This document shows positions 1 to 64,000 of a stretch of 64,000 nt of DNA, one piece after another. The stretch covers positions 372,001-436,000 of the forward strand of contig NZ_JMKT01000009.1 in the NCBI RefSeq assembly GCF_000686525.1, in the 5' to 3' direction. Source of the DNA: Desulfonatronovibrio hydrogenovorans DSM 9292 (lineage in GTDB: Bacteria > Desulfobacterota > Desulfovibrionia > Desulfovibrionales > Desulfonatronovibrionaceae). The position numbers and the translations under genes are program-made. The notes beneath the pieces were generated by a model. That model was not told the DNA's origin. It was given only the letters and a program-made list of their open reading frames with translations, and did no database searches. How positions within the stretch are numbered: position 1 is the stretch's first letter; the number at the start of each line of letters is the position of its first letter.

Positions 1-487
1 CTCCCACAGCATCGCTTCCTCCAGGGTGTAGAACATAAACCTCTTCTGCCTGATCCCTTAAAGAGGCAATCACGGATTGCAAACGGTTGTCCAGGGCTGT
101 CCTGTTATCCGGCTCATAGTGGCAGCGGGCCCCCCATTTGGCAAAAACAGCCCGGCTCAAGGGATTCTGGTCCGATTCAGTACCAGGCAGGACCACATGG
201 AATTTCAAGCCACAGGCTGCTGCCCCGGCTGCGGCATTTCGACTGAAGCTGGTGGCCTTGGTAGTAACAACAGCGGTTGCTTTCCGGACAAGTGCATCTC
301 CCAGGAGGAAGTCGAGCTTCCGGGTTTTGTTTCCTCCCAGGCCAAATCCGGTCAAATCGTCACGCAAAACATAAATTTCCAGCCCGAACTGCAAAGACAC
401 ACGGGGCAACCTGTGAATAATAACAGGCAGTTGAATAAGGTTGGCCCGCTGATAAGGGGCCAGACAATCAGATATGGTCTTGGTCAA
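1..487 (-). CDS. D-cysteine desulfhydrase / ACC deaminase family PLP enzyme (3' part cut by window edge)
   Basis: Partial minus-strand gene read by hand; about 162 N-terminal residues are present and the rest lies beyond base 1. The frame contains GNKTRKLDFLL, in which the PLP lysine of this fold-type II family sits, then VVTTKATSFSRNAAAGA, which matches the substrate-loop block of D-cysteine desulfhydrases and ACC deaminases. These enzymes break down D-cysteine (to pyruvate, H2S and ammonia) or related small amino acids in the cytoplasm. The start is a TTG at 487 with AAGGAAG just upstream; an in-frame stop lies about 20 codons further out and no ATG intervenes. The overlapping plus-strand reading frame is a shadow. 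Family assignment is firm, exact substrate is not. Confidence 0.85.
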   Translation of the reverse strand, partial: MTKTISDCLAPYQRANLIQLPVIIHRLPRVSLQFGLEIYVLRDDLTGFGLGGNKTRKLDFLLGDALVRKATAVVTTKATSFSRNAAAGAAACGLKFHVVLPGTESDQNPLSRAVFAKWGARCHYEPDNRTALDNRLQSVIASLRDQAEEVYVLHPGGSDAVG

Positions 488-677
488 TTGTTCTTCCTTT
501 CTGCTGAAATCCGGACAAGACCGGAAGCGCTTATGGACTTTAATCCATCAGGATTGCCACCTGTCTTGAATTTGGACTTCCTGTAAAAAGTTTTTTCAGA
601 TTCCGACCATGATCAATTAAACTCCAGCCCAGTCCTTTGCCCTTGAAAAGATCCCGGACCGGTTTTTAGGACAAGAA

Positions 678-2309
678 CTACCTAATTTCACTGAAGTGCT
701 CACGCAGCCGTAAAAGGGACTGCTCATCCCAGCCCGGAGGTTCAGTCAGGGCCACCCAGGCGTCAAAGTAATGCTCTGCAGCATACTCATGGCCGTAGCC
801 TGGCGGAGCTGTTCCAGCCGCCATATCCGCAGCAAGCTGGAGCATGGTGATCATGGGGAACCACCGCAGGTCCGAAGATACATCAGGACCACGGGGATCA
901 CCCATCCAGGCAGGCTCCTGGTAGAAGGAATCCGGAGAAAAAAAGGTGATGGGATCACTGGCATACTGGAGAAAGGCAATCCGGAAGTCGCCCCAGGGGG
1001 CTTGACCCTGTTCAAGGCCGCCTGACTGGTTGGCAAACCGGATCACTGAGTCGTCCCGGAAACGGGGCAGCCACTCCGGAGTGCCGGCCCGGCGGCGCTG
1101 GGTTATATCCCGCCAGGTGTCCATCCGAAATGGTGGACCAACCCAGAGAGCACCATTAAAGGGGTCATCTATGATATCGTAGAAATCAAAGGAACGGTCC
1201 AGGTTCATGGCTCCCAGGCTCATCCCGAACAGGTACAGGGCCGGTCTGTCACTCTTTGGCAGTTCCCGCCAGCGCCCGTAAACAGCCTGGAACAGGGCTC
1301 GGGTGCTCTCCACTCCGTAATTGCCGTCAGCCACCACAGACAGCGGACTGGGCAGATAGCTGTACTGGGCAGCCACACTGGCCACATCACCCCGGTGCAG
1401 ATACTCCAGGGTGTCCACCCCTGCCGGATCAATCCAGCCTGTGCCGGTGGGGGCAATGAGCACCAGAATGGAGCGGTTGAAACCGCCAATCCGCTCCAGT
1501 TCGGCCAGGGCCAGTTCAGCCCGTTCCCTTGATGTTTCAGCAGCATTCAGGCCAACATAGACCCGCAAAGGATCTCTGGTCTGCTCTTTTGTAAACCGGG
1601 CAATATCCTGGGCTGCCGGCCCACCTGCAAGATAGCGGCGACCCTGACGGCCCATGGTTTCCCAGGAGATAAGAGAATCCGGACTGCCGGCCCGCAGACT
1701 ATCCTGGGGCTGGGCCTGCTCAGGTTCAATCAGGGCATCCACCTGCTGATGGGAGTAATCCGCACTTTTGAGCAAAGATGAAAACAAGACCCCGTTCATC
1801 ATGGCCCAGAACAGATAGAAGGACAAAAGCAAGCCAATGACCACTGAGACCCGGTGGGGAACAACCCGGCGTAAATGACCCGAAAAAAAATTCCAGAGAG
1901 CTGCAAAGAGCTTTCCCAGAGCAAAGACAACCAGAAAGACCAGCATCCCCACCAGACCGACCCACAAGGCCCGGACTCCTGGAACTTCCTCCATGCCCAT
2001 GAGTGCGCGGATATCGTTCTGCCATTGACTGGCCTGCAAGAGAAAGCTGATGGCCAGCAGACCGCACAGAACAGCAACAACAGCCTGGATAATGCGCTGG
2101 ATACGGACTGAGGGGTAAGGCAGCTCAAAATAGCGCCAGAGCACACACCCGAGCACTCCGGTTGCATACCCGGCCGCCATGGATAAGCCTGAAACAACAC
2201 CCTGAACAGTGTCCCCTCGGGGCACCAGGCTGGGCGTCAGAGAGAGGGCAAAAAAAGAAGTGCCCAGAAGCAGGCCAATGGTGGAAAAATGCTGTCCAAT
2301 ACGAATCAT
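678..2309 (-). CDS. Alpha/beta-hydrolase family membrane protein (DUF2319 / Abhydrolase_9 type)
   Basis: A 543-residue protein. The N-terminal 180 residues hold about five hydrophobic membrane segments and the family-typical SLTPSLVPR start, as in Abhydrolase_9_N proteins. The C-terminal half is a soluble alpha/beta-hydrolase-like domain with a GxSxG-type nucleophile elbow FGMSLGA around Ser364. Family members are inner-membrane proteins of unknown substrate, so hydrolase chemistry is inferred from the elbow only. It is followed on the same strand by the partial PLP-enzyme gene, with about 190 bases between. No strong ribosome site precedes the ATG. Fold confidence is high; substrate unknown. 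Confidence 0.85.
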   Translation of the reverse strand: MIRIGQHFSTIGLLLGTSFFALSLTPSLVPRGDTVQGVVSGLSMAAGYATGVLGCVLWRYFELPYPSVRIQRIIQAVVAVLCGLLAISFLLQASQWQNDIRALMGMEEVPGVRALWVGLVGMLVFLVVFALGKLFAALWNFFSGHLRRVVPHRVSVVIGLLLSFYLFWAMMNGVLFSSLLKSADYSHQQVDALIEPEQAQPQDSLRAGSPDSLISWETMGRQGRRYLAGGPAAQDIARFTKEQTRDPLRVYVGLNAAETSRERAELALAELERIGGFNRSILVLIAPTGTGWIDPAGVDTLEYLHRGDVASVAAQYSYLPSPLSVVADGNYGVESTRALFQAVYGRWRELPKSDRPALYLFGMSLGAMNLDRSFDFYDIIDDPFNGALWVGPPFRMDTWRDITQRRRAGTPEWLPRFRDDSVIRFANQSGGLEQGQAPWGDFRIAFLQYASDPITFFSPDSFYQEPAWMGDPRGPDVSSDLRWFPMITMLQLAADMAAGTAPPGYGHEYAAEHYFDAWVALTEPPGWDEQSLLRLREHFSEIR

Positions 2310-2387
2310 GGTCAGGTCTTTATTTATTATAAGCCAGGGGTCTAACAGGTCTGATCTGTTTTCATCAGGGAAAAAGGACTTGTCCGG

Positions 2388-2819
2388 CTATGAGCTGTAC
2401 TCCAGCAAAATTTCCAGCTGTCCGGTGTGCTGGTCTGCCTGTTCCCTGACCGGGATAAATCCGTTTTTCCTGTAAAACTTAAGGCTTTTTTGATTCTCAC
2501 GGTACACGGTCAGATAGAGATTCTTTCGCAGGGACTTGGCCTTATCCATCAGCTGTCTGCCAATGCCCTGGCCCTGGTCCTGGGGAGCAACAAACATTGC
2601 TGCCAGAAAATCTCCATAAAGGGAGAAAAAGCCCTTGATAACTTTATTCTGAATAAAAACATAGGTCTCAGAGGCTGGAATATATTTATCCCGCATAGCA
2701 CCTGCCTGTGATGCCCAGAATTCTTTATCCACAAAGCTGTGGGCCCTGATGGAGGCCTGCAGCCAGATATCCAGGACTTCATCCATGTCTGATGATTCAA
2801 AAGCCCGTATCATGTTCAT
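2388..2819 (-). CDS. GNAT family N-acetyltransferase
   Basis: A 143-residue protein with the GNAT layout: an N-terminal IRAFESSDMDEVLDIWLQAS block, then the acetyl-CoA loop QDQGQGIGRQLM (Q/R-x-x-G-x-G/A motif, around residues 81-92), then LTVYRENQKSLKFYRKNGF, the family's C-terminal signature. Such proteins transfer an acetyl group from acetyl-CoA to an amine. It most resembles the small YjaB/YiaC-like group. Acceptor is unknown. It lies in a minus-strand series of small-molecule modifying enzymes. A second in-frame ATG two codons downstream is a possible alternative start. Confidence 0.88.
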   Translation of the reverse strand: MNMIRAFESSDMDEVLDIWLQASIRAHSFVDKEFWASQAGAMRDKYIPASETYVFIQNKVIKGFFSLYGDFLAAMFVAPQDQGQGIGRQLMDKAKSLRKNLYLTVYRENQKSLKFYRKNGFIPVREQADQHTGQLEILLEYSS

Positions 2820-3023
2820 TCATCCTGCACCAGGCAGTATAACGCAGGGTCCATGGTCCAGAATAACCATCTCTCTTATCAGCCTGAATCAGGGAGGTCA
2901 GCAGCTGGAAGCCCTTGTTGATATAAGCCTCCAATGCATAAAACAATCGTATCTATTCACCACTGGTTTTGATTAGCATCGGACAGGTCATGATTATGGT
3001 GAATACTTACAAACAATCAATGA

Positions 3024-3404
3024 TTACAGATAAGTGATCATGGAAATAAATGCACCCTGAGGATCGCTGATCACGCAAAAGCGGCCCACCTCAGGAATGT
3101 CCTGGGGGGGCACAAAAATCTGTCCACCAAGGGCAACCGCCATTTTTGCAGCAGCATCCACATCATCAACAGTGACATAAGTTGTCCAGGCCGGGGGCAT
3201 GGAACCAGCCTCAGGGGGTAATGTCATGATCCCGGCCACTTCTCCGCCATCGGCCCTGGCCATGGTATAGGTCATACCCTCCATGGGCATATCCTCAAAA
3301 CTCCAGCCAAAGAGCTTTCCGTAAAATGTTTTGGCTGCATCCACATCACTGGTGGTCAGCTCGCTCCAGCTGATCACACCGTGTTTTTTGAGTTTTGGAT
3401 CCAT
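3024..3404 (-). CDS. VOC superfamily protein (glyoxalase/dioxygenase fold)
   Basis: A 126-residue protein with the two-module VOC pattern: an N-terminal HGVISWSELTTSDVDAAKTF module and a C-terminal ending in GRFCVISDPQGAFISMI, typical of the PhnB/27-kDa-antigen-like VOC group. Members bind metals or small ligands and serve as glyoxalases, dioxygenases or resistance proteins; no function can be fixed here. I start at the ATG at 3404, seven bases after AGGAGG, rather than the GTG two codons upstream, because the ribosome site spacing fits the ATG. Confidence 0.85.
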   Translation of the reverse strand: MDPKLKKHGVISWSELTTSDVDAAKTFYGKLFGWSFEDMPMEGMTYTMARADGGEVAGIMTLPPEAGSMPPAWTTYVTVDDVDAAAKMAVALGGQIFVPPQDIPEVGRFCVISDPQGAFISMITYL

Positions 3405-3484
3405 TTTCACCTCCTGGCAACGTATTGATATTAATATTGATCAACTGATCCTGATTTGGCCACAGCCCGGTCAACACCCGCAAC

Positions 3485-4288
3485 TTAATCTGCTGAAACC
3501 CGGCTCATGGCCTTCAGCTGCATTCCCTGGCCGGGCAAGGCTTTGATCCCAAAGTGGGTCTGCAGCACATCTGCATATTCCTCCTCACCCTTAAGGTCCT
3601 GCTCCTGCCGCTTGCTGCCCCGGGTGGTAATCAAGCGCATCCCGCGTAATGTTATCCGACCCTCCTCAGTTGCTAAGGAACAGATGGGCTGCCGGGTAAA
3701 GTACGACTCTGGTGAGGTCTGATGGTAGTGCAACATTCTGGCATAATCTCTATAGCTGTGCGGCTCACACCTGAAGCGGTACAAGGGCCTCCACTCACCC
3801 TTTGCACTGCCTTCGATCAGAATCAGACGGCCACTGCTGTCTTCCTCAATGCGGTAAGCGCCCAGTCCCTGCTTCTGCTCGGCCCGCTCAGCCAGGCGCA
3901 GAGGCTCCCGGAACGAGTCGCCAAAGCCAACATCCACCAGCCAGAGATCATCCAGGGTGACCATCAGGGTCATATGATCGAACTCCGGCCCGAACTCCCC
4001 GCGATCACTCATGACACTGCCTGAAAGCATTACAACATCAAACCCTAAAGCCCGGAGCAAAGAGGAGAACAAACCGTTCAACTCGTAGCAGAACCCGCCC
4101 CGCCTGTGTACAACAATCTTTTCAAAAAGGGCTTTGTCATCCAGGACAATGGGCTCTTTCCAGTGAATGCTCAGGTTTTCAAAGGGGACGCTGAGCAGGT
4201 GCGCCACATGCAGCTGCTCCAGGGTCTGGGCAGTGGGCAAAAGCGATCCAGCATAACTGATACGTTTGAGATAAGCAGCTGTATCCAC
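3485..4288 (-). CDS. Arylamine N-acetyltransferase
   Basis: A 267-residue protein of normal NAT length. The catalytic triad is visible: Cys67 in RRGGFCYELN, His105 in PEFDHMTLMV and Asp119 in LVDVGFGD. The enzyme transfers acetyl from acetyl-CoA to arylamines or hydrazines through a cysteine thioester, usually in detoxification or aromatic metabolism. The start is a GTG at 4288 with a weak CAGGT upstream. The gene lies about 50 bases downstream of the DUF523 gene, and an attC-like hairpin fills that gap, so this could be an old integron cassette gene. Confidence 0.93.
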   Translation of the reverse strand: MDTAAYLKRISYAGSLLPTAQTLEQLHVAHLLSVPFENLSIHWKEPIVLDDKALFEKIVVHRRGGFCYELNGLFSSLLRALGFDVVMLSGSVMSDRGEFGPEFDHMTLMVTLDDLWLVDVGFGDSFREPLRLAERAEQKQGLGAYRIEEDSSGRLILIEGSAKGEWRPLYRFRCEPHSYRDYARMLHYHQTSPESYFTRQPICSLATEEGRITLRGMRLITTRGSKRQEQDLKGEEEYADVLQTHFGIKALPGQGMQLKAMSRVSAD

Positions 4289-4309
4289 TTGACCTGCCTT
4301 TGATGAGCC

Positions 4310-4370
4310 ACTATCGGCAAGAGTCCGGCACCGCCATCATCCGCCTGTGGCCTGCATTGCCTTGTTAGCG
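4310..4370 (-). other. Degenerate attC-like site at the 3' end of the DUF523 gene
   Basis: On the plus strand GTTAGCG (4364-4370) resembles the GTTRRRY core. The inverted arms GGCAA (4316-4320) and TTGCC (4357-4361) enclose a GC-rich imperfect hairpin. The expected left core RYYYAAC is not recognisable. The DUF523 protein reads into this element and ends NKAMQATGG, unlike its family. I infer a decayed recombination site; chance similarity is not excluded. Confidence 0.35.
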
Positions 4371-4828
4371 TCAGCCAGCTCGTGCTGGCTGAATACTTGA
4401 ACCCCGCACCGGCGTAACAAAGCAGCTGCAACCCCGATCCCGGAAACCTTTCTGCCTGAAAAACCGCCATCATAAATAAAAGAACTTCCGCAGGAAGGAC
4501 TGAACTCTGCAAGCACTGCGATTTCAATTTTAAACTTGCTGCATAGGTCCAAAGCTATGGAGGCACCATCCAGGAAGGCGCGGGTCACAACTATTCCTCC
4601 CTGTTCAATAACATTTGCCTTGCCATTTAAGACATCATCTCCATTGCCCTTATAAATTTCAGCTGGCAGTCTGGGAATGCTCATTCCAGCTTCAACTTCA
4701 GGACAAACAGAAACAACTCGTCCCTCAGACAGCCAGTGATCAATAATCTGGCCGGTCAGAGCAAGGCTTCCACCATCATACCTGACTTTTTCCCCTAAAA
4801 GACAGGAACTCATTAATACTTTTTTCAA
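4337..4828 (-). CDS. DUF523 family protein
   Basis: A 163-residue protein that begins MKKVLMSSCLLGEKVRYDGG, the hallmark start of DUF523, and carries the conserved VCPEVEAGM and LAEFSPSCGS blocks with cysteines at fixed positions. The family is widespread in anaerobes and its role is unknown; the cysteines suggest metal or thiol chemistry, which is inference. The start is TTG at 4828, supported by GGAG five bases upstream and by family alignment, rather than the internal ATG at 4813. The C-terminus NKAMQATGG appears to be encoded by an attC-like sequence rather than by the native gene. Confidence 0.85.
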   Translation of the reverse strand: MKKVLMSSCLLGEKVRYDGGSLALTGQIIDHWLSEGRVVSVCPEVEAGMSIPRLPAEIYKGNGDDVLNGKANVIEQGGIVVTRAFLDGASIALDLCSKFKIEIAVLAEFSPSCGSSFIYDGGFSGRKVSGIGVAAALLRRCGVQVFSQHELADANKAMQATGG

Positions 4829-5283
4829 CTTACTCCAGAATATAAGATAGTTGTCCTGGCATCAAACCAGTTGAGTCCTTACAGGTTCTACGCTCCAACC
4901 CGGCTAAGGCATCAGCGCCGGACCCTGGAGCGATCCTGGTCAGGGATGCATCTATCTAGCTGTATGCGGCTTTGGCCAGTCTCTGGGCGCCAGGACACAA
5001 GCTAATGGTACCGGGCTGGTTTACGGAATTTTAAAAAACATTCCCATATATTTTTCCAGTAAATGTTTAACTGTCTCTGGTTATCCATGTCAACTCAGCC
5101 CCTGTCAAAATTTATATTTTCCAACCTGTTAGAAAAACCTGAACTCATTTTCTCCCAAATGAAAACATAGCAGTCTGACAGGGGAAATTCATGACCTTTA
5201 CCCGGGACAAGGCTTTCCAGGCCTGGTCACCATGATCAAAAAGAGTCTCTGACCCGGAATAAATTGCAAGTTAGAGATAAATA
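4829..5283. other. Intergenic region with hairpin and a copy of the integron promoter block
   Basis: No convincing gene in 455 bases. It holds a GC-rich inverted repeat at 4891-4932 (outer arms CGCTCCA and TGGAGCG, inner arms CCGGC and GCCGG), attC-like in shape but without good core sites. It also holds the diverged copy (5022-5126) of the block that lies between attI and intI. The rest shows nothing I can name. Confidence 0.5.
5022..5126 (-). repeat. Diverged copy A of the attI-adjacent Pc block
   Basis: Colinear with copy B at 12672-12777: ACGGAATT (5023-5030), ATATTTTTCCA (5048-5058), TGTCAACTCA (5088-5097) and ATATTTTCCAAC (5114-5125) occur in the same order and nearly the same spacing, with only single-base indels. 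By eye roughly 70% of bases match. On the minus strand the shared TGAGTTGACA supplies a TTGACA -35 box with TTAAAC 17 bases on, pointing leftward into the DUF523 gene. I read it as a relic or second Pc/attI region. The similarity is seen; the interpretation is inferred. Confidence 0.65.
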
Positions 5284-6627
5284 TCAGAACAACTTTTTAT
5301 TTATCCTGTGAATCAGCACCCATGCCACCCCCAGGCTCAGCAGCTCAGCCAGGGGGATTGCCGTCCACACACCATCAATGCCGAAAAATATCGGCAGCAC
5401 CGTGACCCCGGCCAGCAGAAAGACCAGCCCCCGCAGCACAGAAACGATTAAGGAACTCTTTGCTTCGCCCAGGGCGGTAAAATAGGCAATGATCAGCACA
5501 TTGAGTCCGTTGACCAGGAATACAAAAGCAAAGATACGCAGACCATCAGCTGCAATCAGGAAAGCCTGACTCTCACTGCTGTCAAAAAACAGCAGAATCG
5601 CATGTCCCCCAAAGACCTGGAGCACCATAAACACCATAAACCCGATGCTCAAGTTGACAACTGCGGCAAAGCCGAACAGCCGCTTAACCCGCTCAAAGTT
5701 TCGAGCCCCGTAGTTATAACTCAGTACCGGAATCAGGCCGTCTGAAATACCCAGGAACAGCAGCACGACTGTAAAGTTAATGTAGTTGATAGCAGTGAAT
5801 GCAGCCACACCGTCGGCCCCCAGGAGCCGGACTACAGTGAGGTTGATGATCAGGATGCTGACCGCAGCCGCCATTTCAGAAACACCTTCGGATGAGCCGT
5901 TGTAAGCGGCACGGCCCAACAAAGGCAGCTGAAAGCGCCCTTTAAGCATGGACAGCCGCTGCCGGGGATTGAAGGTAATACTGCCGGAAATCAGCAGGCC
6001 AATGGTAAAAGCGACACCTGAAGCCACACTCGCTCCAGCAGTACCCCAGCCCAGTCCGATCACAAAGCAAAGGGTAAGCAGCACATTAATCACCACGGTT
6101 AGCGACATGATAATCATGGAAAACCGGGGATGGCCCAATGCCTTGAGCATGGCGTCGGAGTAAAAGCATAAGCTCAGGGGCAGGATAAAAGGTATCAGTC
6201 CTTTAAGATAGGCCAGAGAAAAAGGCAGCAGCCGTTCCTCAGCACCCATCAGCCGGGTCAGGGGCTCAGCAAACAGCAGCAGCAGTATTGTGGCAATCAA
6301 GCTGACCCCTGCCATGGCCTGAAACCCGGTGGACATGGCGTCCTGGGCCCTGGCCGGGTTCCTGCGCCCCAGCTCCATACTGACCAGGGTCTGACTTCCA
6401 ATGCCCACGATCAGGGCCAGGACCATGATTGCGCTGAACAGGGGCAGGATGATGTTGACCCCTCCCAAAGCATCCGGCCCCAGATAATTCCCCACTACTA
6501 CGCCGTCGACCAGAGTCTGGACCCCAAAAAACACCATGGTGACCACGCTTGGCAGGGCGTACTTCAGAAAGACCCTGCTGACCGGGCCCTGTTCCAAGAG
6601 ATATCTGTTATCAAGATTGCTTTTCAT
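5284..6627 (-). CDS. MATE family efflux transporter
   Basis: A polytopic membrane protein of about 447 residues, the usual MATE length, with roughly twelve hydrophobic segments in two related halves. The N-terminal LLEQGPVSRVFLKYALPSVV and the following VDGVVVGNYLGPDALGG block are typical of the DinF/NorM-like MATE group. These exporters move cationic drugs or metabolites out of the cell in exchange for Na+ or H+. The ATG at 6627 is chosen; a TTG four codons upstream is possible and neither has a clear ribosome site. It lies between the integron array and the copy-A block, and no attC is visible at its 3' end. Confidence 0.92.
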   Translation of the reverse strand: MKSNLDNRYLLEQGPVSRVFLKYALPSVVTMVFFGVQTLVDGVVVGNYLGPDALGGVNIILPLFSAIMVLALIVGIGSQTLVSMELGRRNPARAQDAMSTGFQAMAGVSLIATILLLLFAEPLTRLMGAEERLLPFSLAYLKGLIPFILPLSLCFYSDAMLKALGHPRFSMIIMSLTVVINVLLTLCFVIGLGWGTAGASVASGVAFTIGLLISGSITFNPRQRLSMLKGRFQLPLLGRAAYNGSSEGVSEMAAAVSILIINLTVVRLLGADGVAAFTAINYINFTVVLLFLGISDGLIPVLSYNYGARNFERVKRLFGFAAVVNLSIGFMVFMVLQVFGGHAILLFFDSSESQAFLIAADGLRIFAFVFLVNGLNVLIIAYFTALGEAKSSLIVSVLRGLVFLLAGVTVLPIFFGIDGVWTAIPLAELLSLGVAWVLIHRINKKLF

Positions 6628-7116
6628 GGGTGGATACAAATGCCCTGGACAGGGACAAGGTTATGGACCGATTTGAGGGGAAGCCAGGCTTGAGCAGGTG
6701 AGTTCTCTGACTCGGGTAATGATCATGGTCATAAATACAGTTGATTCAAGGTTCCTGTTCAGCAGGCTTATCTTATTCAGCTTTTACTTAAAACCCGGCA
6801 CCAGCTCATGCCCTGCTTATGAACAGTCAGCTGGGCACAAACCATAAAGCAAACTGCCTGCTGATATTATAATAGTCAAGTTTTCTTTAACGATCACAGT
6901 AAACTGTGTAAATCCGGGCATGGTGGTCTGCACAAGTCCGGATCCATACACAGGGAGGCGGGGTGAGGAAAGATGGGCAGAAATAGAGTTTGATTTTGGG
7001 GTTGAGCACATTAGTCAGGAAATCCGGCAGAACCAGTCCTAAGAGCAGGCCTTCCAGCAGCCGGCAGCTGGAACAGACTAACTGCTGCCTTGGGCAGTGA
7101 TTCCGGCCGGAAAGCC
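6628..7116. other. Gene-poor flank beyond the last attC
   Basis: About 490 bases without a supported gene. Two short minus-strand frames (64 and 77 codons) have no ribosome site or recognisable motif, and the longer one would start inside attC. A small hairpin, ACTGC/GCAGT, lies at 7081-7098. This is probably the left boundary of the cassette array. Confidence 0.5.
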
Positions 7117-7173
7117 GCATAACGGTGCGCTAACCAGCCGGCTCTGCCGGTCTGGTTGGGCGCCATGTTAAAC
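7117..7173 (-). other. attC site of the mazEF cassette (array's last)
   Basis: Plus strand GCATAAC (7117-7123) and GTTAAAC (7167-7173) are the cores. Between them lies a strong imperfect hairpin: GCGC, TAACCA and CCGGC pair with GCCGG, TGGTT and GGCGC around a TCT loop. At 57 bases it has typical attC length. The left core has one mismatch to RYYYAAC. Confidence 0.75.
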
Positions 7174-7180
7174 GTTTTTA

Positions 7181-7315
7181 TTAGCTTACTTCCTTCAGGT
7201 TACCCGTGACATATTTATGTAAGATACTGGTTATCAGGGTTTGATATGGAATTCCTTTTTCCATTGCCTTGGTTTTTAGTGCTTCTATATCACGTGCGGA
7301 CGACAAAAACGTAAC
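7181..7315 (-). pseudogene. Fragment of a CopG-type antitoxin gene
   Basis: Read by hand on the minus strand between mazF and attC. The 44-codon open stretch ends in a stop at 7181 and contains SSARDIEALKTKAMEKGIPY followed by QTLITSILHKYVTGNL. This matches the C-terminal half of the CopG-like antitoxins (PF12441 type) that normally begin with an RVTIRLS strand. Here VTFLSS is preceded directly by an in-frame TAG, and no upstream frame supplies the missing N-terminus or a partner toxin. I infer a broken remnant of a second toxin-antitoxin module in the same cassette. It could instead be expressed as a short orphan if initiation occurs at a rare codon. Confidence 0.65.
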
Positions 7316-7349
7316 CTATGTTGGTACACTGGAATGTCTGGTTGGCCTA

Positions 7350-7685
7350 TTAATAAATACAAGCATCCAATATCGACAGGACTTCAGACAATAGCTCATC
7401 GTTCCGTCGCTGGATGCGTTTAACACGACGGGCATGGAAATCAACTGATTTCACTTGCTCAACCATGACGAAACCGGTCAACTTGCTTGCTTTTGGAATA
7501 GGTACATGGAAAGGAAATCCGCGATCTGTATTTGTAATAGGACATACAATAGCCAAACCTGTGCTGCTATTGAACAGATCCTTGCTGACGACCAACGCCG
7601 GACGGCGTCCTTTTTGTTCATGACCAGCTTGCGGATCAAAAGTAATGGCAATCAAGTCTCCTTGTTCGGGAATATAGATTGCCAT
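7350..7685 (-). CDS. mazF: MazF/PemK family mRNA-interferase toxin
   Basis: A 111-residue protein of normal MazF length. It starts MAIYIPEQGDLIAITFDPQA and has the family block GHEQKGRRPALVVSK, followed by the CPITN strand and the MVEQVKSVDF segment that form the RNA-binding face. MazF toxins cleave mRNA at short motifs to arrest growth until neutralised by MazE. Its ATG immediately follows the mazE stop codon (TAAATG), so translation is coupled. It sits in an integron cassette, where toxin-antitoxin pairs are thought to stabilise arrays against deletion. Confidence 0.94.
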   Translation of the reverse strand: MAIYIPEQGDLIAITFDPQAGHEQKGRRPALVVSKDLFNSSTGLAIVCPITNTDRGFPFHVPIPKASKLTGFVMVEQVKSVDFHARRVKRIQRRNDELLSEVLSILDACIY

Positions 7686-7934
7686 TTACCAGACCTCTTT
7701 TCCGGCTGGTTTCCCCCAATCTGTTTCTTTAGTTTGGTAACCTTTGGGAATTTTCGCCACAAGATCCTTGAGATTATATTTTCTTCGGGTTCTCTGGGCT
7801 GGGGTGACGATTAAGGCACCATCTTTTACAGTGACATTGACGTCATCGCCTACATTTATTTGTGCGTCTGATAGTAATGTCTTTGTAATACGGAGACCTT
7901 GGCTGTTCCCCCATTTTTGAATTTTTGCAAGCAT
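7686..7934 (-). CDS. mazE: MazE family antitoxin (AbrB/SpoVT DNA-binding fold)
   Basis: An 82-residue protein. The N-terminus MLAKIQKWGNSQGLRITK is the SpoVT/AbrB swapped-hairpin DNA-binding domain of MazE antitoxins; the charged C-terminal tail (TKETDWGKPAGKEVW) is the expected toxin-binding segment. It binds MazF and represses the shared promoter. I start at the ATG at 7934, preceded by GGAGG at suitable spacing, rather than the TTG five codons upstream, which would overlap that site. The next gene, mazF, begins at the following base. Confidence 0.93.
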   Translation of the reverse strand: MLAKIQKWGNSQGLRITKTLLSDAQINVGDDVNVTVKDGALIVTPAQRTRRKYNLKDLVAKIPKGYQTKETDWGKPAGKEVW

Positions 7935-7950
7935 ATGATCACCTCCCAAT

Positions 7951-7989
7951 GTATATCCGAAGTATATACACCTGCAATTTGAGGGTCAA
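7951..7989 (-). promoter_or_regulatory. mazEF promoter and likely operator
   Basis: On the minus strand TTGACC (7984-7989) is followed 17 bases on by TATACT (7961-7966), a near-consensus promoter within the cassette. An interrupted palindrome, GTATAT and ATATAC (7951-7956, 7964-7969), overlaps the -10 box and is a reasonable MazE operator. Cassette-borne promoters are usual for toxin-antitoxin cassettes. Confidence 0.7.
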
Positions 7990-7999
7990 GGTTTTTTCA

Positions 8000-8061
8000 G
8001 GCCAACGCCCAGCTCACCGGTAAATTGGGAGCGCCAGCGACTGAGGCAGTCCATGTTAGGC
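8000..8061 (-). other. attC site between cassettes 5 and 6
   Basis: Plus strand GGCCAAC (8000-8006) and GTTAGGC (8055-8061) form the cores, 62 bases overall. The right core is perfect and the left has a mismatch at the second base. The inner part, AACGCCCAGCTCACCGG onward, resembles other attC sequences but its hairpin is weaker than those of the neighbours. Confidence 0.65.
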
Positions 8062-8765
8062 GCTTTGTTCGGCTCTTGATCACTTTCTCGGCTTCCAATA
8101 ACCTGGTTTCCGATGCAGATTCATCTTTCATGGGTCGGACCTAACCATCATCCTTAAATATCAGGATAAACCCAGTGAAATCTCTTACTATTTCACCGGG
8201 GTATGCCATACATGATCAGGTAAAAAAAATCTGTTGGCTCTGGGCATATTTGCTTACAACTGGTTTTTGAGCATTGAAATGGGCGTTCTAAGGCCAATTA
8301 TAGACTCTATAGAAGATATTTATACAATCAACTCAATAACTTGATAGGTCCGACCCCATAAGAGACAAGAGACTTGAGAAACTTGTGTTGTTAACACGCC
8401 ACTTCTTCCTTTACACTAGGACGACAGGTTCTCATGTTCCGTACTAAAGCCTGCCCTGAATTCATGCCACCTCCATGCCGGCTGCCGCTTCGCCCGTAGC
8501 CAAATATCGTCGAAACTTGTCCCGGAAATACGCTCGTTCCCCGGTTTTGACAGCATTTATCCATATCGACACCTCATCAGTGGTTCATTTGCATTCATCT
8601 CTTCAGGCCGTACCTGACAGATTCATTTCTGCCTTTTCCCTATCACTCACGACAACTACTCTTAATAATTGCCGCATAGGGCGGTTTGGTTCCAGTATCT
8701 GGATACCGAAACCGAGGGGCCTACCCTCATCTTTAATACAGCTAGGAAGACTATTGTCTTCCGTC
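8062..8765. other. Cassette 5: no convincing protein gene
   Basis: About 700 bases flanked by attC sites. Minus-strand frames are short, the longest recognisably protein-like one being a 40-codon stretch ending near 8463. A plus-strand frame (8475-8915) exists but runs into the antisense of the methyltransferase gene and has no ribosome site. The DNA between 8380 and 8700 is GC-balanced and looks non-random, so it may be a decayed gene, a non-coding RNA or a truncated retroelement. I could not identify it. Confidence 0.5.
8131..8356. repeat. 12-bp inverted repeat pair, REPIN- or MITE-like
   Basis: GGGTCGGACCTA (8132-8143) and its exact complement TAGGTCCGACCC (8345-8356) bracket about 200 AT-rich bases in cassette 5. 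Each arm is itself nearly palindromic (GGTCGGACC). This resembles paired REP sequences or ends of a tiny element; no transposase is present. Confidence 0.45.
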
Positions 8766-8816
8766 ATGACACACGAGCGCAGCGGAATTGCCGTCCATTG
8801 CAGCGCCTTGTTAGCC
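8766..8816 (-). other. Degenerate attC of the methyltransferase cassette
   Basis: The right core GTTAGCC (8810-8816) overlaps the methyltransferase stop codon, as expected of a cassette. GAGCGCAGCGG and GCAGCGCC form an imperfect palindrome to its left. The crossover core near 8766 (CATGACAC) does not fit RYYYAAC, so the site may be inactive, which would fuse cassettes 4 and 5. Confidence 0.45.
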
Positions 8817-9368
8817 CTTTTTCAATATCACTGTCTTATGAAAGAGCATGTTCGGTCCATTAGTATCAACAAACCCTACACTTCTGGCTTTTTTGATAGT
8901 TTCTTCAAACGCTGATTTTGAAACATGAAATGGAGGCTCAACTATGAGGACTTGTCCTTTTGGTCTTAGTATTGACCATATCTCATTAAAAAGCCCTTCC
9001 TTGTTTGGAATCTCGTGAACGACATAAAATAATAAAACAAAATCAACATGATTTGATACGCCTATTTTATTCTCTTCGCATTTGTGGAGTTTAATTCGCG
9101 CCTCAAGTTCTGTGCCGTTTATCTTATCTCTTACCTTTTCAAGCATTCCTTCCTGCATGTCGCAAGCAATCACTTGACCCGATTTGCCAGCCATGAGAGC
9201 CATATCTACCGAGAAAAAGCCCGGGCCACATCCTACTTCAAGAACTGTCATTCCCTCTTTTATATAAGGTCGTAGTATTTTCTGAGGATTTTGGAACCAC
9301 CTCCGAATTCTATTATCAAGACTGCCCGCTCTTTCAACCGGGCATACACGATTACCTCTATCACTCAT
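8811..9368 (-). CDS. Class I SAM-dependent methyltransferase (integron cassette 4)
   Basis: A 185-residue protein. SAM-binding motif I is VLEVGCGPGFFSVDMA (about residues 44-59); an acidic residue at the end of the next strand (VIACDMQEGML) and DFVLLFYVVHEIP complete the Rossmann methyltransferase pattern, closest to the UbiE/Methyltransf_11 group. Substrate unknown. The longer open frame begins inside attC; I start at the ATG at 9368 because AAGGAG lies nine bases upstream and the domain begins just after. The stop codon lies in the attC core, typical of a cassette gene. Confidence 0.88.
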   Translation of the reverse strand: MSDRGNRVCPVERAGSLDNRIRRWFQNPQKILRPYIKEGMTVLEVGCGPGFFSVDMALMAGKSGQVIACDMQEGMLEKVRDKINGTELEARIKLHKCEENKIGVSNHVDFVLLFYVVHEIPNKEGLFNEIWSILRPKGQVLIVEPPFHVSKSAFEETIKKARSVGFVDTNGPNMLFHKTVILKKG

Positions 9369-9388
9369 TTCATTTTTCTCCTTATATG

Positions 9389-9450
9389 GGTTAACGCGGG
9401 GCGTGAGCCGCGGCTGCGAAGCAGCCGTCGCGTTCCACGCCTTTGTTAGG
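9389..9450 (-). other. attC site between cassettes 3 and 4
   Basis: Plus strand GGTTAAC (9389-9395) and GTTAGGC (9444-9450). The 62-base interval folds as nested arms (GCGGGGCGTG with CGCGTTCCACGC, then CGGCTGC with GCAGCCG around GAA), the strongest palindrome of the set. The right core is perfect, the left has one mismatch. Confidence 0.85.
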
Positions 9451-9509
9451 CCCGTCTTTATCCACCGTAGCATCGAGACCGCGTGATGACATCATAAGGA
9501 GACACCAGC

Positions 9510-10283
9510 CTACCTAACACAGTCTGTTTGCAGCGGATCAGTGCAAGTAGGCAGCAGATGATTGCGACGGCGAGACGTCTCTTCCAGTTCAACCAGAACG
9601 TGTTTTTCCAGTGCAGTGAGGGCCAGGAACACGTGCTGAAGCCTGTTCTGTCCATATTCTGACTGAACCAGATAGTCGGAGAAATCCCCAAAAGAGATGT
9701 CACCGGACCTTTCCTCAACAGGAGAATACGCGCGTAGGGCCTCTACAAGCTCCGGCAGACCGGACCGTCGACTGAAGTGGGCCATATCGTCCTTCATCTT
9801 GGCCGACAGAGTTCCGGAGTGGATAGAGGCAAACTCATCAAGAGCGGCAGCGGCGTCCACGAATGCATCCGCGGATGAGGCGGAGAATTGGTGCGCTTCC
9901 GAGCATGGCTTGTTGATAAACCTCTGAATCAGCTCGTCGCTTGACAAGACTGGAGTTCGATCAAAGGATGATGGTGGCATGCATAACAAATGCTTTTTCA
10001 ATGATTCAATTGAAGTGTCGACCCGCTGCAAGACCAAGTTCTGAGCCGTCAGCTGAGCCAATGCTTCAGAGTTTTCCTTTGAACTGGTCAAGATTACCTG
10101 CGCGATCGCGATTACGGCAGCAAGGGCAACAACCCCGAACTGCGATGCCCCCACCTTCGTGAGCCGCTTGTTCTCTGTCGCGGGGCCCAGCATTGCAAGC
10201 GCGGCTGCTGCGGCAGTAAGCAGCGCCGCTATGACCGCAAGCGCAGAGCCCAAGCCAACCCCTAGAAAATAAAATTCTTGCAT
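9510..10283 (-). CDS. Two-TM membrane protein of unknown function (integron cassette 3)
   Basis: A 257-residue protein with two N-terminal hydrophobic segments (about residues 5-33 and 46-66), so anchored in the inner membrane with a roughly 190-residue soluble domain. That domain is mostly helical by composition, rich in Ala, Ser and Leu, with no motif I recognise. I start at the ATG at 10283, which has AGGTGG upstream, three codons inside the longest frame. It is a single-gene cassette bounded by two good attC sites. Its size and topology would suit an effector of a defence or stress module, but nothing in the sequence proves that. Confidence 0.75.
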   Translation of the reverse strand: MQEFYFLGVGLGSALAVIAALLTAAAAALAMLGPATENKRLTKVGASQFGVVALAAVIAIAQVILTSSKENSEALAQLTAQNLVLQRVDTSIESLKKHLLCMPPSSFDRTPVLSSDELIQRFINKPCSEAHQFSASSADAFVDAAAALDEFASIHSGTLSAKMKDDMAHFSRRSGLPELVEALRAYSPVEERSGDISFGDFSDYLVQSEYGQNRLQHVFLALTALEKHVLVELEETSRRRNHLLPTCTDPLQTDCVR

Positions 10284-10337
10284 TCTAACCACCTAATAGC
10301 GCAAGCCATTTGTTTTGGTGATGGGGCATGATCGGTT

Positions 10338-10415
10338 GCCTAACGCCGGCCATAAACGGCCGAGTGAAACGAGGTCCGGCGACCGAAGGGAGCGAATTCA
10401 ATGGCTTTGTTATGG
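10338..10415 (-). other. attC site between cassettes 2 and 3
   Basis: Plus strand GCCTAAC (10338-10344, perfect RYYYAAC) and GTTATGG (10409-10415). The 78 bases contain the paired arms GCCGGCCATAAACGG and CCGGCGACC plus the outer GCC/GGC. It starts two bases beyond the stop codon of the cassette-2 gene. Confidence 0.85.
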
Positions 10416-10416
10416 C

Positions 10417-11157
10417 TCACTTCTGGATTCTCGGAGACAGCTTTTCGATTTCTTCATTAACATGCTTCTTTAGCATTCCGAATGGAGCAGGTAAATCCCT
10501 GGCGGGAACCTGTGGTTCGGCCATATTCATAACATGAAAGCGCCAAATTGAAGTGCTAATATTATTGTGCAGTCCCATTAAAGCCAGCAATGATTCTGGC
10601 GATCTTGCTTCTAAAAACAAGCTTTTAGGCACAGAAATACGTTCTTTTCCAGACCCATTGTATAGCTTTGTGAAAAAACGAGAGATCGTATCATTTGACG
10701 GAGGACGTGAAACCTTTAAAAGATTGTCCCGGAATCCACAAAGTATCACTAAGTCTGTATAAAAGTATCTAACACTAAAATCCTGAGCTGCATCGATTTC
10801 AATCAAAATCACGCCGCCACCGACCCCTTCACCATATGGAGAAAGTTCCAAACCAAAATATTTAATCTGGTCAATAGTCGGTCTCAATATTCGCTTATGA
10901 ATATTCCAGTTAGTAGTGCCAGCCCCCTTCATTACCGTTTTAAGCTGTGTTTTTACGACCAGGTCGTGGTCGTCGAAAATCATATCGAATCCATCCTGAT
11001 CAACTTCAGGAAGGTAAACGTTAAGAAAGTAACCCCGATTTGCAGCTGCAAGCTTAAGATCAAATAGAAGTTTGTTATTTATAAGTGATTCTTTTCCATG
11101 GCTATTTGATGCATCAAAAAAGAATCTTTCCAACTGTGATCTGTTATTAGGACTCAA
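10417..11157 (-). CDS. PD-(D/E)xK-nuclease-like protein (integron cassette 2)
   Basis: A 246-residue protein with no close family that I recognise. The N-terminal half has Asp58 in DGFDMIF and, 13 residues on, the TQLK segment (Gln71, Lys73). The order acidic residue, short strand pair, then Q-x-K after a strand fits a PD-(D/E)xK fold with Gln replacing Glu, as in DUF4365-type proteins. A preceding helix with conserved-looking acidic residues also fits. The C-terminal half is unassigned. Start is TTG at 11157 with AGGTGG nearby; no ATG lies upstream. Nuclease activity is a hypothesis only. Confidence 0.65.
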   Translation of the reverse strand: MSPNNRSQLERFFFDASNSHGKESLINNKLLFDLKLAAANRGYFLNVYLPEVDQDGFDMIFDDHDLVVKTQLKTVMKGAGTTNWNIHKRILRPTIDQIKYFGLELSPYGEGVGGGVILIEIDAAQDFSVRYFYTDLVILCGFRDNLLKVSRPPSNDTISRFFTKLYNGSGKERISVPKSLFLEARSPESLLALMGLHNNISTSIWRFHVMNMAEPQVPARDLPAPFGMLKKHVNEEIEKLSPRIQK

Positions 11158-11302
11158 TGCTCCACCTGGTGTTTTTCAATCTAGTTGCCACCATCATCCA
11201 TAACGCTTCGTTAATGTGCGCCACTTGCGAAAAATAAACCTGGCACCATTCTCTGTACATATTGTTAATACTATTTCCATTAGTAAAAATGCTTCTTTTG
11301 TT

Positions 11303-11365
11303 GCCTAACGCCCGGCTTAACCGGCGCCGGCTTTGCCGGCGTCCGTGTTGAAGCCGTTGTTAGAT
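11303..11365 (-). other. attC site between cassettes 1 and 2
   Basis: Plus strand GCCTAAC (11303-11309) and GTTAGAT (11359-11365), both perfect matches to the consensus cores. Between them CGGCTT/AAGCCG and the inner CGCCGGC/GCCGGCG around TTT form the usual long hairpin. It begins six bases after the stop codon of the winged-helix gene. Confidence 0.93.
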
Positions 11366-11371
11366 GCCATT

Positions 11372-11893
11372 TCAACGGCGCAGCGATAGAAGATGCTTCA
11401 CGCCGTCCTGAGATACTCGTTTGTAGGAAATCTTGCTCGGTTTTCGGGTTTGAAAGATCAGCTTCTTGCGCTCGATTTGTTTTAAAGTCGACGATGCATT
11501 GGAGAGCTTTATTCCGTGATCGGACAGAAACTTCGTAACTTCAGAGGTCTTAAACTCATTCCCTTCCGACTTGCTTTGTACAAAGTATGCAGTGATGAGG
11601 GCCTTTTCCTGATCAGATATATCGTCTCTGAACGAGTGGAGCCATTCCCCAAAAACTTCGGGTACATTGAGCGAGCCGGCCTGTTCGTCAGTCTCTGAAT
11701 TGACACTGGAGGCTTCATTAACAGGTTCTTCCAACGGCTGACCGCTATTTGCCTGTGCGGCGGCGGGCGCACGTCCGATCGTGGCAAGCAGCTCTTCCAA
11801 ATTGGCTAGTTGCTCTGTAACAAAAGCCTCAGAGCCTTCGAGCCGAATCTCCCCACTGTTTAGATTGATACTAACGACTGCTTTTTCCGACAT
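11372..11893 (-). CDS. Winged-helix partner protein of the HEPN-like gene (integron cassette 1)
   Basis: A 173-residue protein in three parts. Residues 1-37 hold a short strand-rich block, VVSINLNSGEIRLEGSEAFV; residues 40-75 are a low-complexity linker rich in Ala, Glu and Ser; residues 95-170 look like a winged helix (ALITAYFVQ, TSEVTKFLSDHGIKL, then a basic hairpin). That C-terminal domain resembles the N-terminal domain of the upstream HEPN-like protein, so the two are probably functionally linked. Eleven bases separate the genes and no attC lies between them, making a two-gene cassette. The basic end suggests nucleic-acid binding; function unknown. Confidence 0.75.
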   Translation of the reverse strand: MSEKAVVSINLNSGEIRLEGSEAFVTEQLANLEELLATIGRAPAAAQANSGQPLEEPVNEASSVNSETDEQAGSLNVPEVFGEWLHSFRDDISDQEKALITAYFVQSKSEGNEFKTSEVTKFLSDHGIKLSNASSTLKQIERKKLIFQTRKPSKISYKRVSQDGVKHLLSLRR

Positions 11894-11904
11894 TATCTAC
11901 TCCC

Positions 11905-12636
11905 TTATCTCAGTATGCCTGCTTTGTAGAGCAACTCTTCGATACAGGCACGATAATCCTGCTTAACTGCCTGCAAATCTGCACGCTTTGCGTTGTAGTG
12001 GATCTTGTGAGCTGAGAAATTGCCCAGCGTTCGGAATATTTCCAAACAGGTCTTCGTGTTTCTCGATAGTGCCAACGTTTGATTTACAGACGCATTCGAC
12101 ACTATTGCCTGTAGCAATTTATAGTTTCCATCGCTGTCTTTAATTTCAGATGCGATCCCTAATTTCTCGTAAGAAAGGATTAAACAAATCTCCAATAGTC
12201 TACGCATAAGTACTGCGCATCCATCAAAGATATTGCTCTCATAAGATGCATTTATTTGATCAGCGAGCTTTTCAATGTAACCACGCGTTGAGCGGTACAA
12301 AGACTCTGGCAGCACTTCCTCATCATGTAGAATTTCTTCCGACTTTGATCCTACAGTCGGAAGTTGGCTTTGTATTTCTCGAAGTTTTGTTGCGTGAATC
12401 TTGAATGAGCCTGGTGATCCGCCATTTACAAAAGCGCGCTCCTGACGCATCCGCTTAGCTAAGCGCGACTGATTTGGACGAGAAAAGTGTAATTCTTCGA
12501 ATAGCGCAGTCAAATCAGCTACGGAAACTGCCGACCGGCCCCGATCTTTCAACAAGTAGTAGCTCAAGTATAGGCTCTTCTGAAGCTCTGTCTTGGACTC
12601 AAGGTCGGCCATTTCAGAAAATTGCTGCAAGTTCAT
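11905..12636 (-). CDS. wHTH-HEPN (DUF4145-like) protein, first gene of cassette 1
   Basis: A 243-residue protein. Residues 15-90 look like a winged-helix domain (YLSYYLLKDRG, VADLTALFEELHF, RLAKRMRQERAF). Residues 110-240 resemble the HEPN-like DUF4145 domain: FDGCAVLMRRLLEICLIL is the usual long helix, and FRTLGNFSAH gives the R-x2-G-N-x3-H signature (Arg202, His210). HEPN proteins are often RNases or helper subunits in toxin-antitoxin, abortive-infection and CRISPR systems. As the first gene after attI it would be driven by Pc. Domain calls are by eye; activity is inferred. Confidence 0.72.
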   Translation of the reverse strand: MNLQQFSEMADLESKTELQKSLYLSYYLLKDRGRSAVSVADLTALFEELHFSRPNQSRLAKRMRQERAFVNGGSPGSFKIHATKLREIQSQLPTVGSKSEEILHDEEVLPESLYRSTRGYIEKLADQINASYESNIFDGCAVLMRRLLEICLILSYEKLGIASEIKDSDGNYKLLQAIVSNASVNQTLALSRNTKTCLEIFRTLGNFSAHKIHYNAKRADLQAVKQDYRACIEELLYKAGILR

Positions 12637-12654
12637 CGACTGATCTCATCTGGC

Positions 12655-12661
12655 ATCTAAC
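12655..12661 (-). other. attI crossover core
   Basis: Plus strand ATCTAAC (minus strand GTTAGAT, a perfect GTTRRRY) lies between the first cassette gene and intI. The same GTTAGATGCC string recurs in the first attC at 11359, consistent with cassette 1 having been joined here. Recombination would fall between bases 12660 and 12661. Confidence 0.8.
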
Positions 12662-12671
12662 AATGTTATTA

Positions 12672-12777
12672 TACGGAATTCAAAAAAAATACTCTTACAT
12701 ATTTTTCCAAAAATTAATTAACAATTTCTTGTATTTTCTGTCAACTCAATCCCTTATCAAAAATCATATTTTCCAAC
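12672..12777 (-). repeat. Copy B of the attI-adjacent block
   Basis: AT-rich block between attI and intI that shares ACGGAATT (12673), ATATTTTTCCA (12699), TGTCAACTCA (12739) and ATATTTTCCAAC (12766) with copy A at 5022-5126 in the same order and spacing. It contains the Pc candidate. Confidence 0.65.
12716..12744 (-). promoter_or_regulatory. Candidate cassette promoter Pc
   Basis: On the minus strand TTGACA (12739-12744) is followed after 17 bases by TTAATT (12716-12721), pointing through attI into cassette 1. The -35 box is perfect and lies in the segment conserved with copy A; the -10 is weak. A TATAAT at 12668-12673 nearer attI could be an alternative -10 but lacks a good -35. Confidence 0.5.
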
Positions 12778-12805
12778 ACATTAAAATGACGAAACTATTT
12801 GCGCC

Positions 12806-12895
12806 TTGACGACCAGGTCAGCTTTATGCTTATATTGAGGTTATCCTTATGCAGCAGTGGCCTAAAAGCCCTGTAATTTTGAGCATAAAGCTGAC
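12806..12895 (+). promoter_or_regulatory. intI promoter candidate with 14-bp inverted repeat
   Basis: TTGACG (12806-12811) and TATATT (12831-12836) are 19 bases apart on the plus strand. The spacer contains GTCAGCTTTATGCT (12817-12830), whose exact complement AGCATAAAGCTGAC lies at 12882-12895, just before the preferred intI start. The pair looks like a bipartite operator or a 5'-leader structure. No LexA-type box was recognised. Confidence 0.45.
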
Positions 12896-12908
12896 TTCGG
12901 AGCTACCC

Positions 12909-14360
12909 ATGGATGAAACTGTGATTATTTTTGACGACTGGGAAAAGGTCTTGAAAGCCAGTGTTCCTCCAGATCGTTACCGAGCATATCGGGAAGCCAT
13001 AGTCAAATTCCGGTACTGGCTCCGGAAAACCGGCAAATCACCACATGCTGCCATCTTTAAGCAGCACCTGGCCTGGAAGAAATCTTATCTTGCCCCTGAC
13101 ATCTTTATGATCCGGCAGGAAGCGTTGCGCTGGTATTATCTGGAAGGTCGCAAGCGTACGCTGGAAGGGGCATCATCGTCTGGAATAACAGAAGCCGGTG
13201 TTGATAATCATGCTTCAAGGTCAAGCTATACACCTGACAATGAAACAAATCCGGTTCAACCTCCCTATACAAAGAAACATTCAACAGGAATCACCCCAAA
13301 GGTCGGTGAATATCGTGTATATTCCAGGAATAACCTGCCCGGGCCAGCAGCACCTGATCTTGGTGGGCCGGAATGGGAGCAGAAATTGGTCAGGCGCCTT
13401 CGGGAAAAGAATATGGCCTGGAACAGTGAGAAAACGTATCGATCATGGTGCAGGCGGTTCATCATGTCGGTTGACGCCAAGCCTCTTGCTGAGCTGGATC
13501 ACCATGATGTCCGCCTCTGGTTGTCCGACTTGGCCGTCAAAGAGAGTGTTGCCGCAGCTACTCAGGCTCAGGCGTTAAATGCCGTGGTTTTCTTCTTTCG
13601 TGAAGTATTGCAGCGCGATCCCGGAGACTTCAGTGATTTTTCCAGAGCGCGGCGCGGTCGAAAGATACCCAGCGTCCTGTCGCCAGGCGAATGCAAAAGA
13701 CTTTTTAATGCCATGGACGGAACCTATCGCCTTATGGCTGAACTGATGTACGCGGCCGGGTTACGATTATCCGAACTTTTGCGGCTGCGGGTCAAGGACG
13801 TGGACCTGGAACGCCTCCAGCTTGCCGTACAGTTTGGCAAGGGGAACAAGAGCAGGTACACCATGATTCCACCTCAGCTTGTGCAGCGGTTGCAAAAGCA
13901 TCGTGAACGGCTGCGGATCCTGCACAAAAAAGATCGTCAGGCCGCTCTGGCAGGCGTTGAACTGCCTGGAGCGCTGGAACGCAAGTGGCCCAGAGCCGGG
14001 GAAAAATTCACCTGGTTCTGGTTCTGGCCTTCGCGCAATCTGATGCGGGACCATCGCCACGGAATCATCCGTAGACACCATGTGCTGGATGCGACGTTTC
14101 AGAAAGCAATCCGCATGGCCGCAAACAGGGCACAGATTGATAAACGCGTCACGCCGCACACCCTGCGCCACAGCTTTGCAACCCATCTTCTGGCCAGCGG
14201 AACCGGGATCCGGGACCTGCAGGATCTGCTGGGCCATGCAGACATCTCCACAACCCAGATCTATCTGCACACCGCCAAACAGACCGGTATCGGCGTGCGC
14301 AGCCCGTTTGAGCTGCTTGCAGATCATCCCGGCTCCCAGAATGATGACCAAGCTCATTAG
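12909..14360 (+). CDS. intI: Integron integrase (IntI) with an extra N-terminal domain
   Basis: Tyrosine recombinase of 483 residues from this ATG, against about 320-340 for ordinary IntI. Counting from the longer frame at 12849, catalytic residues are Arg306 (AAGLRLSE), Lys331/334 (GKGNK), His437-x2-Arg440 (PHTLRHSF), His463 (LLGHAD) and Tyr472 (IYLH). The IntI-specific insert is clear at about 369-410 (LPGALERKWP to GIIRRHH), as is GVRSPFELL at the end. A normal core-binding domain spans 173-260; residues 29-100 look like a second, degenerate one (DWEKVLKASVPPDRYRAYRE), joined by a linker. It recombines attI and attC. I prefer the ATG at 12909 (GGAG upstream, beyond the promoter); 12849 is possible. 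Confidence 0.93.
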   Translation: MDETVIIFDDWEKVLKASVPPDRYRAYREAIVKFRYWLRKTGKSPHAAIFKQHLAWKKSYLAPDIFMIRQEALRWYYLEGRKRTLEGASSSGITEAGVDNHASRSSYTPDNETNPVQPPYTKKHSTGITPKVGEYRVYSRNNLPGPAAPDLGGPEWEQKLVRRLREKNMAWNSEKTYRSWCRRFIMSVDAKPLAELDHHDVRLWLSDLAVKESVAAATQAQALNAVVFFFREVLQRDPGDFSDFSRARRGRKIPSVLSPGECKRLFNAMDGTYRLMAELMYAAGLRLSELLRLRVKDVDLERLQLAVQFGKGNKSRYTMIPPQLVQRLQKHRERLRILHKKDRQAALAGVELPGALERKWPRAGEKFTWFWFWPSRNLMRDHRHGIIRRHHVLDATFQKAIRMAANRAQIDKRVTPHTLRHSFATHLLASGTGIRDLQDLLGHADISTTQIYLHTAKQTGIGVRSPFELLADHPGSQNDDQAH

Positions 14361-14467
14361 TTCAAAGAGCGTCCGGTCTGCTGCGCTTCTCCCTAGACAT
14401 CCCCCTGCTGGTCCATTATTAACCAGCCCTTGAAAAACCCAAGCTTTCAGGGCAGATTAGACCCACC

Positions 14468-15604
14468 ATGAAACCACTTTATTTTGACTACAACGCCACC
14501 ACCCCGGTCCATAAAGACGTAGTCCAGGCCATGCTCCCCTATTTCACTGACAAATTCGGCAACCCTGGCTGCGGACATATGCACGGCCTTGAAGCCAGAA
14601 GAGCAGTTGATCTGGCCAGACAAAACCTGGCCAGACTGATCAAGGCCGGGCCAGACCAGGTATATTTCACCTCCTGCGCCACAGAATCCAACAACCTGGT
14701 CCTGTCCGGCCTGCTTGAACCAGGCCATGAACTGATCATTTCAGCTGTTGAGCACCCTTCTATTTCCCAGCCAGCCCATGAACTGGTTAAAAAGGGAATA
14801 ATTCTGAAAATAGCCCCGGTTAATAAAAACGGTCTGGTTGATCCGGATCAGGTCTTAAGTTTGGTCACGGATAAAACCCGGCTGATCAGCATCATGCTGG
14901 CCAATAATGAAGTGGGTACTATCCAGCCTGTAGCTGAAATCGCTTCCAGGCTGGAACCCCAAAAAGTGCTTTTGCATACTGATGCAGCCCAGGCCGTGGG
15001 CAAGATTGAAGTGGACGTAAATGAGCTTGGCGTGGACTTTTTGACCCTGGCCGGACACAAGATGTATGCGCCCAAAGGAGTTGGGGCACTGTTCATGCGT
15101 CAGCCAGGCCTGTTAAAACCGCTCTTTTTTGGTGGAGGCCAGGAAAAAGGCCTTCGCCCTGGAACGGAAAACATCCCTTATCTGGCCGGGCTGGGCCGGG
15201 CCGCTAGACTGGCTGAAGACCTTGACCAGGAAGCAGTCCGGCAGCAGGCCCTGGGCAAAGCATTCATCACCGGCCTGGCCCGGATCCATCCTGATTTTGT
15301 GCTTCACGCTGAAAAAGCTCCCAGACTGCCCGGGACCATGTCCATAGGATTCAGAGGCTGCCTGGCCGGAGATATCCTGTCCGGCATGATCGCCTCCAGC
15401 CTGTCTGCCTCAGCCGGAGCAGCCTGCCACGGCAATACCCAGAAAATGAGTTCAGTCCTGCAAGCCATGAAGGTTGATCCTGACTATGGACTGGGAACCA
15501 TCAGGTTCTCCTGGGGCCGGATGACTTCAGAACAGGATATTAAAGAACTGTTGACCCGGCTGGACTGGGTGTTCAAAGAGTTTCTCAGGTCAAGAGCCCG
15601 GTAA
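14468..15604 (+). CDS. Cysteine desulfurase, NifS/IscS-like
   Basis: A 378-residue fold-type I PLP enzyme. It opens with YFDYNATTPVHKDVV, carries the PLP lysine at Lys198 (LTLAGHKMYAPKG) preceded by HTDAAQAVGKI, and has the persulfide cysteine at Cys320 in SASAGAACHGN. It removes sulfur from cysteine to form a protein persulfide used for Fe-S cluster or tRNA thiolation. There is no IscU, NifU or thiolase gene beside it, so the acceptor is not indicated. It lies about 110 bases downstream of intI and marks the right flank of the integron. Confidence 0.92.
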   Translation: MKPLYFDYNATTPVHKDVVQAMLPYFTDKFGNPGCGHMHGLEARRAVDLARQNLARLIKAGPDQVYFTSCATESNNLVLSGLLEPGHELIISAVEHPSISQPAHELVKKGIILKIAPVNKNGLVDPDQVLSLVTDKTRLISIMLANNEVGTIQPVAEIASRLEPQKVLLHTDAAQAVGKIEVDVNELGVDFLTLAGHKMYAPKGVGALFMRQPGLLKPLFFGGGQEKGLRPGTENIPYLAGLGRAARLAEDLDQEAVRQQALGKAFITGLARIHPDFVLHAEKAPRLPGTMSIGFRGCLAGDILSGMIASSLSASAGAACHGNTQKMSSVLQAMKVDPDYGLGTIRFSWGRMTSEQDIKELLTRLDWVFKEFLRSRAR

Positions 15605-15673
15605 CAGGCTGATTCAGGCTGAAGGATGAGTTCAGACCCGGCATCCACCAGGCTGGGGATACTGTACCAGGCT

Positions 15674-17326
15674 TCACTTTTTCCTGGACCTGATCATGGC
15701 TATGACCAGCCGGATACTTAGAAACAGACCCACAATATACCCGATCACCCCCAGGGTGGGATAGCCCCAGAGCCTGGGTCCAGTGTCAGCCAGAATGACC
15801 ATGCTCGACCCCAGAAAAAGAGCTCCAGTAACAATACCCACCACCAGACGGTTGATCACCCTTTCCATGGTGGACTGCATTCCTTCAAGGTTTTCATGCT
15901 GGAACCTGATGGCCAGCTCACCTTTATCCAGCTTGCTGACAATACCCAGGGCCTGTCTGGGAAATTCGTGCTGAAAACGAAAGATATGCCGGATATTGCG
16001 GTGAATGACCTTGATCAGATTGGCAGCACTGAACCTGCTCCTGCTCAGCCGGTTGACCAGGGGCTCAGCCTCCCGGATTACATCCAGATCAGGATAGAGC
16101 ATCCTGGCTGTGCCTTCAGCTGTAATCAGGGCCTTGATCATGATGGACAGATCAGTGGTCAGGACCCGGCCATGGGCTCTGAGGATGGAGGTCAGCTCCA
16201 AAAGGAGCTGGCCCAGATTGACCTCTTTCAGGGGCATCCTGGTGAACAGGCTGATCACCTCCAGGACCTCGTTCTGGAGGATGTCCCGGTTCACCTTTTC
16301 CCGGCCAATGGTGAATCCCAGCAGGATATCGGTGATTATTTCCACGTCGTTTTCCACCACTGCTGAGATGAGATCAATGAGCTCGAACCGGACCTTGTCC
16401 GTGAGTCTGCCCACCATTCCCCAGTCCAGGAGGATCAGGTTTTCATCCTCATCAATCAAAAAATTGCCCGGATGGGGATCAGCATGGAAAAAGCCGTGTT
16501 CCAGGACCTGGCGCAGGGACAGGGCCAGCCCCCTTTTAGCCAGGGTGGCCCTGCGTTTCAGGGAAGATATGTCCACATCCCGCATCTTGCTGCCCCTGGC
16601 CAGCTCCATGGTGATGACCACCTGATTGCAGTACTCGGGATAGGCCTCAGGGACCATGATCCCGGTTTCGTTTTTCACAGTGGACCGGACCACCTGCATG
16701 GTCCTCATCTCCCGGGTAAAATTCAGCTCCTGGAGCATGAGCTTTCTGATCCGCCGGACCAGCTGGGGAAGGTTATAGACCTTGAAGGTTTCCAGACGGC
16801 CGTCCAGGCGGATGGCGATCTTTTCCAGGATGTCCATGTCGTTTTTTATGGTCTGGGCAATGTCCGGACGCTGGACCTTGACTGCTACTTCCTGTCCGGT
16901 TCCAGCCAGTCTGGCCTTATGGACCTGGGCCAGGGAGGCTGCAGCCAGGGGGGTCTGTTCAAATTCCTGGAAAACAGCATCCAGGGGTTTTTTAAAGCTG
17001 TCTTCAATGACCTTCCTGATCTCGGCAAAAGCCTCGGGAGGCACGTCATCCTGGAGCTTGCGCAGCTCATCCAGGAGTTCTTCCGGCAGAAGGTCAGCCC
17101 GCTGGGAAAGGATCTGGCCGCATTTGATAAAGGTCGGACCCAGCTCCTCCAGGACCATGCGCATCCTCTCCCAGGTATTGAGATGAGTATCATGGACCCG
17201 GATCTTTTCAAGATACTTGCGGCCAGGTATCTCCAGGCGGTCCACTATATCATCGAAACCATACTTGACCAGGGTGCTTACAATCTGCCTGAAGCGGCCC
17301 AGGTGGGCTATGGCCTTAATGTCCAT
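15674..17326 (-). CDS. UbiB/ABC1/ADCK atypical kinase family protein
   Basis: A 550-residue protein. The N-terminal KxGQ-type motif occurs as FIKCGQILSQRADLLP, followed by the alanine-rich nucleotide loop AAASLAQVHKARL, then the catalytic HADPHPGNFLI and LLDWGMVGRL segments. Two membrane helices close the C-terminus. UbiB proteins support ubiquinone or menaquinone biosynthesis, probably by handling lipid intermediates at the membrane. Its start overlaps the stop of the phasin-like gene by one base (TAATG), so the two are translationally coupled. Confidence 0.92.
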   Translation of the reverse strand: MDIKAIAHLGRFRQIVSTLVKYGFDDIVDRLEIPGRKYLEKIRVHDTHLNTWERMRMVLEELGPTFIKCGQILSQRADLLPEELLDELRKLQDDVPPEAFAEIRKVIEDSFKKPLDAVFQEFEQTPLAAASLAQVHKARLAGTGQEVAVKVQRPDIAQTIKNDMDILEKIAIRLDGRLETFKVYNLPQLVRRIRKLMLQELNFTREMRTMQVVRSTVKNETGIMVPEAYPEYCNQVVITMELARGSKMRDVDISSLKRRATLAKRGLALSLRQVLEHGFFHADPHPGNFLIDEDENLILLDWGMVGRLTDKVRFELIDLISAVVENDVEIITDILLGFTIGREKVNRDILQNEVLEVISLFTRMPLKEVNLGQLLLELTSILRAHGRVLTTDLSIMIKALITAEGTARMLYPDLDVIREAEPLVNRLSRSRFSAANLIKVIHRNIRHIFRFQHEFPRQALGIVSKLDKGELAIRFQHENLEGMQSTMERVINRLVVGIVTGALFLGSSMVILADTGPRLWGYPTLGVIGYIVGLFLSIRLVIAMIRSRKK

Positions 17327-17673
17327 TAACTGTTCCCTGGCCCGGCCTTTTTACCTTCATCCATTTTCAGACTTTCCAGGGTGGACACCCGGTCTTCCAG
17401 GCTGGACACCCTGGCCTCCAGATCCTCCACCTGGGTCCGCCCGGCAATATCCAGGGAATCCATGGTCTTTCTGATACTGCCTGAAAACCATTCCTGAAAC
17501 TCGTGCTGCTGCTTTTCAGTTTTATTGATCAGATCCTGAACCAGGTTTTCCCCTTCTTCAGTGGTCAGTTTGCCTTTTTCCACCAGACTGTTCACCTTTT
17601 TCTCAATTTCCTCAGCCGTGATCACCACCAGGCCCAGACCGGTAAAAAAACCTTTTTTAAATAGTTCCATCAT
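17326..17673 (-). CDS. Phasin-superfamily-like coiled-coil protein
   Basis: A 115-residue protein starting MMELFKKGFFTGLG and continuing with ITAEEIEKKVNSLVEKGKLT, the pattern of the small phasin-superfamily proteins that often precede UbiB-like genes. Residues 80-105 form heptads (VEDLEARVSSLEDRVSTLES), a clear coiled coil. It likely oligomerises and works with the kinase-like protein at the membrane; role unproven. Two ATG codons in tandem are possible starts, with GGAG upstream. Confidence 0.8.
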   Translation of the reverse strand: MMELFKKGFFTGLGLVVITAEEIEKKVNSLVEKGKLTTEEGENLVQDLINKTEKQQHEFQEWFSGSIRKTMDSLDIAGRTQVEDLEARVSSLEDRVSTLESLKMDEGKKAGPGNS

Positions 17674-17859
17674 GTTTAATCTCCCTTTTGTTCAATATTA
17701 TGCCTGTTTTTCAGGCAAAGACCCGGCCTTTTTGATATCCTTTAAAGATTTATGCAGACTCATGCTCAAGCCAGGTCAGGCTGCTGCCGGCCCAGGAGCC
17801 TGGATAACTCACCCCAAGCACCCTTTTCAGGGGATGAACCTTGATTCAGGCCCAGCAGC

Positions 17860-19203
17860 TTATAATTGCGGACAATCCTTAAGGGCCTCGGCAATTTCAT
17901 CATCAGTAAAGGCCTTGTCCTGAAGGTCCCCCCGCAGATAGGCATCATAAGATCCCAGATCCAGCAGGCCATGACCTGAATACAGAAACACAATGACCTG
18001 CCCCGGCTCCGCCTCCCTGGCCAGGTCAATGGTGGCCTTGATGGCATGGGATGTTTCCGGGGCCGGAAGAAAACCCTCAGCCTGCATAAAAAGCCTGGCT
18101 GCATCAAAGACCTCGTTCTGAAAATAGGCCCTGGCTTCAACAAAGCCATGCCTGGCAATATGGGAAACAATGGGTGATTCTCCATGATACCTGAGGCCGC
18201 CGGCATGAATAGGCGGCGGAAAATAGGCATGGCCCAGGGTGTACATCTTGAGCAATGGGGTCTGCCTGGCCATGTCGCCGAAGTCATAGGCAAATCTGCC
18301 TTTGGTCAGGGTGGGACAGGCCTGGGGCTCCACAGCCACAAACCTGATCTTCTGACCATCCATTTTCTCCGGCATATACGGCAGGACCAGACCGCCGAAA
18401 TTACTGCCTCCACCTACACAGCCCACCAGGATGTCCGGCTTTTCCCCGGCCATTTCCAGCTGTTTCTTGACTTCCAGACCAGTGATGGTCTGGTGCAGGA
18501 CCACATGATTCAGGACACTGCCCAGGGCGTATTTGGTATCGCCATGGGTGGCAGCATCTTCAACTGCCTCGGAAATGGCCAGTCCCAGGCTCCCTCCGGA
18601 GTCAGGGTCTTTTTCCAACATTTGCCGGCCAATGGAGGTCCGGGAAGATGGAGACGGATAAACATCCCCGCCGTAAGTCCTGATAATTATCCCCCGGTAA
18701 GGCTTCTGGTCGTAGCTGCACCTGACCATGTACACGGTGCACTCCATGTCAAACATCTTGCAGGCAAAAGACAGGGCCGTTCCCCACTGACCGGCTCCGG
18801 TCTCAGTGGCCAGCCGCCTGACCCCTTCCTGCTTATTGTAATAGGCCTGGGCTATGGCGGTATTGGGCTTGTGGGAACCTGCCGGAGAAACTGACTCGTT
18901 TTTGTAGTATATCCTGGCCTTGGTTCCAATGGCCTGTTCCAGACGCCTGGCCCGGACCAGAGGGGATGGCCTGAACAGCCTGTAGATCTCAAGGATAGGT
19001 TCCGGAATATCGATCCAGCGCTGTGCAGACATTTCCTGCTCAATCAGGGCCTTGGGAAAAATTGCTTCCAGCCTGTCCGGAGCAAGGGGTTTTCTGGTCT
19101 CCGGGTCCAGGGGCGGGGCCAGGGGATCTGCCAGATCAGGCAGAACATTGTACCATTGCCTGGGCATGTCTTGTTCAGACAGGTTGATTTTGATTTGGTC
19201 CAT
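17860..19203 (-). CDS. TrpB2-type tryptophan synthase beta-like PLP enzyme
   Basis: A 447-residue protein. The PLP lysine is Lys112 in [11 protein letters not shown], the phosphate-binding loop is [11 protein letters not shown] (from about 261), and the N-terminal [12 protein letters not shown] block fits the TrpB2 class, which is longer than ordinary TrpB (about 400). TrpB2 condenses indole or O-phospho-L-serine derivatives to tryptophan, often as a stand-alone enzyme. No trpA or other trp gene is adjacent. The ATG has GGAGATAT upstream. Confidence 0.92.
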
Positions 19204-19358
19204 TTCCGGATATCTCCTTGAATTTCAGTTTATTGCCTTGAAAATAAACCAGCAGGGTCTCCTGCCTGGAATATACTCTACAATACCGGACCAGCGATTT
19301 CAACCGAATGTACCAGGACCATCCCTGGCTGAGCGGCCAGGACGGTTCCCGGACAATC

Positions 19359-19387
19359 TTGACAATAAGACTTGCAAAACGTAATAA
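19359..19387 (+). promoter_or_regulatory. infA promoter
   Basis: TTGACA (19359-19364), a 17-base spacer and TAATAA (19382-19387), about 80 bases before infA. It is the best consensus-like housekeeping promoter I noticed in the window. Confidence 0.65.
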
Positions 19388-19467
19388 TTTAAGATTAACA
19401 GAGTGAAAAAATTCATATTTAAATAACCAGTCAATTCTGATCTGTTTTTTTCAGTCGAGGAGATCCA

Positions 19468-19686
19468 ATGGCCAAAGAAGAAGCAATCGAAGTCGAAGGT
19501 ACAGTGGAAGAAGCCCTGCCCAACGCCATGTTCAGAGTCAAGCTGGACAATGGGCATGAGGTGCTGGGGCATATTTCCGGCAAAATGCGCAAGTTTTACA
19601 TCAGGATCCTGCCCGGAGACCGGGTCAAGGTGGAGCTTTCTCCCTACGACCTGACCAGGGGCAGAATCACCTATCGCTACAAATAA
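19468..19686 (+). CDS. infA: Translation initiation factor IF-1
   Basis: A 72-residue S1/OB-fold protein of exact family length. [39 protein letters not shown] and the end GRITYRYK are all family hallmarks. It occupies the ribosomal A site during initiation with IF-2 and IF-3. GAGGAG precedes the ATG. It is followed on the same strand by the PHP and U32 genes, perhaps co-transcribed. It carries no sign of being a plasmid copy. Confidence 0.97.
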
Positions 19687-19751
19687 CTTTTTTCCCTGAA
19701 ATCCGGCAGGATTCCCATAATCCCCTGGTCCTTCAGGGTCCAGGAAACTGT

Positions 19752-20609
19752 ATGTCTCAGATAGACCTGCACACCCATTCCACTGCTTCAGATGGAACCT
19801 TTACCCCCCCTGAACTGGTCCGGCACGCAGTTGGCAAAGGTCTTGATGCCATAGCCCTTACTGATCACGACACAACAGGCGGCCTGGCCCAGGCCCTGAA
19901 GGCCGGGCAAGAGCTGGGCCTGGAGTTGATTCCAGGCTGTGAACTGAGTGTCGAGTACAAGGGTTTGATGCATATCCTGGGCCTGTGGCTGAAGCCCGAC
20001 GCCCCTGAGCTGAACCGCTCCCTGGCTGAACTGCGGGCCAAACGCAACTCCAGAAATGAGATCATGCTGGGCAGGCTGCAGGAGCTGGGCATCAGGATTA
20101 CCTTTGAAGACGTCAAGTCCCTGGCTGGAGACGCAGCCATTGGCCGGCCGCACATATCAAGGGTGCTCATGAACAAGGGAGTAGTGAACTCGGTCCAGGA
20201 GGCCTTTGATCGCTTCCTTGGCCCCAAGGGCAAGGCCTACGTTGCCAAGGAAAAATTCGATCCGGCCAAAGCCATCTCCATTCTCAAAAAAGAGCAGGCC
20301 ACCGTGATCCTGGCCCATCCTTTTTCCCTTAAACTTTCCCCTGAACTGCTCAGACAGGAACTCGTCCAGCTCAAAGAACTGGGGCTGGACGGGGTGGAAG
20401 TCTTTTATCCCGAGCACACCAGGGAACAGACCAGACTTTACCTGGACCTCTGCCAGGAACTGGACCTGCTTCCCAGTGGAGGATCGGATTTTCACGGCAC
20501 AGTCAAGCCCCAGATCAAACTGGGAAAAGGCCGGGGAAAGCTTGATCTGCCCTATTCCCTTCTCCAGACAATGAAAGACAGGCGGCAGGAGCAGGGTCTT
20601 TGGGTATAG
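19752..20609 (+). CDS. PHP-domain phosphoesterase (RNase AM/TrpH-like)
   Basis: A 285-residue protein. The start SQIDLHTHSTASDGTFTP carries the first metal-binding motif; ALTDHDTTGG, IPGCELSVEYKG, HPFSL and GGSDFHG supply the remaining histidines and acids of the trinuclear centre. The family hydrolyses 3',5'-bisphosphonucleotides or trims RNA 5' ends. Length matches the TrpH/YciV group. Its 3' end overlaps the U32 gene by about ten bases, so the two genes are likely coupled. Confidence 0.9.
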   Translation: MSQIDLHTHSTASDGTFTPPELVRHAVGKGLDAIALTDHDTTGGLAQALKAGQELGLELIPGCELSVEYKGLMHILGLWLKPDAPELNRSLAELRAKRNSRNEIMLGRLQELGIRITFEDVKSLAGDAAIGRPHISRVLMNKGVVNSVQEAFDRFLGPKGKAYVAKEKFDPAKAISILKKEQATVILAHPFSLKLSPELLRQELVQLKELGLDGVEVFYPEHTREQTRLYLDLCQELDLLPSGGSDFHGTVKPQIKLGKGRGKLDLPYSLLQTMKDRRQEQGLWV

Positions 20610-21838
20610 CCCCTGTCCTTCCAGAGCTACTCTGCCCGGCCGGAGACATGGATCGGCTGAAAACCGCCCTGGCCTTTGGAGCTGATGCTGTATACCTGGG
20701 CGGGACTGCCCTGAATCTGAGGTCCAAGGCCGGAGGATTCCAGCCGGATCAGCTGGCCCTGGCTCTGGATCTGGCCAGATCCTGCCGGGCCAGGGTCTAC
20801 TACTGCCTCAATGCCCTGCCCCTGGAAAAAGACATGTCCATGATCCGGACCCAGCTGGAAACCATCGCCCAGCTCAGCCCGGACGGGATAATCATTGCTG
20901 ATCCCGGAGTATTCAGTCTGGTCAGGCATGCTCTCCCGGCCATGGAAATTCACCTGAGCACCCAGGCCAACACCACCAATGTCCACTCAGTAAACTTCTG
21001 GAAGGACCAGGGCGTCAAAAGGGTCAATCTTTCCCGGGAACTCAGCCTTCAGGACATCCGGGCCATCAGGACCAAGGTCCAGGATGTGGAGCTGGAGATG
21101 TTCGTGCACGGGGCCATGTGCATGGCCATATCCGGCAGATGCTTCATGAGTGCCCATTTAAACAGCAGATCAGCCAACCAGGGCCTCTGCGCCCATCCCT
21201 GCAGATATGGCTATCGTCCATTTCAGATGGATCTAGAGGAAGAGACCAGGCCGGGCAGCCCGGTCTGGACCCTGGTCCAGGAAAAAAACCATTCCCGGAT
21301 ATTCAGTGCCCAGGATCTGTGTCTGGTCAAGTACCTGCCCTGGCTGGTCCGAAACAGACTGGATTCCCTCAAGATCGAAGGCCGGACCAAGAGCGTGTCC
21401 TACCTGGCCGTGGTCACTGACGTGTACCGGACAGCCCTGGATGATCTGGCCCAAAACAGATTCAGACCGGCCAGATATCTTAATGAATTGTTTCTCATCA
21501 GCACCAGGTCCATGGGATCTGGTTTTTTCCTGCCCAGGAAAGTGTCTTTTTCATCTTTCAGGGAGTCAGGGCAAAGATGGAAAAAAATCCTGGCCAGGAT
21601 CATCAGACCCGAAGGTCCTGGGAAATGGCTGGTCCAGGTCAAGGAAAAATGGACTCTTTCCCAGGACCTGGAACTGGTCCTGCCCGGACTCCGGCGCCCC
21701 CCTGTTCCAGCCGGGGATTACAGCCTGGAAACCAGAGAGGGGTGCCGGGCAGAGACTGTCCATTCCGGCATGGAAGCCATCTTCTGCTGCCACCACGACC
21801 AGATCCGGGAAAATACCTTTGTCCGTTCTGCAGACTAA
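20600..21838 (+). CDS. U32 family peptidase-like protein
   Basis: A 412-residue protein. It starts PELLCPAGDMDRLKTALAFG and contains the U32 signature as EMFVHGAMCMAISGRCFMS with further Fe-S-type cysteines at CAHPCRYGY. U32 proteins include YhbU/UbiU, TrhP and RlhA, radical-type hydroxylases of RNA or quinone that carry an iron-sulfur cluster; the original peptidase label is doubtful. Which subgroup this is cannot be told. Start is TTG at 20600, inside the end of the PHP gene. Confidence 0.9.
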   Translation: MGIAPVLPELLCPAGDMDRLKTALAFGADAVYLGGTALNLRSKAGGFQPDQLALALDLARSCRARVYYCLNALPLEKDMSMIRTQLETIAQLSPDGIIIADPGVFSLVRHALPAMEIHLSTQANTTNVHSVNFWKDQGVKRVNLSRELSLQDIRAIRTKVQDVELEMFVHGAMCMAISGRCFMSAHLNSRSANQGLCAHPCRYGYRPFQMDLEEETRPGSPVWTLVQEKNHSRIFSAQDLCLVKYLPWLVRNRLDSLKIEGRTKSVSYLAVVTDVYRTALDDLAQNRFRPARYLNELFLISTRSMGSGFFLPRKVSFSSFRESGQRWKKILARIIRPEGPGKWLVQVKEKWTLSQDLELVLPGLRRPPVPAGDYSLETREGCRAETVHSGMEAIFCCHHDQIRENTFVRSAD

Positions 21839-21867
21839 AAAAATCCAGGGCCTGTTTTAATCCCTGG
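21837..21867 (-). terminator. Rho-independent terminator after ettA
   Basis: On the minus strand CCAGGG and CCCTGG (21862-21867, 21845-21850) form a hairpin followed by a run of T (21837-21843). The stem overlaps the last codons of ettA, which is convergent with the U32 gene. Confidence 0.7.
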
Positions 21868-23542
21868 CCAGTTTCCGGTATCTGACCCGTTTGGGGATAT
21901 CAGCCTCCTTGCCCAGCCTTTTTCTGCGGTCTTCTTCGTATTCAGTGAAATTTCCATCAAAAAAGACCACCTGGCTGTCACCTTCAAAGGCCATGATATG
22001 CGTGGCAATCCGGTCCAGGAACCACCGGTCGTGGCTGATGACCAGGACACATCCGGCAAAATTGAGCAGCCCTTCTTCCAGGGCTCGCATGGTGTTCACA
22101 TCCAGATCATTGGTGGGTTCGTCCAGCAGGAGGACATTGGCCTCCTCCTTGAGCATTCTGGCCAGCTGAACCCGGTTCCTTTCTCCCCCTGAAAGAATGC
22201 CGACTTTTTTCTGCTGATCCCCCCCGGTAATATTGAATCTGCCGAGATAAGCCCTGGCATTGACTTCCCGGCCGGCCATCCTGATCATATCCTGACCATT
22301 GCTGATCATCTCAAATACGGTCTTATCAGCCTCCAGATCATCCCGGTGCTGATCAACATGGGCCAGTCTGACCGACTCACCCACAGCAATGGAACCGGCA
22401 TCAGGCTTTTCCGTGCCGGTGATCATTCTGAACAGGGTGGTCTTTCCAGCTCCATTGGGTCCAATTATTCCAACAATGGCTCCTGGAGGAATGAGAAAAT
22501 CCAACTCGCTCATGAGCAAACGATCTTCAAAGGCCTTGGTCAATCCTTTGGCCTCAATCACCTTTTGCCCCAGTCTTGGTCCGGGCGGGATGAATATTTC
22601 CAGTTCCTTCTGCTGCTTCTGGTGGTCCTGGGACAGCATCTGCTCATAGGCGCCGATCCTGGCCTTGCTTTTGGCATGCCTGCCCCTGGGAGACATCCTG
22701 ATCCATTCCAGCTCCCGTTCCAGAGTCTTCTGCCGGTGGCTTTCAGCTTTTTCCTCCCTGCGCAGCCGTTCTTTTTTCTGGTCCAGCCAGGAAGAGTAAT
22801 TACCCTTCCATGGAATCCCCCTTCCCCGGTCCAGCTCCAGAATCCAGCCAGCCACATTGTCCAGAAAATACCGGTCATGGGTCACAGCAATGATGGTTCC
22901 GGGATACTGCTGCAGGTGGTGCTCAAGCCAGGCCACTGTTTCTGCGTCCAGGTGGTTGGTGGGCTCATCCAGAAGCAGAATGTCCGGCTGCTTCAGAAGC
23001 AGGCGGCACAGGGCCACCCTTCGTCTTTCTCCCCCGGACACCTTGTCCAGGGTCATGTTTGAAGGCGGACAGCGCAGGGCATCCATGGCCATTTCCAGTC
23101 TTGATTCCAGGTCCCAGCCGTTTAAGGCATCCAGCTTGTCCTGGACCTCTCCCTGGCGCTCAATCAGAGCGTTCATTTGATCGTCATCCATGGGTTCGGC
23201 AAACCTGGCATTGATCTCTTCAAAGTCCTTGAGCAGAGCCACTGTTTCGGCTGCCCCTTCTTCCACCACTTCCCGGACCGTCCGCTTTTCATTGGCCAGA
23301 GGCTCCTGCTCCAGGTAACCAATGGTATAGCCCGGAGCAAGAATGGTCTCTCCCTGAAAGTCCTGGTCAACTCCGGCCAGGACTTTCAGCAGAGAACTCT
23401 TGCCTGAACCGTTCATCCCCAGGACCCCGATCTTGGCCCCGTAAAAATAGGACAGGGATATATCTTTTAAAACCGGTTTCTTATCGTAAAACTTACTCAC
23501 CTTGACCATGGAATAGATTATCTTGTTGGGTTCGCTGCTCAT
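21857..23542 (-). CDS. ettA: Energy-dependent translational throttle EttA (ABC-F ATPase)
   Basis: A 561-residue tandem ABC protein with no membrane segments. Walker A motifs are GMNGSGKS and GPNGAGKT; signature motifs are VSGGERRRV and LSGGERNRV; Walker B segments LLLDEPTNHLDA and LLLDEPTNDLDV follow. The EttA-type arm and linker lie between. EttA binds the ribosomal E site and gates the first peptide bond according to ATP level. The open frame extends 111 codons upstream, but the ATG at 23542 has AAGGAT in place and matches the EttA N-terminus, so the extension is rejected. Confidence 0.95.
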   Translation of the reverse strand: MSSEPNKIIYSMVKVSKFYDKKPVLKDISLSYFYGAKIGVLGMNGSGKSSLLKVLAGVDQDFQGETILAPGYTIGYLEQEPLANEKRTVREVVEEGAAETVALLKDFEEINARFAEPMDDDQMNALIERQGEVQDKLDALNGWDLESRLEMAMDALRCPPSNMTLDKVSGGERRRVALCRLLLKQPDILLLDEPTNHLDAETVAWLEHHLQQYPGTIIAVTHDRYFLDNVAGWILELDRGRGIPWKGNYSSWLDQKKERLRREEKAESHRQKTLERELEWIRMSPRGRHAKSKARIGAYEQMLSQDHQKQQKELEIFIPPGPRLGQKVIEAKGLTKAFEDRLLMSELDFLIPPGAIVGIIGPNGAGKTTLFRMITGTEKPDAGSIAVGESVRLAHVDQHRDDLEADKTVFEMISNGQDMIRMAGREVNARAYLGRFNITGGDQQKKVGILSGGERNRVQLARMLKEEANVLLLDEPTNDLDVNTMRALEEGLLNFAGCVLVISHDRWFLDRIATHIMAFEGDSQVVFFDGNFTEYEEDRRKRLGKEADIPKRVRYRKLARD

Positions 23543-23928
23543 ATCAGATCCTTCTTGTTTTGTTTTGGTCGAAATTACATCCAGAAATAACAGCCAAAGA
23601 AAAGAGCTTATCCAATGCTGTTCCAAAAGAAAAGCCCGGGAATCAGATGGTCTGGCATATAATACCGGCCTATTGACCAGGCCTGGCTTTTTGAATAATG
23701 AAATATTTGAAATTAAATGCTGTAATTTCAAGCAGTCCTGATGCCAGCTGGCTTTAACCCAGACAAAGGGATTTTGGGCAGTTACTGCAAATAAGAAATG
23801 CATCCTCAGCAGGTTAAACTGAAACGACCCTGCAGCCTCCGGCTGACTGTCATGGCAGTTATCTGGTCTGCTCAAGCCATGATCCCTCAGCTGAGTTCCT
23901 ATGTTGACCTCAGGTAAAAGGATGATCC
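23543..23928. other. Divergent intergenic region ettA / sensor kinase
   Basis: 386 bases with no gene. A possible plus-strand promoter, TTGACC (23673-23678) with TAATGA after 17 bases, lies about 230 bases before the kinase gene. Otherwise I see nothing. Confidence 0.3.
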
Positions 23929-24960
23929 GTGTCTGAGAACCTCCAACAGCTTAAATCCTACATCCCGTCCAGAACTGCCCTGGCCTATATCATCATTGCC
24001 GGGTGCTGGATTGCCTTTTCCGATTACTTCGTTGCCGTGCTCTTTGATGATCCTGAAATCATCACCAGAATGCAGACCTACAAAGGATGGTTTTTTGTCC
24101 TGATTACCGGGCTCTTGCTGTATCTGGCCCTTAGAAGCCAGGTCCTTGTTCTGGAAAAAAAGTCCCTGGCTCTGGTGGAAAAAGAAAAAGAATTCTATAC
24201 CCAGCTGGAACAACGGGTAAAACAGAGAACAGCCCAGCTTGAAGCAGCCAACCATGAACTGGACGCATTCAGTTATTCTGTTTCCCATGACCTGCGGGCT
24301 CCTTTGCGCAGCATAGACGGATTCAGCCAGGCCCTGCTGGAGGACTGCCATGACCAGCTTGATGAACAGGGCAGGGATTATCTGCACAGGGTCCGCAGGG
24401 CCAGTCAGCGCATGGGCTGGCTCATTGACGATCTTCTCAAGCTGTCCAGGGTATCCAGGGCCGAGCTGAAAGTATCCCTGGTTGATCTGAGCAGGACAGC
24501 TGAAACCATCATTGAGAATATGGTGGAACGCCATCCTGACAGGAAAGTCACAGCAAATGTTCAGCCCGGGTTAAAGGTATCCGGTGACCAGGCCCTTTTA
24601 AGGGTCGCTTTGGAAAACCTCCTGGACAATGCCTGGAAATTCACCACCAGGACTGGGGAACCAGCCATTGATTTGGGCTCAACTACCAGGGATGGAGAAC
24701 AGGTCTTTTTTGTCAGAGACAATGGAGCCGGGTTTGACACGACCTATGCAGACAAGCTCTTTACGCCTTTTCAAAGGCTCCATTCTCCGGAAGACTATCC
24801 AGGAACCGGTATTGGTCTGGCCACAGTTGCCAGAATAATCAGAAAACATGGGGGACGGATCTGGGCCGAATCAGAACCTGATCAGGGAGCAGTTTTTTAT
24901 TTCACCCTGCCTGACCCGGACCAGCCGCCCTTTAAAACCCGCGAGGATGGGTATGCCTGA
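23929..24960 (+). CDS. Membrane sensor histidine kinase
   Basis: A 343-residue protein. Two membrane helices (about 17-37 and 53-69) flank a periplasmic loop of only some 15 residues, followed by a coiled coil, the HisKA domain with His120 in VSHDLRAPLRSID, and a HATPase domain with N-box ENLLDNAWKFT and GTGIGLATV. The layout is like phytochrome-type kinases without an input domain, so the signal may be membrane-related. The start is GTG with AAAAGGATG upstream. It overlaps the following response-regulator gene and is first of a three-gene signalling operon. Confidence 0.9.
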   Translation: MSENLQQLKSYIPSRTALAYIIIAGCWIAFSDYFVAVLFDDPEIITRMQTYKGWFFVLITGLLLYLALRSQVLVLEKKSLALVEKEKEFYTQLEQRVKQRTAQLEAANHELDAFSYSVSHDLRAPLRSIDGFSQALLEDCHDQLDEQGRDYLHRVRRASQRMGWLIDDLLKLSRVSRAELKVSLVDLSRTAETIIENMVERHPDRKVTANVQPGLKVSGDQALLRVALENLLDNAWKFTTRTGEPAIDLGSTTRDGEQVFFVRDNGAGFDTTYADKLFTPFQRLHSPEDYPGTGIGLATVARIIRKHGGRIWAESEPDQGAVFYFTLPDPDQPPFKTREDGYA

Positions 24961-25399
24961 GAAAATCATTCTTCTGGTTGAAGACAATCCAGACGATGTC
25001 CTGCTGACCAGAAGGGCCCTCCAAAAGAACAACATCCTCAATCAGCTGGTAGTGGCCAGGGACGGAGTAGAAGCCCTGGACTACCTTTTGTGCAGGGGTG
25101 AACATCAACACAGAGACCAGTCCACCCAGCCCCAGGTCATCCTTCTGGACTTGAAGCTCCCCCGCCTGGACGGGCTGGAAGTTCTAAGGACCATCCGCTC
25201 CAGCCCCGGCACTAAGCTTTTGCCGGTGGTCATCCTGACCTCCTCGGATGAAGAACAGGACCGCCTGGAAACCTACAGCCTTGGAGCCAACAGCTACATC
25301 CGAAAGCCTGTGGATTTTCAACAATTTATGGAAGCCATCCATCAGCTGGGCCTTTACTGGCTGGTCCTTAACCAGACCCCGCCCACTACCGGAGGATGA
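24953..25399 (+). CDS. Single-domain response regulator (Rcp1-like)
   Basis: A 148-residue receiver with no output domain. Asp66 in VILLDLKLPR is the phospho-acceptor; LVEDNPDDV supplies the acid pair and IRKPVDF the conserved lysine. The long insert before the third strand (residues 45-60) marks the Rcp1 subgroup, partners of phytochrome-like kinases. I use the ATG at 24953 because GAGG precedes it; the ATG two codons earlier is possible. It overlaps the kinase upstream by eight bases and the next gene by four (ATGA). Confidence 0.9.
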   Translation: MPEKIILLVEDNPDDVLLTRRALQKNNILNQLVVARDGVEALDYLLCRGEHQHRDQSTQPQVILLDLKLPRLDGLEVLRTIRSSPGTKLLPVVILTSSDEEQDRLETYSLGANSYIRKPVDFQQFMEAIHQLGLYWLVLNQTPPTTGG

Positions 25400-26547
25400 T
25401 CATGCAGACTTTGCATGTACTTATAGTTGAAGATTCCCAGGATGATGTCCAGCTTGTCCTGCGGGCCCTGGAAAAAGGAGGCTACCAGCCTGTCTATGAA
25501 CGAGTGGAAACTGCTGAAGACTTGTCAAAAGCCCTGGACAAGTCCTGGGATCTGATCATTTCCGACCATGTCATGCCAAGACTCGATTCTTTCCAGGCCT
25601 TAAAAATACTCCAGCAGACCGGTCAGGATATTCCCTTCATCCTTGTCTCTGGCAGCATAGGAGAGGAAACCGCTGTCAAGGCCATGAGAAACGGGGTGAA
25701 TGACTATATCATGAAGGACAAGCTGGCCAGGCTGGTTCCGGCCATCCAGCGCGAACTAAGGGAGGCAGCCTTTCGAAAGGAAAGAAGAGAGGCCCTGCAG
25801 GACCTGATCAAGGCCAAGGAACAGGCTGAGGCAGCCAGTGCCGCCAAGACCACTTTTCTGGCCAATATGAGCCATGAAATCCGGACTCCGTTAAACGGGG
25901 TCATGGGCATGCTCCAGCTCATGCTGGACTCACCTGCATCAGAAGAACAGCGCGAATATCTGGAAATTGCCCTCAAGTCCTGTCGCAGGTTGACTGAACT
26001 CTTAAGCGATATAATTGACATTTCCAGGATTGAGGCAGGAAAAGTCCTGATCCGGCAGGAGCACTTCCAGATCAGAGACATCCTGACATCAACAGAAGAA
26101 CTGTTCCACCTTCTGGTCAGAGAAAAAGGAATTTCCCTGACTACCTTCTGCGACCCGAGGATCCCGGACTTCCTTCTGGGTGATGAACAGCGTTTAAGAC
26201 AAGTCATCTTCAACCTGACTGCCAATGCAGTCAAGTTCACTCAGCACGGCCAAATCAGCATCGAGGCCTATCCTTTGGTCACCCAGGACACTTCAAGATA
26301 CGGAGTCATCTTTTCTGTATCCGACACTGGCCCGGGGATTCCGGAAGACAAGCTGGAAACCATTTTGGATCCTTTTGTCCAGCTCAGCCAGGGGTTCACC
26401 CGCAAACACCAGGGTGCCGGACTGGGACTGGCCATTGTCCGCAACCTGGTCAAGCTCATGGATGGAGATATAGCTCTGCAAAGCAGACCAGACAAGGGAA
26501 CAACTGCTTTTTTCTGCGTTGTCCTGGCTAAACCTCCCCAGGACTGA
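25396..26547 (+). CDS. Receiver-histidine kinase hybrid
   Basis: A 383-residue cytoplasmic protein. An N-terminal receiver (phospho-acceptor Asp57 in LIISDHVMPRLD) is joined through a helical linker to a HisKA domain (His160 in ANMSHEIRTPLNGV) and a HATPase domain with NLTANAVKFTQ and GAGLGLAIV. In this layout the receiver controls the kinase, so it may take phosphate from the upstream kinase. Its start overlaps the response-regulator stop as ATGA. There is no output gene in the operon; the final target is unknown. Confidence 0.9.
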   Translation: MIMQTLHVLIVEDSQDDVQLVLRALEKGGYQPVYERVETAEDLSKALDKSWDLIISDHVMPRLDSFQALKILQQTGQDIPFILVSGSIGEETAVKAMRNGVNDYIMKDKLARLVPAIQRELREAAFRKERREALQDLIKAKEQAEAASAAKTTFLANMSHEIRTPLNGVMGMLQLMLDSPASEEQREYLEIALKSCRRLTELLSDIIDISRIEAGKVLIRQEHFQIRDILTSTEELFHLLVREKGISLTTFCDPRIPDFLLGDEQRLRQVIFNLTANAVKFTQHGQISIEAYPLVTQDTSRYGVIFSVSDTGPGIPEDKLETILDPFVQLSQGFTRKHQGAGLGLAIVRNLVKLMDGDIALQSRPDKGTTAFFCVVLAKPPQD

Positions 26548-26681
26548 GGGCCCTGCCCGGACCTGACCTTTGTCCTTAATACAATGCCCCGGCCCAGTGG
26601 TTTAAGTTGATCATTGACAGGGCCTTTGGGAAAAAGCACAATATTTTCTGCTAAATAACCTTTAACAGCCAGGAACAGGTC

Positions 26682-27824
26682 ATGATTTCTGAAAGATGTT
26701 CAGTGCTGAAACCATTTTATGTCATGGAAATCCTTGAACGGGCCAAAGAGCTGGAACGGTCTGGAAGGCAGATCATTCACCTGGAAATCGGTGAACCAGA
26801 CTTCGACACTCCGGAATGTGTGAAAAAGGCTGCCATTCAAGCCATTGAGCAGGGGTTGACCCACTACACCCACAGTCTGGGAATCCCTGAACTCAGACAG
26901 GCGGTCTGCCGCCACTATAAACGAACCTACAATGTAACCATAGATCCTGACCAGGTCCTGGTCACATCCGGTACATCTCCGGCCATGTTCATGGTTTTCT
27001 CAGCCCTGCTCCACCCCGGAGACCAGGTCATCATGTCTGATCCCCACTATGCCTGCTATCCGGGTTTCATCTGCTTTGCCGGCGGGGAACCGGTTAAGAT
27101 AAGGGTCCGGGAGGAGACCGGGTTTCAGCTTTCCAGGGAAGAGGTCCAGAAACATATCACTTCCAGGACCAAGGGGATCTTTATTAACTCACCCTGTAAT
27201 CCAACCGGCAATGTCACCCCGCCGGAAATCCTCCAGGAACTGGCTCAACTGGGACCATGCATAATTTCCGATGAAATATACCACGGACTGGTCTACGAAG
27301 GAAAAGAACATTCCATCCTGGAATTCACTGATAACGCCTTTGTTCTGAACGGTTTTTCCAAGTCATATGCCATGACCGGATGGAGGCTGGGGTATGTAAT
27401 CGCGCCCAAGTCCTTTGTCCGGAGCCTGCAGATCGTTCACCAGAATTTTTTCATATCAGCCAATTCCGTGGCCCAGTGGGCAGGGGTGGCAGCCCTGGAC
27501 CAGGCCGGACCGGACGTTGCCCGGATGAGGGGGATTTACAATGAAAGGCGGAAATATCTGCTCAAAAGACTGACCAGCATGGGCTTTGGAGTGACTGTAA
27601 AGCCTACCGGAGCCTTTTACGTGCTGGCCAATGCGGAATTCTTGTCCAAAAATTCCTATGACCTGGCCTTTGACATCCTGGAAAAGGCCGGTGTGGGTGT
27701 GGCCCCTGGGATCGACTTTGGCCAGGGAGCCCAGGGATACCTGCGTTTTTCCTATGCATCCTCCCTGGAGAATATAAAAGCCGGCATGGACCGGCTGGAG
27801 GAATATGTTCAGGACATGAAATAA
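26682..27824 (+). CDS. Class I/II PLP aminotransferase (aspartate-type)
   Basis: A 380-residue fold-type I enzyme. PLP lysine Lys227 lies in NGFSKSYAMTGWRLGY; Asp197 (IISDEIYHG) and the NSPCNPTGN loop hold the cofactor and substrate. Close in outline to the AspC/alanine aminotransferase group of anaerobes. It moves amino groups between amino acids and 2-oxo acids; substrate not determined. It lies alone, convergent with recR. Confidence 0.9.
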   Translation: MISERCSVLKPFYVMEILERAKELERSGRQIIHLEIGEPDFDTPECVKKAAIQAIEQGLTHYTHSLGIPELRQAVCRHYKRTYNVTIDPDQVLVTSGTSPAMFMVFSALLHPGDQVIMSDPHYACYPGFICFAGGEPVKIRVREETGFQLSREEVQKHITSRTKGIFINSPCNPTGNVTPPEILQELAQLGPCIISDEIYHGLVYEGKEHSILEFTDNAFVLNGFSKSYAMTGWRLGYVIAPKSFVRSLQIVHQNFFISANSVAQWAGVAALDQAGPDVARMRGIYNERRKYLLKRLTSMGFGVTVKPTGAFYVLANAEFLSKNSYDLAFDILEKAGVGVAPGIDFGQGAQGYLRFSYASSLENIKAGMDRLEEYVQDMK

Positions 27825-27954
27825 GGGCTGGAAAGTGACCTGTGATAAATAGCAGAAACCTGTCCACACCCCTGTATTCGTGTCCTGGTTATGCCCCGGG
27901 GGAATATCCATCCCAGCCAGCCCGCATAATAAAGGCTGTCTTGCCGGACAGGAC

Positions 27955-28560
27955 TCAGATGCTCTGCCTGTAACGCATGGACTGCTTCAGGGTTTCCTTG
28001 TCCATGAACTTGAGATCCGATCCCAGAGGGATGCCCTGGGCAAGGCGGGTCAAGGTCAGCCCGGAAAACTCCCTGGCCACCATGTTCTTGATATAGGACC
28101 CGGTGGTTTCGGCCTCCAGAGTTGTCCCCAGGGCCAGGATCACTTCCTGTACCCGGCCATTGCCCAGCTTTTTCCTGAGCCTGTCAAACTCCAGAGAACA
28201 TGAGTCAATGCCGTCCAGCGGAGACAGGAGTCCCCCCAGGATCAGATACCTGCCCCGGAAAAATCCTGACTCCTCCATCACCAGCAGACTGTCCCATTCA
28301 GAAACCACGCACAGTTTGGAATCATCCCTCAAAGGGTCAGCGCATATCTCGCAGGGATCACTGTCTGCCAGGCCTGCACAGCCTGAACAGATGCAGAGCT
28401 TTTCCCTGAGATCCAGGATGCACCTTCCCAGGTTTCCGGCCTTTTCCTGGGGCCACTTGAGAATGGTCATGGCCATGCGCAGGGCGCTCTTGGGACCGAT
28501 TCCGGGCAGGGCGGACAACTGGTCCACCAGCTGCTGAAGGGGTAAAGGAAGCTTGCTCAA
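27955..28560 (-). CDS. recR: Recombination protein RecR
   Basis: A 201-residue protein of exact family length. An N-terminal helix-hairpin-helix (LSALPGIGPKSALRMA), the zinc finger (CICSGCAGLADSDPCEIC) and the Toprim domain (LCVVSEWDSLLVMEE) are in order. RecR loads RecA with RecO at gapped DNA. The start is a TTG with AGGAGG seven bases upstream; the first residues fit the family. It is last of the conserved dnaX-ybaB-recR order. Confidence 0.96.
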   Translation of the reverse strand: MSKLPLPLQQLVDQLSALPGIGPKSALRMAMTILKWPQEKAGNLGRCILDLREKLCICSGCAGLADSDPCEICADPLRDDSKLCVVSEWDSLLVMEESGFFRGRYLILGGLLSPLDGIDSCSLEFDRLRKKLGNGRVQEVILALGTTLEAETTGSYIKNMVAREFSGLTLTRLAQGIPLGSDLKFMDKETLKQSMRYRQSI

Positions 28561-28595
28561 CTATCCTCCTGCTTTTTTTATTCAGAAAAAAATAC

Positions 28596-28901
28596 TTAGA
28601 ACAGGCCCGGAATCTTCATGCCGCCGGTTAACTGGGCCATCTCAGCCTGGACCATGTCCTTGGCTCTTTTCAGGGCATCATTGGTTGCAGCCAGAATGAG
28701 ATCCTGGAGCATTTCTACGTCTTCAGGGTCCACCACGTCTTTTTCAATCCTGATCTCAGCTATTTCCTGGGCTCCGGTGGCCTTGACCGTGACCATGCCG
28801 CCGCCTGAACTGGCCTCCACAGTCTTGCTGTTCAGTTCTTCCTGCATTTTGGCCATTTTCTTCTGCATCATCTGCGCCTGTCTTACCAGATCGTTCATCA
28901 T
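28596..28901 (-). CDS. ybaB: YbaB/EbfC family nucleoid-associated protein
   Basis: A 101-residue protein of normal length. The N-terminal methionine-rich helix (VRQAQMMQKKMAKMQEEL) and the ATGAQEIAEIRIEKDVVD strand block are typical. It is a DNA-binding dimer found between dnaX and recR in most bacteria. GGAG precedes tandem ATG codons. Confidence 0.95.
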   Translation of the reverse strand: MMNDLVRQAQMMQKKMAKMQEELNSKTVEASSGGGMVTVKATGAQEIAEIRIEKDVVDPEDVEMLQDLILAATNDALKRAKDMVQAEMAQLTGGMKIPGLF

Positions 28902-28965
28902 TACTCTTTTCTCCTTATCGTTGATTGGATATTTTATTCATTCCCCGGTCCGGACTTCAGCCTGG

Positions 28966-30591
28966 TCATTCATTTCCAGGAAAACCAGGCCTGTCCTGAA
29001 CTTTTTTGATCTCCAGCACCCTGGCATCAAAGTCCTTGATTATCTTCTGAACCACCGGGTGATTCATGGCTTCGTCCCTGAAGGCTGAATTGCTTTTGGA
29101 GCCATTGCTGACAAACTCCACCCTGAGTCCCGGTCCGAAATACTCCTCAGCCAGTCTGGAGATTATTTTTCTGCGCCCGTTTTTCTGGATGGAATCAAAA
29201 ATAAAGTCCTGCCCGCAGATCAGGACCAGGGTCTGGTCCTGTTTCCGGCCTGTGCAGTTCCCCAGCATCCTGATCAAGGACTCGTCAGCATCAGGGCTTT
29301 TCCGGCAGAATTCAATAAACCCGGCCCAGTCCAGATCTTTGGCCGGGACTGACTCCCGGTTCTCAGGGCCTGAGGTCTTTTTAGGCTGATCTTTCAGTTT
29401 CCGGGCTGGAGCCGGGCTTTTTTTTTCTGCCCTCCCTGCCTGAACAGATGTTTTTTTTGACTCAGAGGACTTGATCTGGACCTGTTCAACCGGAAGCAGA
29501 TCAGGCAGATAAGCCAGGTTGAAAAAAAGAAGCTCCAGAGAAAGAGACGGTTCATGACTTCTAAGGATATTCTTCTGTTCCTCAATAACCATCTGCCAGC
29601 CAGCATGAATCCTTGGTGCTGGCATTTTCCCGGACATTTCCAGCCAGAATTCAAACTCCTCCAGGGGAAGGTCCAGAATCTCCCTGGCGGCCTGGCCGCA
29701 CTGGGAGATCAGAAAAAGATTTCTCCAGCAGGATGCAAATTCCTGGAGAAAAAAACCGATATCCAGCCCCTGTTCAAGAACCAGGCTTATTCCTTTATGG
29801 ATTTCCACCAGGTCCCTGTCCAGGATGGACTGGAAAAAAGCTGAATAAACTTCGTGCCCGGCAAGGCCCAGGACCTCCCGGACCGATCCTGAGTCCAGTC
29901 TGTCTCCGCCCAGGGCCATGACCTGACCAAGGATGGACATGGAGTCACGCACACTGCCGGCACCCCTTGCAGCCACCAGCCGGACAGCTTCACTGTCGTA
30001 TTCAAGCCCTTCTTTTTCCAGGACCTGCTGGAGATGAGCAGTAAGCTCTTCCAGACCGACCATCTTGAATACATAATGCTGGCAGCGGCTGACCACAGTA
30101 GCAGGAAACTTTTCCGGAGCTGTAGTAGCCATAATAAACACGCAATGCCTGGGGGGTTCCTCCAGGGTCTTTAAAAGAGCATTAAAAGCAGCAGTGGACA
30201 GCATGTGGGCCTCATCAATGATGATCACCTTGTACCGCCCGCTCATGGGAACGTACACTGCATCTTCCCTGAGCCTGCGCACATTGTCCACCCCGGTATG
30301 GGAGGCTCCGTCTATTTCCATGACATCCGGAAACACTCCCCTGGTGATCTGCTGACAGCTGGAGCACTGGTTACAGGGCTCAAGTCCGGGGCCATTGAGG
30401 CAGTTGATGGCCTTGGCCATGATCCTGGCTGTAGTGGTTTTGCCTACTCCCCTGGTCCCGCTGAACAGATAGGCACTGGCAGGAGAATCCTGCTGGGAAG
30501 CCCTGGACAGAATCTTTTTGATAAAATCCTGTCCAATGATCTCCCCAAAGGTCTGGGGTCTGTACTTTGCAGTCAAGCCTGCTCTGGCCAT
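28966..30591 (-). CDS. dnaX: DNA polymerase III subunits gamma/tau
   Basis: A 541-residue clamp-loader ATPase. It starts LTAKYRPQTFGEIIGQD, has Walker A GTRGVGKTT (about 46-54), the zinc cysteines of CNQCSSCQQI, Walker B IIDEAHML and the SRC motif in VVSRCQHY. The C-terminal tau-like part (from about 370) is Lys/Pro-rich then globular. It drives loading of the sliding clamp with HolA and HolB. No obvious frameshift site was searched successfully for a short gamma product. Confidence 0.95.
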   Translation of the reverse strand: MARAGLTAKYRPQTFGEIIGQDFIKKILSRASQQDSPASAYLFSGTRGVGKTTTARIMAKAINCLNGPGLEPCNQCSSCQQITRGVFPDVMEIDGASHTGVDNVRRLREDAVYVPMSGRYKVIIIDEAHMLSTAAFNALLKTLEEPPRHCVFIMATTAPEKFPATVVSRCQHYVFKMVGLEELTAHLQQVLEKEGLEYDSEAVRLVAARGAGSVRDSMSILGQVMALGGDRLDSGSVREVLGLAGHEVYSAFFQSILDRDLVEIHKGISLVLEQGLDIGFFLQEFASCWRNLFLISQCGQAAREILDLPLEEFEFWLEMSGKMPAPRIHAGWQMVIEEQKNILRSHEPSLSLELLFFNLAYLPDLLPVEQVQIKSSESKKTSVQAGRAEKKSPAPARKLKDQPKKTSGPENRESVPAKDLDWAGFIEFCRKSPDADESLIRMLGNCTGRKQDQTLVLICGQDFIFDSIQKNGRRKIISRLAEEYFGPGLRVEFVSNGSKSNSAFRDEAMNHPVVQKIIKDFDARVLEIKKVQDRPGFPGNE

Positions 30592-30863
30592 AGTCTAGTC
30601 AGCTCCGGTGGTGCATATGGTTCATGCCGGGATCATGCCCGGGCCGATGCAGCCTCATTATGTCTTTGGGTCCGAGTTTTGCTGTCCAATGTTCTAAAAC
30701 CGGTCAATGAACATCGAATCAGTCTAAAGTCAACCAGCCTCTCCTGTATCTAAACCAGCTTTGAAAGGCGGCCAGGTCGGGCCAGCCTGAACAGGGCAGA
30801 CAGGCAAAGACCTGCCTGCAGGGGCCGGGCAAGAACCGAGGTTCCTGCCCTGTCCGAATCTGA

Positions 30864-31787
30864 TCATATCTTATAATTGGTCAGCCAGCCAGCATACTTG
30901 AGGTTGTCGCCGTGCACTACTTTGAAATACTCACTCTGAAAAAGCAGGCTGGTCGGACCGGCCTGGCCTGCCCCGATTATCCTCCGGTCAACTTCCCGAA
31001 TAGGGGTCACCTCTGCTGCAGTGCCGCAGAAAAAGGCCTCATCAGCCATATACAGCTCATCTCTGGTAAATCGCTGTTCAGTCACCTGATAGCCCATATC
31101 CCGGGCCAGGGTGATCAGAGAATCCCGGGTGATTCCTCCCAGGATGGGTCCCAAAGGAGGTGTCTTGAGTTTGCTGTTCTTGATGATGAATATATTTTCA
31201 CCGGTGGCTTCGGCAACATAGCCGTCAACATCCAGCATCAAAGCTTCGTCATACCCGTCAGCCACAGCCTCGCGCTTGGCCAGGACCGAATTGACGTAAT
31301 TGCCGGCAACCTTGGCCTTGGTCATCATAACGTTTACATGATGCCTGGTGAAACTGGACGTCCGGATCCTTATCCCTTTTTTCAGGGCCTCTTCCCCAAG
31401 ATAGGCTCCCCATGGCCAGGTTGCAATCATGACCCGGACCGGATTCTTGCCTGGATGAACCCCCATGACCCCGTCGCCGATAAAGGCCAGGGGCCTTATG
31501 TAACCTTGATCAAGCTTGTTGACCTTAAGGGTTTCAATGATGGCCCTGGAAATCTCCTCTTTAGTATAGGGAATCTCCATTTCCACAGTTCTGGCTGAGC
31601 CGAAAAAACGCTCAACATGCTCTTCCAGACGAAATATTGCTGATGATCCATCCTTGCACTTGTAGCACCTGATGCCTTCAAAAACAGCCACCCCATAGTG
31701 CAGAGTGTGGGTCAGGACATGAACATTGGCTTCGTCCCATGGAACAAGTTTTCCATCGAACCATATCTTTTCCGCTTTCTGAACCAT
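30864..31787 (-). CDS. ilvE: Branched-chain amino acid aminotransferase
   Basis: A 307-residue fold-type IV PLP enzyme of family length. [11 protein letters not shown], the lysine-bearing block [19 protein letters not shown] and [12 protein letters not shown] are the characteristic segments. It performs the last step of leucine, isoleucine and valine synthesis. AAGGAGG precedes the ATG. The 272 bases up to dnaX show nothing assignable. Confidence 0.95.
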
Positions 31788-31821
31788 ACTTCCTCCTTAG
31801 ATTTGTGAACAACGCCGTAGA

Positions 31822-33135
31822 TCAACTATGACTGGACCGGAAAACAAGCCGCAAAGGAGTCATGTCCAGCCTGAACAACTTTCTGATCTGTTTTTCCAGA
31901 TATTTTTTATAGGATGGCTTGAGCAGCTCCGGATTATTGACAAAAAAGACAAACTCCGGAGGATTGCTTGAGGCCTGGGTCAGATAGTAGATCTTGGCCC
32001 GCCTGCCTTTGACCAGAGGGGGCTGATGCCTGGAAGTAGCCTCCTTAACCAGCCTGTTGAGTTCTCCTGTCCCTACCCTTATCTGGCACTGCTTCCAGAG
32101 TTTTTCAGCCAGAGGAATCATTCCCCCCAGCCCGGCCCTGGTCACGGCAGAAGTATAGACCACAGGCGCATGGGAGCAGAATCCAAGCTCGTGCTTGAAG
32201 ACCTCCCTGAGCTTTCCCTGCTCAGACCTGGGGACTAAGTCCATCTTGTTTACAAGGACAATAAACGGAGTCTTTTCCCTGTCCAGAAAGGCCAGGAGCT
32301 TTTTATCCTGGGCAACCACCCTGCTCAGGGCGTCCAGGACCAGAAAAACCACATCTGATCGCTTGCTGCTTTTAAGGGCGCTAAGTACGCTGAATCTTTC
32401 CAGGTCATCACTTATGGTGGTCCTGCGCCGGACTCCGGCTGTGTCAATAAAGGTATATTTCCGGTCATTTCTTTCCACGGTAACGTCCACGCAGTCCCGG
32501 GTGGTCCCGGCAGTGGAGCTGACCATGACCCGGCATTCACCGGATACTGCGTTGAGCAGGGAGGACTTGCCGACATTGGGCCGCCCCAGAAAAGAAAGCT
32601 TCAATCCCTTGTTTTTTTCCTGATCTTCAGAAGGACCAGTCTGAGGCAGTTTGGCCAGGATGTCATCCAGAAGGCCTGAGATATTATGACCATGGGCAGC
32701 AGAAACCGTAGTCAGATCAAGTCCCAGAGAATAAAAATCCGCTGCAGCCAGCGGGCTTTTTTCGCTTCCGTCCACCTTGTTTACTGCCAGATGAACCGGC
32801 TTGTTGCTCTGCCTGAGCATCTCAGCCAGCTGCTCATCCAGTCTTAACAATCCCTGACGGCCGTCCACAACCAGAAGAATCAGATCAGCAGCTTCTATGG
32901 CCTCTTCCACCTGGCTGAATATCTCTTTTTCCACCTCATCCCGGTTGTCCAGGACCAGGCCACCCGTATCAACCAGGGCGAACATCCGGTCATCAGACCT
33001 GACCACTCCGTACAGCCTGTCCCTGGTTACTCCGGGCCGATCATGAGTCAGGGCCTTGTTCTTCCTGATCAGACGGTTGAACAGGGTCGATTTGCCCACA
33101 TTGGGTCTTCCGGCAATAACTACGTATGGAAGCAT
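31822..33135 (-). CDS. der: Ribosome biogenesis GTPase Der (EngA)
   Basis: A 437-residue protein with two tandem GTPase domains. Each begins GRPNVGKS (near residues 8 and 184), with DTGG and DTAG switch II motifs and NKVD and NKMD specificity motifs, followed by the KH-like C-terminal domain. Der acts in 50S subunit assembly. Its start lies about 30 bases past the mtnA stop, so they may be one operon with gatB. Confidence 0.96.
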   Translation of the reverse strand: MLPYVVIAGRPNVGKSTLFNRLIRKNKALTHDRPGVTRDRLYGVVRSDDRMFALVDTGGLVLDNRDEVEKEIFSQVEEAIEAADLILLVVDGRQGLLRLDEQLAEMLRQSNKPVHLAVNKVDGSEKSPLAAADFYSLGLDLTTVSAAHGHNISGLLDDILAKLPQTGPSEDQEKNKGLKLSFLGRPNVGKSSLLNAVSGECRVMVSSTAGTTRDCVDVTVERNDRKYTFIDTAGVRRRTTISDDLERFSVLSALKSSKRSDVVFLVLDALSRVVAQDKKLLAFLDREKTPFIVLVNKMDLVPRSEQGKLREVFKHELGFCSHAPVVYTSAVTRAGLGGMIPLAEKLWKQCQIRVGTGELNRLVKEATSRHQPPLVKGRRAKIYYLTQASSNPPEFVFFVNNPELLKPSYKKYLEKQIRKLFRLDMTPLRLVFRSSHS

Positions 33136-33167
33136 GTATTTCTTCAGGATTAAGATTTTGGAAAAGA

Positions 33168-34205
33168 CTAAGGCTGCGCCATTATGGCCCTGATGGAGTC
33201 CTGACAGGGCTTTTCAATGATTCCCTTTTCCGTGATGATGCCGGTGATGAGTCCGGCTGGAGTAATGTCAAAAGCCAGGTTGAACACCTCCACCTCATTG
33301 GGAATAATGGAAATTTTGTTGATGTATTTTACTTCGTCGGGTGTCCGGTCTTCAATTGGTATCTGGTCTCCTGAAGAAGTTTCAAGATCAAAGGTGGAGA
33401 ACGGAGCAGCAACATAAAAGGGTATATTGTGTCTGGCAGCTGCCAGGGCCACGCCATAGGTTCCGATCTTATTGGCCACATCTCCGTTGGCTGCGATGCG
33501 GTCCGCACCCACCACCACCTTGTTCACCAGTCCCTTGCTCATAAGCAGACCGCAGGCATTGTCGCAGGCAACCTTGACCTTTATCCCGTCCTTGAGAAGC
33601 TCGTAAGCTGTCAGCCTGGCCCCCTGTAAAAACGGCCTGGTTTCATTGGCAATGACCAGGATGTCCTTGCCCTGCTCCACAGCTGCCCTGACAACCCCCA
33701 GAGCTGTTCCATATCCACCTGTGGCCAGCGCACCTGCATTACAGTGGGTCATGACGGAATCGCCGTCCTCCAGAACCGTCCGACCCTGCCTTCCAATGGC
33801 CCGGTTGATCAGGATGTCCTGTTCATGCAGATGAAGGGCCTGTTCCAGCCAGAACCCGGCCAGATCCGGGCCAGATGAAAACTCGGCTTTTCCGGCCAGA
33901 TCCTGCATAACCTGGACCGCCCAGGCCAGATTGGCCGCAGTGGGCCTGGCAGAGGCCAGAAGAGACAGGTTGCGGTTCAATTTATCCTGCCAGTCTTTTC
34001 CAGAGCCCGACTCCAGGGCAGCCAGGACGCATCCGTAGGCAGCAGTGACCCCGATGGCCGGAGCTCCCCGGACCACCATGGTCTGCAGGGCGTACACAAT
34101 ATCCGAAGTGTCTTGGCATTCAAACCACTCTTCCTTTAAGGGCAGAAGCCTCTGATCCAGAAGGATGAGCCTGTTTTTTTCTTTGGAAAAATAAATATGT
34201 TCCAT
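33168..34205 (-). CDS. mtnA: S-methyl-5-thioribose-1-phosphate isomerase
   Basis: A 345-residue protein of the usual MtnA length. [15 protein letters not shown], Cys155 in [19 protein letters not shown] and Asp235 in [12 protein letters not shown] are the active-site blocks. It interconverts methylthioribose-1-phosphate and methylthioribulose-1-phosphate in methionine salvage or disposal of 5'-methylthioadenosine. No other mtn gene is adjacent. It starts four bases after the gatB stop codon. Confidence 0.94.
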
Positions 34206-34209
34206 CAGG

Positions 34210-35640
34210 CTAGTCCAGCTTGTGCTTGAGGATCTGGTTGACCAGACCGGGATTGGCCTGTCCTCTGGTCTGCTTCATGATCCGGCCCACAAAAAAGCCC
34301 AGAAGTTTTTTCTGACCTTCTCTGTATCTCTGCACTTCGTCAGGACAGGACTTGAGAACATCATCCACAATAGCTTCCAGGGCAGATTCATCTGAAATCT
34401 GCACCAGTCCTTTTTTCTCCACCACTTCTTCCGGATGGGTTCCTTTTTCAAAGACCTCGGCAAAAACAGTCTTGGCCATTTTACCGCTGATCTTCTCATC
34501 ATCCACCATGCGCACCAGGCAGGCAAGATACTCCGGATTAACAGCGGCCTCAAAAACTGACTGGCCGGTATCATTAAGCTTGCCCAGAAGCTCCCCGGTT
34601 ATCCAGTTGCAGATCTTTCTGGGCTGATGATAAAAGGAAAGGGCTTGTTCATAAAAGTCAGCCAGATCCTTTTCCGAGGTCAGTACCACTGCATCGGGTT
34701 CAGACAGTTTGAACTCACTGACAAACCTGACCTGTCTGGCATGGGGAAGTTCGGGCAGGTCGGACTGCAGCTCTTTGATCCACTGCTGGTCCAGGACCAG
34801 AGGGACCAGGTCCGGATCCGGAAAATACCGGTAGTCGTGAGCCTCTTCCTTGCCGCGCATGGATCTGGTCACGCCTTTATCCACATCAAAGAGCCTGGTT
34901 TCCTGGACCACATCCTCGCCGTCCTCCAGCAGGTCCCCCTGTCTGGAAATCTCGTACTCCAATGCCTTTTGCACATGGCGAAAGGAATTGAGGTTTTTTA
35001 TTTCAGTCCTTGTGCCCAGTTCCTCTTGCCCTTTTGGTCTAAGCGATACATTGGCATCGCACCTGAAACTGCCCTCTTCCATATTGCCGTCACAAATATC
35101 CAGGTAAAGCAGGATCCCGCGCAGGGCCTTTAAATAGGCCACAGCCTCCTGAGAACTCCTTAAATCCGGCTCTGACACTATTTCCAGCAGTGGAACACCG
35201 GTCCTGTTGAGATCCACATAGCTCACATTTTCGGTTGGAGAATGAATGGATTTTCCTGCATCCTCTTCCATGTGGATCCTGGTTACACCGATTTCCTTTT
35301 CTCCCTGAGATGTGAGGATGGTTATCCTGCCGTGTTCAGCCAGGGGTTGTTCATACTGGGATATCTGGTATCCCTTGGGAAGGTCGGGGTAGAAGTAGTT
35401 TTTCCTGGCAAATATGGATCGTTCATTGATCCTGCAGTCAATGGCCAGGGCCATTCTGACTCCGTACTCCACTGCCCTTTTGTTAAGCACAGGCAGAACA
35501 CCGGGCATGCCGCAACATACCGGGCAGGTATTTTCATTGGGCTCCTGTCCGAACTTTGTCGAACAGGAACAAAATATCTTGGATCTGGTCTTGAGCTGGG
35601 CATGCACCTCAAGGCCGATTACCGTCTCATATGCCTTCAT
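34210..35640 (-). CDS. gatB: Aspartyl/glutamyl-tRNA(Asn/Gln) amidotransferase subunit B
   Basis: A 476-residue protein. [33 protein letters not shown] and EEDAGKS mark the GatB kinase-like core; the C-terminal YqeY/tail domain ends [15 protein letters not shown]. GatB activates misacylated Glu- or Asp-tRNA for transamidation with GatA and GatC, which are not in this window. I start at the ATG at 35640 with GGAGAG upstream; the TTG just before it is in frame. Confidence 0.95.
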
Positions 35641-35741
35641 CAATAACTCTCCGATGAATTAACGAAAAATATATTCTAATCTGTCAATTTACCTCAGCCT
35701 GGCCGGGAAGTCAAAAACAAGTCTGCCTGGAACAGCCCTAT

Positions 35742-35772
35742 TTAAGACTTAAAGAAAAACCATTTGTCTTAA
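35742..35772. promoter_or_regulatory. Inverted repeat between gatB and the epimerase gene
   Basis: TTAAGAC (35742-35748) and GTCTTAA (35766-35772), separated by 17 bases, lie about 50 bases before the epimerase start in the divergent region. Could be an operator or part of a leader hairpin. Confidence 0.3.
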
Positions 35773-35824
35773 GATCCCAAAAAAAGTATTGGCCCAGATG
35801 AACTTGCATCACAAGGAGTACTCA

Positions 35825-36874
35825 ATGAAAATACTTATCACCGGCACAGCCGGATTCATCGGTTTCAAGCTGGCCCTGGCCTTTGCCCGGCGTGGAGACC
35901 AGGTTGTAGGGCTGGACAATATCAATGACTATTACGATATCCGGGTCAAACATGGTCGTCTTGAACACTCAGGATTCCCCCCCCCTTATGAGTATGGCAG
36001 GCTGACCTGGTCAGAAAAATACCCAGAACTGGGCTTTATCAAGTTAAACCTTGAAGATCGCCAGGGTCTGGAAAAACTGTTCAAAGAACAGAAGTTCGAC
36101 CGGGTCTGCAACCTGGCCGCCCAGGCCGGAGTCAGATACAGCCTGACCAATCCCCAGGCTTACGTGGACTCCAACCTTGTTGGTTATGTCAATCTCCTGG
36201 AATGCTGCAGACACAATAATGTCCAGCACTTTGTCTTTGCCAGCAGCTCAAGCGTCTATGGACTGAACGAAACCCAGCCCTTTTCTACTCACGACAATGT
36301 TGACCATCCCATAAGCCTTTACGCTGCCACCAAGAAAAGCAATGAACTCATGGCTCACACCTATGCCCACCTTTATGGGCTGCCCTCAACCGGCCTGCGT
36401 TTCTTCACCGTATACGGTCCCTGGGGACGCCCGGACATGGCCCTTTTTCTATTTACCAAAGCCATTCTTGAAGACCAGCCCATCAATGTCTTCAATCACG
36501 GTCGGATGCAGCGCGACTTCACCTATATCGACGATATTGTTGAAGGGGTGATCAGGGTAGTGGACAAGGCCCCCCAGGGTAATCCTGACTGGTCCGGTCT
36601 TGATCCTGATCCGTCATCGTCCAGGGCGCCCTATAAAATTTACAACATCGGCAACAACAACCCTGTGGAGCTGATGGATTTCATCACCACCCTGGAACAA
36701 GTCCTGGGCAAAAAGGCCAGGAAAAATCTCCTGCCCATGCAGCCCGGAGACGTGCCAAGCACCTATGCCGATGTCCAGGACCTTGTTCAGGATCTTGGCT
36801 ACAAGCCAGAGACGCCGGTAAAAGAAGGAATTATGGAATTCGTAGGCTGGTACAGGGATTTTTTCAAGGTTTAA
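35825..36874 (+). CDS. NAD-dependent epimerase/dehydratase, UDP-glucuronate 4-epimerase type
   Basis: A 350-residue short-chain dehydrogenase. MKILITGTAGFIG is the NAD-binding motif; FASSSSVYG and YAATKKSNE give the Ser and Tyr-x3-Lys catalytic residues. The block GLDNINDYYDIRVKHGRL is typical of UDP-glucuronate 4-epimerases. It would make UDP-galacturonate for surface polysaccharide. I start at the ATG at 35825, with AAGGAG upstream, 12 codons inside the open frame. No glycosyltransferases flank it. Confidence 0.93.
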   Translation: MKILITGTAGFIGFKLALAFARRGDQVVGLDNINDYYDIRVKHGRLEHSGFPPPYEYGRLTWSEKYPELGFIKLNLEDRQGLEKLFKEQKFDRVCNLAAQAGVRYSLTNPQAYVDSNLVGYVNLLECCRHNNVQHFVFASSSSVYGLNETQPFSTHDNVDHPISLYAATKKSNELMAHTYAHLYGLPSTGLRFFTVYGPWGRPDMALFLFTKAILEDQPINVFNHGRMQRDFTYIDDIVEGVIRVVDKAPQGNPDWSGLDPDPSSSRAPYKIYNIGNNNPVELMDFITTLEQVLGKKARKNLLPMQPGDVPSTYADVQDLVQDLGYKPETPVKEGIMEFVGWYRDFFKV

Positions 36875-36926
36875 CAGCAGGTACTGCCGGCAGGCCAAGG
36901 CTTTTAAAGCCTTATGATTTGAAGAA

Positions 36927-36972
36927 CCAGGGACCCCCAAAGACCCATTAATGGGCCTTTGGGGGTCCCTGG
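36927..36972. terminator. Long perfect hairpin between convergent genes
   Basis: CCAGGGACCCCCAAAG and CTTTGGGGGTCCCTGG pair over 16 bases, and the loop CCCATTAATGGG is itself a palindrome, giving a 46-base near-perfect stem. It sits between the epimerase (plus) and chemoreceptor (minus) genes and likely terminates both. No T-run follows, so it may act with Rho or as an mRNA stabiliser. Confidence 0.65.
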
Positions 36973-37075
36973 CAATACTCTTATCCCGAGGGTAGTCTCA
37001 CTTATATGTCCAGAAGATCAGAGACCGCTGACAGCAATGGCGAAATAAACTGTCCGCACCCAATCCTCTTCTCAA

Positions 37076-39124
37076 TTACAGCTTAAAGCTGGACATAAGC
37101 TCCTTAAGCCGTTCCGCCAGCCTTGAAAGCTCATCCGAGCTCTGGCGGACCTGGGCGCTTGAATTACTCATTTCTGTGGCATCTGCGTTTACTTCAGAAA
37201 TATCCTTGGCTACGTCACCGGATACAGTTGAACTCTGGGCCACATTTTCGTTGACTTCCTGGATACCCATGGCTGCCTGTCCGACATTTTCGGCAATATC
37301 TCTGGTGGTAACGCTCTGCTCTTCCACAGCTGCGGCAATGGTGGCAATGATGGAGTCAATATCATTGATGATTGCGCTTATCTCCTGAATCTCGGTCACG
37401 GTCAGGCCGGTAGCCTCCTGAATGCCCTGGATCTTGTCCTTGATCTCATCCGTGGCCTTGGCAGTCTGCTGGGCAAGCTCCTTAATTTCATTGGCCACCA
37501 CAGCAAAACCCTTGCCTGCCTCTCCAGCCCGGGCTGCCTCAATAGTGGCATTAAGGGCCAGCAGGTTGGTCTGGGAGGATATGGCCATGATGGTTTCGGT
37601 CACCTTGCTGATCTCACTGGCGGCTCGACCCAGTTCATCCACCCGGGTCGAACTTTCCTTGGCTTTGCCAACTGCCCTGCCGGTGATGTCCTTGGCTTTT
37701 TCTGAGTTTTCAGCGATTTCAGATATGGTGGCACTCATCTCCTCGGATGCAGTAGCCACTGTATTGATATTCGTAGCTGCCTGCTCCATGGCTGCAGCCA
37801 CTGAGCTCATGTTGGCACTCATCTCCTCGGCTGCTGTGGCAACTGTATTGGCCTTGCCGGCTGTCTGCTCGGACCGGGAAGCCATGTCATCAGAAATTGA
37901 ATTTAGTTCTGTGGATGATGAAGCCAGGGTCTGAACCCCGTTGCCGATATCCTTGAACATCCGGCCGAGACTGTCCACCATGTCGTTGAGGGCCTTGGCC
38001 AAAATGCCCACCTCATCTTTCTGATCTATGTCCAGTTTTTTGGACAGATCTCCATTGGCCATGCTCTTGGCAAACTCAACCCCTTTGTAAATGGGCCTGG
38101 TAATGGTCATAGTCAGGATGATCCCCAGGACCAGGGCCAGGATTGTTCCCAAAGCCATTCCTGCCAGAACCAGGGTCTGGACAAAGCCTGTATCAGAGTC
38201 AGCAGCATTGATGGCATCAGCCGCAAGACCGGAATTCATTTCCACCAGCTCGTCCAGGAGCCCCAGAGCTTCATCAGCTGAGTTACTGGCCTCGTTCAGG
38301 GCGTAACTGATCATCCTTTGATAGATGTCTTCAGCCTGCTGAACAGTGACAATGAGTTCATCAAAATAAGAGAAAACCTGAAAAGCAGCCGGAGCCATCT
38401 CGTCTCTGAGATGATTACGGGCCTCCTGGGTCCTGTTTTCAGCAACCAGGTCCTTTATCCTGCCCACAGCAGCGTGGAACTCATTGTGGGGAGGGATCAT
38501 CCTGCGCAAAATGTTTTTCAACTCTTCGCTGTCAGTTTCAAAACTGCCCAGCCACTGCCCGAAGTTGCATGCTCCAGGATCATCACCACCGTCGAAGTCA
38601 ATCCCGAAATCAATAAGGTTACGGACATTGTCCATACCCTGATAGTGATCACCCCGAAACAGGTTCAGGTTGCTGAGGGTCTGCATGGGGTCCAGAATCC
38701 CGGTTCGCTCCAGCTCCCTGGACAGGGAAACCACATGGTTGTTGTCAACCCTCCACTGCTCAAAAGCCGGCAGAAACCTGTTCCAAAGGGCCTCTTCCTC
38801 TGGAGTCTGGGGCAGAGGTTCATATTGGTCCCAGCCTCTTTGAATGCCCTGACGGGTCCTCTCAATGGCAGCATACTGACGCTGCCTCTCTTCCAGACTG
38901 ATGTTGGGATTCAAAAGGGTTCGGATCGAAATCATGACCTCCTTTCCTCCGTCGGCTACCCTCATCAGCCCTTCCACACTGGCCAGTCTGACCTCACCCA
39001 CCTCATGAATGTGATCGCCAAGATTGGTGGCCCCCCTCCATCCGACAAAACCGACAATCATTGTTATGGCGGCCACAATCAAAAAACCACCGATAAGCTT
39101 CACACTCAATTTGATGTTCTTCAT
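37076..39124 (-). CDS. Methyl-accepting chemotaxis protein with a periplasmic CZB-like motif
   Basis: A 682-residue chemoreceptor. A membrane helix at about 10-30 and another near 315-340 flank a 280-residue periplasmic domain; HAMP and the MA signalling domain follow, with the hairpin tip [29 protein letters not shown]. In the periplasmic part His160, Cys186 (GACNFGQWL), His213 and His217 match the zinc-binding CZB pattern, usually found in cytoplasmic positions. It may sense a metal or thiol oxidant. Start is ATG at 39124 with GGAGG. It lies just downstream of the hybrid cheA. Confidence 0.9.
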
Positions 39125-39139
39125 CCCTTCCTCCAAAAA

Positions 39140-42100
39140 CTAGGCTGCTTTTTTATTTAGAAAATTAAATATGCTCTGCATGAGTTTTTCTTTGTCCAGC
39201 TTGATCTGGTAATCATCTATCCCGGCCTGCTTTCCCCTGGCCACATCTTCTTCACCAGCAAGGGAGGTCAGGGCCAGAACCGGCAGGTGCTTGAACCGGT
39301 CATCGTTTTTAATATGTTCGGTAAGTTCAAATCCGTCCATAACCGGCATCTCAAGGTCGGTGACTACCAGAGACACATCTCCCGGATTCTGGTTCAGGTA
39401 TTCCCAGGCCACCAGGCCATCTTCTGCTGTTGCAACAGCATAGCCTTCGTCTTCAATAAACTTTTTTACCTGGGACCTGAAAAAATCAGAATCCTCCACC
39501 AAAAGAATCTCGCCGTCCTGACCACCAGGGGCGCTCTCCAGCTCCCGTTTGACAAACCAGTGGGGATTGAGGGTTTCCATGAACTCGAAAATATCCACTA
39601 TCAAGGTGGTTCGTTCATTGATCACAGCTGAGCCTGAAATACCCGGCTGCTTAAGGGTAAAGTCGTCAATCCTGATCCTGGCTTCAATGGCATCAACAGG
39701 AGGAGAAGCCAGCAGACCGACTTCATGTCCGGCCATGAAAAAGACAATGACCACCAGTTCTCCTTTGAGTTCAAGGGGATCCACTTTGGCCACTTCATCC
39801 ATGGCAAAGATGGGCAGGGTCCCGCCCCGGTACTGGATGACTTTTTTCCCGCCGATAATCTCTATCTCTTCGGCCCGGATGAGTTCAACTCTGGCCACCA
39901 GATCCAGGGGCACGGCACAGAACTCTCTGGGGCTGTTATTAAACAGAAAAAGGGACTGCCTGTCTTGAGGGCCCTTTTCCTTTTCTTTCTGCTTTGCCAG
40001 CTCCTTGGCCTTATCAACTGTAGATGAGGACAACTGGGCCAGCCTGGCCATGCCCACCACATCCAGAATCAGGGCTACCCTTCCATCTCCCATAATGGTA
40101 GCTCCGGCATAGCCCTCGCAATTCTTAAGATGTCTGCCCAGGGGTTTGACTACTATTTCCACTGAATCATGAAGCTCATCAACCACCAGGCCGTACTTAA
40201 AAGATCCGGCCGAAACAACAACTATATCCACATTGTTATTTTGACCGCCGTTCTTAGCCGGTCCGGTCCTGACATCATCCTCCCCGGAATGATTCAAATC
40301 CGGCCTTTTTTGAGCGGATTCTGCGCAGTCTGGGACGGAATCCACCGGCTGTTCAGCCTGGGGCAATGTCTGGTCATGACCCTTTTTCAGGTCCAGAATC
40401 ATTCCCAGATCCAAAAGCGGAATAAGCTCACCCCTCAATTTCAGGACCCTGGCGTCACCAACCTTTTCAATCCTGTCAGCCACCTGGTCCCAAGGTATCT
40501 GGATCAGTTCCACTACATTGACCTGAGGAATAGCAAACCGTTCACTGTCTACTGATATGAGCAGGCTGGGAATGATGGCCAGGGTCAGGGGGAGCTTTAT
40601 CCGAATGGACGTCCCTTTACCCTCTTCACTTTCAATATCCACCTGACCGCCCAACCGGTCCAGATTGCTTTTGACCACGTCCATTCCAACACCCCGGCCA
40701 GACACATCGGATACCTGCTGGGCCGTTGACAGGCCTGGAAGAAAAATCAGGTTGGTCTTGTCCTTGTCAGACATGGACCGGGCCTGCTCATCAGTGATAA
40801 GACCCTTGCCAAGGGCTTTGCTGACAATCTTGTCAACTGGAATACCCTTACCATCATCAATGATTTCAATGTTGACCTGACCTGCAGCATGAAAGGCCTT
40901 GAGAATGATCTTGCCCTGAGGCTTCTTGCCTGCGGCCATCCGTTCATCCGGCCTTTCAATTCCGTGATCAGCCGAGTTTCTCACCAGATGGGTCAGGGGA
41001 TCAGACAATCCTTCAATGATTGTCTTATCCAGTTCAACATCCTTGCCTTCCAGAACAAGCTCGATGTCCTTGCTCAGATCCTGAGCCAGATCACGGACTA
41101 CCCTGGGAAATTTATTAAAAATATTGGAAACCGGCTGCATCCTGGTCAACATGATGGCCTCCTGAAGTTCAGAAGTCACCAGGTCGATGCGCTGCCCTGA
41201 CAAGGCTACTGAATGGTCATCCTGGGTGGAGATGGCCTGCATGAGTTGATTTCGGCTCAGGACCAGCTCCCCAGCCAGGTTCATCAGATTTTCCAGAAGG
41301 CTCACGTTTACCCTGAGGCTCTCAGGCAGAGACGCTCCTGGGGTGGCTGCAGGTGTTCCGGGCCTTGCCCTTGAGGTTTTCTGCCTGGCCGGAGCAGGGG
41401 GCAATTCCTCTGAGCTGTCTTGGTCCGGTAAAGATTCAGCCTGCTGCTGGCCATCCGAATCTGGACCTGCTTCCTGCTTTTCCAGGTCATCATCTGCTTG
41501 ATGATAGCTTTTATCCTCACTGGATCCATCTGGATCGTCGGGATATAATTCATCAGTCTGCAGCTCCTCCTCATCGCCAGAATAATCAGCTGCTGCCGGG
41601 ATTTCTTGGGCAGAAGGTACTTCAGGAATTTCTTCCACAAGAGATACTTTTTCAGGGTCCAGGTCAAAAAGGGTATTGATTATATCCGGTTCTATTATGG
41701 AAGAGAAAAGGATATACATGGGAATCTGATTGGAAAAGGATTCGTCCTCCAGAGTTCCCACTGCATCCAGGTCCACCTTCAAGTCCAGTATTGTGCCGGT
41801 GGACTGCATATCCTTGATGACATCCATGGGCTTTTTATTTTTTTGATGGACATCATGAATAAGATCAAACTCCAGCAGATAAATGATTTTCCCACCCTTG
41901 GCAGCCTGATTCAGGTCGAACTCGGATATGGAAAAAACCACCCTGCCTTTGGAGTCTTTGATCTCAACTTCCCGGACAATACTGTCTTTTTTATCATCCG
42001 ATACACTGGCAGCAGCAATACCCGTCAGAGCCACGACATGCTCAGATATCTCCATTGCATCGCTTTGAGCGACATTTTCAACCAGATCCCTCAGCCGGTC

Positions 42101-42382
42101 AAAGGCAAGCAGCACTATGTTCACAATCTCAGGATTGGGAACCAGCTCCATGTTTCTGATCATATCAAGGACATTTTCAATCTTGTGAGCCAGCTCCTTG
42201 ATATTGTTGAGACCAAGAAATCCAGCACCGCCCTTCATGGAGTGGGCTGCCCGAAAGACCTTGTTGACCAGCTCTACATCAATATTTTCGCCAGCTGATT
42301 CTATGGTCAGAAGGTCATTTTCTATGTCTTCCAGATGCTCTCTTGATTCCTCAACATACATCTGCAAGGTTTCGTCATCCAT
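39140..42382 (-). CDS. Hybrid CheA histidine kinase with C-terminal receiver
   Basis: A 1080-residue protein. Hpt domain at the start (His47 in RAAHSMKGGAGF), then a 200-residue region resembling a regulator-binding domain, an acidic linker, dimerisation domain, HATPase with HLVRNSADHGIE and GRGVGMDVV, a CheW-like domain, a second CheW-like domain (about 800-940) and a receiver at 955-1080 (VVTDLEMPVMDGFE). The second CheW module and receiver are unlike E. coli CheA. It lies between a STAS gene and a chemoreceptor gene, with 15 bases to the latter. No cheR, cheB, cheY or stand-alone cheW is near. Confidence 0.93.
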   Translation of the reverse strand: MDDETLQMYVEESREHLEDIENDLLTIESAGENIDVELVNKVFRAAHSMKGGAGFLGLNNIKELAHKIENVLDMIRNMELVPNPEIVNIVLLAFDRLRDLVENVAQSDAMEISEHVVALTGIAAASVSDDKKDSIVREVEIKDSKGRVVFSISEFDLNQAAKGGKIIYLLEFDLIHDVHQKNKKPMDVIKDMQSTGTILDLKVDLDAVGTLEDESFSNQIPMYILFSSIIEPDIINTLFDLDPEKVSLVEEIPEVPSAQEIPAAADYSGDEEELQTDELYPDDPDGSSEDKSYHQADDDLEKQEAGPDSDGQQQAESLPDQDSSEELPPAPARQKTSRARPGTPAATPGASLPESLRVNVSLLENLMNLAGELVLSRNQLMQAISTQDDHSVALSGQRIDLVTSELQEAIMLTRMQPVSNIFNKFPRVVRDLAQDLSKDIELVLEGKDVELDKTIIEGLSDPLTHLVRNSADHGIERPDERMAAGKKPQGKIILKAFHAAGQVNIEIIDDGKGIPVDKIVSKALGKGLITDEQARSMSDKDKTNLIFLPGLSTAQQVSDVSGRGVGMDVVKSNLDRLGGQVDIESEEGKGTSIRIKLPLTLAIIPSLLISVDSERFAIPQVNVVELIQIPWDQVADRIEKVGDARVLKLRGELIPLLDLGMILDLKKGHDQTLPQAEQPVDSVPDCAESAQKRPDLNHSGEDDVRTGPAKNGGQNNNVDIVVVSAGSFKYGLVVDELHDSVEIVVKPLGRHLKNCEGYAGATIMGDGRVALILDVVGMARLAQLSSSTVDKAKELAKQKEKEKGPQDRQSLFLFNNSPREFCAVPLDLVARVELIRAEEIEIIGGKKVIQYRGGTLPIFAMDEVAKVDPLELKGELVVIVFFMAGHEVGLLASPPVDAIEARIRIDDFTLKQPGISGSAVINERTTLIVDIFEFMETLNPHWFVKRELESAPGGQDGEILLVEDSDFFRSQVKKFIEDEGYAVATAEDGLVAWEYLNQNPGDVSLVVTDLEMPVMDGFELTEHIKNDDRFKHLPVLALTSLAGEEDVARGKQAGIDDYQIKLDKEKLMQSIFNFLNKKAA

Positions 42383-42441
42383 ACCCTGTCCTTTTTCTGA
42401 AAATAAAATATGAGTCCATCATGACCCACATTGGGTCATGA

Positions 42442-42741
42442 TCAGGCCTTGATTTCAACCTCAAAGTGCTTGTCCAGCCTCATTACCCTGAACAGGTCGT
42501 AAATATTTTCACCAACATTGACCAGCTTGAATTCTATGTTTTCCTTGCGTAATGTATTATATGCCGCAATGAGTACTCCCATTCCAATGGAGTCAACCTG
42601 CTCAACCCGGTCCAGATCCAGAATAAGAGTCTTCATGCCCGGTGAAATGGCGTCTTTTATCATCTGTTTTAAATTCTGGGATGTGGACGCAACAATATTT
42701 TCCTCCACCAATACCAGTACATCTTTGCCATCTTCAGTCAT
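42442..42741 (-). CDS. STAS-domain protein (anti-sigma-factor antagonist type)
   Basis: A 99-residue STAS protein. LILDLDRVEQVDSIGMGVLI carries the serine (DSIG) phosphorylated in SpoIIAA/RsbV-type antagonists. I start at the internal ATG at 42741, which has GAGGAGG upstream, six codons into the open frame. STAS proteins act as switches under a kinase and a PP2C phosphatase; neither is present. It leads the CheA/chemoreceptor genes on the same strand. Confidence 0.88.
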   Translation of the reverse strand: MTEDGKDVLVLVEENIVASTSQNLKQMIKDAISPGMKTLILDLDRVEQVDSIGMGVLIAAYNTLRKENIEFKLVNVGENIYDLFRVMRLDKHFEVEIKA

Positions 42742-43185
42742 CAGGTCCTCCTCAGGCATCCAGGGGGTTCAGTCCCCCTTACAATTAATCGACACCCCTG
42801 GCCTTATCTTTAATACCATAACCATAAAATCATACCAGATGAAGATTGATTTAAAGGCGATTAGCTGTCAATATAAGTTTTTTTTGGACAAGCCATGGTC
42901 TGAAATTGCCTAGTTTTTTTCTTGGCAACTGGTATGTTTTTTTCTAAAAAACGTCCATCTGCTTTCCCTGGTCAGGTATGGCCCGGCTCAAACCGTATCC
43001 CGGGCCAAGGTATTAAGCATATGATGCCCTGCCCTGGCAGGATCAGCTGCCATTCAAGCCAGACTGGCATTTTTAGTTTAACTGGCATCTGATTGACAGC
43101 CTGCCCTCCTGACTCAGTCCATAACTGACATAGTCGTTTGGCAGCAACAGAATCGACCGGCAGGAGCAGAACATGAGACACCTTT
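42742..43185. other. Divergent intergenic region STAS / haem-motif chemoreceptor
   Basis: About 440 bases without a gene. T-runs lie at 42878-42885 and near 42910-42945. A GGAG precedes a start codon at 43173 whose 11-codon frame overlaps the chemoreceptor start. No promoter is convincing. Confidence 0.3.
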
Positions 43186-44910
43186 ATGAACTGGAACGAA
43201 ATTAGTGTAAAATGGAAAATCCTTACAGTTGCCCTGGCCGGTCCGGCCATTGTGGCCGTTGTCTTCATGCTCCATCAGATGAACCAGACCAGGGAAAACA
43301 CGCACAAATCCATTATTGAAACAAGCAGGGCCATAGTGGTCATGGCGGAAGCGGCCAGGGAAAACATGGCCCACAAGATCAGCACCGGCGTAATGCGGCC
43401 TTTTGACGAGCTGGAAACCAAAGAGCAGATCCTGGAGGCGGTTCCCATTGTGACGGCCATGCGCATAGCCCAGGAAAACGCCCAAGAAGCTGGTTACACA
43501 TTCAGGGTTCCCAAAATCAATCCCAGAAACCCGGACAATGAGCCGGACCCGGTGGAAAGAGAAGTTCTTCTGGATTTCCAGAAGAACTATACTGATGAAA
43601 CAATCATCATCACCCGGGACGAAATTAGATATTTCAGACCCATCACCCTCAGCCAGGACTGCATGTACTGCCATGGAGCCCCCAAAGGAGAACCCGACCC
43701 CATCGGAGGGATCAAGGAAGGCTGGAGTGTCGGGGAAGTTCACGGGGCCTTTGAAATCATAACCTCCCTGGAGAGCGCCAATGCAGCTGTAAAAAGGACC
43801 CAGGCCGGGATGATGGCCTGGACCGGACTGATTCTCCTGGCGATCAGCGCACTGGTGCTGATGATTGTCAATAAAAGCATTGTCAATCCTTTAAAACAGG
43901 TGGGAAATTATCTCAAGGAGATGGCCGGCGGGGATCTGAGCCGGGACATCCCGACCAGCAAACAGGATGAGCTGGGCCGGATGATCCAGGATCTCAACCG
44001 AATGAGCATTAATCTGCGGACAATGCTGGAAAACATATCCAGCAAGGCTGGCGAACTGCTGTCATCAGCCAGAGATCTGGACTCAGTATCTGGAAAACTG
44101 TCCCATGAGTCCGAAGAAATGACTTCCAGAACCAGTACCGTTGCTGTTGCTTCAGAAGAGATGAGTATGAACATGAACTCAGTGGCATCAGCCATGGATC
44201 AGGCCTCGTCCAATGTCTCCACTGTGGCCACTGCTGCCGAAGAAATGAGTTCAACCATAGCGGAAATATCTGATAATGCAGACCAGGCAGGTCGCATCAC
44301 AGACAAGGCTGTCAAACAGGCCCGAAGCGCTTCCGACCGGGTCAATCTCCTGGGCCAGGCTGCTCAGGAAATCGGGAAAGTATCCCAAACCATCATGTCC
44401 ATATCCTCCCAGACCAACCTGCTGGCCCTTAATGCCACCATTGAGGCAGCCCGGGCTGGAGAGGCAGGCAAGGGTTTTGCTGTGGTGGCCAATGAAATCA
44501 AAGAACTGGCTAACCAGACCGCCCAGGCAACTGAAGAGATCAAGCAGCAGGTCAACAGCATTCAGGAATCTACCAGGGGCACCATTGAAGAGATATCCCT
44601 GGTAATGAAGGTTATCACCGATGTGGATCAATTCGTGGGTACCATTGCTGCTGCTGTAGAAGAACAGAGCATCACTACCCGGGACATTGCTGAAAACGTG
44701 TCCCAGGCATCGTCCGGGATACTTGAAGTCAATGTCAATGTTGCCCAGTCCTCAACAGTCACCTCTGAAATGAACCGGGACATAGTCAGACTCAGCGATT
44801 CATCAGAGGCCTTCAATCAGGGCAGCAAGGAAGTTAAATCCAGTTCAGAAAAACTTTCCAGCATGGCCGAGGAACTGGAAGGTCTGGTCAAAAAATTTAA
44901 AACCAGATAA
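43186..44910 (+). CDS. Methyl-accepting chemotaxis protein with DUF3365 haem-binding domain
   Basis: A 574-residue receptor. Membrane helices at about 11-30 and 205-228 flank a DUF3365/Tll0287-like periplasmic domain containing a c-type haem motif CMYCH (Cys159, Cys162, His163). HAMP and an MA domain follow with [29 protein letters not shown] at the tip. The haem suggests sensing of redox state, oxygen or NO. The chosen ATG has no ribosome site of its own; a short overlapping frame with GGAG may couple its translation. It lies divergent to the STAS-CheA cluster, its probable kinase. Confidence 0.92.
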
Positions 44911-44975
44911 AACTGCCTGTCTCTGCACAGACCAGGCAATGGATCATTCAGAACAACCAACTGGCAATTAATATT

Positions 44976-47099
44976 ATGAAATCGCAGATCCTCGTTGTAG
45001 ATGACGAACTGATAAATCGTTCCATGCTCAAAAGATTTCTGACCCCCATGGCCGATGTCCAGGAAGCCCAGGACGGCTTTACAGCCCTGGAAAAAGTCAG
45101 CCCGGAAACCGATCTTGTTTTGCTGGACCTAGTCATGGAGGGCATGGACGGGATAGAAGTCTGCCAAAAAATCAAGGATAATCCTGCCACCAGAGATATT
45201 CCGGTTATATTCATTTCTGCTGTGGATGACCCCAAGGTCAAAGCCAGAGGTCTGGAGGCAGGCGGAGTTGATTTTGTCAGCAAACCCTTTGACCGCTCTG
45301 AGCTTTTATCAAGAATAAACACCCACCTCACCATGCGTGCCCAGGCTCTGGAAATCAAGAACTACACTTCTGATCTGGAAAATAAAGTCAGGGAAAGGAC
45401 CCGGGAATTGATGGAATCGGAAAAGCGTTACCGAACCATCTTTGAAGCCACCAAAAGTGCCATGGTCATAGTCAACTCAAAAAGCGGCCTGATTGGAATG
45501 GTCAACAATGAATTCTGCGATCTGTCCGGATATTCCAGACAAGAAATCCAAGATAAAATACATTTTTCCCAGTTTGTTCACCCTGATGACCTGCCAAGAG
45601 TTTCTTCGTATTTTGAAAAACGCTTCACAGATCCTGGATCCGTGCCCAGTGAATACGAACTGCTGGGGCTGACCCGCAACGGCTCTCAAAAAATACTGTT
45701 TGCCAAGGTAGCTACCATTCCGGAATGGGACTCATACGTTGTTTCACTTTTTGACTTGACCGATAAAAGGCGGGTTGAAGAGGAACTTCGCCAGAGGACA
45801 TTTTACAGTAAGCTGACCGGACTGCCCAACAGCGAACTCCTTGGCAACAGACTGCAAAAAGCCATCCGGACCAAACATGAAGACCCCAATTATTTCTTTG
45901 CTGTAATCCATGTTGATCTGGACCGCTTCAAGATAATCAATGACTCACTGGGGCACAAAGCAGGGGATCAGCTTATAAAAATGGTGGCTGGCCGACTGGA
46001 AAAAAGTGTTCGCAAAAAAGATACTGTGGCCCATATTGGCGGAGACGACTTTGTCCTGCTGATAGAAGTTTCTGATCTACCAGAAGCCGCCCTTAGGGCC
46101 GAAAAAATAAAGGATCAATTTACTGAACCGTTCATTGTTGATCAAAACGAAATTTTTGCCACATGTTCCATGGGCATCGTGGTGGGATCAACCACATATA
46201 CTGAACCTGAACAGATTTTCCGGGATGCTGACACGGCTCTGCACAGAGCAAAATCCACTGCGCCCAACAGCTATATTGTTTTTGATCCGATAATGCATGC
46301 CCAGGTTACTGAACTTCTGACCATTGAGACTGAGCTGCGCAAAGCCATTGCCCGCAAAGAATTTATCTTGTATTATCAGCCAGTTGTAAGCCTGAGCGAT
46401 GGCCGGATAACTGGATTCGAGGCACTTATCCGCTGGATGCATCCAGAAAAAGGACTGGTTCCACCCAGCGTGTTCATACCTATTGCTGAAGAAACCGAGC
46501 TTATCATTCCCATGGGCGAATGGGTCCTGAACACTGCCTGCGCCCAGCTGTCCAGCTGGAAAAAGTCCGGTCTTGATCTTAAAATGAACATCAACCTTTC
46601 AGGAGTCCAGTTCAGAAATATGGGTCTATTGAACTCCCTGGAAGAAATTTTTTCCAAATCCCAGGTTGATCCCAGCGATATCAACCTGGAACTCACTGAA
46701 AGCGTGGTCATGGACCATGCTGAAAAATCCATTGCTGCCTTGAACAGAATTAAAAGCCTGGGCGTTCAACTGTCTGTGGATGACTTTGGAACCGGTTATT
46801 CTTCCCTCAACTACCTGCAGCAACTGCCCATTGATTACATTAAAATCGACCGCTCCTTTACCAACATGCTTTCAACCGACAACGGGCTGGCCTTGGTCAA
46901 GGCTATCCTGGCCATGGGACACAGCCTTGGATTGAACGTTGTGGCTGAAGGCATTGAAAATCCCCAGCAGATGCACAGCCTAAGGGCTCTAAACTGCAAC
47001 TACGCCCAAGGCTACTATTTTTCCAGACCCCTTCCAGCCCGGGAGGCTGACTCTCTTGTCAGGGAACATCCATTCATCACAGAACTTAAACATAATTAA
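44976..47099 (+). CDS. Receiver-PAS-GGDEF-EAL c-di-GMP protein
   Basis: A 707-residue cytoplasmic protein: receiver (Asp51, LVLLDLVMEGMDG), PAS (about 150-270), GGDEF-like domain and EAL domain. The cyclase motif reads GGDDF at 355-359, with Asp in place of Glu, while the phosphodiesterase motif EALIRWMHP (482-490) and DDFGTGYSSL are intact. It probably hydrolyses c-di-GMP, with the GGDEF part degenerate or a GTP sensor. It follows the haem-motif receptor by 66 bases on the same strand. Confidence 0.93.
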   Translation: MKSQILVVDDELINRSMLKRFLTPMADVQEAQDGFTALEKVSPETDLVLLDLVMEGMDGIEVCQKIKDNPATRDIPVIFISAVDDPKVKARGLEAGGVDFVSKPFDRSELLSRINTHLTMRAQALEIKNYTSDLENKVRERTRELMESEKRYRTIFEATKSAMVIVNSKSGLIGMVNNEFCDLSGYSRQEIQDKIHFSQFVHPDDLPRVSSYFEKRFTDPGSVPSEYELLGLTRNGSQKILFAKVATIPEWDSYVVSLFDLTDKRRVEEELRQRTFYSKLTGLPNSELLGNRLQKAIRTKHEDPNYFFAVIHVDLDRFKIINDSLGHKAGDQLIKMVAGRLEKSVRKKDTVAHIGGDDFVLLIEVSDLPEAALRAEKIKDQFTEPFIVDQNEIFATCSMGIVVGSTTYTEPEQIFRDADTALHRAKSTAPNSYIVFDPIMHAQVTELLTIETELRKAIARKEFILYYQPVVSLSDGRITGFEALIRWMHPEKGLVPPSVFIPIAEETELIIPMGEWVLNTACAQLSSWKKSGLDLKMNINLSGVQFRNMGLLNSLEEIFSKSQVDPSDINLELTESVVMDHAEKSIAALNRIKSLGVQLSVDDFGTGYSSLNYLQQLPIDYIKIDRSFTNMLSTDNGLALVKAILAMGHSLGLNVVAEGIENPQQMHSLRALNCNYAQGYYFSRPLPAREADSLVREHPFITELKHN

Positions 47100-47118
47100 C
47101 AACTTCTAAGAGTAAATC

Positions 47119-47931
47119 ATGACAAAGGTAAAAACCCTGGTGGTCACCGGCTACGGAACTAATTGCGAACGGGAAACTGCCCATGCAGCCAGGCTCGGAG
47201 GAGCTGATACCGTGGATATCTGCTATTTCTCGGACCTGGTGGTTGGCAAGAGCAAGCTCAATGATTATAATTTTCTTATTTTTCCTGGAGGCTTTCTCGA
47301 CGGAGACGACCTCGGAGCAGCCCAGGCTGCAGCCCTGCGCTGGAAATACTCATCAACTGATCAAGGTTCCAGACTAATTGATGATTTAAGGGCATTTTAT
47401 GATTCCGGCCGGATCATCCTGGGCATCTGCAATGGATTCCAACTTTTGGTCAAACTTGGACTGCTCCCGGCAGCCGGAGGCAAATCCTTTGAACGCCAGG
47501 TCAGTTTAACCCACAATGATTCAGCCAGGTTTGAAGATCGGTGGGTTCACCTCAAGGCTAATCCAGACTCGCCGTGCGTTTTTCTCAAGGGGATTGATTA
47601 CATATTCCTTCCTGTCCGTCATGGAGAGGGAAAACTGGTCACCAAAAACGACCAGCTCATGGCTGATCTCGTATCCCAGCAGTTGATCGCCCTGCAGTAT
47701 ATTGATCCCAGAACCAAGGAACCCACCCAGGAGTATCCTCTGAATCCCAATGGCTCACCATTGGCCATAGCCGGGCTGACCGATCCCACCGGACGAGTAC
47801 TGGGCCTTATGCCGCATCCAGAGGCATTCAACCATCCCACCAACCATCCGGCATGGACCAGAGGTGCAAGATCCACTCCGGGCACTGAAATCATTGCCTC
47901 AGGGATCAGATACCTGCGTGGAGGATTCTGA
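47119..47931 (+). CDS. purQ: Phosphoribosylformylglycinamidine synthase glutaminase subunit
   Basis: A 270-residue class I glutamine amidotransferase. Cys104 in LGICNGFQLL is the nucleophile and PHPEAFNHP supplies the His-x-Glu. PurQ gives ammonia to PurL in purine synthesis. Length exceeds the 225-230 of Bacillus-type PurQ and matches the longer deltaproteobacterial type. PurL and PurS are not adjacent. The end overlaps the tadA frame. Confidence 0.92.
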   Translation: MTKVKTLVVTGYGTNCERETAHAARLGGADTVDICYFSDLVVGKSKLNDYNFLIFPGGFLDGDDLGAAQAAALRWKYSSTDQGSRLIDDLRAFYDSGRIILGICNGFQLLVKLGLLPAAGGKSFERQVSLTHNDSARFEDRWVHLKANPDSPCVFLKGIDYIFLPVRHGEGKLVTKNDQLMADLVSQQLIALQYIDPRTKEPTQEYPLNPNGSPLAIAGLTDPTGRVLGLMPHPEAFNHPTNHPAWTRGARSTPGTEIIASGIRYLRGGF

Positions 47932-48409
47932 TCTGACCAAACTTGACTGGCCATACCTTATGGGTCAGGCACTGATCCAGGCCGGATCAGCGGCCGAAAT
48001 GGGGGAAGTCCCTGTGGGGGCCCTGGTGGTGGACACCGGCTCCGGCCAGATCTTGTCCAGGGCTCACAATAACTGCATCAAACTTAATGATCCTTCAGCC
48101 CATGCCGAAATCCTTGCCATACGCAAAGCAGCAGAGGCCAGACAGAACTATCGCCTTGCCAACTCGGTCCTGGTAGTCACCCTGGAACCCTGTCTTATGT
48201 GTGTTGGAGCCTTGATTCAAGCCAGGCTATCCGGGCTTGTCTTCGGAGCAAGGGACCCCAAGGCAGGTGCTGTAATCTCTCGTCTTGACATAGTGGAACT
48301 ACAGTGGGTAAATCACAAATTCTGGTTTATTAACGGCTTGTTGGAAGATGATTGCTCTTTGCTTCTCAAAAACTTTTTTCAGAACAAGAGAAATCGTTCC
48401 GCCTGCTGA
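47918..48409 (+). CDS. tadA: tRNA-specific adenosine deaminase
   Basis: About 163 residues. The zinc motifs are HAEILAIR and PCLMC, with the family's GEVPVGALVVD and RLANSVLVVTLE blocks. It makes inosine at position 34 of tRNA-Arg. The start is unclear: the frame is open well into purQ, the first ATG after the purQ stop lies inside the first helix, and I use the GTG at 47918. Just downstream is tRNA-Ser. Confidence 0.9.
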   Translation: MEDSDLTKLDWPYLMGQALIQAGSAAEMGEVPVGALVVDTGSGQILSRAHNNCIKLNDPSAHAEILAIRKAAEARQNYRLANSVLVVTLEPCLMCVGALIQARLSGLVFGARDPKAGAVISRLDIVELQWVNHKFWFINGLLEDDCSLLLKNFFQNKRNRSAC

Positions 48410-48444
48410 TCAGGTCTTTCACAGCACTTTTTTTAGCATGGTCC

Positions 48445-48537
48445 GGAGAGGTACCGAAGTGGCCGTAACGGGGGCGACTCGAAATCGCCTTGTCCCTTAA
48501 CCGGGGCACGTGGGTTCGAATCCCACCCTCTCCGCCA
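48445..48537 (+). tRNA. tRNA-Ser (anticodon CGA)
   Basis: Acceptor arms GGAGAGG (48445-48451) and CCTCTCC with an encoded GCCA end. The anticodon stem GGCGA/TCGCC encloses CTCGAAA, giving anticodon CGA at 48480-48482. A long variable arm (TTGTCCCTTAACCGGGGCA) marks class II tRNA-Ser, and GGTTCGAATCC is the T arm. It decodes UCG. Confidence 0.97.
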
Positions 48538-48801
48538 ACCTGTCTTCCAGCTGGCTCATCTTTTCCCAATCTTCTGCTCTGATAAATCCCGTCTATTCAC
48601 TTATCTCCAGCAACTTTACGTATAGCCTAAGAAGCCGAATATCTCTATCTTCCACAAAAATTCCCCAAAATGTGACCACCTGCCCCAATGACCTGTTGAC
48701 TAACCCGCTTGGAACATTAACTTCATGTGAACTGACTGAACTGGAAACAGTCAAGATCCAAAACCACAGAACCCAATTCAGGGTGAGCAAAGAAGGAGGC
48801 A

Positions 48802-50007
48802 ATGACTCGATTAGACATCAACTGTCTGGCAACACTCAATTTTATAATTAACTGGAACAGCAACCAGGCCTTACACCAGGAGATTTACCTGGCCAGAAAG
48901 GTAAACCTCTGGAGGGACATATTTCCTCCAGGCATGAAGGACGGACTCATGGACCTGGAAAAGGGCAAGTCAATATCCTTGGACTATGCTCCTGGCCAGG
49001 CTGTTCCAGCCCGTAAACCCAGTGATAACATAAACACCCTTTGCAAGAATTTCACTGCCCGCAGGTTCCAGGGCAGATCAATAACTCCCAGACCAGGACG
49101 CTTCTATCCCCGCGGAATGCTGGGAGGAGTTCATTTTTTCCCTCAGGATCAAAGACCCTGCCGGGTCCTGTCCATAGATGACAAGACCATTTCTTCAGAT
49201 CTGGCCCACCCCCTGTCTGATTACCCTTTGAGCATAAAAGTCAGGCTGGAGGACTTGGCCCAAAACAATTGTGAAACCGGTGGCAGGCTGAGCCACTGGA
49301 TGGAGGAGATCCTGGGAACAGGACCGGGCATGCAGGCCGGAACAAAGGATGGGGCAACAGAATACATCTCCCTTGGGGCCCTGGATCGAACCGACCGCAC
49401 AGATGATCAGCTTTTCTATAAAATGCCCAGACTCATCAACCATATTGATGCCCAGGCTGATAAATTCCTGTGCCATGAGTATGGAAATCGCCTTAAACCC
49501 GGAATGAGGATTCTGGATCTTATGGCCAGCATGAATTCCCACCTGCCATCAGAGCTGGAGGCAAAAGTGGACGGACTAGGTCTAAACCAGAAAGAAATGG
49601 ATGCCAATACCCGGCTGAGCAATCGTATTGTCCACGACCTGAACCTGAATCCTGAACTTCCATTTGCCAACGATTCATACGATGCTCTGCTCTGCAGCCT
49701 GTCTATAGAATATGCTGTTAAACCCTATCAACTGGCCAGAGAAGCAGCCAGGGTCCTTCGTCCGTCAGGCGTTTTCATGATCGGATTTTCCAACCGCTGG
49801 TTTCCGTCCAAGGTAACCCGAATATGGCAGGAACTACACGAATTCGAACGGATGGGACTGGTTCTGGACACCCTGGATCAGACCGGACATTTCAAAGACC
49901 TGGAAACCGTCAGCATTCGCAACTGGTGGAGACCGGAAGATGATCCGCACATTGACAAAACATGGCTCAGCGATCCTATCTACCTGGTGGCAGGCAAAAA
50001 AAAGTGA
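48802..50007 (+). CDS. Two-domain SAM methyltransferase with N-terminal FKBP/SlyD-like region
   Basis: A 401-residue protein. The first 60 residues are unassigned. Residues 60-155 resemble an FKBP-type prolyl isomerase surface: PARKPSDNINTL, RPGRFYPRGMLGG, VLSIDDKTISSDLAHPLSDY, the last like the NHPLAG segment of SlyD. Residues 220-400 are a Methyltransf_11-type domain (MRILDLMASMNSHL, DALLCSLSIEYAV, ARVLRPSGVFMIGFSNRWFP). The target is unknown. GAAGGAGG precedes the ATG. The N-terminal call is tentative. Confidence 0.8.
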   Translation: MTRLDINCLATLNFIINWNSNQALHQEIYLARKVNLWRDIFPPGMKDGLMDLEKGKSISLDYAPGQAVPARKPSDNINTLCKNFTARRFQGRSITPRPGRFYPRGMLGGVHFFPQDQRPCRVLSIDDKTISSDLAHPLSDYPLSIKVRLEDLAQNNCETGGRLSHWMEEILGTGPGMQAGTKDGATEYISLGALDRTDRTDDQLFYKMPRLINHIDAQADKFLCHEYGNRLKPGMRILDLMASMNSHLPSELEAKVDGLGLNQKEMDANTRLSNRIVHDLNLNPELPFANDSYDALLCSLSIEYAVKPYQLAREAARVLRPSGVFMIGFSNRWFPSKVTRIWQELHEFERMGLVLDTLDQTGHFKDLETVSIRNWWRPEDDPHIDKTWLSDPIYLVAGKKK

Positions 50008-50166
50008 GCAGTCCAAGACTTCATTCCAAGCCCTCAATAGCTTGTCCTTAATCTGCAGCGGACTATGAAGAAAAACAGGCACACTGTCGCTGAACCAAAA
50101 CCAAGTCAGTATTTTCTTTATAGCTGAAGACAAAAATCAGCCGAAAAACGAACTCAAGGGGCAATA

Positions 50167-50213
50167 CCATGAACTGCTGATGAACAATTTTTAATGACCA
50201 CGGCAGTTCATGG
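50167..50213. terminator. Inverted repeat between convergent genes
   Basis: CCATGAACTGC (50167-50177) and its exact complement GCAGTTCATGG (50203-50213) with a 25-base loop. It lies between the methyltransferase (plus) and phospholipase-D-like (minus) genes. May act as a bidirectional terminator, though it lacks T-runs. Confidence 0.4.
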
Positions 50214-50284
50214 TCCTGACAATCAATTCAGATCCACAGGTTTTGCCCCTGATATGGGCGGCCATCTGCAGTTCACACCCTCAA

Positions 50285-51742
50285 TCAATAGGTGCACATG
50301 CCACTGGCCTCCTGGAACCTGTACAGGAGATACTTAATCCTGCTCTCATCCTTGGCAGCATCATAATCCAGAGTATATTTGCCCCCTTTGTTGAACCAGA
50401 TCCTGTCAAAATAACCCTCTACATCCCTGGATAAAGTCGAGTCCGGCCGGGTTTTGATCCAAAGATCCAATTCTAGGTTGTAATTATCAAGATTCCTGGA
50501 GGTCAGGTTGGCTGACCCGGCCATGAGCACAAAAGACTCTGCCCGTTTGACCGCCACCAGTTTGGAATGAAACTGTTCACCGTTGGTCTTGTACCACCGG
50601 ACATTCAAATTATCTCCAAAACAGGGATCAACGGCCAGGTCCAGGGCAGCGTGCCTGTTGGGGATACCATACTTTTTCATTCCAAAGGCGTGCTCACTGG
50701 AGTCCAGGATTATCCGCACTTCAACCTTTCTCCCTGCTGCCTCTTTAAGTTCTCTTATGATTTGGCGATGGGTAAGGTAAAGCATGCCAACCATGATCAG
50801 ATCTCCTCTGAAAGAATCCTGGATCTCCCGGATCAATCGATCTTTGATCTTCTTTTCTGTAAGCAGCTGGATCTGGTAACGTGATTCACACTCTCCTGCT
50901 GTATTGCCCTGGGCAGCAACAGGCCTCCCAGCACTCTTTTTTGCTGAGCCCAGGGCAGGAAACCCTGAAAAAGCTGCCACTGCATGTTCAGCGTATTCCG
51001 CCTCCCTGGCAGGAGCTCCTTTGATGATGATGGCTATATTGGAATGCAGACTGCTGGGATCATGGGGATTGGCTGATGTGACGACTGCCGTATGCGAGTC
51101 AACCACCAGGACCTTGCGGTGGTTGGCCTTGAAGTTCAGAGATCTGAACAGGGCCGACAAGGTGATTGTTCTCTGGGGATGCCCAAAAGGATGAGGAATC
51201 AAACCTTTTCCGAAACCAGGAAGCCAGGACAAAAACATGCGATACCATGTTGAATAAAGCGGATTTGGATCACGCAGCCGGTCCAGGTCGGTAATTACTG
51301 TCTTAACTTGGTGGGATTCCAGCCGGTTTAGAATGGGTGAAGCATAGGAACGATAAAAACAGTTTATTTCATCAGTGATGAGCATCACGTCCAGACCCTG
51401 ATCAGCCTTGGTGCACAATAAATCAGTCAGGCTGGTGCTGTTGGGTCTGTGGTCTGGTTCCTGAGCATTCCGACCATGGTCGGTGTTATACAAAAACATA
51501 TCTGCCAAGACTTTGTCTTGAGCAGACTGGATCAATGCAAACATTTCCGGATGAATACTTTCTTCAAAAACCAGACTGCCCTTTTCATCTTCATAGCGCA
51601 GATCGTAAATAAAACGGACATCCCCAGGCCAGACATTATAGACTATGCTTTGGTAATCCGTTCCCGGGGGCATGGACTTGAACCTGTGCCGGATGAAGAC
51701 AGCCAGATAAATAAGACATAGAATAGTTGCCAGTATGAGCAT
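50285..51742 (-). CDS. Phospholipase D-like / cardiolipin synthase-like protein
   Basis: A 485-residue protein with an N-terminal membrane anchor (about 1-18). Two HxK(x)4D-type motifs are seen: NHRKVLVVDSHTAVVTSAN and FHSKLVAVKRAESFVLMAGSAN; the second is modified at the Asp. Such proteins transfer phosphatidyl groups or cut phosphodiester bonds. Cardiolipin synthases usually have two helices and a better second motif, so substrate is open. Confidence 0.85.
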   Translation of the reverse strand: MLILATILCLIYLAVFIRHRFKSMPPGTDYQSIVYNVWPGDVRFIYDLRYEDEKGSLVFEESIHPEMFALIQSAQDKVLADMFLYNTDHGRNAQEPDHRPNSTSLTDLLCTKADQGLDVMLITDEINCFYRSYASPILNRLESHQVKTVITDLDRLRDPNPLYSTWYRMFLSWLPGFGKGLIPHPFGHPQRTITLSALFRSLNFKANHRKVLVVDSHTAVVTSANPHDPSSLHSNIAIIIKGAPAREAEYAEHAVAAFSGFPALGSAKKSAGRPVAAQGNTAGECESRYQIQLLTEKKIKDRLIREIQDSFRGDLIMVGMLYLTHRQIIRELKEAAGRKVEVRIILDSSEHAFGMKKYGIPNRHAALDLAVDPCFGDNLNVRWYKTNGEQFHSKLVAVKRAESFVLMAGSANLTSRNLDNYNLELDLWIKTRPDSTLSRDVEGYFDRIWFNKGGKYTLDYDAAKDESRIKYLLYRFQEASGMCTY

Positions 51743-51777
51743 TATCCCAAATACAATAACTAGGGTTCAGATCCAAA

Positions 51778-51813
51778 CCTGATATACTTCGGGATCAGGT
51801 ATAATCGTATACC
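51778..51813. promoter_or_regulatory. Palindromes upstream of the PAS kinase
   Basis: CCTGAT/ATCAGG (51778-51783, 51794-51799) and GGTATA/TATACC (51798-51803, 51808-51813) overlap between the divergent PLD-like and kinase genes. Candidate operator for either; no regulator identified. Confidence 0.3.
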
Positions 51814-51930
51814 AGGTCGAAATCGATAACTGTTGACTAATCTATTGAATTTTGATCAGAATATACACCTAAGAACACCCTGGATCACCAGTGGATAATA
51901 TCTTTAAACTTTAATAACACTCATCATCCC

Positions 51931-53208
51931 ATGGATAAGAACAGCAAACCATCTGCCCTAGAAAAAAAAATTGACCAGGGTCTGATTACCGGATCACCCG
52001 ATTATTCCGGCTTAAACCCCCAGGAAGCTCTCCAGGCTGAACGAGACATACTGAAGTCCATAATGGCTGCTGCACCCGTGGCCATCATAGTTTTTGACCA
52101 GCAGGCCAGAATCCTGGATGCAAACCGGGTTGCCATGGATATGTTTCAGTCTAATCAAAAAATGATCCCAGACGGACGATGCGGAGATTTTATCAATTGC
52201 ATCCACCGCCTCAGCCATCCTGAAGGATGCGGATATTCCATTCATTGTCCTTTATGCGAAATTGATTCAGCAATCAAGCAGGCCCTTAAGGATGAAACCC
52301 CCATATCCGGCATGGAGACTCATATCATCAGAACTACTGAATCTGACCCGGAAAAAATCTGGGTCAGATTCAGTGCTGAACCAGTGGTCCTTCTGGGCAA
52401 GCCAAGTCTCATAGTGGCCATGGAAGACATCACCGACCGCAAGTTGGCCGAAGAAGAGATCAAACTAAAAAATGAGCAGCTTGAAACTGCCCTTGCTGAA
52501 AAGGAAAAGCTTTTTTCAATTATTGCCCACGACCTCAAATCCCCCTTTTCAGGTTTTCTTGGCATAACCGGACTCATGGCTGAAGATCCTTCCCGCTTCA
52601 CCTTGAATGAACTTCAGGAACTGTCAGCCCAGCTCAATCAGTCAGCAGAAAACCTCTATGACCTTCTGGTCAATCTTCTGGAATGGTCCAGCATGAGAAG
52701 AGGATTGATTGGTTTTGAACCTGAGCCCTGCTCCGTGCTGGAGCTGATCCAGTCAAATCTCAAGCTGTTTAAGACACTGGCTGGACAAAAAAGCATCCAA
52801 TTATCCAAACATATTCCTGAAGACATAGTAGTGATGGCTGACAGACATCTTTTGAGCACAATCCTTCGCAATCTTTTATCCAATGCCATTAAGTTTACAG
52901 GTCAAAACGGAAAAGTTTCAATCTCTGCTCAAAGCTCTGATGAAGGGCTGCAGGTTACAGTAACTGACACTGGAACTGGAATACCTGCCATGATCCTGAA
53001 AAATATGTTCACCTTGAATCGCCAGACACCCCATCCGGGAACTGAAGGAGAAAAGGGAACAGGTCTGGGTCTTCTCCTGTGCAAAGAGTGCGTTGAGAAA
53101 CACGGGGGGAAAATCTGGGCGGAAAACTTACCGGACCAGGGGGCTGCTTTTCACTTTACCCTGCCGGTCAATAACCACAGGACTGAGCAGCCAGCAGATA
53201 TCAGCTGA
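51931..53208 (+). CDS. PAS sensor histidine kinase with Cys-rich PAS domain
   Basis: A 425-residue cytoplasmic kinase. PAS domain at about 38-170, HisKA with His200 in IIAHDLKSPFSGFLG, HATPase with NLLSNAIKFTG and GTGLGLLLC. The PAS loop contains five cysteines (84, 90, 100, 106, 109) as C-x5-C-x9-C-x5-C-x2-C, suggesting an iron-sulfur cluster or thiol switch for redox sensing. No response regulator is adjacent. There is no clear ribosome site. Confidence 0.9.
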   Translation: MDKNSKPSALEKKIDQGLITGSPDYSGLNPQEALQAERDILKSIMAAAPVAIIVFDQQARILDANRVAMDMFQSNQKMIPDGRCGDFINCIHRLSHPEGCGYSIHCPLCEIDSAIKQALKDETPISGMETHIIRTTESDPEKIWVRFSAEPVVLLGKPSLIVAMEDITDRKLAEEEIKLKNEQLETALAEKEKLFSIIAHDLKSPFSGFLGITGLMAEDPSRFTLNELQELSAQLNQSAENLYDLLVNLLEWSSMRRGLIGFEPEPCSVLELIQSNLKLFKTLAGQKSIQLSKHIPEDIVVMADRHLLSTILRNLLSNAIKFTGQNGKVSISAQSSDEGLQVTVTDTGTGIPAMILKNMFTLNRQTPHPGTEGEKGTGLGLLLCKECVEKHGGKIWAENLPDQGAAFHFTLPVNNHRTEQPADIS

Positions 53209-53347
53209 CATTTCCTGGATCATGAGTCAGACACCATGGCCGGGATGTTGAGGACCAAAACACCCCAACCCAGCTGCTTTGACTATCCTGGGAATAAGCA
53301 GGCTTTTTTCCTGGAGTGGGATATTGCAGGCCAGAGAAAAAGAAAGC

Positions 53348-54616
53348 TTAGCTCATTTCAAGAAATCGTTTGGCCCAGACCGTAGATTCATTCATGATCA
53401 GCGCTGTTTCTTCAGATGACAGCCCGGTCTGTCTCAAAAGGCGGGCTGTATCCATCCACAGTCCGTGTTCGCAGGAAAGAGCCAGATCCAGCCATTTCTG
53501 CAGCTCAGGGTCCTTGCCTTTGAGGGCTTTGGAAATCCTTGGTTCAAGAGATATTTTTTTCAGGACTTCTTCCATGGGCTGGGAGAGAAGAGCGTCAAGG
53601 CAGGAAAAAAGGCCCATCAGAAACATGGACCCGGAAGAAACAGGAAGGCCTGGACTCCTGTTGCCCACACTTTCCAAAAACCTTGCCCGCTGTAGAGATA
53701 AAAACAAGAGTTCCTGACCCTTTGGGGTAGAATTAATTTCTGCCAGAATTATTATCTGCAGCCAGGTTGATATTCTCTGCTGACCCAGCATGGCCACAGC
53801 CTGGGAAATGGATCTGATCTTGAAGGCCAGTCCCATTCCAGCAGAATTGATCAGCCGAAGCAGCCTGTAGCTGAGCGATACATCGGTTTTGATAATATCC
53901 GCAATCCCTGCAAGGTCAAGGTCATCAGAACCAAGCAGGTTGATCAGGTTCAACTTTGCCAGCTGACTGGCATTGAGCTTTTTTCCAGTCATAATCCAGG
54001 GTCTGCTGAAAAAAAAGCCCTGAAAAAGATCAAAGCCCATATCTCTGGATAAATCAAACGCCTTGAAATCCCCAACCTTCTCAGCCAGCAGAATACAGTT
54101 AAATTTCCTTAAATCCCGGACCACCCTAACCAGGTCAGCAGCTGGCAGGCCGCTTATATCCACCTTGACAATGTCCACCAGCTCAATCAGGGGCTCAAGA
54201 CCGGGCAGGCCAGTATAGTCATCCAGGGCCAAGGTATAACCCTGGTCCTTCAGGTGGCGGCACATCCGGATAATTTCCTCATCAGGACTGACAGTCTCCA
54301 GAATCTCCACCACTGCCAGCTCGGCTGGCAGGGCCAGAGGAGAACCCCGCAAAAGCATGGACTGGGAGTAATTGATCAGAACCTTCTGGTTGGGAGATAG
54401 CCATTCTTCTGCCATGCCAAAGCCATCGGCAATGACCTTGGAAGTGGCAATGTCACCATCCTCATAATAAGCTGAGTTGACGTCCTGGCTATGACGGAAA
54501 AGAAGTTCATATCCCCAGATCTGCATATCCCGGTTAAAAACGGGTTGCCTGGCTACATAAACCGGCTCAAAAGAGGGACTGGTCTGGTCCAGGTCATTGT
54601 CGCGGCCAGAAGACAT
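53348..54616 (-). CDS. EAL-HDOD signalling protein (YuxH-like)
   Basis: A 422-residue protein. The N-terminal YVARQPVFNRDMQIWGYELLFR is a degenerate EAL domain (ELL in place of EAL), with LALDDYTGLPG and VDIVKVDI strands; residues 200-400 form an HDOD domain. YuxH-like proteins bind but seldom cleave c-di-GMP and act in motility or development. It lies on the same strand as the regulator genes to its right, separated by 250 bases without a gene. Confidence 0.9.
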   Translation of the reverse strand: MSSGRDNDLDQTSPSFEPVYVARQPVFNRDMQIWGYELLFRHSQDVNSAYYEDGDIATSKVIADGFGMAEEWLSPNQKVLINYSQSMLLRGSPLALPAELAVVEILETVSPDEEIIRMCRHLKDQGYTLALDDYTGLPGLEPLIELVDIVKVDISGLPAADLVRVVRDLRKFNCILLAEKVGDFKAFDLSRDMGFDLFQGFFFSRPWIMTGKKLNASQLAKLNLINLLGSDDLDLAGIADIIKTDVSLSYRLLRLINSAGMGLAFKIRSISQAVAMLGQQRISTWLQIIILAEINSTPKGQELLFLSLQRARFLESVGNRSPGLPVSSGSMFLMGLFSCLDALLSQPMEEVLKKISLEPRISKALKGKDPELQKWLDLALSCEHGLWMDTARLLRQTGLSSEETALIMNESTVWAKRFLEMS

Positions 54617-54866
54617 AGGTTACTGCCTGTAATCAACCTTTGCTGCTGTAGGATTAGGAAGTTCGGAAATGATATCAGCCAAAAAACACATAGAAAATAT
54701 TTCAGCAGCCCTTATTTTTGTAAAGTCAACCTTCTTGTAAACCTTGCAGATTTTTGTAAACTTTTATGTAAACCTCTGCAGATATCAAGGGAAAGAACCC
54801 GGCCAACTCCACCCTGATCCCCAAGGAGAGTGCGCCGGGGAGACTGGTTCAGGCATGAAATAGATA

Positions 54867-56081
54867 TTATGCAATCTGTGATGAACGTTTTTCATATGCC
54901 TTTCGGATTGCTTCGGTCAGCTCCCTTATGTCCACAGGTTTCTGGAGACAGGCAAAAGCCCCCAGATCAAGACAGGTCTGCAGGTCTTCATCGTACCCTG
55001 CTCCAGACAGGATGATCACCTGAACCTTGGGATGACTTCGCCTGATGTGCCTTAGCACCTGAACCCCGTCGATCTCCGGCATCTTAAGGTCAAGGATGAC
55101 CACTTGGGGTTCGTCCTGGTCAATGAGCTCCAAAGCCTCTTCTCCATCGTAGACAACCGCTGTTCCCATCTCGCGCATCCTCAAACGCTCGGACAGGGTC
55201 CGGGCAAACCTTTGCTCGTCATCCACCAGAAGGACCCTGGCCGGGGATTCAGATTCAAAGGGACGGTAAACATCTGTCTGAAACATATCCGGTCCTGACT
55301 GCACCTCAATTTCCATGTCTCCGGCAATGTCGGCTACAATACCTGAAATCTCCTTTTCCAGTCTTTCTGGTCTCAAGATATTTTTGTCCAGCCTGACCTG
55401 AAGTTTTCCATCCCCAATATTCACCCTGACAAACCAGCCCTTAAGGGCCATGCCGGCTTCAATTTCAGCACTTAAGGCAAAATTTTCAGCTGCCTGGATG
55501 GATTCCCTGGTGGGCAGGGTTGCTGCTTTCTTAGCATAGGACCTGATCAGACGGGAAACTTCCGGGATGGTATATTTTTCCATGGAAATCAGGATGTCAT
55601 ACAAAGATGACTGCCAGGGGCCCTGATGGACCACGTATTCTGTCCAGCGATATCTGCTGGCATCTTCCTGGGCTATTAGCTTTTTCAGGCCACCAGAATC
55701 CAGACTGTGTTCCTGCCCGGCCACCTCCAGACGGTATTCCATGTCAGCCATGAGACATACCTTAAGCACATGGGTTATTTTTTTGGGGATAAGGAACCCT
55801 CCAAAGCCCATGGCCACAAGGTCCTCTTCCAGCAGGCAGGAGGCCAGGACAGCCTTATAGCAGGCAATGCACCGTTCCTTTTCCCGGGTGAAGGCGTTAA
55901 AGACGGAACTTTTGCCATAAAGGGACCGGTAGAATTTATCCTCGGAAATATTATATCTGGAAGCAGCTCTGGAAATAATCTGCCTGTCCCTCAGTATCTT
56001 CATCCTCAACTCACCAGCTAAGTTGGTGGCTACTTCCTCTTCCCGACAATATGGAGCGCTGAAAATGGTTATTACCGGCAT
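54867..56081 (-). CDS. Cytidylate-kinase-like domain fused to a receiver
   Basis: A 404-residue protein. Residues 1-200 match the Cytidylate_kin_2 family in outline (MPVITIFSAPYCREEEVATN, then RDRQIISRAASRYNIS), but the glycine-rich P-loop is missing, so it is likely a pseudokinase or nucleotide sensor. Residues 200-275 are BON-like by pattern. Residues 280-400 are a receiver (LLVDDEQRF, VVILDLKMPEIDG, CLQKPVDI). This architecture recurs in Desulfovibrio relatives. It follows the SLC13 transporter gene and is probably in its operon. Confidence 0.82.
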   Translation of the reverse strand: MPVITIFSAPYCREEEVATNLAGELRMKILRDRQIISRAASRYNISEDKFYRSLYGKSSVFNAFTREKERCIACYKAVLASCLLEEDLVAMGFGGFLIPKKITHVLKVCLMADMEYRLEVAGQEHSLDSGGLKKLIAQEDASRYRWTEYVVHQGPWQSSLYDILISMEKYTIPEVSRLIRSYAKKAATLPTRESIQAAENFALSAEIEAGMALKGWFVRVNIGDGKLQVRLDKNILRPERLEKEISGIVADIAGDMEIEVQSGPDMFQTDVYRPFESESPARVLLVDDEQRFARTLSERLRMREMGTAVVYDGEEALELIDQDEPQVVILDLKMPEIDGVQVLRHIRRSHPKVQVIILSGAGYDEDLQTCLDLGAFACLQKPVDIRELTEAIRKAYEKRSSQIA

Positions 56082-56129
56082 AATGGCTTATCCTTGGAAT
56101 TTTTTAAAGCTTCTTGGTTATTCGATAAA

Positions 56130-57992
56130 TCAGAACATTATGTTCAACACCACCAGAGACACCACCAGAAATATCATGGTCATAATCCACCCTGCCCGCA
56201 TAAAATCAGCGTTCTTATAACCTCCTGGCCCCATTACCAGGGCATTGACCTGATGCGTGGGGATAAGAAAAGAATTGGAAGTGCTTATGGCCACGGTCAG
56301 GGCAAACATTGCAGGATCAGCACCTGCAAGCACGGCAATGTTTACAGCCAGCGGAACAAGCAAAATAGTAGCTCCCACGTTGGACATGAGCAGGGTGAAC
56401 ACAGTTGCCAGTACAGCCACAGCCCCCTGAAGAACCCAGACCGGGACATTCCCCATCAGGTTGATGGTCTGAATGGCGACCCAGGCCGCAGTTCCAGTGG
56501 ACTCCATGGCCAGACCCAGGGGAATCAGACTGGCCAGGAGAAATACCGACTGCCAGCTGACTGATTTATATGCTTCATCCATGGTCAGAACACCTGCCAC
56601 GATCATGGCAATGGCCCCGGACATGAGGGATACTGAAAGACGAAGGTCACTGAATATGACCAGGCCAAGAGTAATAAGTGAAATGATGACCGCATGGGGA
56701 AGCTTTTCATGAAGGATGACTTCGTGGGGAAAATCAGATGAAATGACCACAAAATCAGGATTTTTTTCCATGACCACCAGGTCTTCCCATAGACTATGCA
56801 GAACCAGGGTGTCGCCTGCCTGCAGAGGAAGGTCCCTGAGATTTCCCCTGATGACCTGTCCTCCCCGGTTGACTGCCAGAACACTTGTGCCAAAAGTCTT
56901 GCGCATCCTGATGTCCTGAAGGCTCTTGCCGATCATGTGCGAGCGCGGAGGAACCACCACCTCAGAGATTCCTGCAGTTGCCGAAGACAGTACTTCGGCA
57001 AAATGGCGAAGCACCCCGAAACATTTTAGTTCCATTCCCTTGCAGATGTCCTGGACTTCTTCCCGGTTGCCCAGCAGCCCCAGAACCGCTCCAGTTTCTA
57101 TGATTATGTCGTGAGCCGGTGAAATACGCATATCCCTGTTCTGGTACAAACCAATAACAGCTACCCTGTGTCCAAAGAGGCTTTCCGCTTCAGACACTGT
57201 CTTTCCCTTTAACGGACTGTCCTGCTGGACATGGACTTCAAAAATATCTCCTTTAAGTCCATATAATTTTCGAAAATATTCGACAGTTGAAAATCCCTGT
57301 TCCTCACTGCCTTTTCTGGCCGGTAGGACGTAGCGGCCAAAAATGGTGAAATAGACTACTCCGGAAAAAATCAGGGCCAGACCTATGGGGGTTACATCGA
57401 ACATTCCAAAGGTCTTCATGGGTTCAACATTATCAGGCAAGGATGTATTGGAGGCCAGAATAAGGTCATTAAGAAGGATCAGAGGACTTGAACCGATCAG
57501 AGTCAATGTTCCTCCGAGGATGGCACAGAAAGCCATGGGCATAAGCATCCTGGACACGGGCAACTGGGTTCGCAGAGATATACTCTTGATCACAGACATA
57601 AAAAGGGCTGCAGCCCCGACATTCTGCATAAGTCCGGAAATAACCCCTACAGTGCTGGAAATAATCGGTACAATGCGCTGTTCTGTACTTCCTCCCCAGC
57701 GTAGGATCATCAAGGCCAGCTTGTTCATAAGTCCGGTTTTTTCCAGAGCCTTGCCAAGGATGATAACCGCAATAATGGATATTACCGCATTACTGGCAAA
57801 TCCACTGAAAAGCCTGTCCCCGGGGACCAGTACAGGACCGCCGGGTATCAGTCCCACCAGCCCGATGATCATCATAATCGTTACAGCGGCCACATCCACC
57901 CTGACCAGTTCTGATATGAACAGAATAATAGTCAGCCCCAGGATTCCCAGGACCCAGATCATCTCAGGAGTCAAAGCCAGTGTTTCATGCAT
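56130..57992 (-). CDS. SLC13 (DASS) family permease with TrkA-C domains
   Basis: A 620-residue transporter. Two membrane halves of about five to six helices each, carrying ALFMSVIKSISLRT and STSNSFLIPTHQVNALVMGP motifs, flank two TrkA_C-like cytoplasmic domains (around 215-290 and 300-400). The family imports dicarboxylates or sulfur oxyanions with Na+. Given the sulfur-type oxidoreductase next door, a sulfur anion is plausible, but inferred. I start at ATG 57992 with GGGGAGG upstream, 13 codons inside the open frame. Confidence 0.88.
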   Translation of the reverse strand: MHETLALTPEMIWVLGILGLTIILFISELVRVDVAAVTIMMIIGLVGLIPGGPVLVPGDRLFSGFASNAVISIIAVIILGKALEKTGLMNKLALMILRWGGSTEQRIVPIISSTVGVISGLMQNVGAAALFMSVIKSISLRTQLPVSRMLMPMAFCAILGGTLTLIGSSPLILLNDLILASNTSLPDNVEPMKTFGMFDVTPIGLALIFSGVVYFTIFGRYVLPARKGSEEQGFSTVEYFRKLYGLKGDIFEVHVQQDSPLKGKTVSEAESLFGHRVAVIGLYQNRDMRISPAHDIIIETGAVLGLLGNREEVQDICKGMELKCFGVLRHFAEVLSSATAGISEVVVPPRSHMIGKSLQDIRMRKTFGTSVLAVNRGGQVIRGNLRDLPLQAGDTLVLHSLWEDLVVMEKNPDFVVISSDFPHEVILHEKLPHAVIISLITLGLVIFSDLRLSVSLMSGAIAMIVAGVLTMDEAYKSVSWQSVFLLASLIPLGLAMESTGTAAWVAIQTINLMGNVPVWVLQGAVAVLATVFTLLMSNVGATILLVPLAVNIAVLAGADPAMFALTVAISTSNSFLIPTHQVNALVMGPGGYKNADFMRAGWIMTMIFLVVSLVVLNIMF

Positions 57993-58020
57993 GATTGATT
58001 GTTTATCCTCCCCTAACTTG

Positions 58021-59403
58021 CTAAAAAACAATATCTTTTTTCAGGTCAATCCCGTATTTGCGCATCCGGTTTAATACAGTTACCCGGTTTATCCCCAGGA
58101 TCCTTGCTGCCTGAGACTTGTTCCCTTTGCTCTGGCGCAGGGCATCAATAAGCTCATTCTTCTGGTTCAGATCAACCGGTCTTCCCAAAGAACTGTCATC
58201 AGGCCCGGGAGCGGACTTAGCTGTCAGATTGTCAGGCAGATGATCCGGGGTAACCAGGTCGGTATCAGCAACAACAAAACTGTACTCCAGGGCACTTTTA
58301 AGCTCCCGGACATTTCCAGGCCATGAATAATCCATAAAAATCTTCATGGCCTTTGGACTTAATCCTTTTACCTTTCCTTTACCGGCCTTGGACAGTCTTT
58401 TTATAAAAAAATCCACCAGGTGCGGGATGTCCTCTTTTCTCTCTCTCAGGGCTGGAAGATGGATGGGAATTACATTGATCCGGTAAAAAAGATCTTCTCG
58501 AAATTTATCCTGTTCTATAAGTGAGGGCAGATGCTTGTTAGTCGCCGTAATGAAGCGAACATCCACAAAGACCGAACGGCTCTCCCCCACCCTCTCGAAA
58601 GTCTTGTTTTCCAGAACCCGGAGAAGCTTGACCTGAACCGGCATGGGCAGATCCCCGATCTCATCCAGAAAGATATCTCCTTTATTGGCCACTTCAAACC
58701 TGCCTTTACGGTGCTGCACAGCACCGGTAAAAGCTCCCTTTACATGGCCAAACAGTTCTGATTCCAAAAGAGACTGGCTAAGGGCAGCGCAATTGACCTG
58801 AACATAAGGTTCCTTGGAGCGGGGACCAAGTTCATGAATCGCCCTGGCCACCAGTTCTTTTCCGGTTCCTGACTCGCCAAAAATAAATACCGGGAAATCG
58901 CTTTGGGCGGCTTTCTCAATCAGCTGAAAGACCTTGCGCATCCTGCTGGAATGCCCCACCATCCCATGAAACACGGTATCCTGATCAAGCATCCTGGAGA
59001 GCTGCTGAACCTTGGTGTCCAGAACATCCAGTTCAGATATGTCCGTCATGATTTCCACCGAGCCAAGGGGTCTGCCGTCATCATCATAGAGTATGCTGGC
59101 TGTTTTGAACACAGTGACATATGATCCGTCCTTGCGCATTATATGACACTTTTTCTTGAGAATCTTTTTCTTTTCAAAAAGCCTGCACCAGTGATCCGAG
59201 GACGTCTTTCTCATTATTTTGCAGGCATCACACTTAAAAATGGTGCAGGGCTTGTCCAGCAGCTCTTCTCTTGAATAGCCGGTGATATCTTCCAGAGCTT
59301 TGTTGACCATCTGAACAGTACCGTCCTCAGCCACCACCAGGAGCCCTTCATGCATGATCTCAACTATATCTTTGCAATAGATATTAAAACTTATGGGCTT
59401 CAC
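58021..59403 (-). CDS. Sigma-54-dependent transcriptional activator with Cys-rich PAS
   Basis: A 460-residue regulator. PAS (about 10-130) with Cys53, 58, 61, 73 and 86 ([13 protein letters not shown]) suggests a redox sensor. AAA+ domain with Walker A GESGTGKE (176-183) and the sigma-54-contacting GAFTGA (223-228); Fis-type helix-turn-helix at the C-terminus ([20 protein letters not shown]). Start GTG at 59403 with GGAG upstream. It is divergent from the cytochrome/molybdenum operon, which has a sigma-54-like promoter, so it likely controls that operon. Confidence 0.93.
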
Positions 59404-59566
59404 TATATACTCCTTTTTTATTCTCCAGAAAAACACCTGGCCTCAAGCCAAACCTCCCGGTCCAGCCGGGTCTCCATCTTGGTCGGATTCCAACACTGGC
59501 CAGCAATCGCTTTTTGAAATTATCCTGTTTTCATCCCGGGTTCAAAGCAGTCTCAAGTCCATCATA

Positions 59567-59610
59567 GGTGATTAATCACCTGTTTAAATACACCTGTTTT
59601 AATTTAAACA
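59567..59610. promoter_or_regulatory. Palindromes, likely activator-binding sites
   Basis: GGTGATTAATCACC (59567-59580) is a perfect 14-base palindrome; next to it TGTTTAAAT (59581-59589) and ATTTAAACA (59602-59610) form an inverted repeat. They lie about 70-115 bases upstream of the sigma-54-like promoter, a normal place for enhancer sites, and near the activator's own start. Confidence 0.55.
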
Positions 59611-59680
59611 CAATACCCAGCTCAGAAATAATGCCTCAAAAAAACAAGTAGTTAAATTAATGCTTGTCCGTCAGGACTTA

Positions 59681-59696
59681 TGGCATGCTTCGTGCT
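59681..59696 (+). promoter_or_regulatory. Sigma-54-like promoter (-24/-12)
   Basis: TGGCATGCTTCGTGCT has GG and GC separated by exactly ten bases, as in the consensus TGGCAC-N5-TTGCW. It lies 150 bases before the cytochrome c gene. The -12 element is GTGC instead of TTGC. Consistent with the sigma-54 activator encoded divergently. Confidence 0.6.
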
Positions 59697-59845
59697 GTTC
59701 AGTATATCAGGAGATTCATCATGATCAGAAGAGAAATTTTAATGATCTTGTGTATACTCACAATAAACATGTTGCAGCATATCTGACCATGAGATAATCC
59801 TGAACCAAAGTCCTGTTTTGACCAATTTCAAGCAAGGAGGAGAAA

Positions 59846-60184
59846 ATGAAGAAGATGGTAATCATGTCTATGGCGGCAATAATCTTTGCCACTCAGGTAG
59901 GTATTGCCCTGGCCATGCTGGACGGCAACCCCAGGAAGGGACGTTTTCTGTTCCGTCAGGAGTGTCGCCCCTGCCACATGGAAAACCCCATTGGCGCAGT
60001 TCCTGCTCATTATCTGGGCCCTGATGCCAAGCGCCAGGCTGAATGGCTGGAGGTCTTTGAAAACAAGGAAAACCTGCCCTGTTATGAGCACTGGAAGGAT
60101 ATGCCCGAGGCCGATCTGACCGACATACTGACTTATCTGCATGGTGGAGCTGCCGACTCGCCGACTCCTGAACGCTGCGGCTGA
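59846..60184 (+). CDS. Small periplasmic c-type cytochrome
   Basis: A 112-residue protein. Residues 1-23 look like a Sec signal; CRPCH (Cys40, Cys43, His44) is a single haem motif, with Met residues later (KDMPEADL) as possible sixth ligand. The pattern KGRFLFRQECRPCH fits a class I cytochrome. GGAGGAG precedes the ATG. As first gene of the operon it likely carries electrons to or from the molybdenum enzyme. Confidence 0.9.
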   Translation: MKKMVIMSMAAIIFATQVGIALAMLDGNPRKGRFLFRQECRPCHMENPIGAVPAHYLGPDAKRQAEWLEVFENKENLPCYEHWKDMPEADLTDILTYLHGGAADSPTPERCG

Positions 60185-60313
60185 TATTCAACCTAAAGCT
60201 GAAAATTCGCCTGGGTCCGGCATGTTACCGGGCCCGGGAAACCACGATGATTTTAAGAATAACCTGACAGCAAGCATCAAAAGGGCGAATTCTAGCCTGG
60301 AAAGGAGTTATTG

Positions 60314-62515
60314 ATGAAGGACAAAATGCCTCCCCTTAGCAGGAGGAAATTCCTGAAAACCAGCCTGGCTGCAGCAGCCATAAGCTCCGGCGCATCAGCA
60401 CCTCTGGTCAGGTCACTGGTTCCCGGGGTTCATGCTGCTGGCTCCCGCCCGGCAAAAGGTGAGTATGAGTCTCATTTCACTGCCTGTGACATGTGTTTTA
60501 ACCGATGTGGAATGATCGCCAGGGTCCGAAACAATGTAATAGAAAAAATCGATCCCAACCCGAAATTTCTCAAGTCCAGAGGAATGATCTGTGCCAGGGG
60601 AAACGCAGCAGTCAAGCATATCTACGACCCAGACCGGCTCAAGTATCCCCTTAGAAGAACAGGTAAGCGCGGAGAAGGAAAATGGGAACGGATCAGCTGG
60701 GAAGAGGCCCTGGATTATACTGCTGAAAAGATGCTGGAGATCGGAGAAAAGTATACCAGATGCGGGATGATGTTCATTCCCGGTTCTGACATGCAGTCCC
60801 AGTTTGTCCACAGGTTTGCAGAGGTTTACGGCTCATACAACATAACCTCCCATGAAACCCTTTGCCTGCTCAGCAAAAACAGAGCCTACCTGGATACCAT
60901 CGGAGAAGTACCTTATCCTGACGTACTTTTCAGCAAGTATGTTATAATTGCTGGAGCCAATCCTTTTGAGGCATTTATCACCCCTGACACCATTGATTTC
61001 TTCGAGGCCAGGAAAAACGGATGCAAGATCATTGTCCTGGATCCCAGGTTTACCAAAACTGCAGCCATGGCTGACGAATGGTACCAGATCAAGCCTGGTA
61101 CTGACATGGCCTTCTTCCTTGCCCTGTGTCATGTCATTGTTAAAGAAGAGCTCTATGATGCCGAAGGTTGCTGCCCTAAAATGACCTATGGCTTTGACGA
61201 ATTTTTCCTGCACATCCAGCAGTACACTCCGGAGTGGGCTGAAGCCGAGTGCGGCATCTCTGCCCAGGATATTGTCAGGATCGCCAGGGAGATCACTGCT
61301 GCTGCACCTGCAGCCATGGTCTATCCTGGCCGCAGGACTTCGGACTACAAAAATTCTACCCAGATCAGACGCGCCATGGCCATTACCAATGCTTTGCTGA
61401 ATAATTTTGATAAGCCTGGAGGCTTGCTGGCTCTTCGCGAAGTCGGGGTCAAAACCCCATACTATGACATCCCCTGGTACGACGACAATCCCTTTGACCG
61501 AGTGGAAGCCGGCCTGGTTCCAGGACTTATCGACCATGAGGGATCATTCCAGCTCATGCGCGAAGCCATAATTTCAGGTGAGCCCTACCCCATCAAGGGA
61601 TGGTTCAATTTCAAGACAAATTTCATGCAGACTGCAGCCAATCGGAACAAGACCCTGGAGATGATGGACCACCTTGAATTTATCGTCAATATTGACATCG
61701 CCATGACTGACACGGCCTGGTATTCGGATGTGGTTTTGCCCGGGGCAAGCTTTCTGGAAAGAAAAGATCCGGTTTCAGGACTTCAGGGATCATCAGCTTG
61801 CGCCTGCGCCGTGCTTCGTGACCCGGTGGTTCCGGAAATGTTTGAGTCAAGATCCCCATTCTGGATCTGCCAGGAGCTGGCCAAAAGACTTGGCCTTGGT
61901 GACTCTTTTGACTTCACCATTGAAGAGTACCGGGAACAACAGGTCGACGGCCTGGATGGAGCCATGGAAGCAATGTTAAATGATGGGGTTTACTATAACC
62001 CCAGCAAAGTCTACGGCATCTATGCCGGTTCTCCTCTGAAAACCCTTTCCGGGGTCAAAGAGATCTACAACCAGCGTTACGCCCGCTCCGGGGTGGACCC
62101 CATGCCTGTTTACAAGCGTCCGGATATGCCCTCAGAAGACCAGTTCAGGCTGGTGGTGGGCAGAACCGCCTTTTTTACTCACGCTCAGACCAACAATGAA
62201 CTGCTGACTGAATTCATGGAAGAAAACGTCTTGAACATGCATCCAGAGCCTGCCCTAAGGCTTGGCCTTCAGGAGGGAGATCTGGTTGAGGTGTCCAGCA
62301 GGGCAGGAGCTGGCAGACTCAAGCTTGAACTGACCGAGGGAATTGAAAAGCAGACCGTGTATATGGCCACCGGGTTCGGAGCTTTATCTCCGGGCATGAG
62401 CCTGGTCCATAATAAAGGGGCCAGCATAGCCGAAGTACTGGAGGATTATCACGATGAAATATCGGGAAACATGGCCATGCATGAAACTCTTGTCAGCATA
62501 AGGAAGGTGGCCTGA
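60314..62515 (+). CDS. Molybdopterin oxidoreductase catalytic subunit (thiosulfate/polysulfide-reductase type)
   Basis: A 733-residue Tat-exported protein: SRRKFLKTS in the signal sequence, then Cys58, 61, 65 and 93 for the first 4Fe-4S cluster and Cys184 (SHETLCLLS) as probable Mo ligand. Molybdopterin dinucleotide-binding C-terminal domain from about 610. A Cys ligand and single-cluster N-terminus fit the PhsA/PsrA/TtrA group (CISM family). Substrate may be thiosulfate, polysulfide or tetrathionate. Start ATG with AAAGGAG. Stop overlaps the next gene's start. Confidence 0.92.
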   Translation: MKDKMPPLSRRKFLKTSLAAAAISSGASAPLVRSLVPGVHAAGSRPAKGEYESHFTACDMCFNRCGMIARVRNNVIEKIDPNPKFLKSRGMICARGNAAVKHIYDPDRLKYPLRRTGKRGEGKWERISWEEALDYTAEKMLEIGEKYTRCGMMFIPGSDMQSQFVHRFAEVYGSYNITSHETLCLLSKNRAYLDTIGEVPYPDVLFSKYVIIAGANPFEAFITPDTIDFFEARKNGCKIIVLDPRFTKTAAMADEWYQIKPGTDMAFFLALCHVIVKEELYDAEGCCPKMTYGFDEFFLHIQQYTPEWAEAECGISAQDIVRIAREITAAAPAAMVYPGRRTSDYKNSTQIRRAMAITNALLNNFDKPGGLLALREVGVKTPYYDIPWYDDNPFDRVEAGLVPGLIDHEGSFQLMREAIISGEPYPIKGWFNFKTNFMQTAANRNKTLEMMDHLEFIVNIDIAMTDTAWYSDVVLPGASFLERKDPVSGLQGSSACACAVLRDPVVPEMFESRSPFWICQELAKRLGLGDSFDFTIEEYREQQVDGLDGAMEAMLNDGVYYNPSKVYGIYAGSPLKTLSGVKEIYNQRYARSGVDPMPVYKRPDMPSEDQFRLVVGRTAFFTHAQTNNELLTEFMEENVLNMHPEPALRLGLQEGDLVEVSSRAGAGRLKLELTEGIEKQTVYMATGFGALSPGMSLVHNKGASIAEVLEDYHDEISGNMAMHETLVSIRKVA

Positions 62516-63255
62516 TGAAGAAAAAATACTGCATGGTCATTGACTCCTCAGTCTGCATCGACTGCAAGGCCTGCATGGTCTCCTGCAAGGTTCAGCACAA
62601 TCTGCCCAGAGGGCACTGGCGTAACTGGATCAAGCATACTGATCCCGACTTCACCATGGGCAAACACACTTTTGTTCATTTTCAGCCCGGAGGATGCATG
62701 CAGTGTGACAACCCCACCTGTGTCTTCGCCTGCCCCAGCGGCGCTACCTTCAAAGACGAAGAAACAGGCATTATCCACGTCAATGAAGATCTGTGCATTG
62801 GTTGTGGCAATTGTGTTAAGGCCTGTCCCTATGGAGCCAGGTACAGACATCCCACCAAGAGGGTCCCTGACAAATGCGATTTCTGCAAACAACGCCTGGA
62901 TATGGGATTGTTACCGGCCTGTGTGGACACATGTCCAACCAAGGCCAGGACCTTCGGAGACCTGAACGATCCGGAGAGCGAAGTTGCCAGACTGGTCCGG
63001 GAACACCAGACTGTGCGCATCACCACCCAGCCGGTGGATACTAAACCCAATATGTTTTACCTGGCTCAGACCATGCCTGTGGACTGGCCCGGACCTGTTG
63101 AATATCCCATGGCCCATCGGGCCATGACCGGACTGGTCAACCCCCTGGTCAAAGTAGCAGTTGGTCTGTCCGGACTCGGAGTTGCTGCCATGTTCCTGAA
63201 ACAGATATTCACCAGCCCTGAATCCTCCCAGCAGGACAACAAGGAGGAGGTGTAA
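62515..63255 (+). CDS. 4Fe-4S ferredoxin subunit with C-terminal membrane anchor
   Basis: A 246-residue protein with four cysteine clusters: CIDCKACMVSC, CMQCDNPTCVFAC, CIGCGNCVKAC and CDFCK…CVDTC. It passes electrons between the catalytic and cytochrome b subunits. One hydrophobic helix (about 205-228) near the end is unusual among PhsB-like subunits and recalls formate dehydrogenase beta subunits. Its ATG overlaps the previous stop codon by one base. Confidence 0.93.
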   Translation: MKKKYCMVIDSSVCIDCKACMVSCKVQHNLPRGHWRNWIKHTDPDFTMGKHTFVHFQPGGCMQCDNPTCVFACPSGATFKDEETGIIHVNEDLCIGCGNCVKACPYGARYRHPTKRVPDKCDFCKQRLDMGLLPACVDTCPTKARTFGDLNDPESEVARLVREHQTVRITTQPVDTKPNMFYLAQTMPVDWPGPVEYPMAHRAMTGLVNPLVKVAVGLSGLGVAAMFLKQIFTSPESSQQDNKEEV

Positions 63256-63256
63256 A

Positions 63257-63964
63257 ATGAACACCAGAATGATTCACAGACATGACCGGGCAGCTATTTT
63301 TATCCACTGGTTCAATGCATTGTGCTGGATATTCCTGACCCTGACCGGACTCGGACTGATAAAGAATGACCAGATCAATCCCGTTGGGGCCTGGTGGCCC
63401 AGTCTCATGCGAACCATCTTTGGCAGCGGCGAGACTCTGCTGACCTTTCATATCTACACCGGCTTGATCTGGGCTGCTGTTTTTCTAATCTACATCATCA
63501 TCAGACGAAAACAGACCACAGACTTTCTAAAGGAAATATTTTCCATAAATCCCACCTGGGATACAGCCTGGATGATCAAGAAAAACATCCAGCTCACCCT
63601 TGGAAAGGGTGCTCTGAAGAAAATGGGCATGACCACTGACATTCCACCTCAGGGATTCTACAATGCAGGACAAAAACTCTTTGCTCAGCTGACGGTCATT
63701 GCCGGACTTGTCCTGGTTATAACCGGAGTGATCATGTATATCTCAACCATTATTCTGAACAACCCCACTCCAGTGGCCTGGTCCAGGACCATCCACTTTC
63801 TCATGGCCGGGCTGGCCTTTGCCGGGCTGCTGGTCCATATCTACATGGCTGCTGTATCAAGGGAGGAAAGGCCGGCTTTTAAATCCATGTTTTCCGGTGT
63901 CGTGCCTGAAGACTATGCCAAACACCATCATGAACTTTGGTACAATGAACTAAAGAACAGATAA
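63257..63964 (+). CDS. Cytochrome b membrane subunit
   Basis: A 235-residue protein with four membrane helices (about 15-35, 55-80, 135-160, 175-200). Histidines in FIHWFNALCW, LTFHIYTG, RTIHFLMA and LLVHIYMAA are in helical positions for two b haems, as in formate dehydrogenase gamma and PhsC-like subunits. It links the enzyme to the quinone pool. GGAGGAGG precedes the ATG. The operon appears to end here; the final 36 bases show no gene. Confidence 0.93.
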   Translation: MNTRMIHRHDRAAIFIHWFNALCWIFLTLTGLGLIKNDQINPVGAWWPSLMRTIFGSGETLLTFHIYTGLIWAAVFLIYIIIRRKQTTDFLKEIFSINPTWDTAWMIKKNIQLTLGKGALKKMGMTTDIPPQGFYNAGQKLFAQLTVIAGLVLVITGVIMYISTIILNNPTPVAWSRTIHFLMAGLAFAGLLVHIYMAAVSREERPAFKSMFSGVVPEDYAKHHHELWYNELKNR

Positions 63965-64000
63965 TCATTGGCTCGATACGTCACTTGGACCAGCTTTATC

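Follow-up and report, generated by a model that had tools for sequence, protein, structure and literature searches.

Integrons are taught as one integrase and one adjacent attI site. Published genome surveys have found more than one intI gene in 20 to 22% of intI-bearing genomes and, in one survey, one-third of intI genes classed as pseudogenes (PMC9024848, PMC2426708). Clusters of attC sites that lack an integron integrase (CALIN) are common; the origins proposed for them are debated and include off-target insertion in trans, loss of intI, and rearrangement (PMC8618304). Group II introns are also associated with these systems: group IIC-attC introns lie opposite to the cassettes at TTGT/T, and one same-orientation group IIC case has been cited (PMC7923331).

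The integron of the window

The window, which is the whole 64-kb stretch of DNA analyzed here, had been read from sequence alone as containing a chromosomal integron in a deltaproteobacterial-type chromosome. The integron was borne out by an integrase of the TIGR02249 type, an attI core, an array of attC sites on the minus strand, and comparison within the order; the setting is a Desulfovibrionales genome, and same-order relatives matched contigs named Desulfonatronum sp. or Desulfovibrionales bacterium. The neighboring genes nifS, ubiB, and trpB were kept in a same-genus genome as a block with neither intI nor cassettes and with no integron adjoining them, so that the sequence-only reading also withstood its own proposed check on gene order in relatives. 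The intI gene (12909 to 14360, plus strand) encodes an integron integrase of 483 amino acids with an intact catalytic core (TIGR02249, 364 bits; cutoff, 265) and points away from the attI core and the minus-strand array. Its start is most likely the ATG at 12909 rather than the ATG at 12849, given the MD..IxFDDWE motif conserved in the alignment of relatives, in which IntI was 67 to 80% identical to seven of them. The catalytic residues R-K-H-R-H-Y and the IntI-specific insert LERKWPRAGEKF..WFWPSR..RRHH were invariant in eight relatives, and the nearest solved structure was that of IntI4 (2a3v; 3.5e-60). IntI is the sole full integron integrase in the 2.94-Mb genome, the remaining matches being short and of the Xer type.

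At its N terminus, IntI has an additional domain of about 90 residues (12909 to 13178, plus strand), predicted to form four helices, which is absent from ordinary IntI and common to all close IntI relatives. The model of this domain alone (AlphaFold pLDDT, 87.6) was used, the full-length model being of low confidence (pLDDT, 62). The domain had no match in Pfam, and Foldseek returned mostly core-binding domains of tyrosine recombinases as weak hits (E values of at least 0.5); because these matches were not significant, a second core-binding domain is offered as a proposal only. Of 395 genomes examined from the phylum, only 1 had the domain, and domain-bearing integrases with 65 to 68% identity occurred in Verrucomicrobia, Lentisphaerae, and similar metagenome-assembled genomes (MAGs).

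The attI core named in the sequence-only reading was confirmed by comparison as TGAATTCCGTATAATAACATTG|TTAG (core at 12661 to 12682, minus strand), with the crossover between 12661 (G) and 12660 (TT), exactly the point at which related attI loci diverge. Between intI and attI lies a leader (12664 to 12897, minus strand), the putative cassette promoter region, which extends about 190 bp back to the intI start, contains the repeat GCATAARGMTRACCT at 12852 and 12829 and an inverted copy at 12897, and is conserved across an alignment of 26 attI loci from related genomes. A promoter match, TTGACA-17-TTAATT, was noted by eye only. The GCATAAAGCTGACCT repeats of the leader are a candidate target of the IntI N-terminal domain.

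A strict IUPAC search for attC was too strict, flagging attC1 alone in the array, and covariance models free of window sequence were used instead: R1, a structural model built from 10 attC sites of clinical class 1 integrons on plasmids, and R2, built from 26 attC sites. Run against the whole window on both strands, R1 gave just four matches with an E value of ≤10 (11303 to 11365, 7117 to 7173, 9389 to 9451, and 8762 to 8816), all of them in the array and on the minus strand, which is the cassette strand; R2 matched attC1, attC3, attC6, and attC2 and nothing else across the window. The two models confirmed attC1 (11303 to 11365; R1, 21.3 bits; R2, 36.6 bits, E = 1.2e-6), attC3 (9389 to 9451; R2, 33.9 bits, E = 6e-6), and attC6 (7117 to 7173; R1, 18.1 bits; R2, 24.5 bits, E = 1.3e-3), and attC2 (10338 to 10416; R2, 15.3 bits, E = 0.27 in 64 kb) was supported, being found by a structure scan as well. 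Two further minus-strand sites fell short: attC4 is a half-site comprising R''-L''-L' only (R'' at 8810 to 8816; R1, 10.6 bits at 8762 to 8816), its R' box having been replaced by the 5' end of a group II intron (8774), and attC5 (8000 to 8073) is a degenerate candidate from the structure scan (R1, only 8.3 bits). Of the five or six attC sites counted earlier, four were confirmed or supported, and the sites at 11303, 10338, and 9389, on which that reading had staked itself, were all present. Its description of the cores as RYYYAAC/GTTRRRY applied in strict form to the attC1 pair alone, while the covariance models back more sites. The C terminus of a DUF523 gene (4337 to 4380) was considered as an attC and rejected, with R' missing and no model match. 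Cassette 1 opens with ten bases, GTTAGATGCC, that are exactly complementary to GGCATCTAAC, the R'' end of the attC belonging to it; such complementarity is required for a cassette to circularize.

Of the six cassettes originally proposed, five bear genes (cassettes 1, 2, 3, and 6 are complete, and cassette 4 has a broken attC), and the other is a relic with no open reading frame (ORF); all lie on the minus strand. Cassette 1 (11309 to 12660) has two ORFs, one of 243 amino acids (11905 to 12636) with a weakly DUF4145-like C-terminal half in Pfam and one of 173 amino acids (11372 to 11893) that is winged-helix-like by eye, and its homologues (29 to 43%) occurred in 10 other genomes of the phylum. 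Cassette 2 (10344 to 11308) encodes a protein of 246 amino acids (10417 to 11157) with the look of a PD-(D/E)XK nuclease by motif and a weak phmmer match to the PD-(D/E)XK endonuclease 2ost (E = 0.61), and cassette 3 (9395 to 10343) encodes a protein of 260 amino acids (9510 to 10292) with a hydrophobic stretch at its N terminus; neither had a family match in Pfam, NCBIfam, or PADLOC. The earlier statement that no protein family could be recognized with confidence in cassettes 1 to 3 thus agrees with the searches, which gave no curated match, only the weak DUF4145-like similarity in Pfam, and nothing in NCBIfam or PADLOC. Cassette 4 (8775 to 9394) contains a class I methyltransferase gene (8811 to 9368; Pfam Methyltransf_31, 3.8e-17) and the attC4 half-site, and cassette 6 (7123 to 8005) contains mazE (7686 to 7949; Pfam MazE, 2.5e-7) and mazF/pemK (7350 to 7685; PemK, 1.4e-27). 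The cassette proteins had no firm match in PADLOC, plasmids, or the PDB. The stop codons of cassettes 1, 2, 3, and 6 lie 7, 2, 59, and 177 nt before R'', and that of cassette 4 overlaps R'' by 5 nt, which makes it fair to say, as had been claimed, that most stops are near the right core.

The place of "cassette 5" is occupied by two relics and therefore holds no gene. The 5' relic of a group II intron (8360 to 8774, minus strand; Rfam RF01999, 109.9 bits at 8612 to 8728), with its 5' GTGTG at 8774, sits at the attC4 R' box and is truncated by a short element (8130 to 8359) with the inverted ends ATGGGTCGGACCTA and TAGGTCCGACCCCAT, of which the genome contains three more partial copies. Like the group IIC-attC introns (PMC7923331), the relic is a group II intron at an attC site; unlike those introns, which are antisense to the cassettes at TTGT/T of the attC bottom strand, it is truncated, has the orientation of the cassettes, and has the junction GCGCTC|GTGTG.

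In sum, the locus has an IntI-specific insert and catalytic residues, an attI adjoining intI with a G|TTRRRY crossover, and folding attC sites in one orientation at cassette ends. We regard the array as a functional-looking chromosomal integron of unusual layout, in which recombination of attI with attC by IntI is suggested by comparison among genomes.

Scattered copies of attI and its leader

Copies in this genome were sought with a leader query that excluded the crossover. Five extra leader copies were found, at C9:44852, C12:169703, C2:4188, C2:5719, and, in the window beyond the array, 5022 to 5125 (minus strand), the last being degenerate and having lost its core (73.6% over 106 nt, E = 3e-11). 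The genome thus has six leaders in all, four with a recognizable attI core; the full core was kept in only two of the five extra copies. Selective preservation of the core across these five copies was considered and dropped, the core being no better conserved than the leader.

A motif search of 61 genomes with the pattern TGARTTCCGKATAATAACA, allowing two mismatches and favoring conserved cores, gave 31 matches, compared with 5 for the reversed control. The leader was present at 27 of the 31, in ten genomes of the order, and these ten had one to six attI core copies each (G025, six; G033, five). Relatives of the Desulfonatronum type had up to six leader copies per genome, and most genomes had at most one integrase; an integrase over the family cutoff was present in only 9 of the 61 genomes and in none of G025, G020, G045, G049, and G052. 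Most copies were preceded by a 5' remnant of intI that was truncated or frameshifted, a few had no such remnant, and one copy had an intI pseudogene of 338 amino acids. A tree built from 29 leaders placed every copy from this genome in one clade (100/100) with those of G004 and G037, and the Desulfonatronum-type copies in another; two copies in G033 were 95% identical over 800 bp. This clustering, together with the near-identical pair, speaks for an origin of the copies by duplication within lineages. That the leader units might themselves be cassettes was rejected, as their outer ends have no GTTRRRY core and lie at distances varying from −143 to −802. The attI cores of MAGs of the Verrucomicrobia/Lentisphaerae type (CAATAACACTGTT) resemble those described here, and three of those genomes contain leader pairs that are 85 to 97% alike.

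The crossover has the sequence NTGTT in almost every copy, and beyond it the copies are unrelated, nearly each being followed by a different gene, usually with an attC downstream; the first ORF mostly starts within 40 nt. The clinical model R1 found 12 attC sites near twenty other attI copies, and all 12 were downstream and on the attI strand. The same was true of 36 of 36 attC sites found with R2 at attI-bearing loci, about half of which had contributed sites to that model. The first genes include DUF4145/HEPN, AbiV, KAP NTPase, RES, PIN, RNase T, NYN, ART-like, and ParE types, and a HicBA pair occupies the second cassette position at one scattered locus.

Cassette change at loci lacking an integrase

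Two pairs of orthologous loci, several of the compared genomes being MAGs, bear on how these sites are loaded. The integrase-less loci G025a and G049a shared 95.7% identity along the 1.1 kb (starting at −1112) that leads up to the crossover, had no similarity in the 0.85 to 1.7 kb after it, and were then again 94 to 97% identical. Their common upstream flank holds only a broken, truncated intI stub; therefore, the cassettes changed after intI was lost. The loci G045c and G029b were 90% identical over 1.2 kb upstream, with no trace of intI in the flank within 1.5 kb, and the shared sequence restarts 1,362 bp past the crossover in G045c and at base 2 in G029b, where attI is joined straight to the shared next gene. 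The extra DNA in G045c consists of two whole cassettes with attC sites at L132:1937-2014 and 2521-2592, the second of which encodes HicBA. The pair thus represents a natural case of one filled and one empty attI. Elsewhere in its genome, G029 retains an integrase of this type. No integrase over the cutoff is present today in G025, G045, or G049, so that exchange there may be past or may have proceeded via a transient integrase.

Since orthologous integrase-less loci match in their flanks and differ in their cassettes, IntI most likely exchanges cassettes in trans. We consider it probable that IntI acts in this way at scattered attI copies. The single integrase, with its added N-terminal domain, is encoded next to an attI that has a short array, and further copies of that attI and its leader are scattered over the chromosome; at these sites the integrase would capture cassettes in trans, so that the genome would have several small arrays, every one of them starting with an attI and leader of its own. 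The enzyme of the exchange would be an IntI of this type, still active in this genome, with the leader presumably driving cassette expression and the extra domain perhaps binding the attI repeats. Evenly balanced, in our judgment, is the broader proposition of a multicentered integron, in which an integrase clade with an added DNA-binding domain would work in trans on multiplying attI platforms as independently loadable cassette docks, in the Desulfovibrionales and in bacteria of the Verrucomicrobiota/Kiritimatiellota type.

The strongest competitor, which we nevertheless hold to be unlikely, is an ordinary integron whose other attI copies are dead remains of several former integrons, each of which took up cassettes only until its intI decayed in place. 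The stop-containing 5' stubs of intI that accompany most copies, the 338-amino-acid pseudogene, and the known abundance of intI pseudogenes and duplicates (PMC2426708) would all fit such decay. It accounts poorly for G025a and G049a, whose shared truncated stub (96% identity) is followed by different cassettes and so places the exchange after the truncation, for the intI-free upstream flank of G045c and G029b, and for the clustering of leaders within lineages, which favors copying. Alternatively, the leaders could be repeats of a promoter element, and the genes behind them would then not be cassettes, with locus differences arising by homologous recombination between leaders. Gene conversion is conceivable for leaders that are 70 to 98% identical and contain a −10-like TATAAT, but divergence falls exactly at the G|TT crossover, attC sites follow downstream in the right orientation, and the G045c insert is bounded on both sides by attI/attC cores, which homologous recombination would not produce; we give this explanation very little credence. 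That the array might be a set of chance hairpins beside a phage-type integrase drew on the strict RYYYAAC...GTTRRRY pairs marking only one site; it is refuted by the independent covariance models, the strand specificity, and the exact complementarity of R'' to the cassette start, and its probability is negligible.

Comparison with known systems

If action in trans, the reading we prefer, is correct, the scattered copies suggest that one enzyme can serve many docking sites, and individual cassette genes could occupy the first place after a leader of their own, which would relieve the limit that a single promoter sets on integrons. The cassette genes at these loci are often of nuclease, toxin-antitoxin, or abortive-infection-like types. 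In the open-license literature, we encountered no description of a chromosome with dispersed full attI leaders that each stand at the head of cassettes and have undergone exchange after the loss of intI. The multi-attI layout is what appears to be new, provisionally, because the search was limited to open-license papers; the array of the window itself belongs to known integrons.

The array resembles a sedentary chromosomal integron in its TIGR02249-type IntI, divergent array, G|TT attI crossover, attC hairpins, and mixture of toxin-antitoxin and unknown cassettes. It differs in its multicopy attI and leader, its many small arrays, its added IntI N-terminal domain, and its attC sites, which, instead of forming a large superintegron-like array of nearly identical sites, number at most six and are dissimilar in length and sequence. 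The Delta-attI gene cassettes of class 1 and class 2 integrons (PMC12901181) likewise place additional attI sequence outside the primary site, where IntI recombines it. Those, however, are attI pieces of 14 to 18 nt (or 244 nt) in mobile arrays, where they replace attC, whereas here full leaders head separate chromosomal arrays and have no cassette-type outer boundary.

The scattered loci are like CALIN (PMC9024848, PMC8618304) in bearing attC cassettes with no working intI adjoining. They begin, however, with a recognizable attI and leader, which places them outside the CALIN definition, that of loci having no attI platform; IntegronFinder does not seek attI outside class 1. Integrase-less arrays that keep a recognizable attI and show cassette change after intI loss in sister genomes make the question of CALIN origin directly testable with a known attI.

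First units behind attI and an attC cluster in the source genome

The palindrome TTCCCGCGACGC..GCGTCGCGGGAAC lay directly behind the attI crossover, as a recurrent first unit without an ORF, at four loci from two genomes (L082, L094, L105, and L083). Between the two MAGs that contributed loci L110 and L111, one from Verrucomicrobia and one from Lentisphaerae, 1.5 kb comprising intI and the leader showed 96.8% identity, and the first cassettes at attI differed between the two. The genome that carries the integron also contains a classic CALIN, a cluster of three attC sites, all on one strand (L059 6453-8221; G000:C10:98452-100220), at which no recognisable attI leader was found.

Leader copy and DUF523 gene beyond the array

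A degenerate (74%) copy of the attI leader, which lacks the crossover core, was located upstream of a DUF523 gene (window 5022-5125). The end of this gene, GCTAACAAGGCAATGCAGGCC (window 4337-4380), encodes the C-terminal residues ANKAMQATGG and is similar to an attC left half; no R' was found for this attC-like end.

Inserted elements and leader repeats

A short element with inverted ends ATGGGTCGGACCTA occupies window 8130-8359 and has three more partial copies elsewhere in the genome. A RAYT-like transposase gene was observed at L056:9526-10373, near the attI at C9:44852, a further leader copy in this genome. The 5' relic of a group II intron (window 8360-8774) is sited at the attC R' box and, unlike IIC-attC introns, is oriented as the cassettes are. 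Between intI and attI, the repeats GCATAARGMTRACCT occur in direct and inverted orientation (window 12829, 12852, and 12897), and they are echoed by GCATAAAGCCTAC and TAGGCTTTATG in Verrucomicrobiota-type leaders.

Follow-up and report, generated by a model that had tools for sequence, protein, structure and literature searches.

The window analyzed here (a 64,000-nucleotide stretch of contig NZ_JMKT01000009.1 from Desulfonatronovibrio hydrogenovorans DSM 9292) contains a gene encoding an integron-integrase, intI, which lies to the right of two small genes, A and B, and is transcribed divergently from them (Table 1). The core site GTTAGATGCC between intI and gene A reads as attI because no attC site precedes it, and the core sites, attC1 and adjoining intI therefore place A and B in cassette 1 of the array. 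The structure is that of integron cassettes, with the integrase beside attI and the ORFs bounded by core sites and a folding attC. A relaxed scan found attC1 as a 63-nt site at 11303-11365 (a single comparable site turned up in one of 20 Markov shuffles); a strict scan for attC sites with complementary 10-nt ends returned no sites. Further attC-like stretches with hairpins run on down to approximately 7.1 kb of the window. A preliminary description of this DNA had proposed a tightly spaced two-gene cassette at 11372-12636, located first in the array. Both ORFs were recovered exactly as described, co-directional on the minus strand and separated by 11 bp, and theirs is indeed the first cassette after attI. 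As a general rule, the first cassette of an integron is the most highly expressed. A scan for a Pc promoter returned nothing above chance and was no better than shuffles. The genome from which the window comes (G000) carries gene A only once.

Table 1. Features of the first cassette and the adjoining integrase gene, in window coordinates.
Feature	Position	Strand	Basis
intI, integron-integrase, 503 aa	12849..14360	+	TIGR02249, 364 bits (cut-off 265); Pfam Phage_integrase
attI core site GTTAGATGCC	12652..12661	-	Sequence; no preceding attC; left edge of L002 DNA similarity at ~12662
Cassette 1, first of array	11309..12660	-	Core sites, attC1, integrase
Gene A, winged helix + HEPN/DUF4145-like (predicted), 243 aa	11905..12636	-	ORF, AlphaFold2 (AF2), Foldseek
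Winged helix of A, aa 17-91	12364..12588	-	AF2; hhalign to winged helix of B
Predicted HEPN domain of A, aa 111-238	11923..12306	-	AF2; Foldseek; relatives above DUF4145 cut-off
Motif R202-T-L-G205-N206-F-S-A-H210 of A	12007..12033	-	Alignment of 19 relatives
RBS AAGGGAG of gene B	11900-11906	-	Sequence, shortly before B start codon
Gene B, tag + winged-helix partner, 173 aa	11372..11893	-	ORF, AF2, Foldseek
Beta-beta-alpha tag of B, aa 3-40	11774..11887	-	AF2 secondary structure, low-to-moderate confidence
Winged helix of B, aa 81-172	11378..11653	-	AF2; Foldseek
attC1, attC of cassette 1	11303..11368	-	Hairpin -22.8 kcal/mol, outer arms paired

A related pair occurs in Mangrovitalea sediminis (locus L002), where A and B are 79% and 72% identical, respectively, to those of the window. 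The DNA similarity between the two copies (69% over 1327 bp, window 12662 to 11357) begins and ends at the core sites GTTAGATGCC and GGCATCTAAC. Together with the adjoining intI and the attC1 hairpin, these boundaries uphold the earlier proposal that the genes are packaged as a portable cassette. A and B show non-synonymous divergences (dN, NG86) of 0.15 and 0.21, respectively, and dS is too large to estimate; both genes thus appear to be constrained. The L002 genome encodes an integron-integrase above the cut-off on the same contig, approximately 170 kb away. Little of the attC remains in the Mangrovitalea copy. When the loci of relatives were scanned for attC, no site was found in L002, L043, L048, L057 or L077.

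Predicted folds and the HEPN motif

The AlphaFold2 model of A (mean pLDDT 90.7) consists of a winged helix followed by a helical bundle. In Foldseek searches, the best PDB match of this bundle was the HEPN protein 2hsb (probability 1.00, TM-score 0.75 of target, r.m.s.d. 2.5), and 2q00, the HEPN toxin 7ae6 and Csm6 were also among the matches. Since the Foldseek E-values are weak (1.7e-2 at best), the assignment relies on the probability, the TM-score and homologues that pass the DUF4145 threshold. A itself scores 13.5 bits against DUF4145 (PF13643), below the cut-off of 23.1, which is exceeded by its homologues at L012 (24.6 bits), L015 (25.5), L043 (30.3), L047 (26.2) and L003 (26.1). The C-terminal domain of A is accordingly modelled as a HEPN fold, the feature on which the preliminary description had staked its reading. 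No PADLOC, NCBIfam or Pfam model matched A or B above cut-off. A structural search of viral proteins (BFVD) returned nothing convincing, and a sequence search of the PDB gave only a globin match, which we attribute to chance.

In the model of B (pLDDT 72), a disordered linker connects the tag, modelled over residues 5-40, to the winged helix. The consensus of the tag, INLxxGEIRxEGSxxFVxEQ, is conserved across 12 B-type proteins, and the winged helix matches winged-helix structures with a Foldseek probability of 1.00. By profile comparison, the winged helix of A resembles that of B (hhalign probability 81.7, E = 1.1e-5), while the HEPN domain of A against B, used as a negative control, gave 1.4%. 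The models and alignments bear out the earlier view that this domain is common to both proteins. B had no match in PADLOC. The tag looks similar by eye to the C-terminal tail of DUF5343, yet hhalign assigns this comparison a probability of only 0.7%, and homology between the two is therefore not claimed.

The motif of A needs a different reading from the one first given to it. The R-x2-G-N-x3-H string previously noted as a HEPN-type signature is present at R202-H210, but it is not the canonical Rx4-6H motif of HEPN enzymes, in which the Arg is typically followed directly by N, D or H (PMC3710099). Across 19 aligned A-type members, H210 is invariant, position 206 is N, D or H in all 19, position 202 is R or K in 18, and position 205 is G in 17 and A in the remaining two. 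By aligning this region with Rx4-6H, we infer that position 205 corresponds to the canonical Arg site, now occupied by Gly or Ala; counting from R202 instead gives Rx7H. A is thus not classed as a canonical Rx4-6H RNase, and the R-x2-G-N-x3-H string alone does not predict RNase activity because the canonical Arg position is Gly or Ala in 19/19 members. Judging from its sequence, the HEPN domain of A may bind RNA without cutting it. R145, E149 and R229 are also invariant in the 19-member alignment. Compensating residues have been proposed for other HEPN families that lack the Arg (PMC3710099), and by analogy these three residues, together with the basic residue at position 202, could compensate for its loss in A.

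Distribution and pairing

A-type loci are rare and patchy, occurring in 8 of 297 genomes of the window's phylum, 7 of 321 of the class of genome G297 and 4 of 346 of the phylum of genome G298. Most A-type relatives lie outside integrons. Some of them are found in restriction-modification (R-M) settings: L015 is inside a type I R-M operon, between hsdS and hsdR, L014 adjoins an NgoMIV restriction enzyme and methyltransferase, and L027, on a viral contig, adjoins a type II methyltransferase. Other viral contigs carry members near phage integrases (L028 and L029) or just ahead of terminase-like genes (L011). These R-M and phage neighbourhoods are individual loci, and many other A-type loci have ordinary housekeeping neighbours. 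A role in defence would be consistent with the relatives located in R-M operons and phages. The L011 protein had no match among 50,697 annotated phage records, and a search of plasmids with A returned one weak match only, in Halorubrum (E = 8e-3); plasmid searches with B and with the L015 and L003 proteins returned no matches.

Each of the 19 intact A-type genes lies next to a partner gene of winged-helix type, with gaps ranging from -20 to +23 bp. The pair does therefore co-occur elsewhere, the point on which the preliminary description had proposed that its reading be judged. The pairs are of three types. Type 1 pairs (the window, L002, L003, L011, L012, L043, L050 and L051) combine an A with winged helix and HEPN domain with either a B-type or a zinc-ribbon/winged-helix partner. 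Type 2 pairs (L013, L014, L015, L016, L027, L029, L044, L046 and L049) consist of a short HEPN protein and a DUF5343-type partner; PF17278 was above cut-off in both type 2 partners tested, and seven of seven DUF5343 partners tested match the PADLOC candidate PDC-M34A (E = 5e-9 to 3e-14). In type 3 pairs (L028 and L047), the partner is another small protein that is winged-helix-like by sequence pattern only. Outside the 19 intact genes are L045 (A truncated and partnerless), L017 and L018 (fragments) and L048 (B intact, A broken). The HEPN gene comes first only in the window and L002; in the other 23 pairs listed, the partner is upstream. Across distant genomes, among them those of unrelated bacteria and phages, the pairing is near-obligate.

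The reverse search, with B profiles against the same genome samples, yielded 14 genomes with a match. A HEPN or HEPN-like gene lies beside B in ten of these, A-type in four (one broken) and a second family in six (L057, L073, L074, L075, L077 and L079). Proteins of this second family are approximately 250 aa long, with an invariant R110-N111-x-R113-x3-H117 motif (Rx6H) and a C-terminal winged-helix-like region. They match no Pfam family above cut-off, and we describe them as HEPN-like on the basis of the motif and weak Abi_C matches rather than fold. At L078 (4018-6883), genes for a ParA-like ATPase and for a protein with a RelA_SpoT domain (62.6 bits, with a weak PDC-S33 match) come after two B-like winged-helix genes, possibly making up a related module with an alarmone-type effector. 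No obvious partner was seen next to the B-type gene in L076, L080 and L081. The B family thus partners HEPN-like proteins mostly, but not exclusively. The weak B matches at L075 and L081 have a helical N-terminus in place of the tag.

Comparison with described systems

A shares its predicted fold and the GN..AH region with the DUF4145/HEPN superfamily (PF13643), whose members are often linked to R-M systems (PMC3710099). It differs in having Gly at the Arg position of Rx4-6H, a fused N-terminal winged helix and a dedicated winged-helix gene alongside. The PADLOC candidate PDC-M34 includes a DUF5343 component (PDC-M34A), and nine short A-type HEPN genes have DUF5343-type partners, of which all seven tested match PDC-M34A. 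The B of the window has no PDC-M34A match, and none of the PDC-M34 models is matched by A. This candidate is itself a prediction only, and a literature search found no paper on DUF5343 or PDC-M34. A-type HEPN domains also weakly match residues ~330-412 of PD-Lambda-5_A (E = 3e-4 for L027 and 0.006-0.02 for others). PD-lambda-5 is a validated defence system, described as a compact combination of R-M and abortive infection that includes a methyltransferase (PMC9519451), while the cassette has no methyltransferase.

Fusion of a winged helix to a HEPN domain is shared with the CoCoNuT effector CnuE, in which the HEPN domain is joined to the C-terminus of the winged helix and which depends for its setting on a helicase, CnuH, and genes of McrBC type, with which it works (PMC11090510). 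The cassette contains A and B only, with no CnuH helicase or McrBC genes. HEPN-MNT toxin-antitoxin systems likewise consist of two small genes, a HEPN protein and a controller, but B is a winged-helix protein rather than a nucleotidyltransferase, and the gene order is reversed in the window. A and B are two adjacent, co-directional small genes, as in type II toxin-antitoxin systems. Most toxin-antitoxin pairs are antitoxin-first, an order that differs from that of the window and L002, in both of which the HEPN gene leads.

Interpretation

A and B probably constitute a small switch, of immune or toxin type, that has no earlier description. On balance, we lean towards cassette 1 being a mobile two-gene unit of a HEPN effector and a winged-helix controller, which would operate in the manner of an abortive-infection or toxin-antitoxin switch. 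A would be the effector and would target RNA through its C-terminal HEPN domain; the N-terminal winged helix would couple A to B and/or to nucleic acid. B would be the controller, in which the tag and winged helix restrain or aim A. Signals from phage or foreign DNA would lead B, as a putative inhibitor or sensor, to release or activate A, and active A would then stop growth of the infected cell. The predicted HEPN fold, the pairing seen from both sides, the R-M and phage neighbourhoods, the matches to PDC-M34A and PD-Lambda-5_A, the patchy distribution and the apparent constraint on both proteins speak for this model. Gly or Ala at the canonical Arg position, the lack of above-threshold model matches for A and B themselves, the housekeeping neighbours of many loci and the effector-first order in the window speak against it. 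The gene anatomy, predicted folds, cassette boundaries and mobility, pairing and neighbourhoods are features of the loci themselves, to which this model adds putative catalysis by A, putative neutralization by B and a putative trigger.

The preferred explanation and its rivals overlap, and the likelihoods given to them need not sum to one. It appears unlikely that the pair is a classical type II toxin-antitoxin cassette that stabilizes the array, with A as the toxin, B as antitoxin and autorepressor, and no dedicated role against phages. Stabilizing toxin-antitoxin cassettes are common in chromosomal integrons, and a MazEF cassette is present in the same array; two small, tightly spaced genes encoding a HEPN protein and a DNA-binding-type partner would suit this explanation, as would the one B-type gene near a RelA/SpoT-domain protein. 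Against this stand the leading position of A in the window and the location of most relatives outside integrons, several of them in R-M operons or phages, where array stabilization is not the point. An origin as phage cargo, in which the pair is primarily a superinfection-exclusion module of phages or prophages that was captured as a cassette, is distinctly improbable: although four members are on viral contigs (L011, L027, L028 and L029), most are on bacterial contigs with no phage genes in view, and the L011 protein is unmatched among the phage records searched.

The altered motif bears on the possibility that the HEPN RNase site has been lost and that A and B form a nucleic-acid-binding complex regulating transcription or translation, much as inactive MtlR-type HEPN proteins have been proposed to be regulators (PMC3710099). 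Gly or Ala at the canonical Arg position in all 19 members and the two winged helices per pair both argue for such a regulator, which we nevertheless regard as improbable. Invariance of H210, R145, E149 and R229, with N, D or H at position 206 throughout and a basic residue at 202 in 18 of 19, is unusual for a dead site, and the same B family also serves HEPN-like proteins whose Rx6H motif is intact.

Returning to the switch model, we tentatively raise a broader version that is rather more doubtful than the switch itself. The cassette could belong to a class of modular two-gene immune systems, as yet undescribed, with a single family of tag and winged-helix controllers serving at least two HEPN effector families, one DUF4145-like with an altered active site and the other with canonical Rx6H. 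The winged helices would act as a nucleic-acid sensor that fires the effector, and the class would move as integron cassettes, inserts in R-M operons and phage cargo. Chromosomal integrons are a known store of anti-phage cassettes (PMC12409362), to which a compact two-gene HEPN system would be added if the switch model is correct. The pair could also serve, on a small scale, to test whether HEPN domains of DUF4145 type with Gly at the usual catalytic Arg position act as RNases or bind RNA. Given that pairing was seen from both sides, more members could be found by searching with the B-type controller and not with the HEPN gene alone.

Further features of the array and related loci

Ahead of its first matched domain, the integron-integrase has an N-terminal extension of approximately 175 aa (12849-13380, plus strand). 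A second copy of the attI-side region 12672-12777 lies on the same strand at 5022-5125 (74% over 106 bp, E = 2e-11) and is perhaps a relic attI past the far end of the array. The proteins encoded by cassettes 2 and 3 (10417-11157 and 9510-10292, both on the minus strand) gave no above-threshold match to families of Pfam, NCBIfam, PADLOC or PHROGs. The MazEF toxin-antitoxin cassette is at 7350-7949 on the minus strand (PemK_toxin 96.5 bits, MazE 31.0 bits). At 8612-8728 on the minus strand, RF01999 (group II intron) scores 109.9 bits beside an attC-like sequence, the kind of site at which group IIC-attC introns lie. At L048 (5373-6684), the intact B and broken A adjoin transposase-like ORFs and three 280-bp repeats that are nearly identical.
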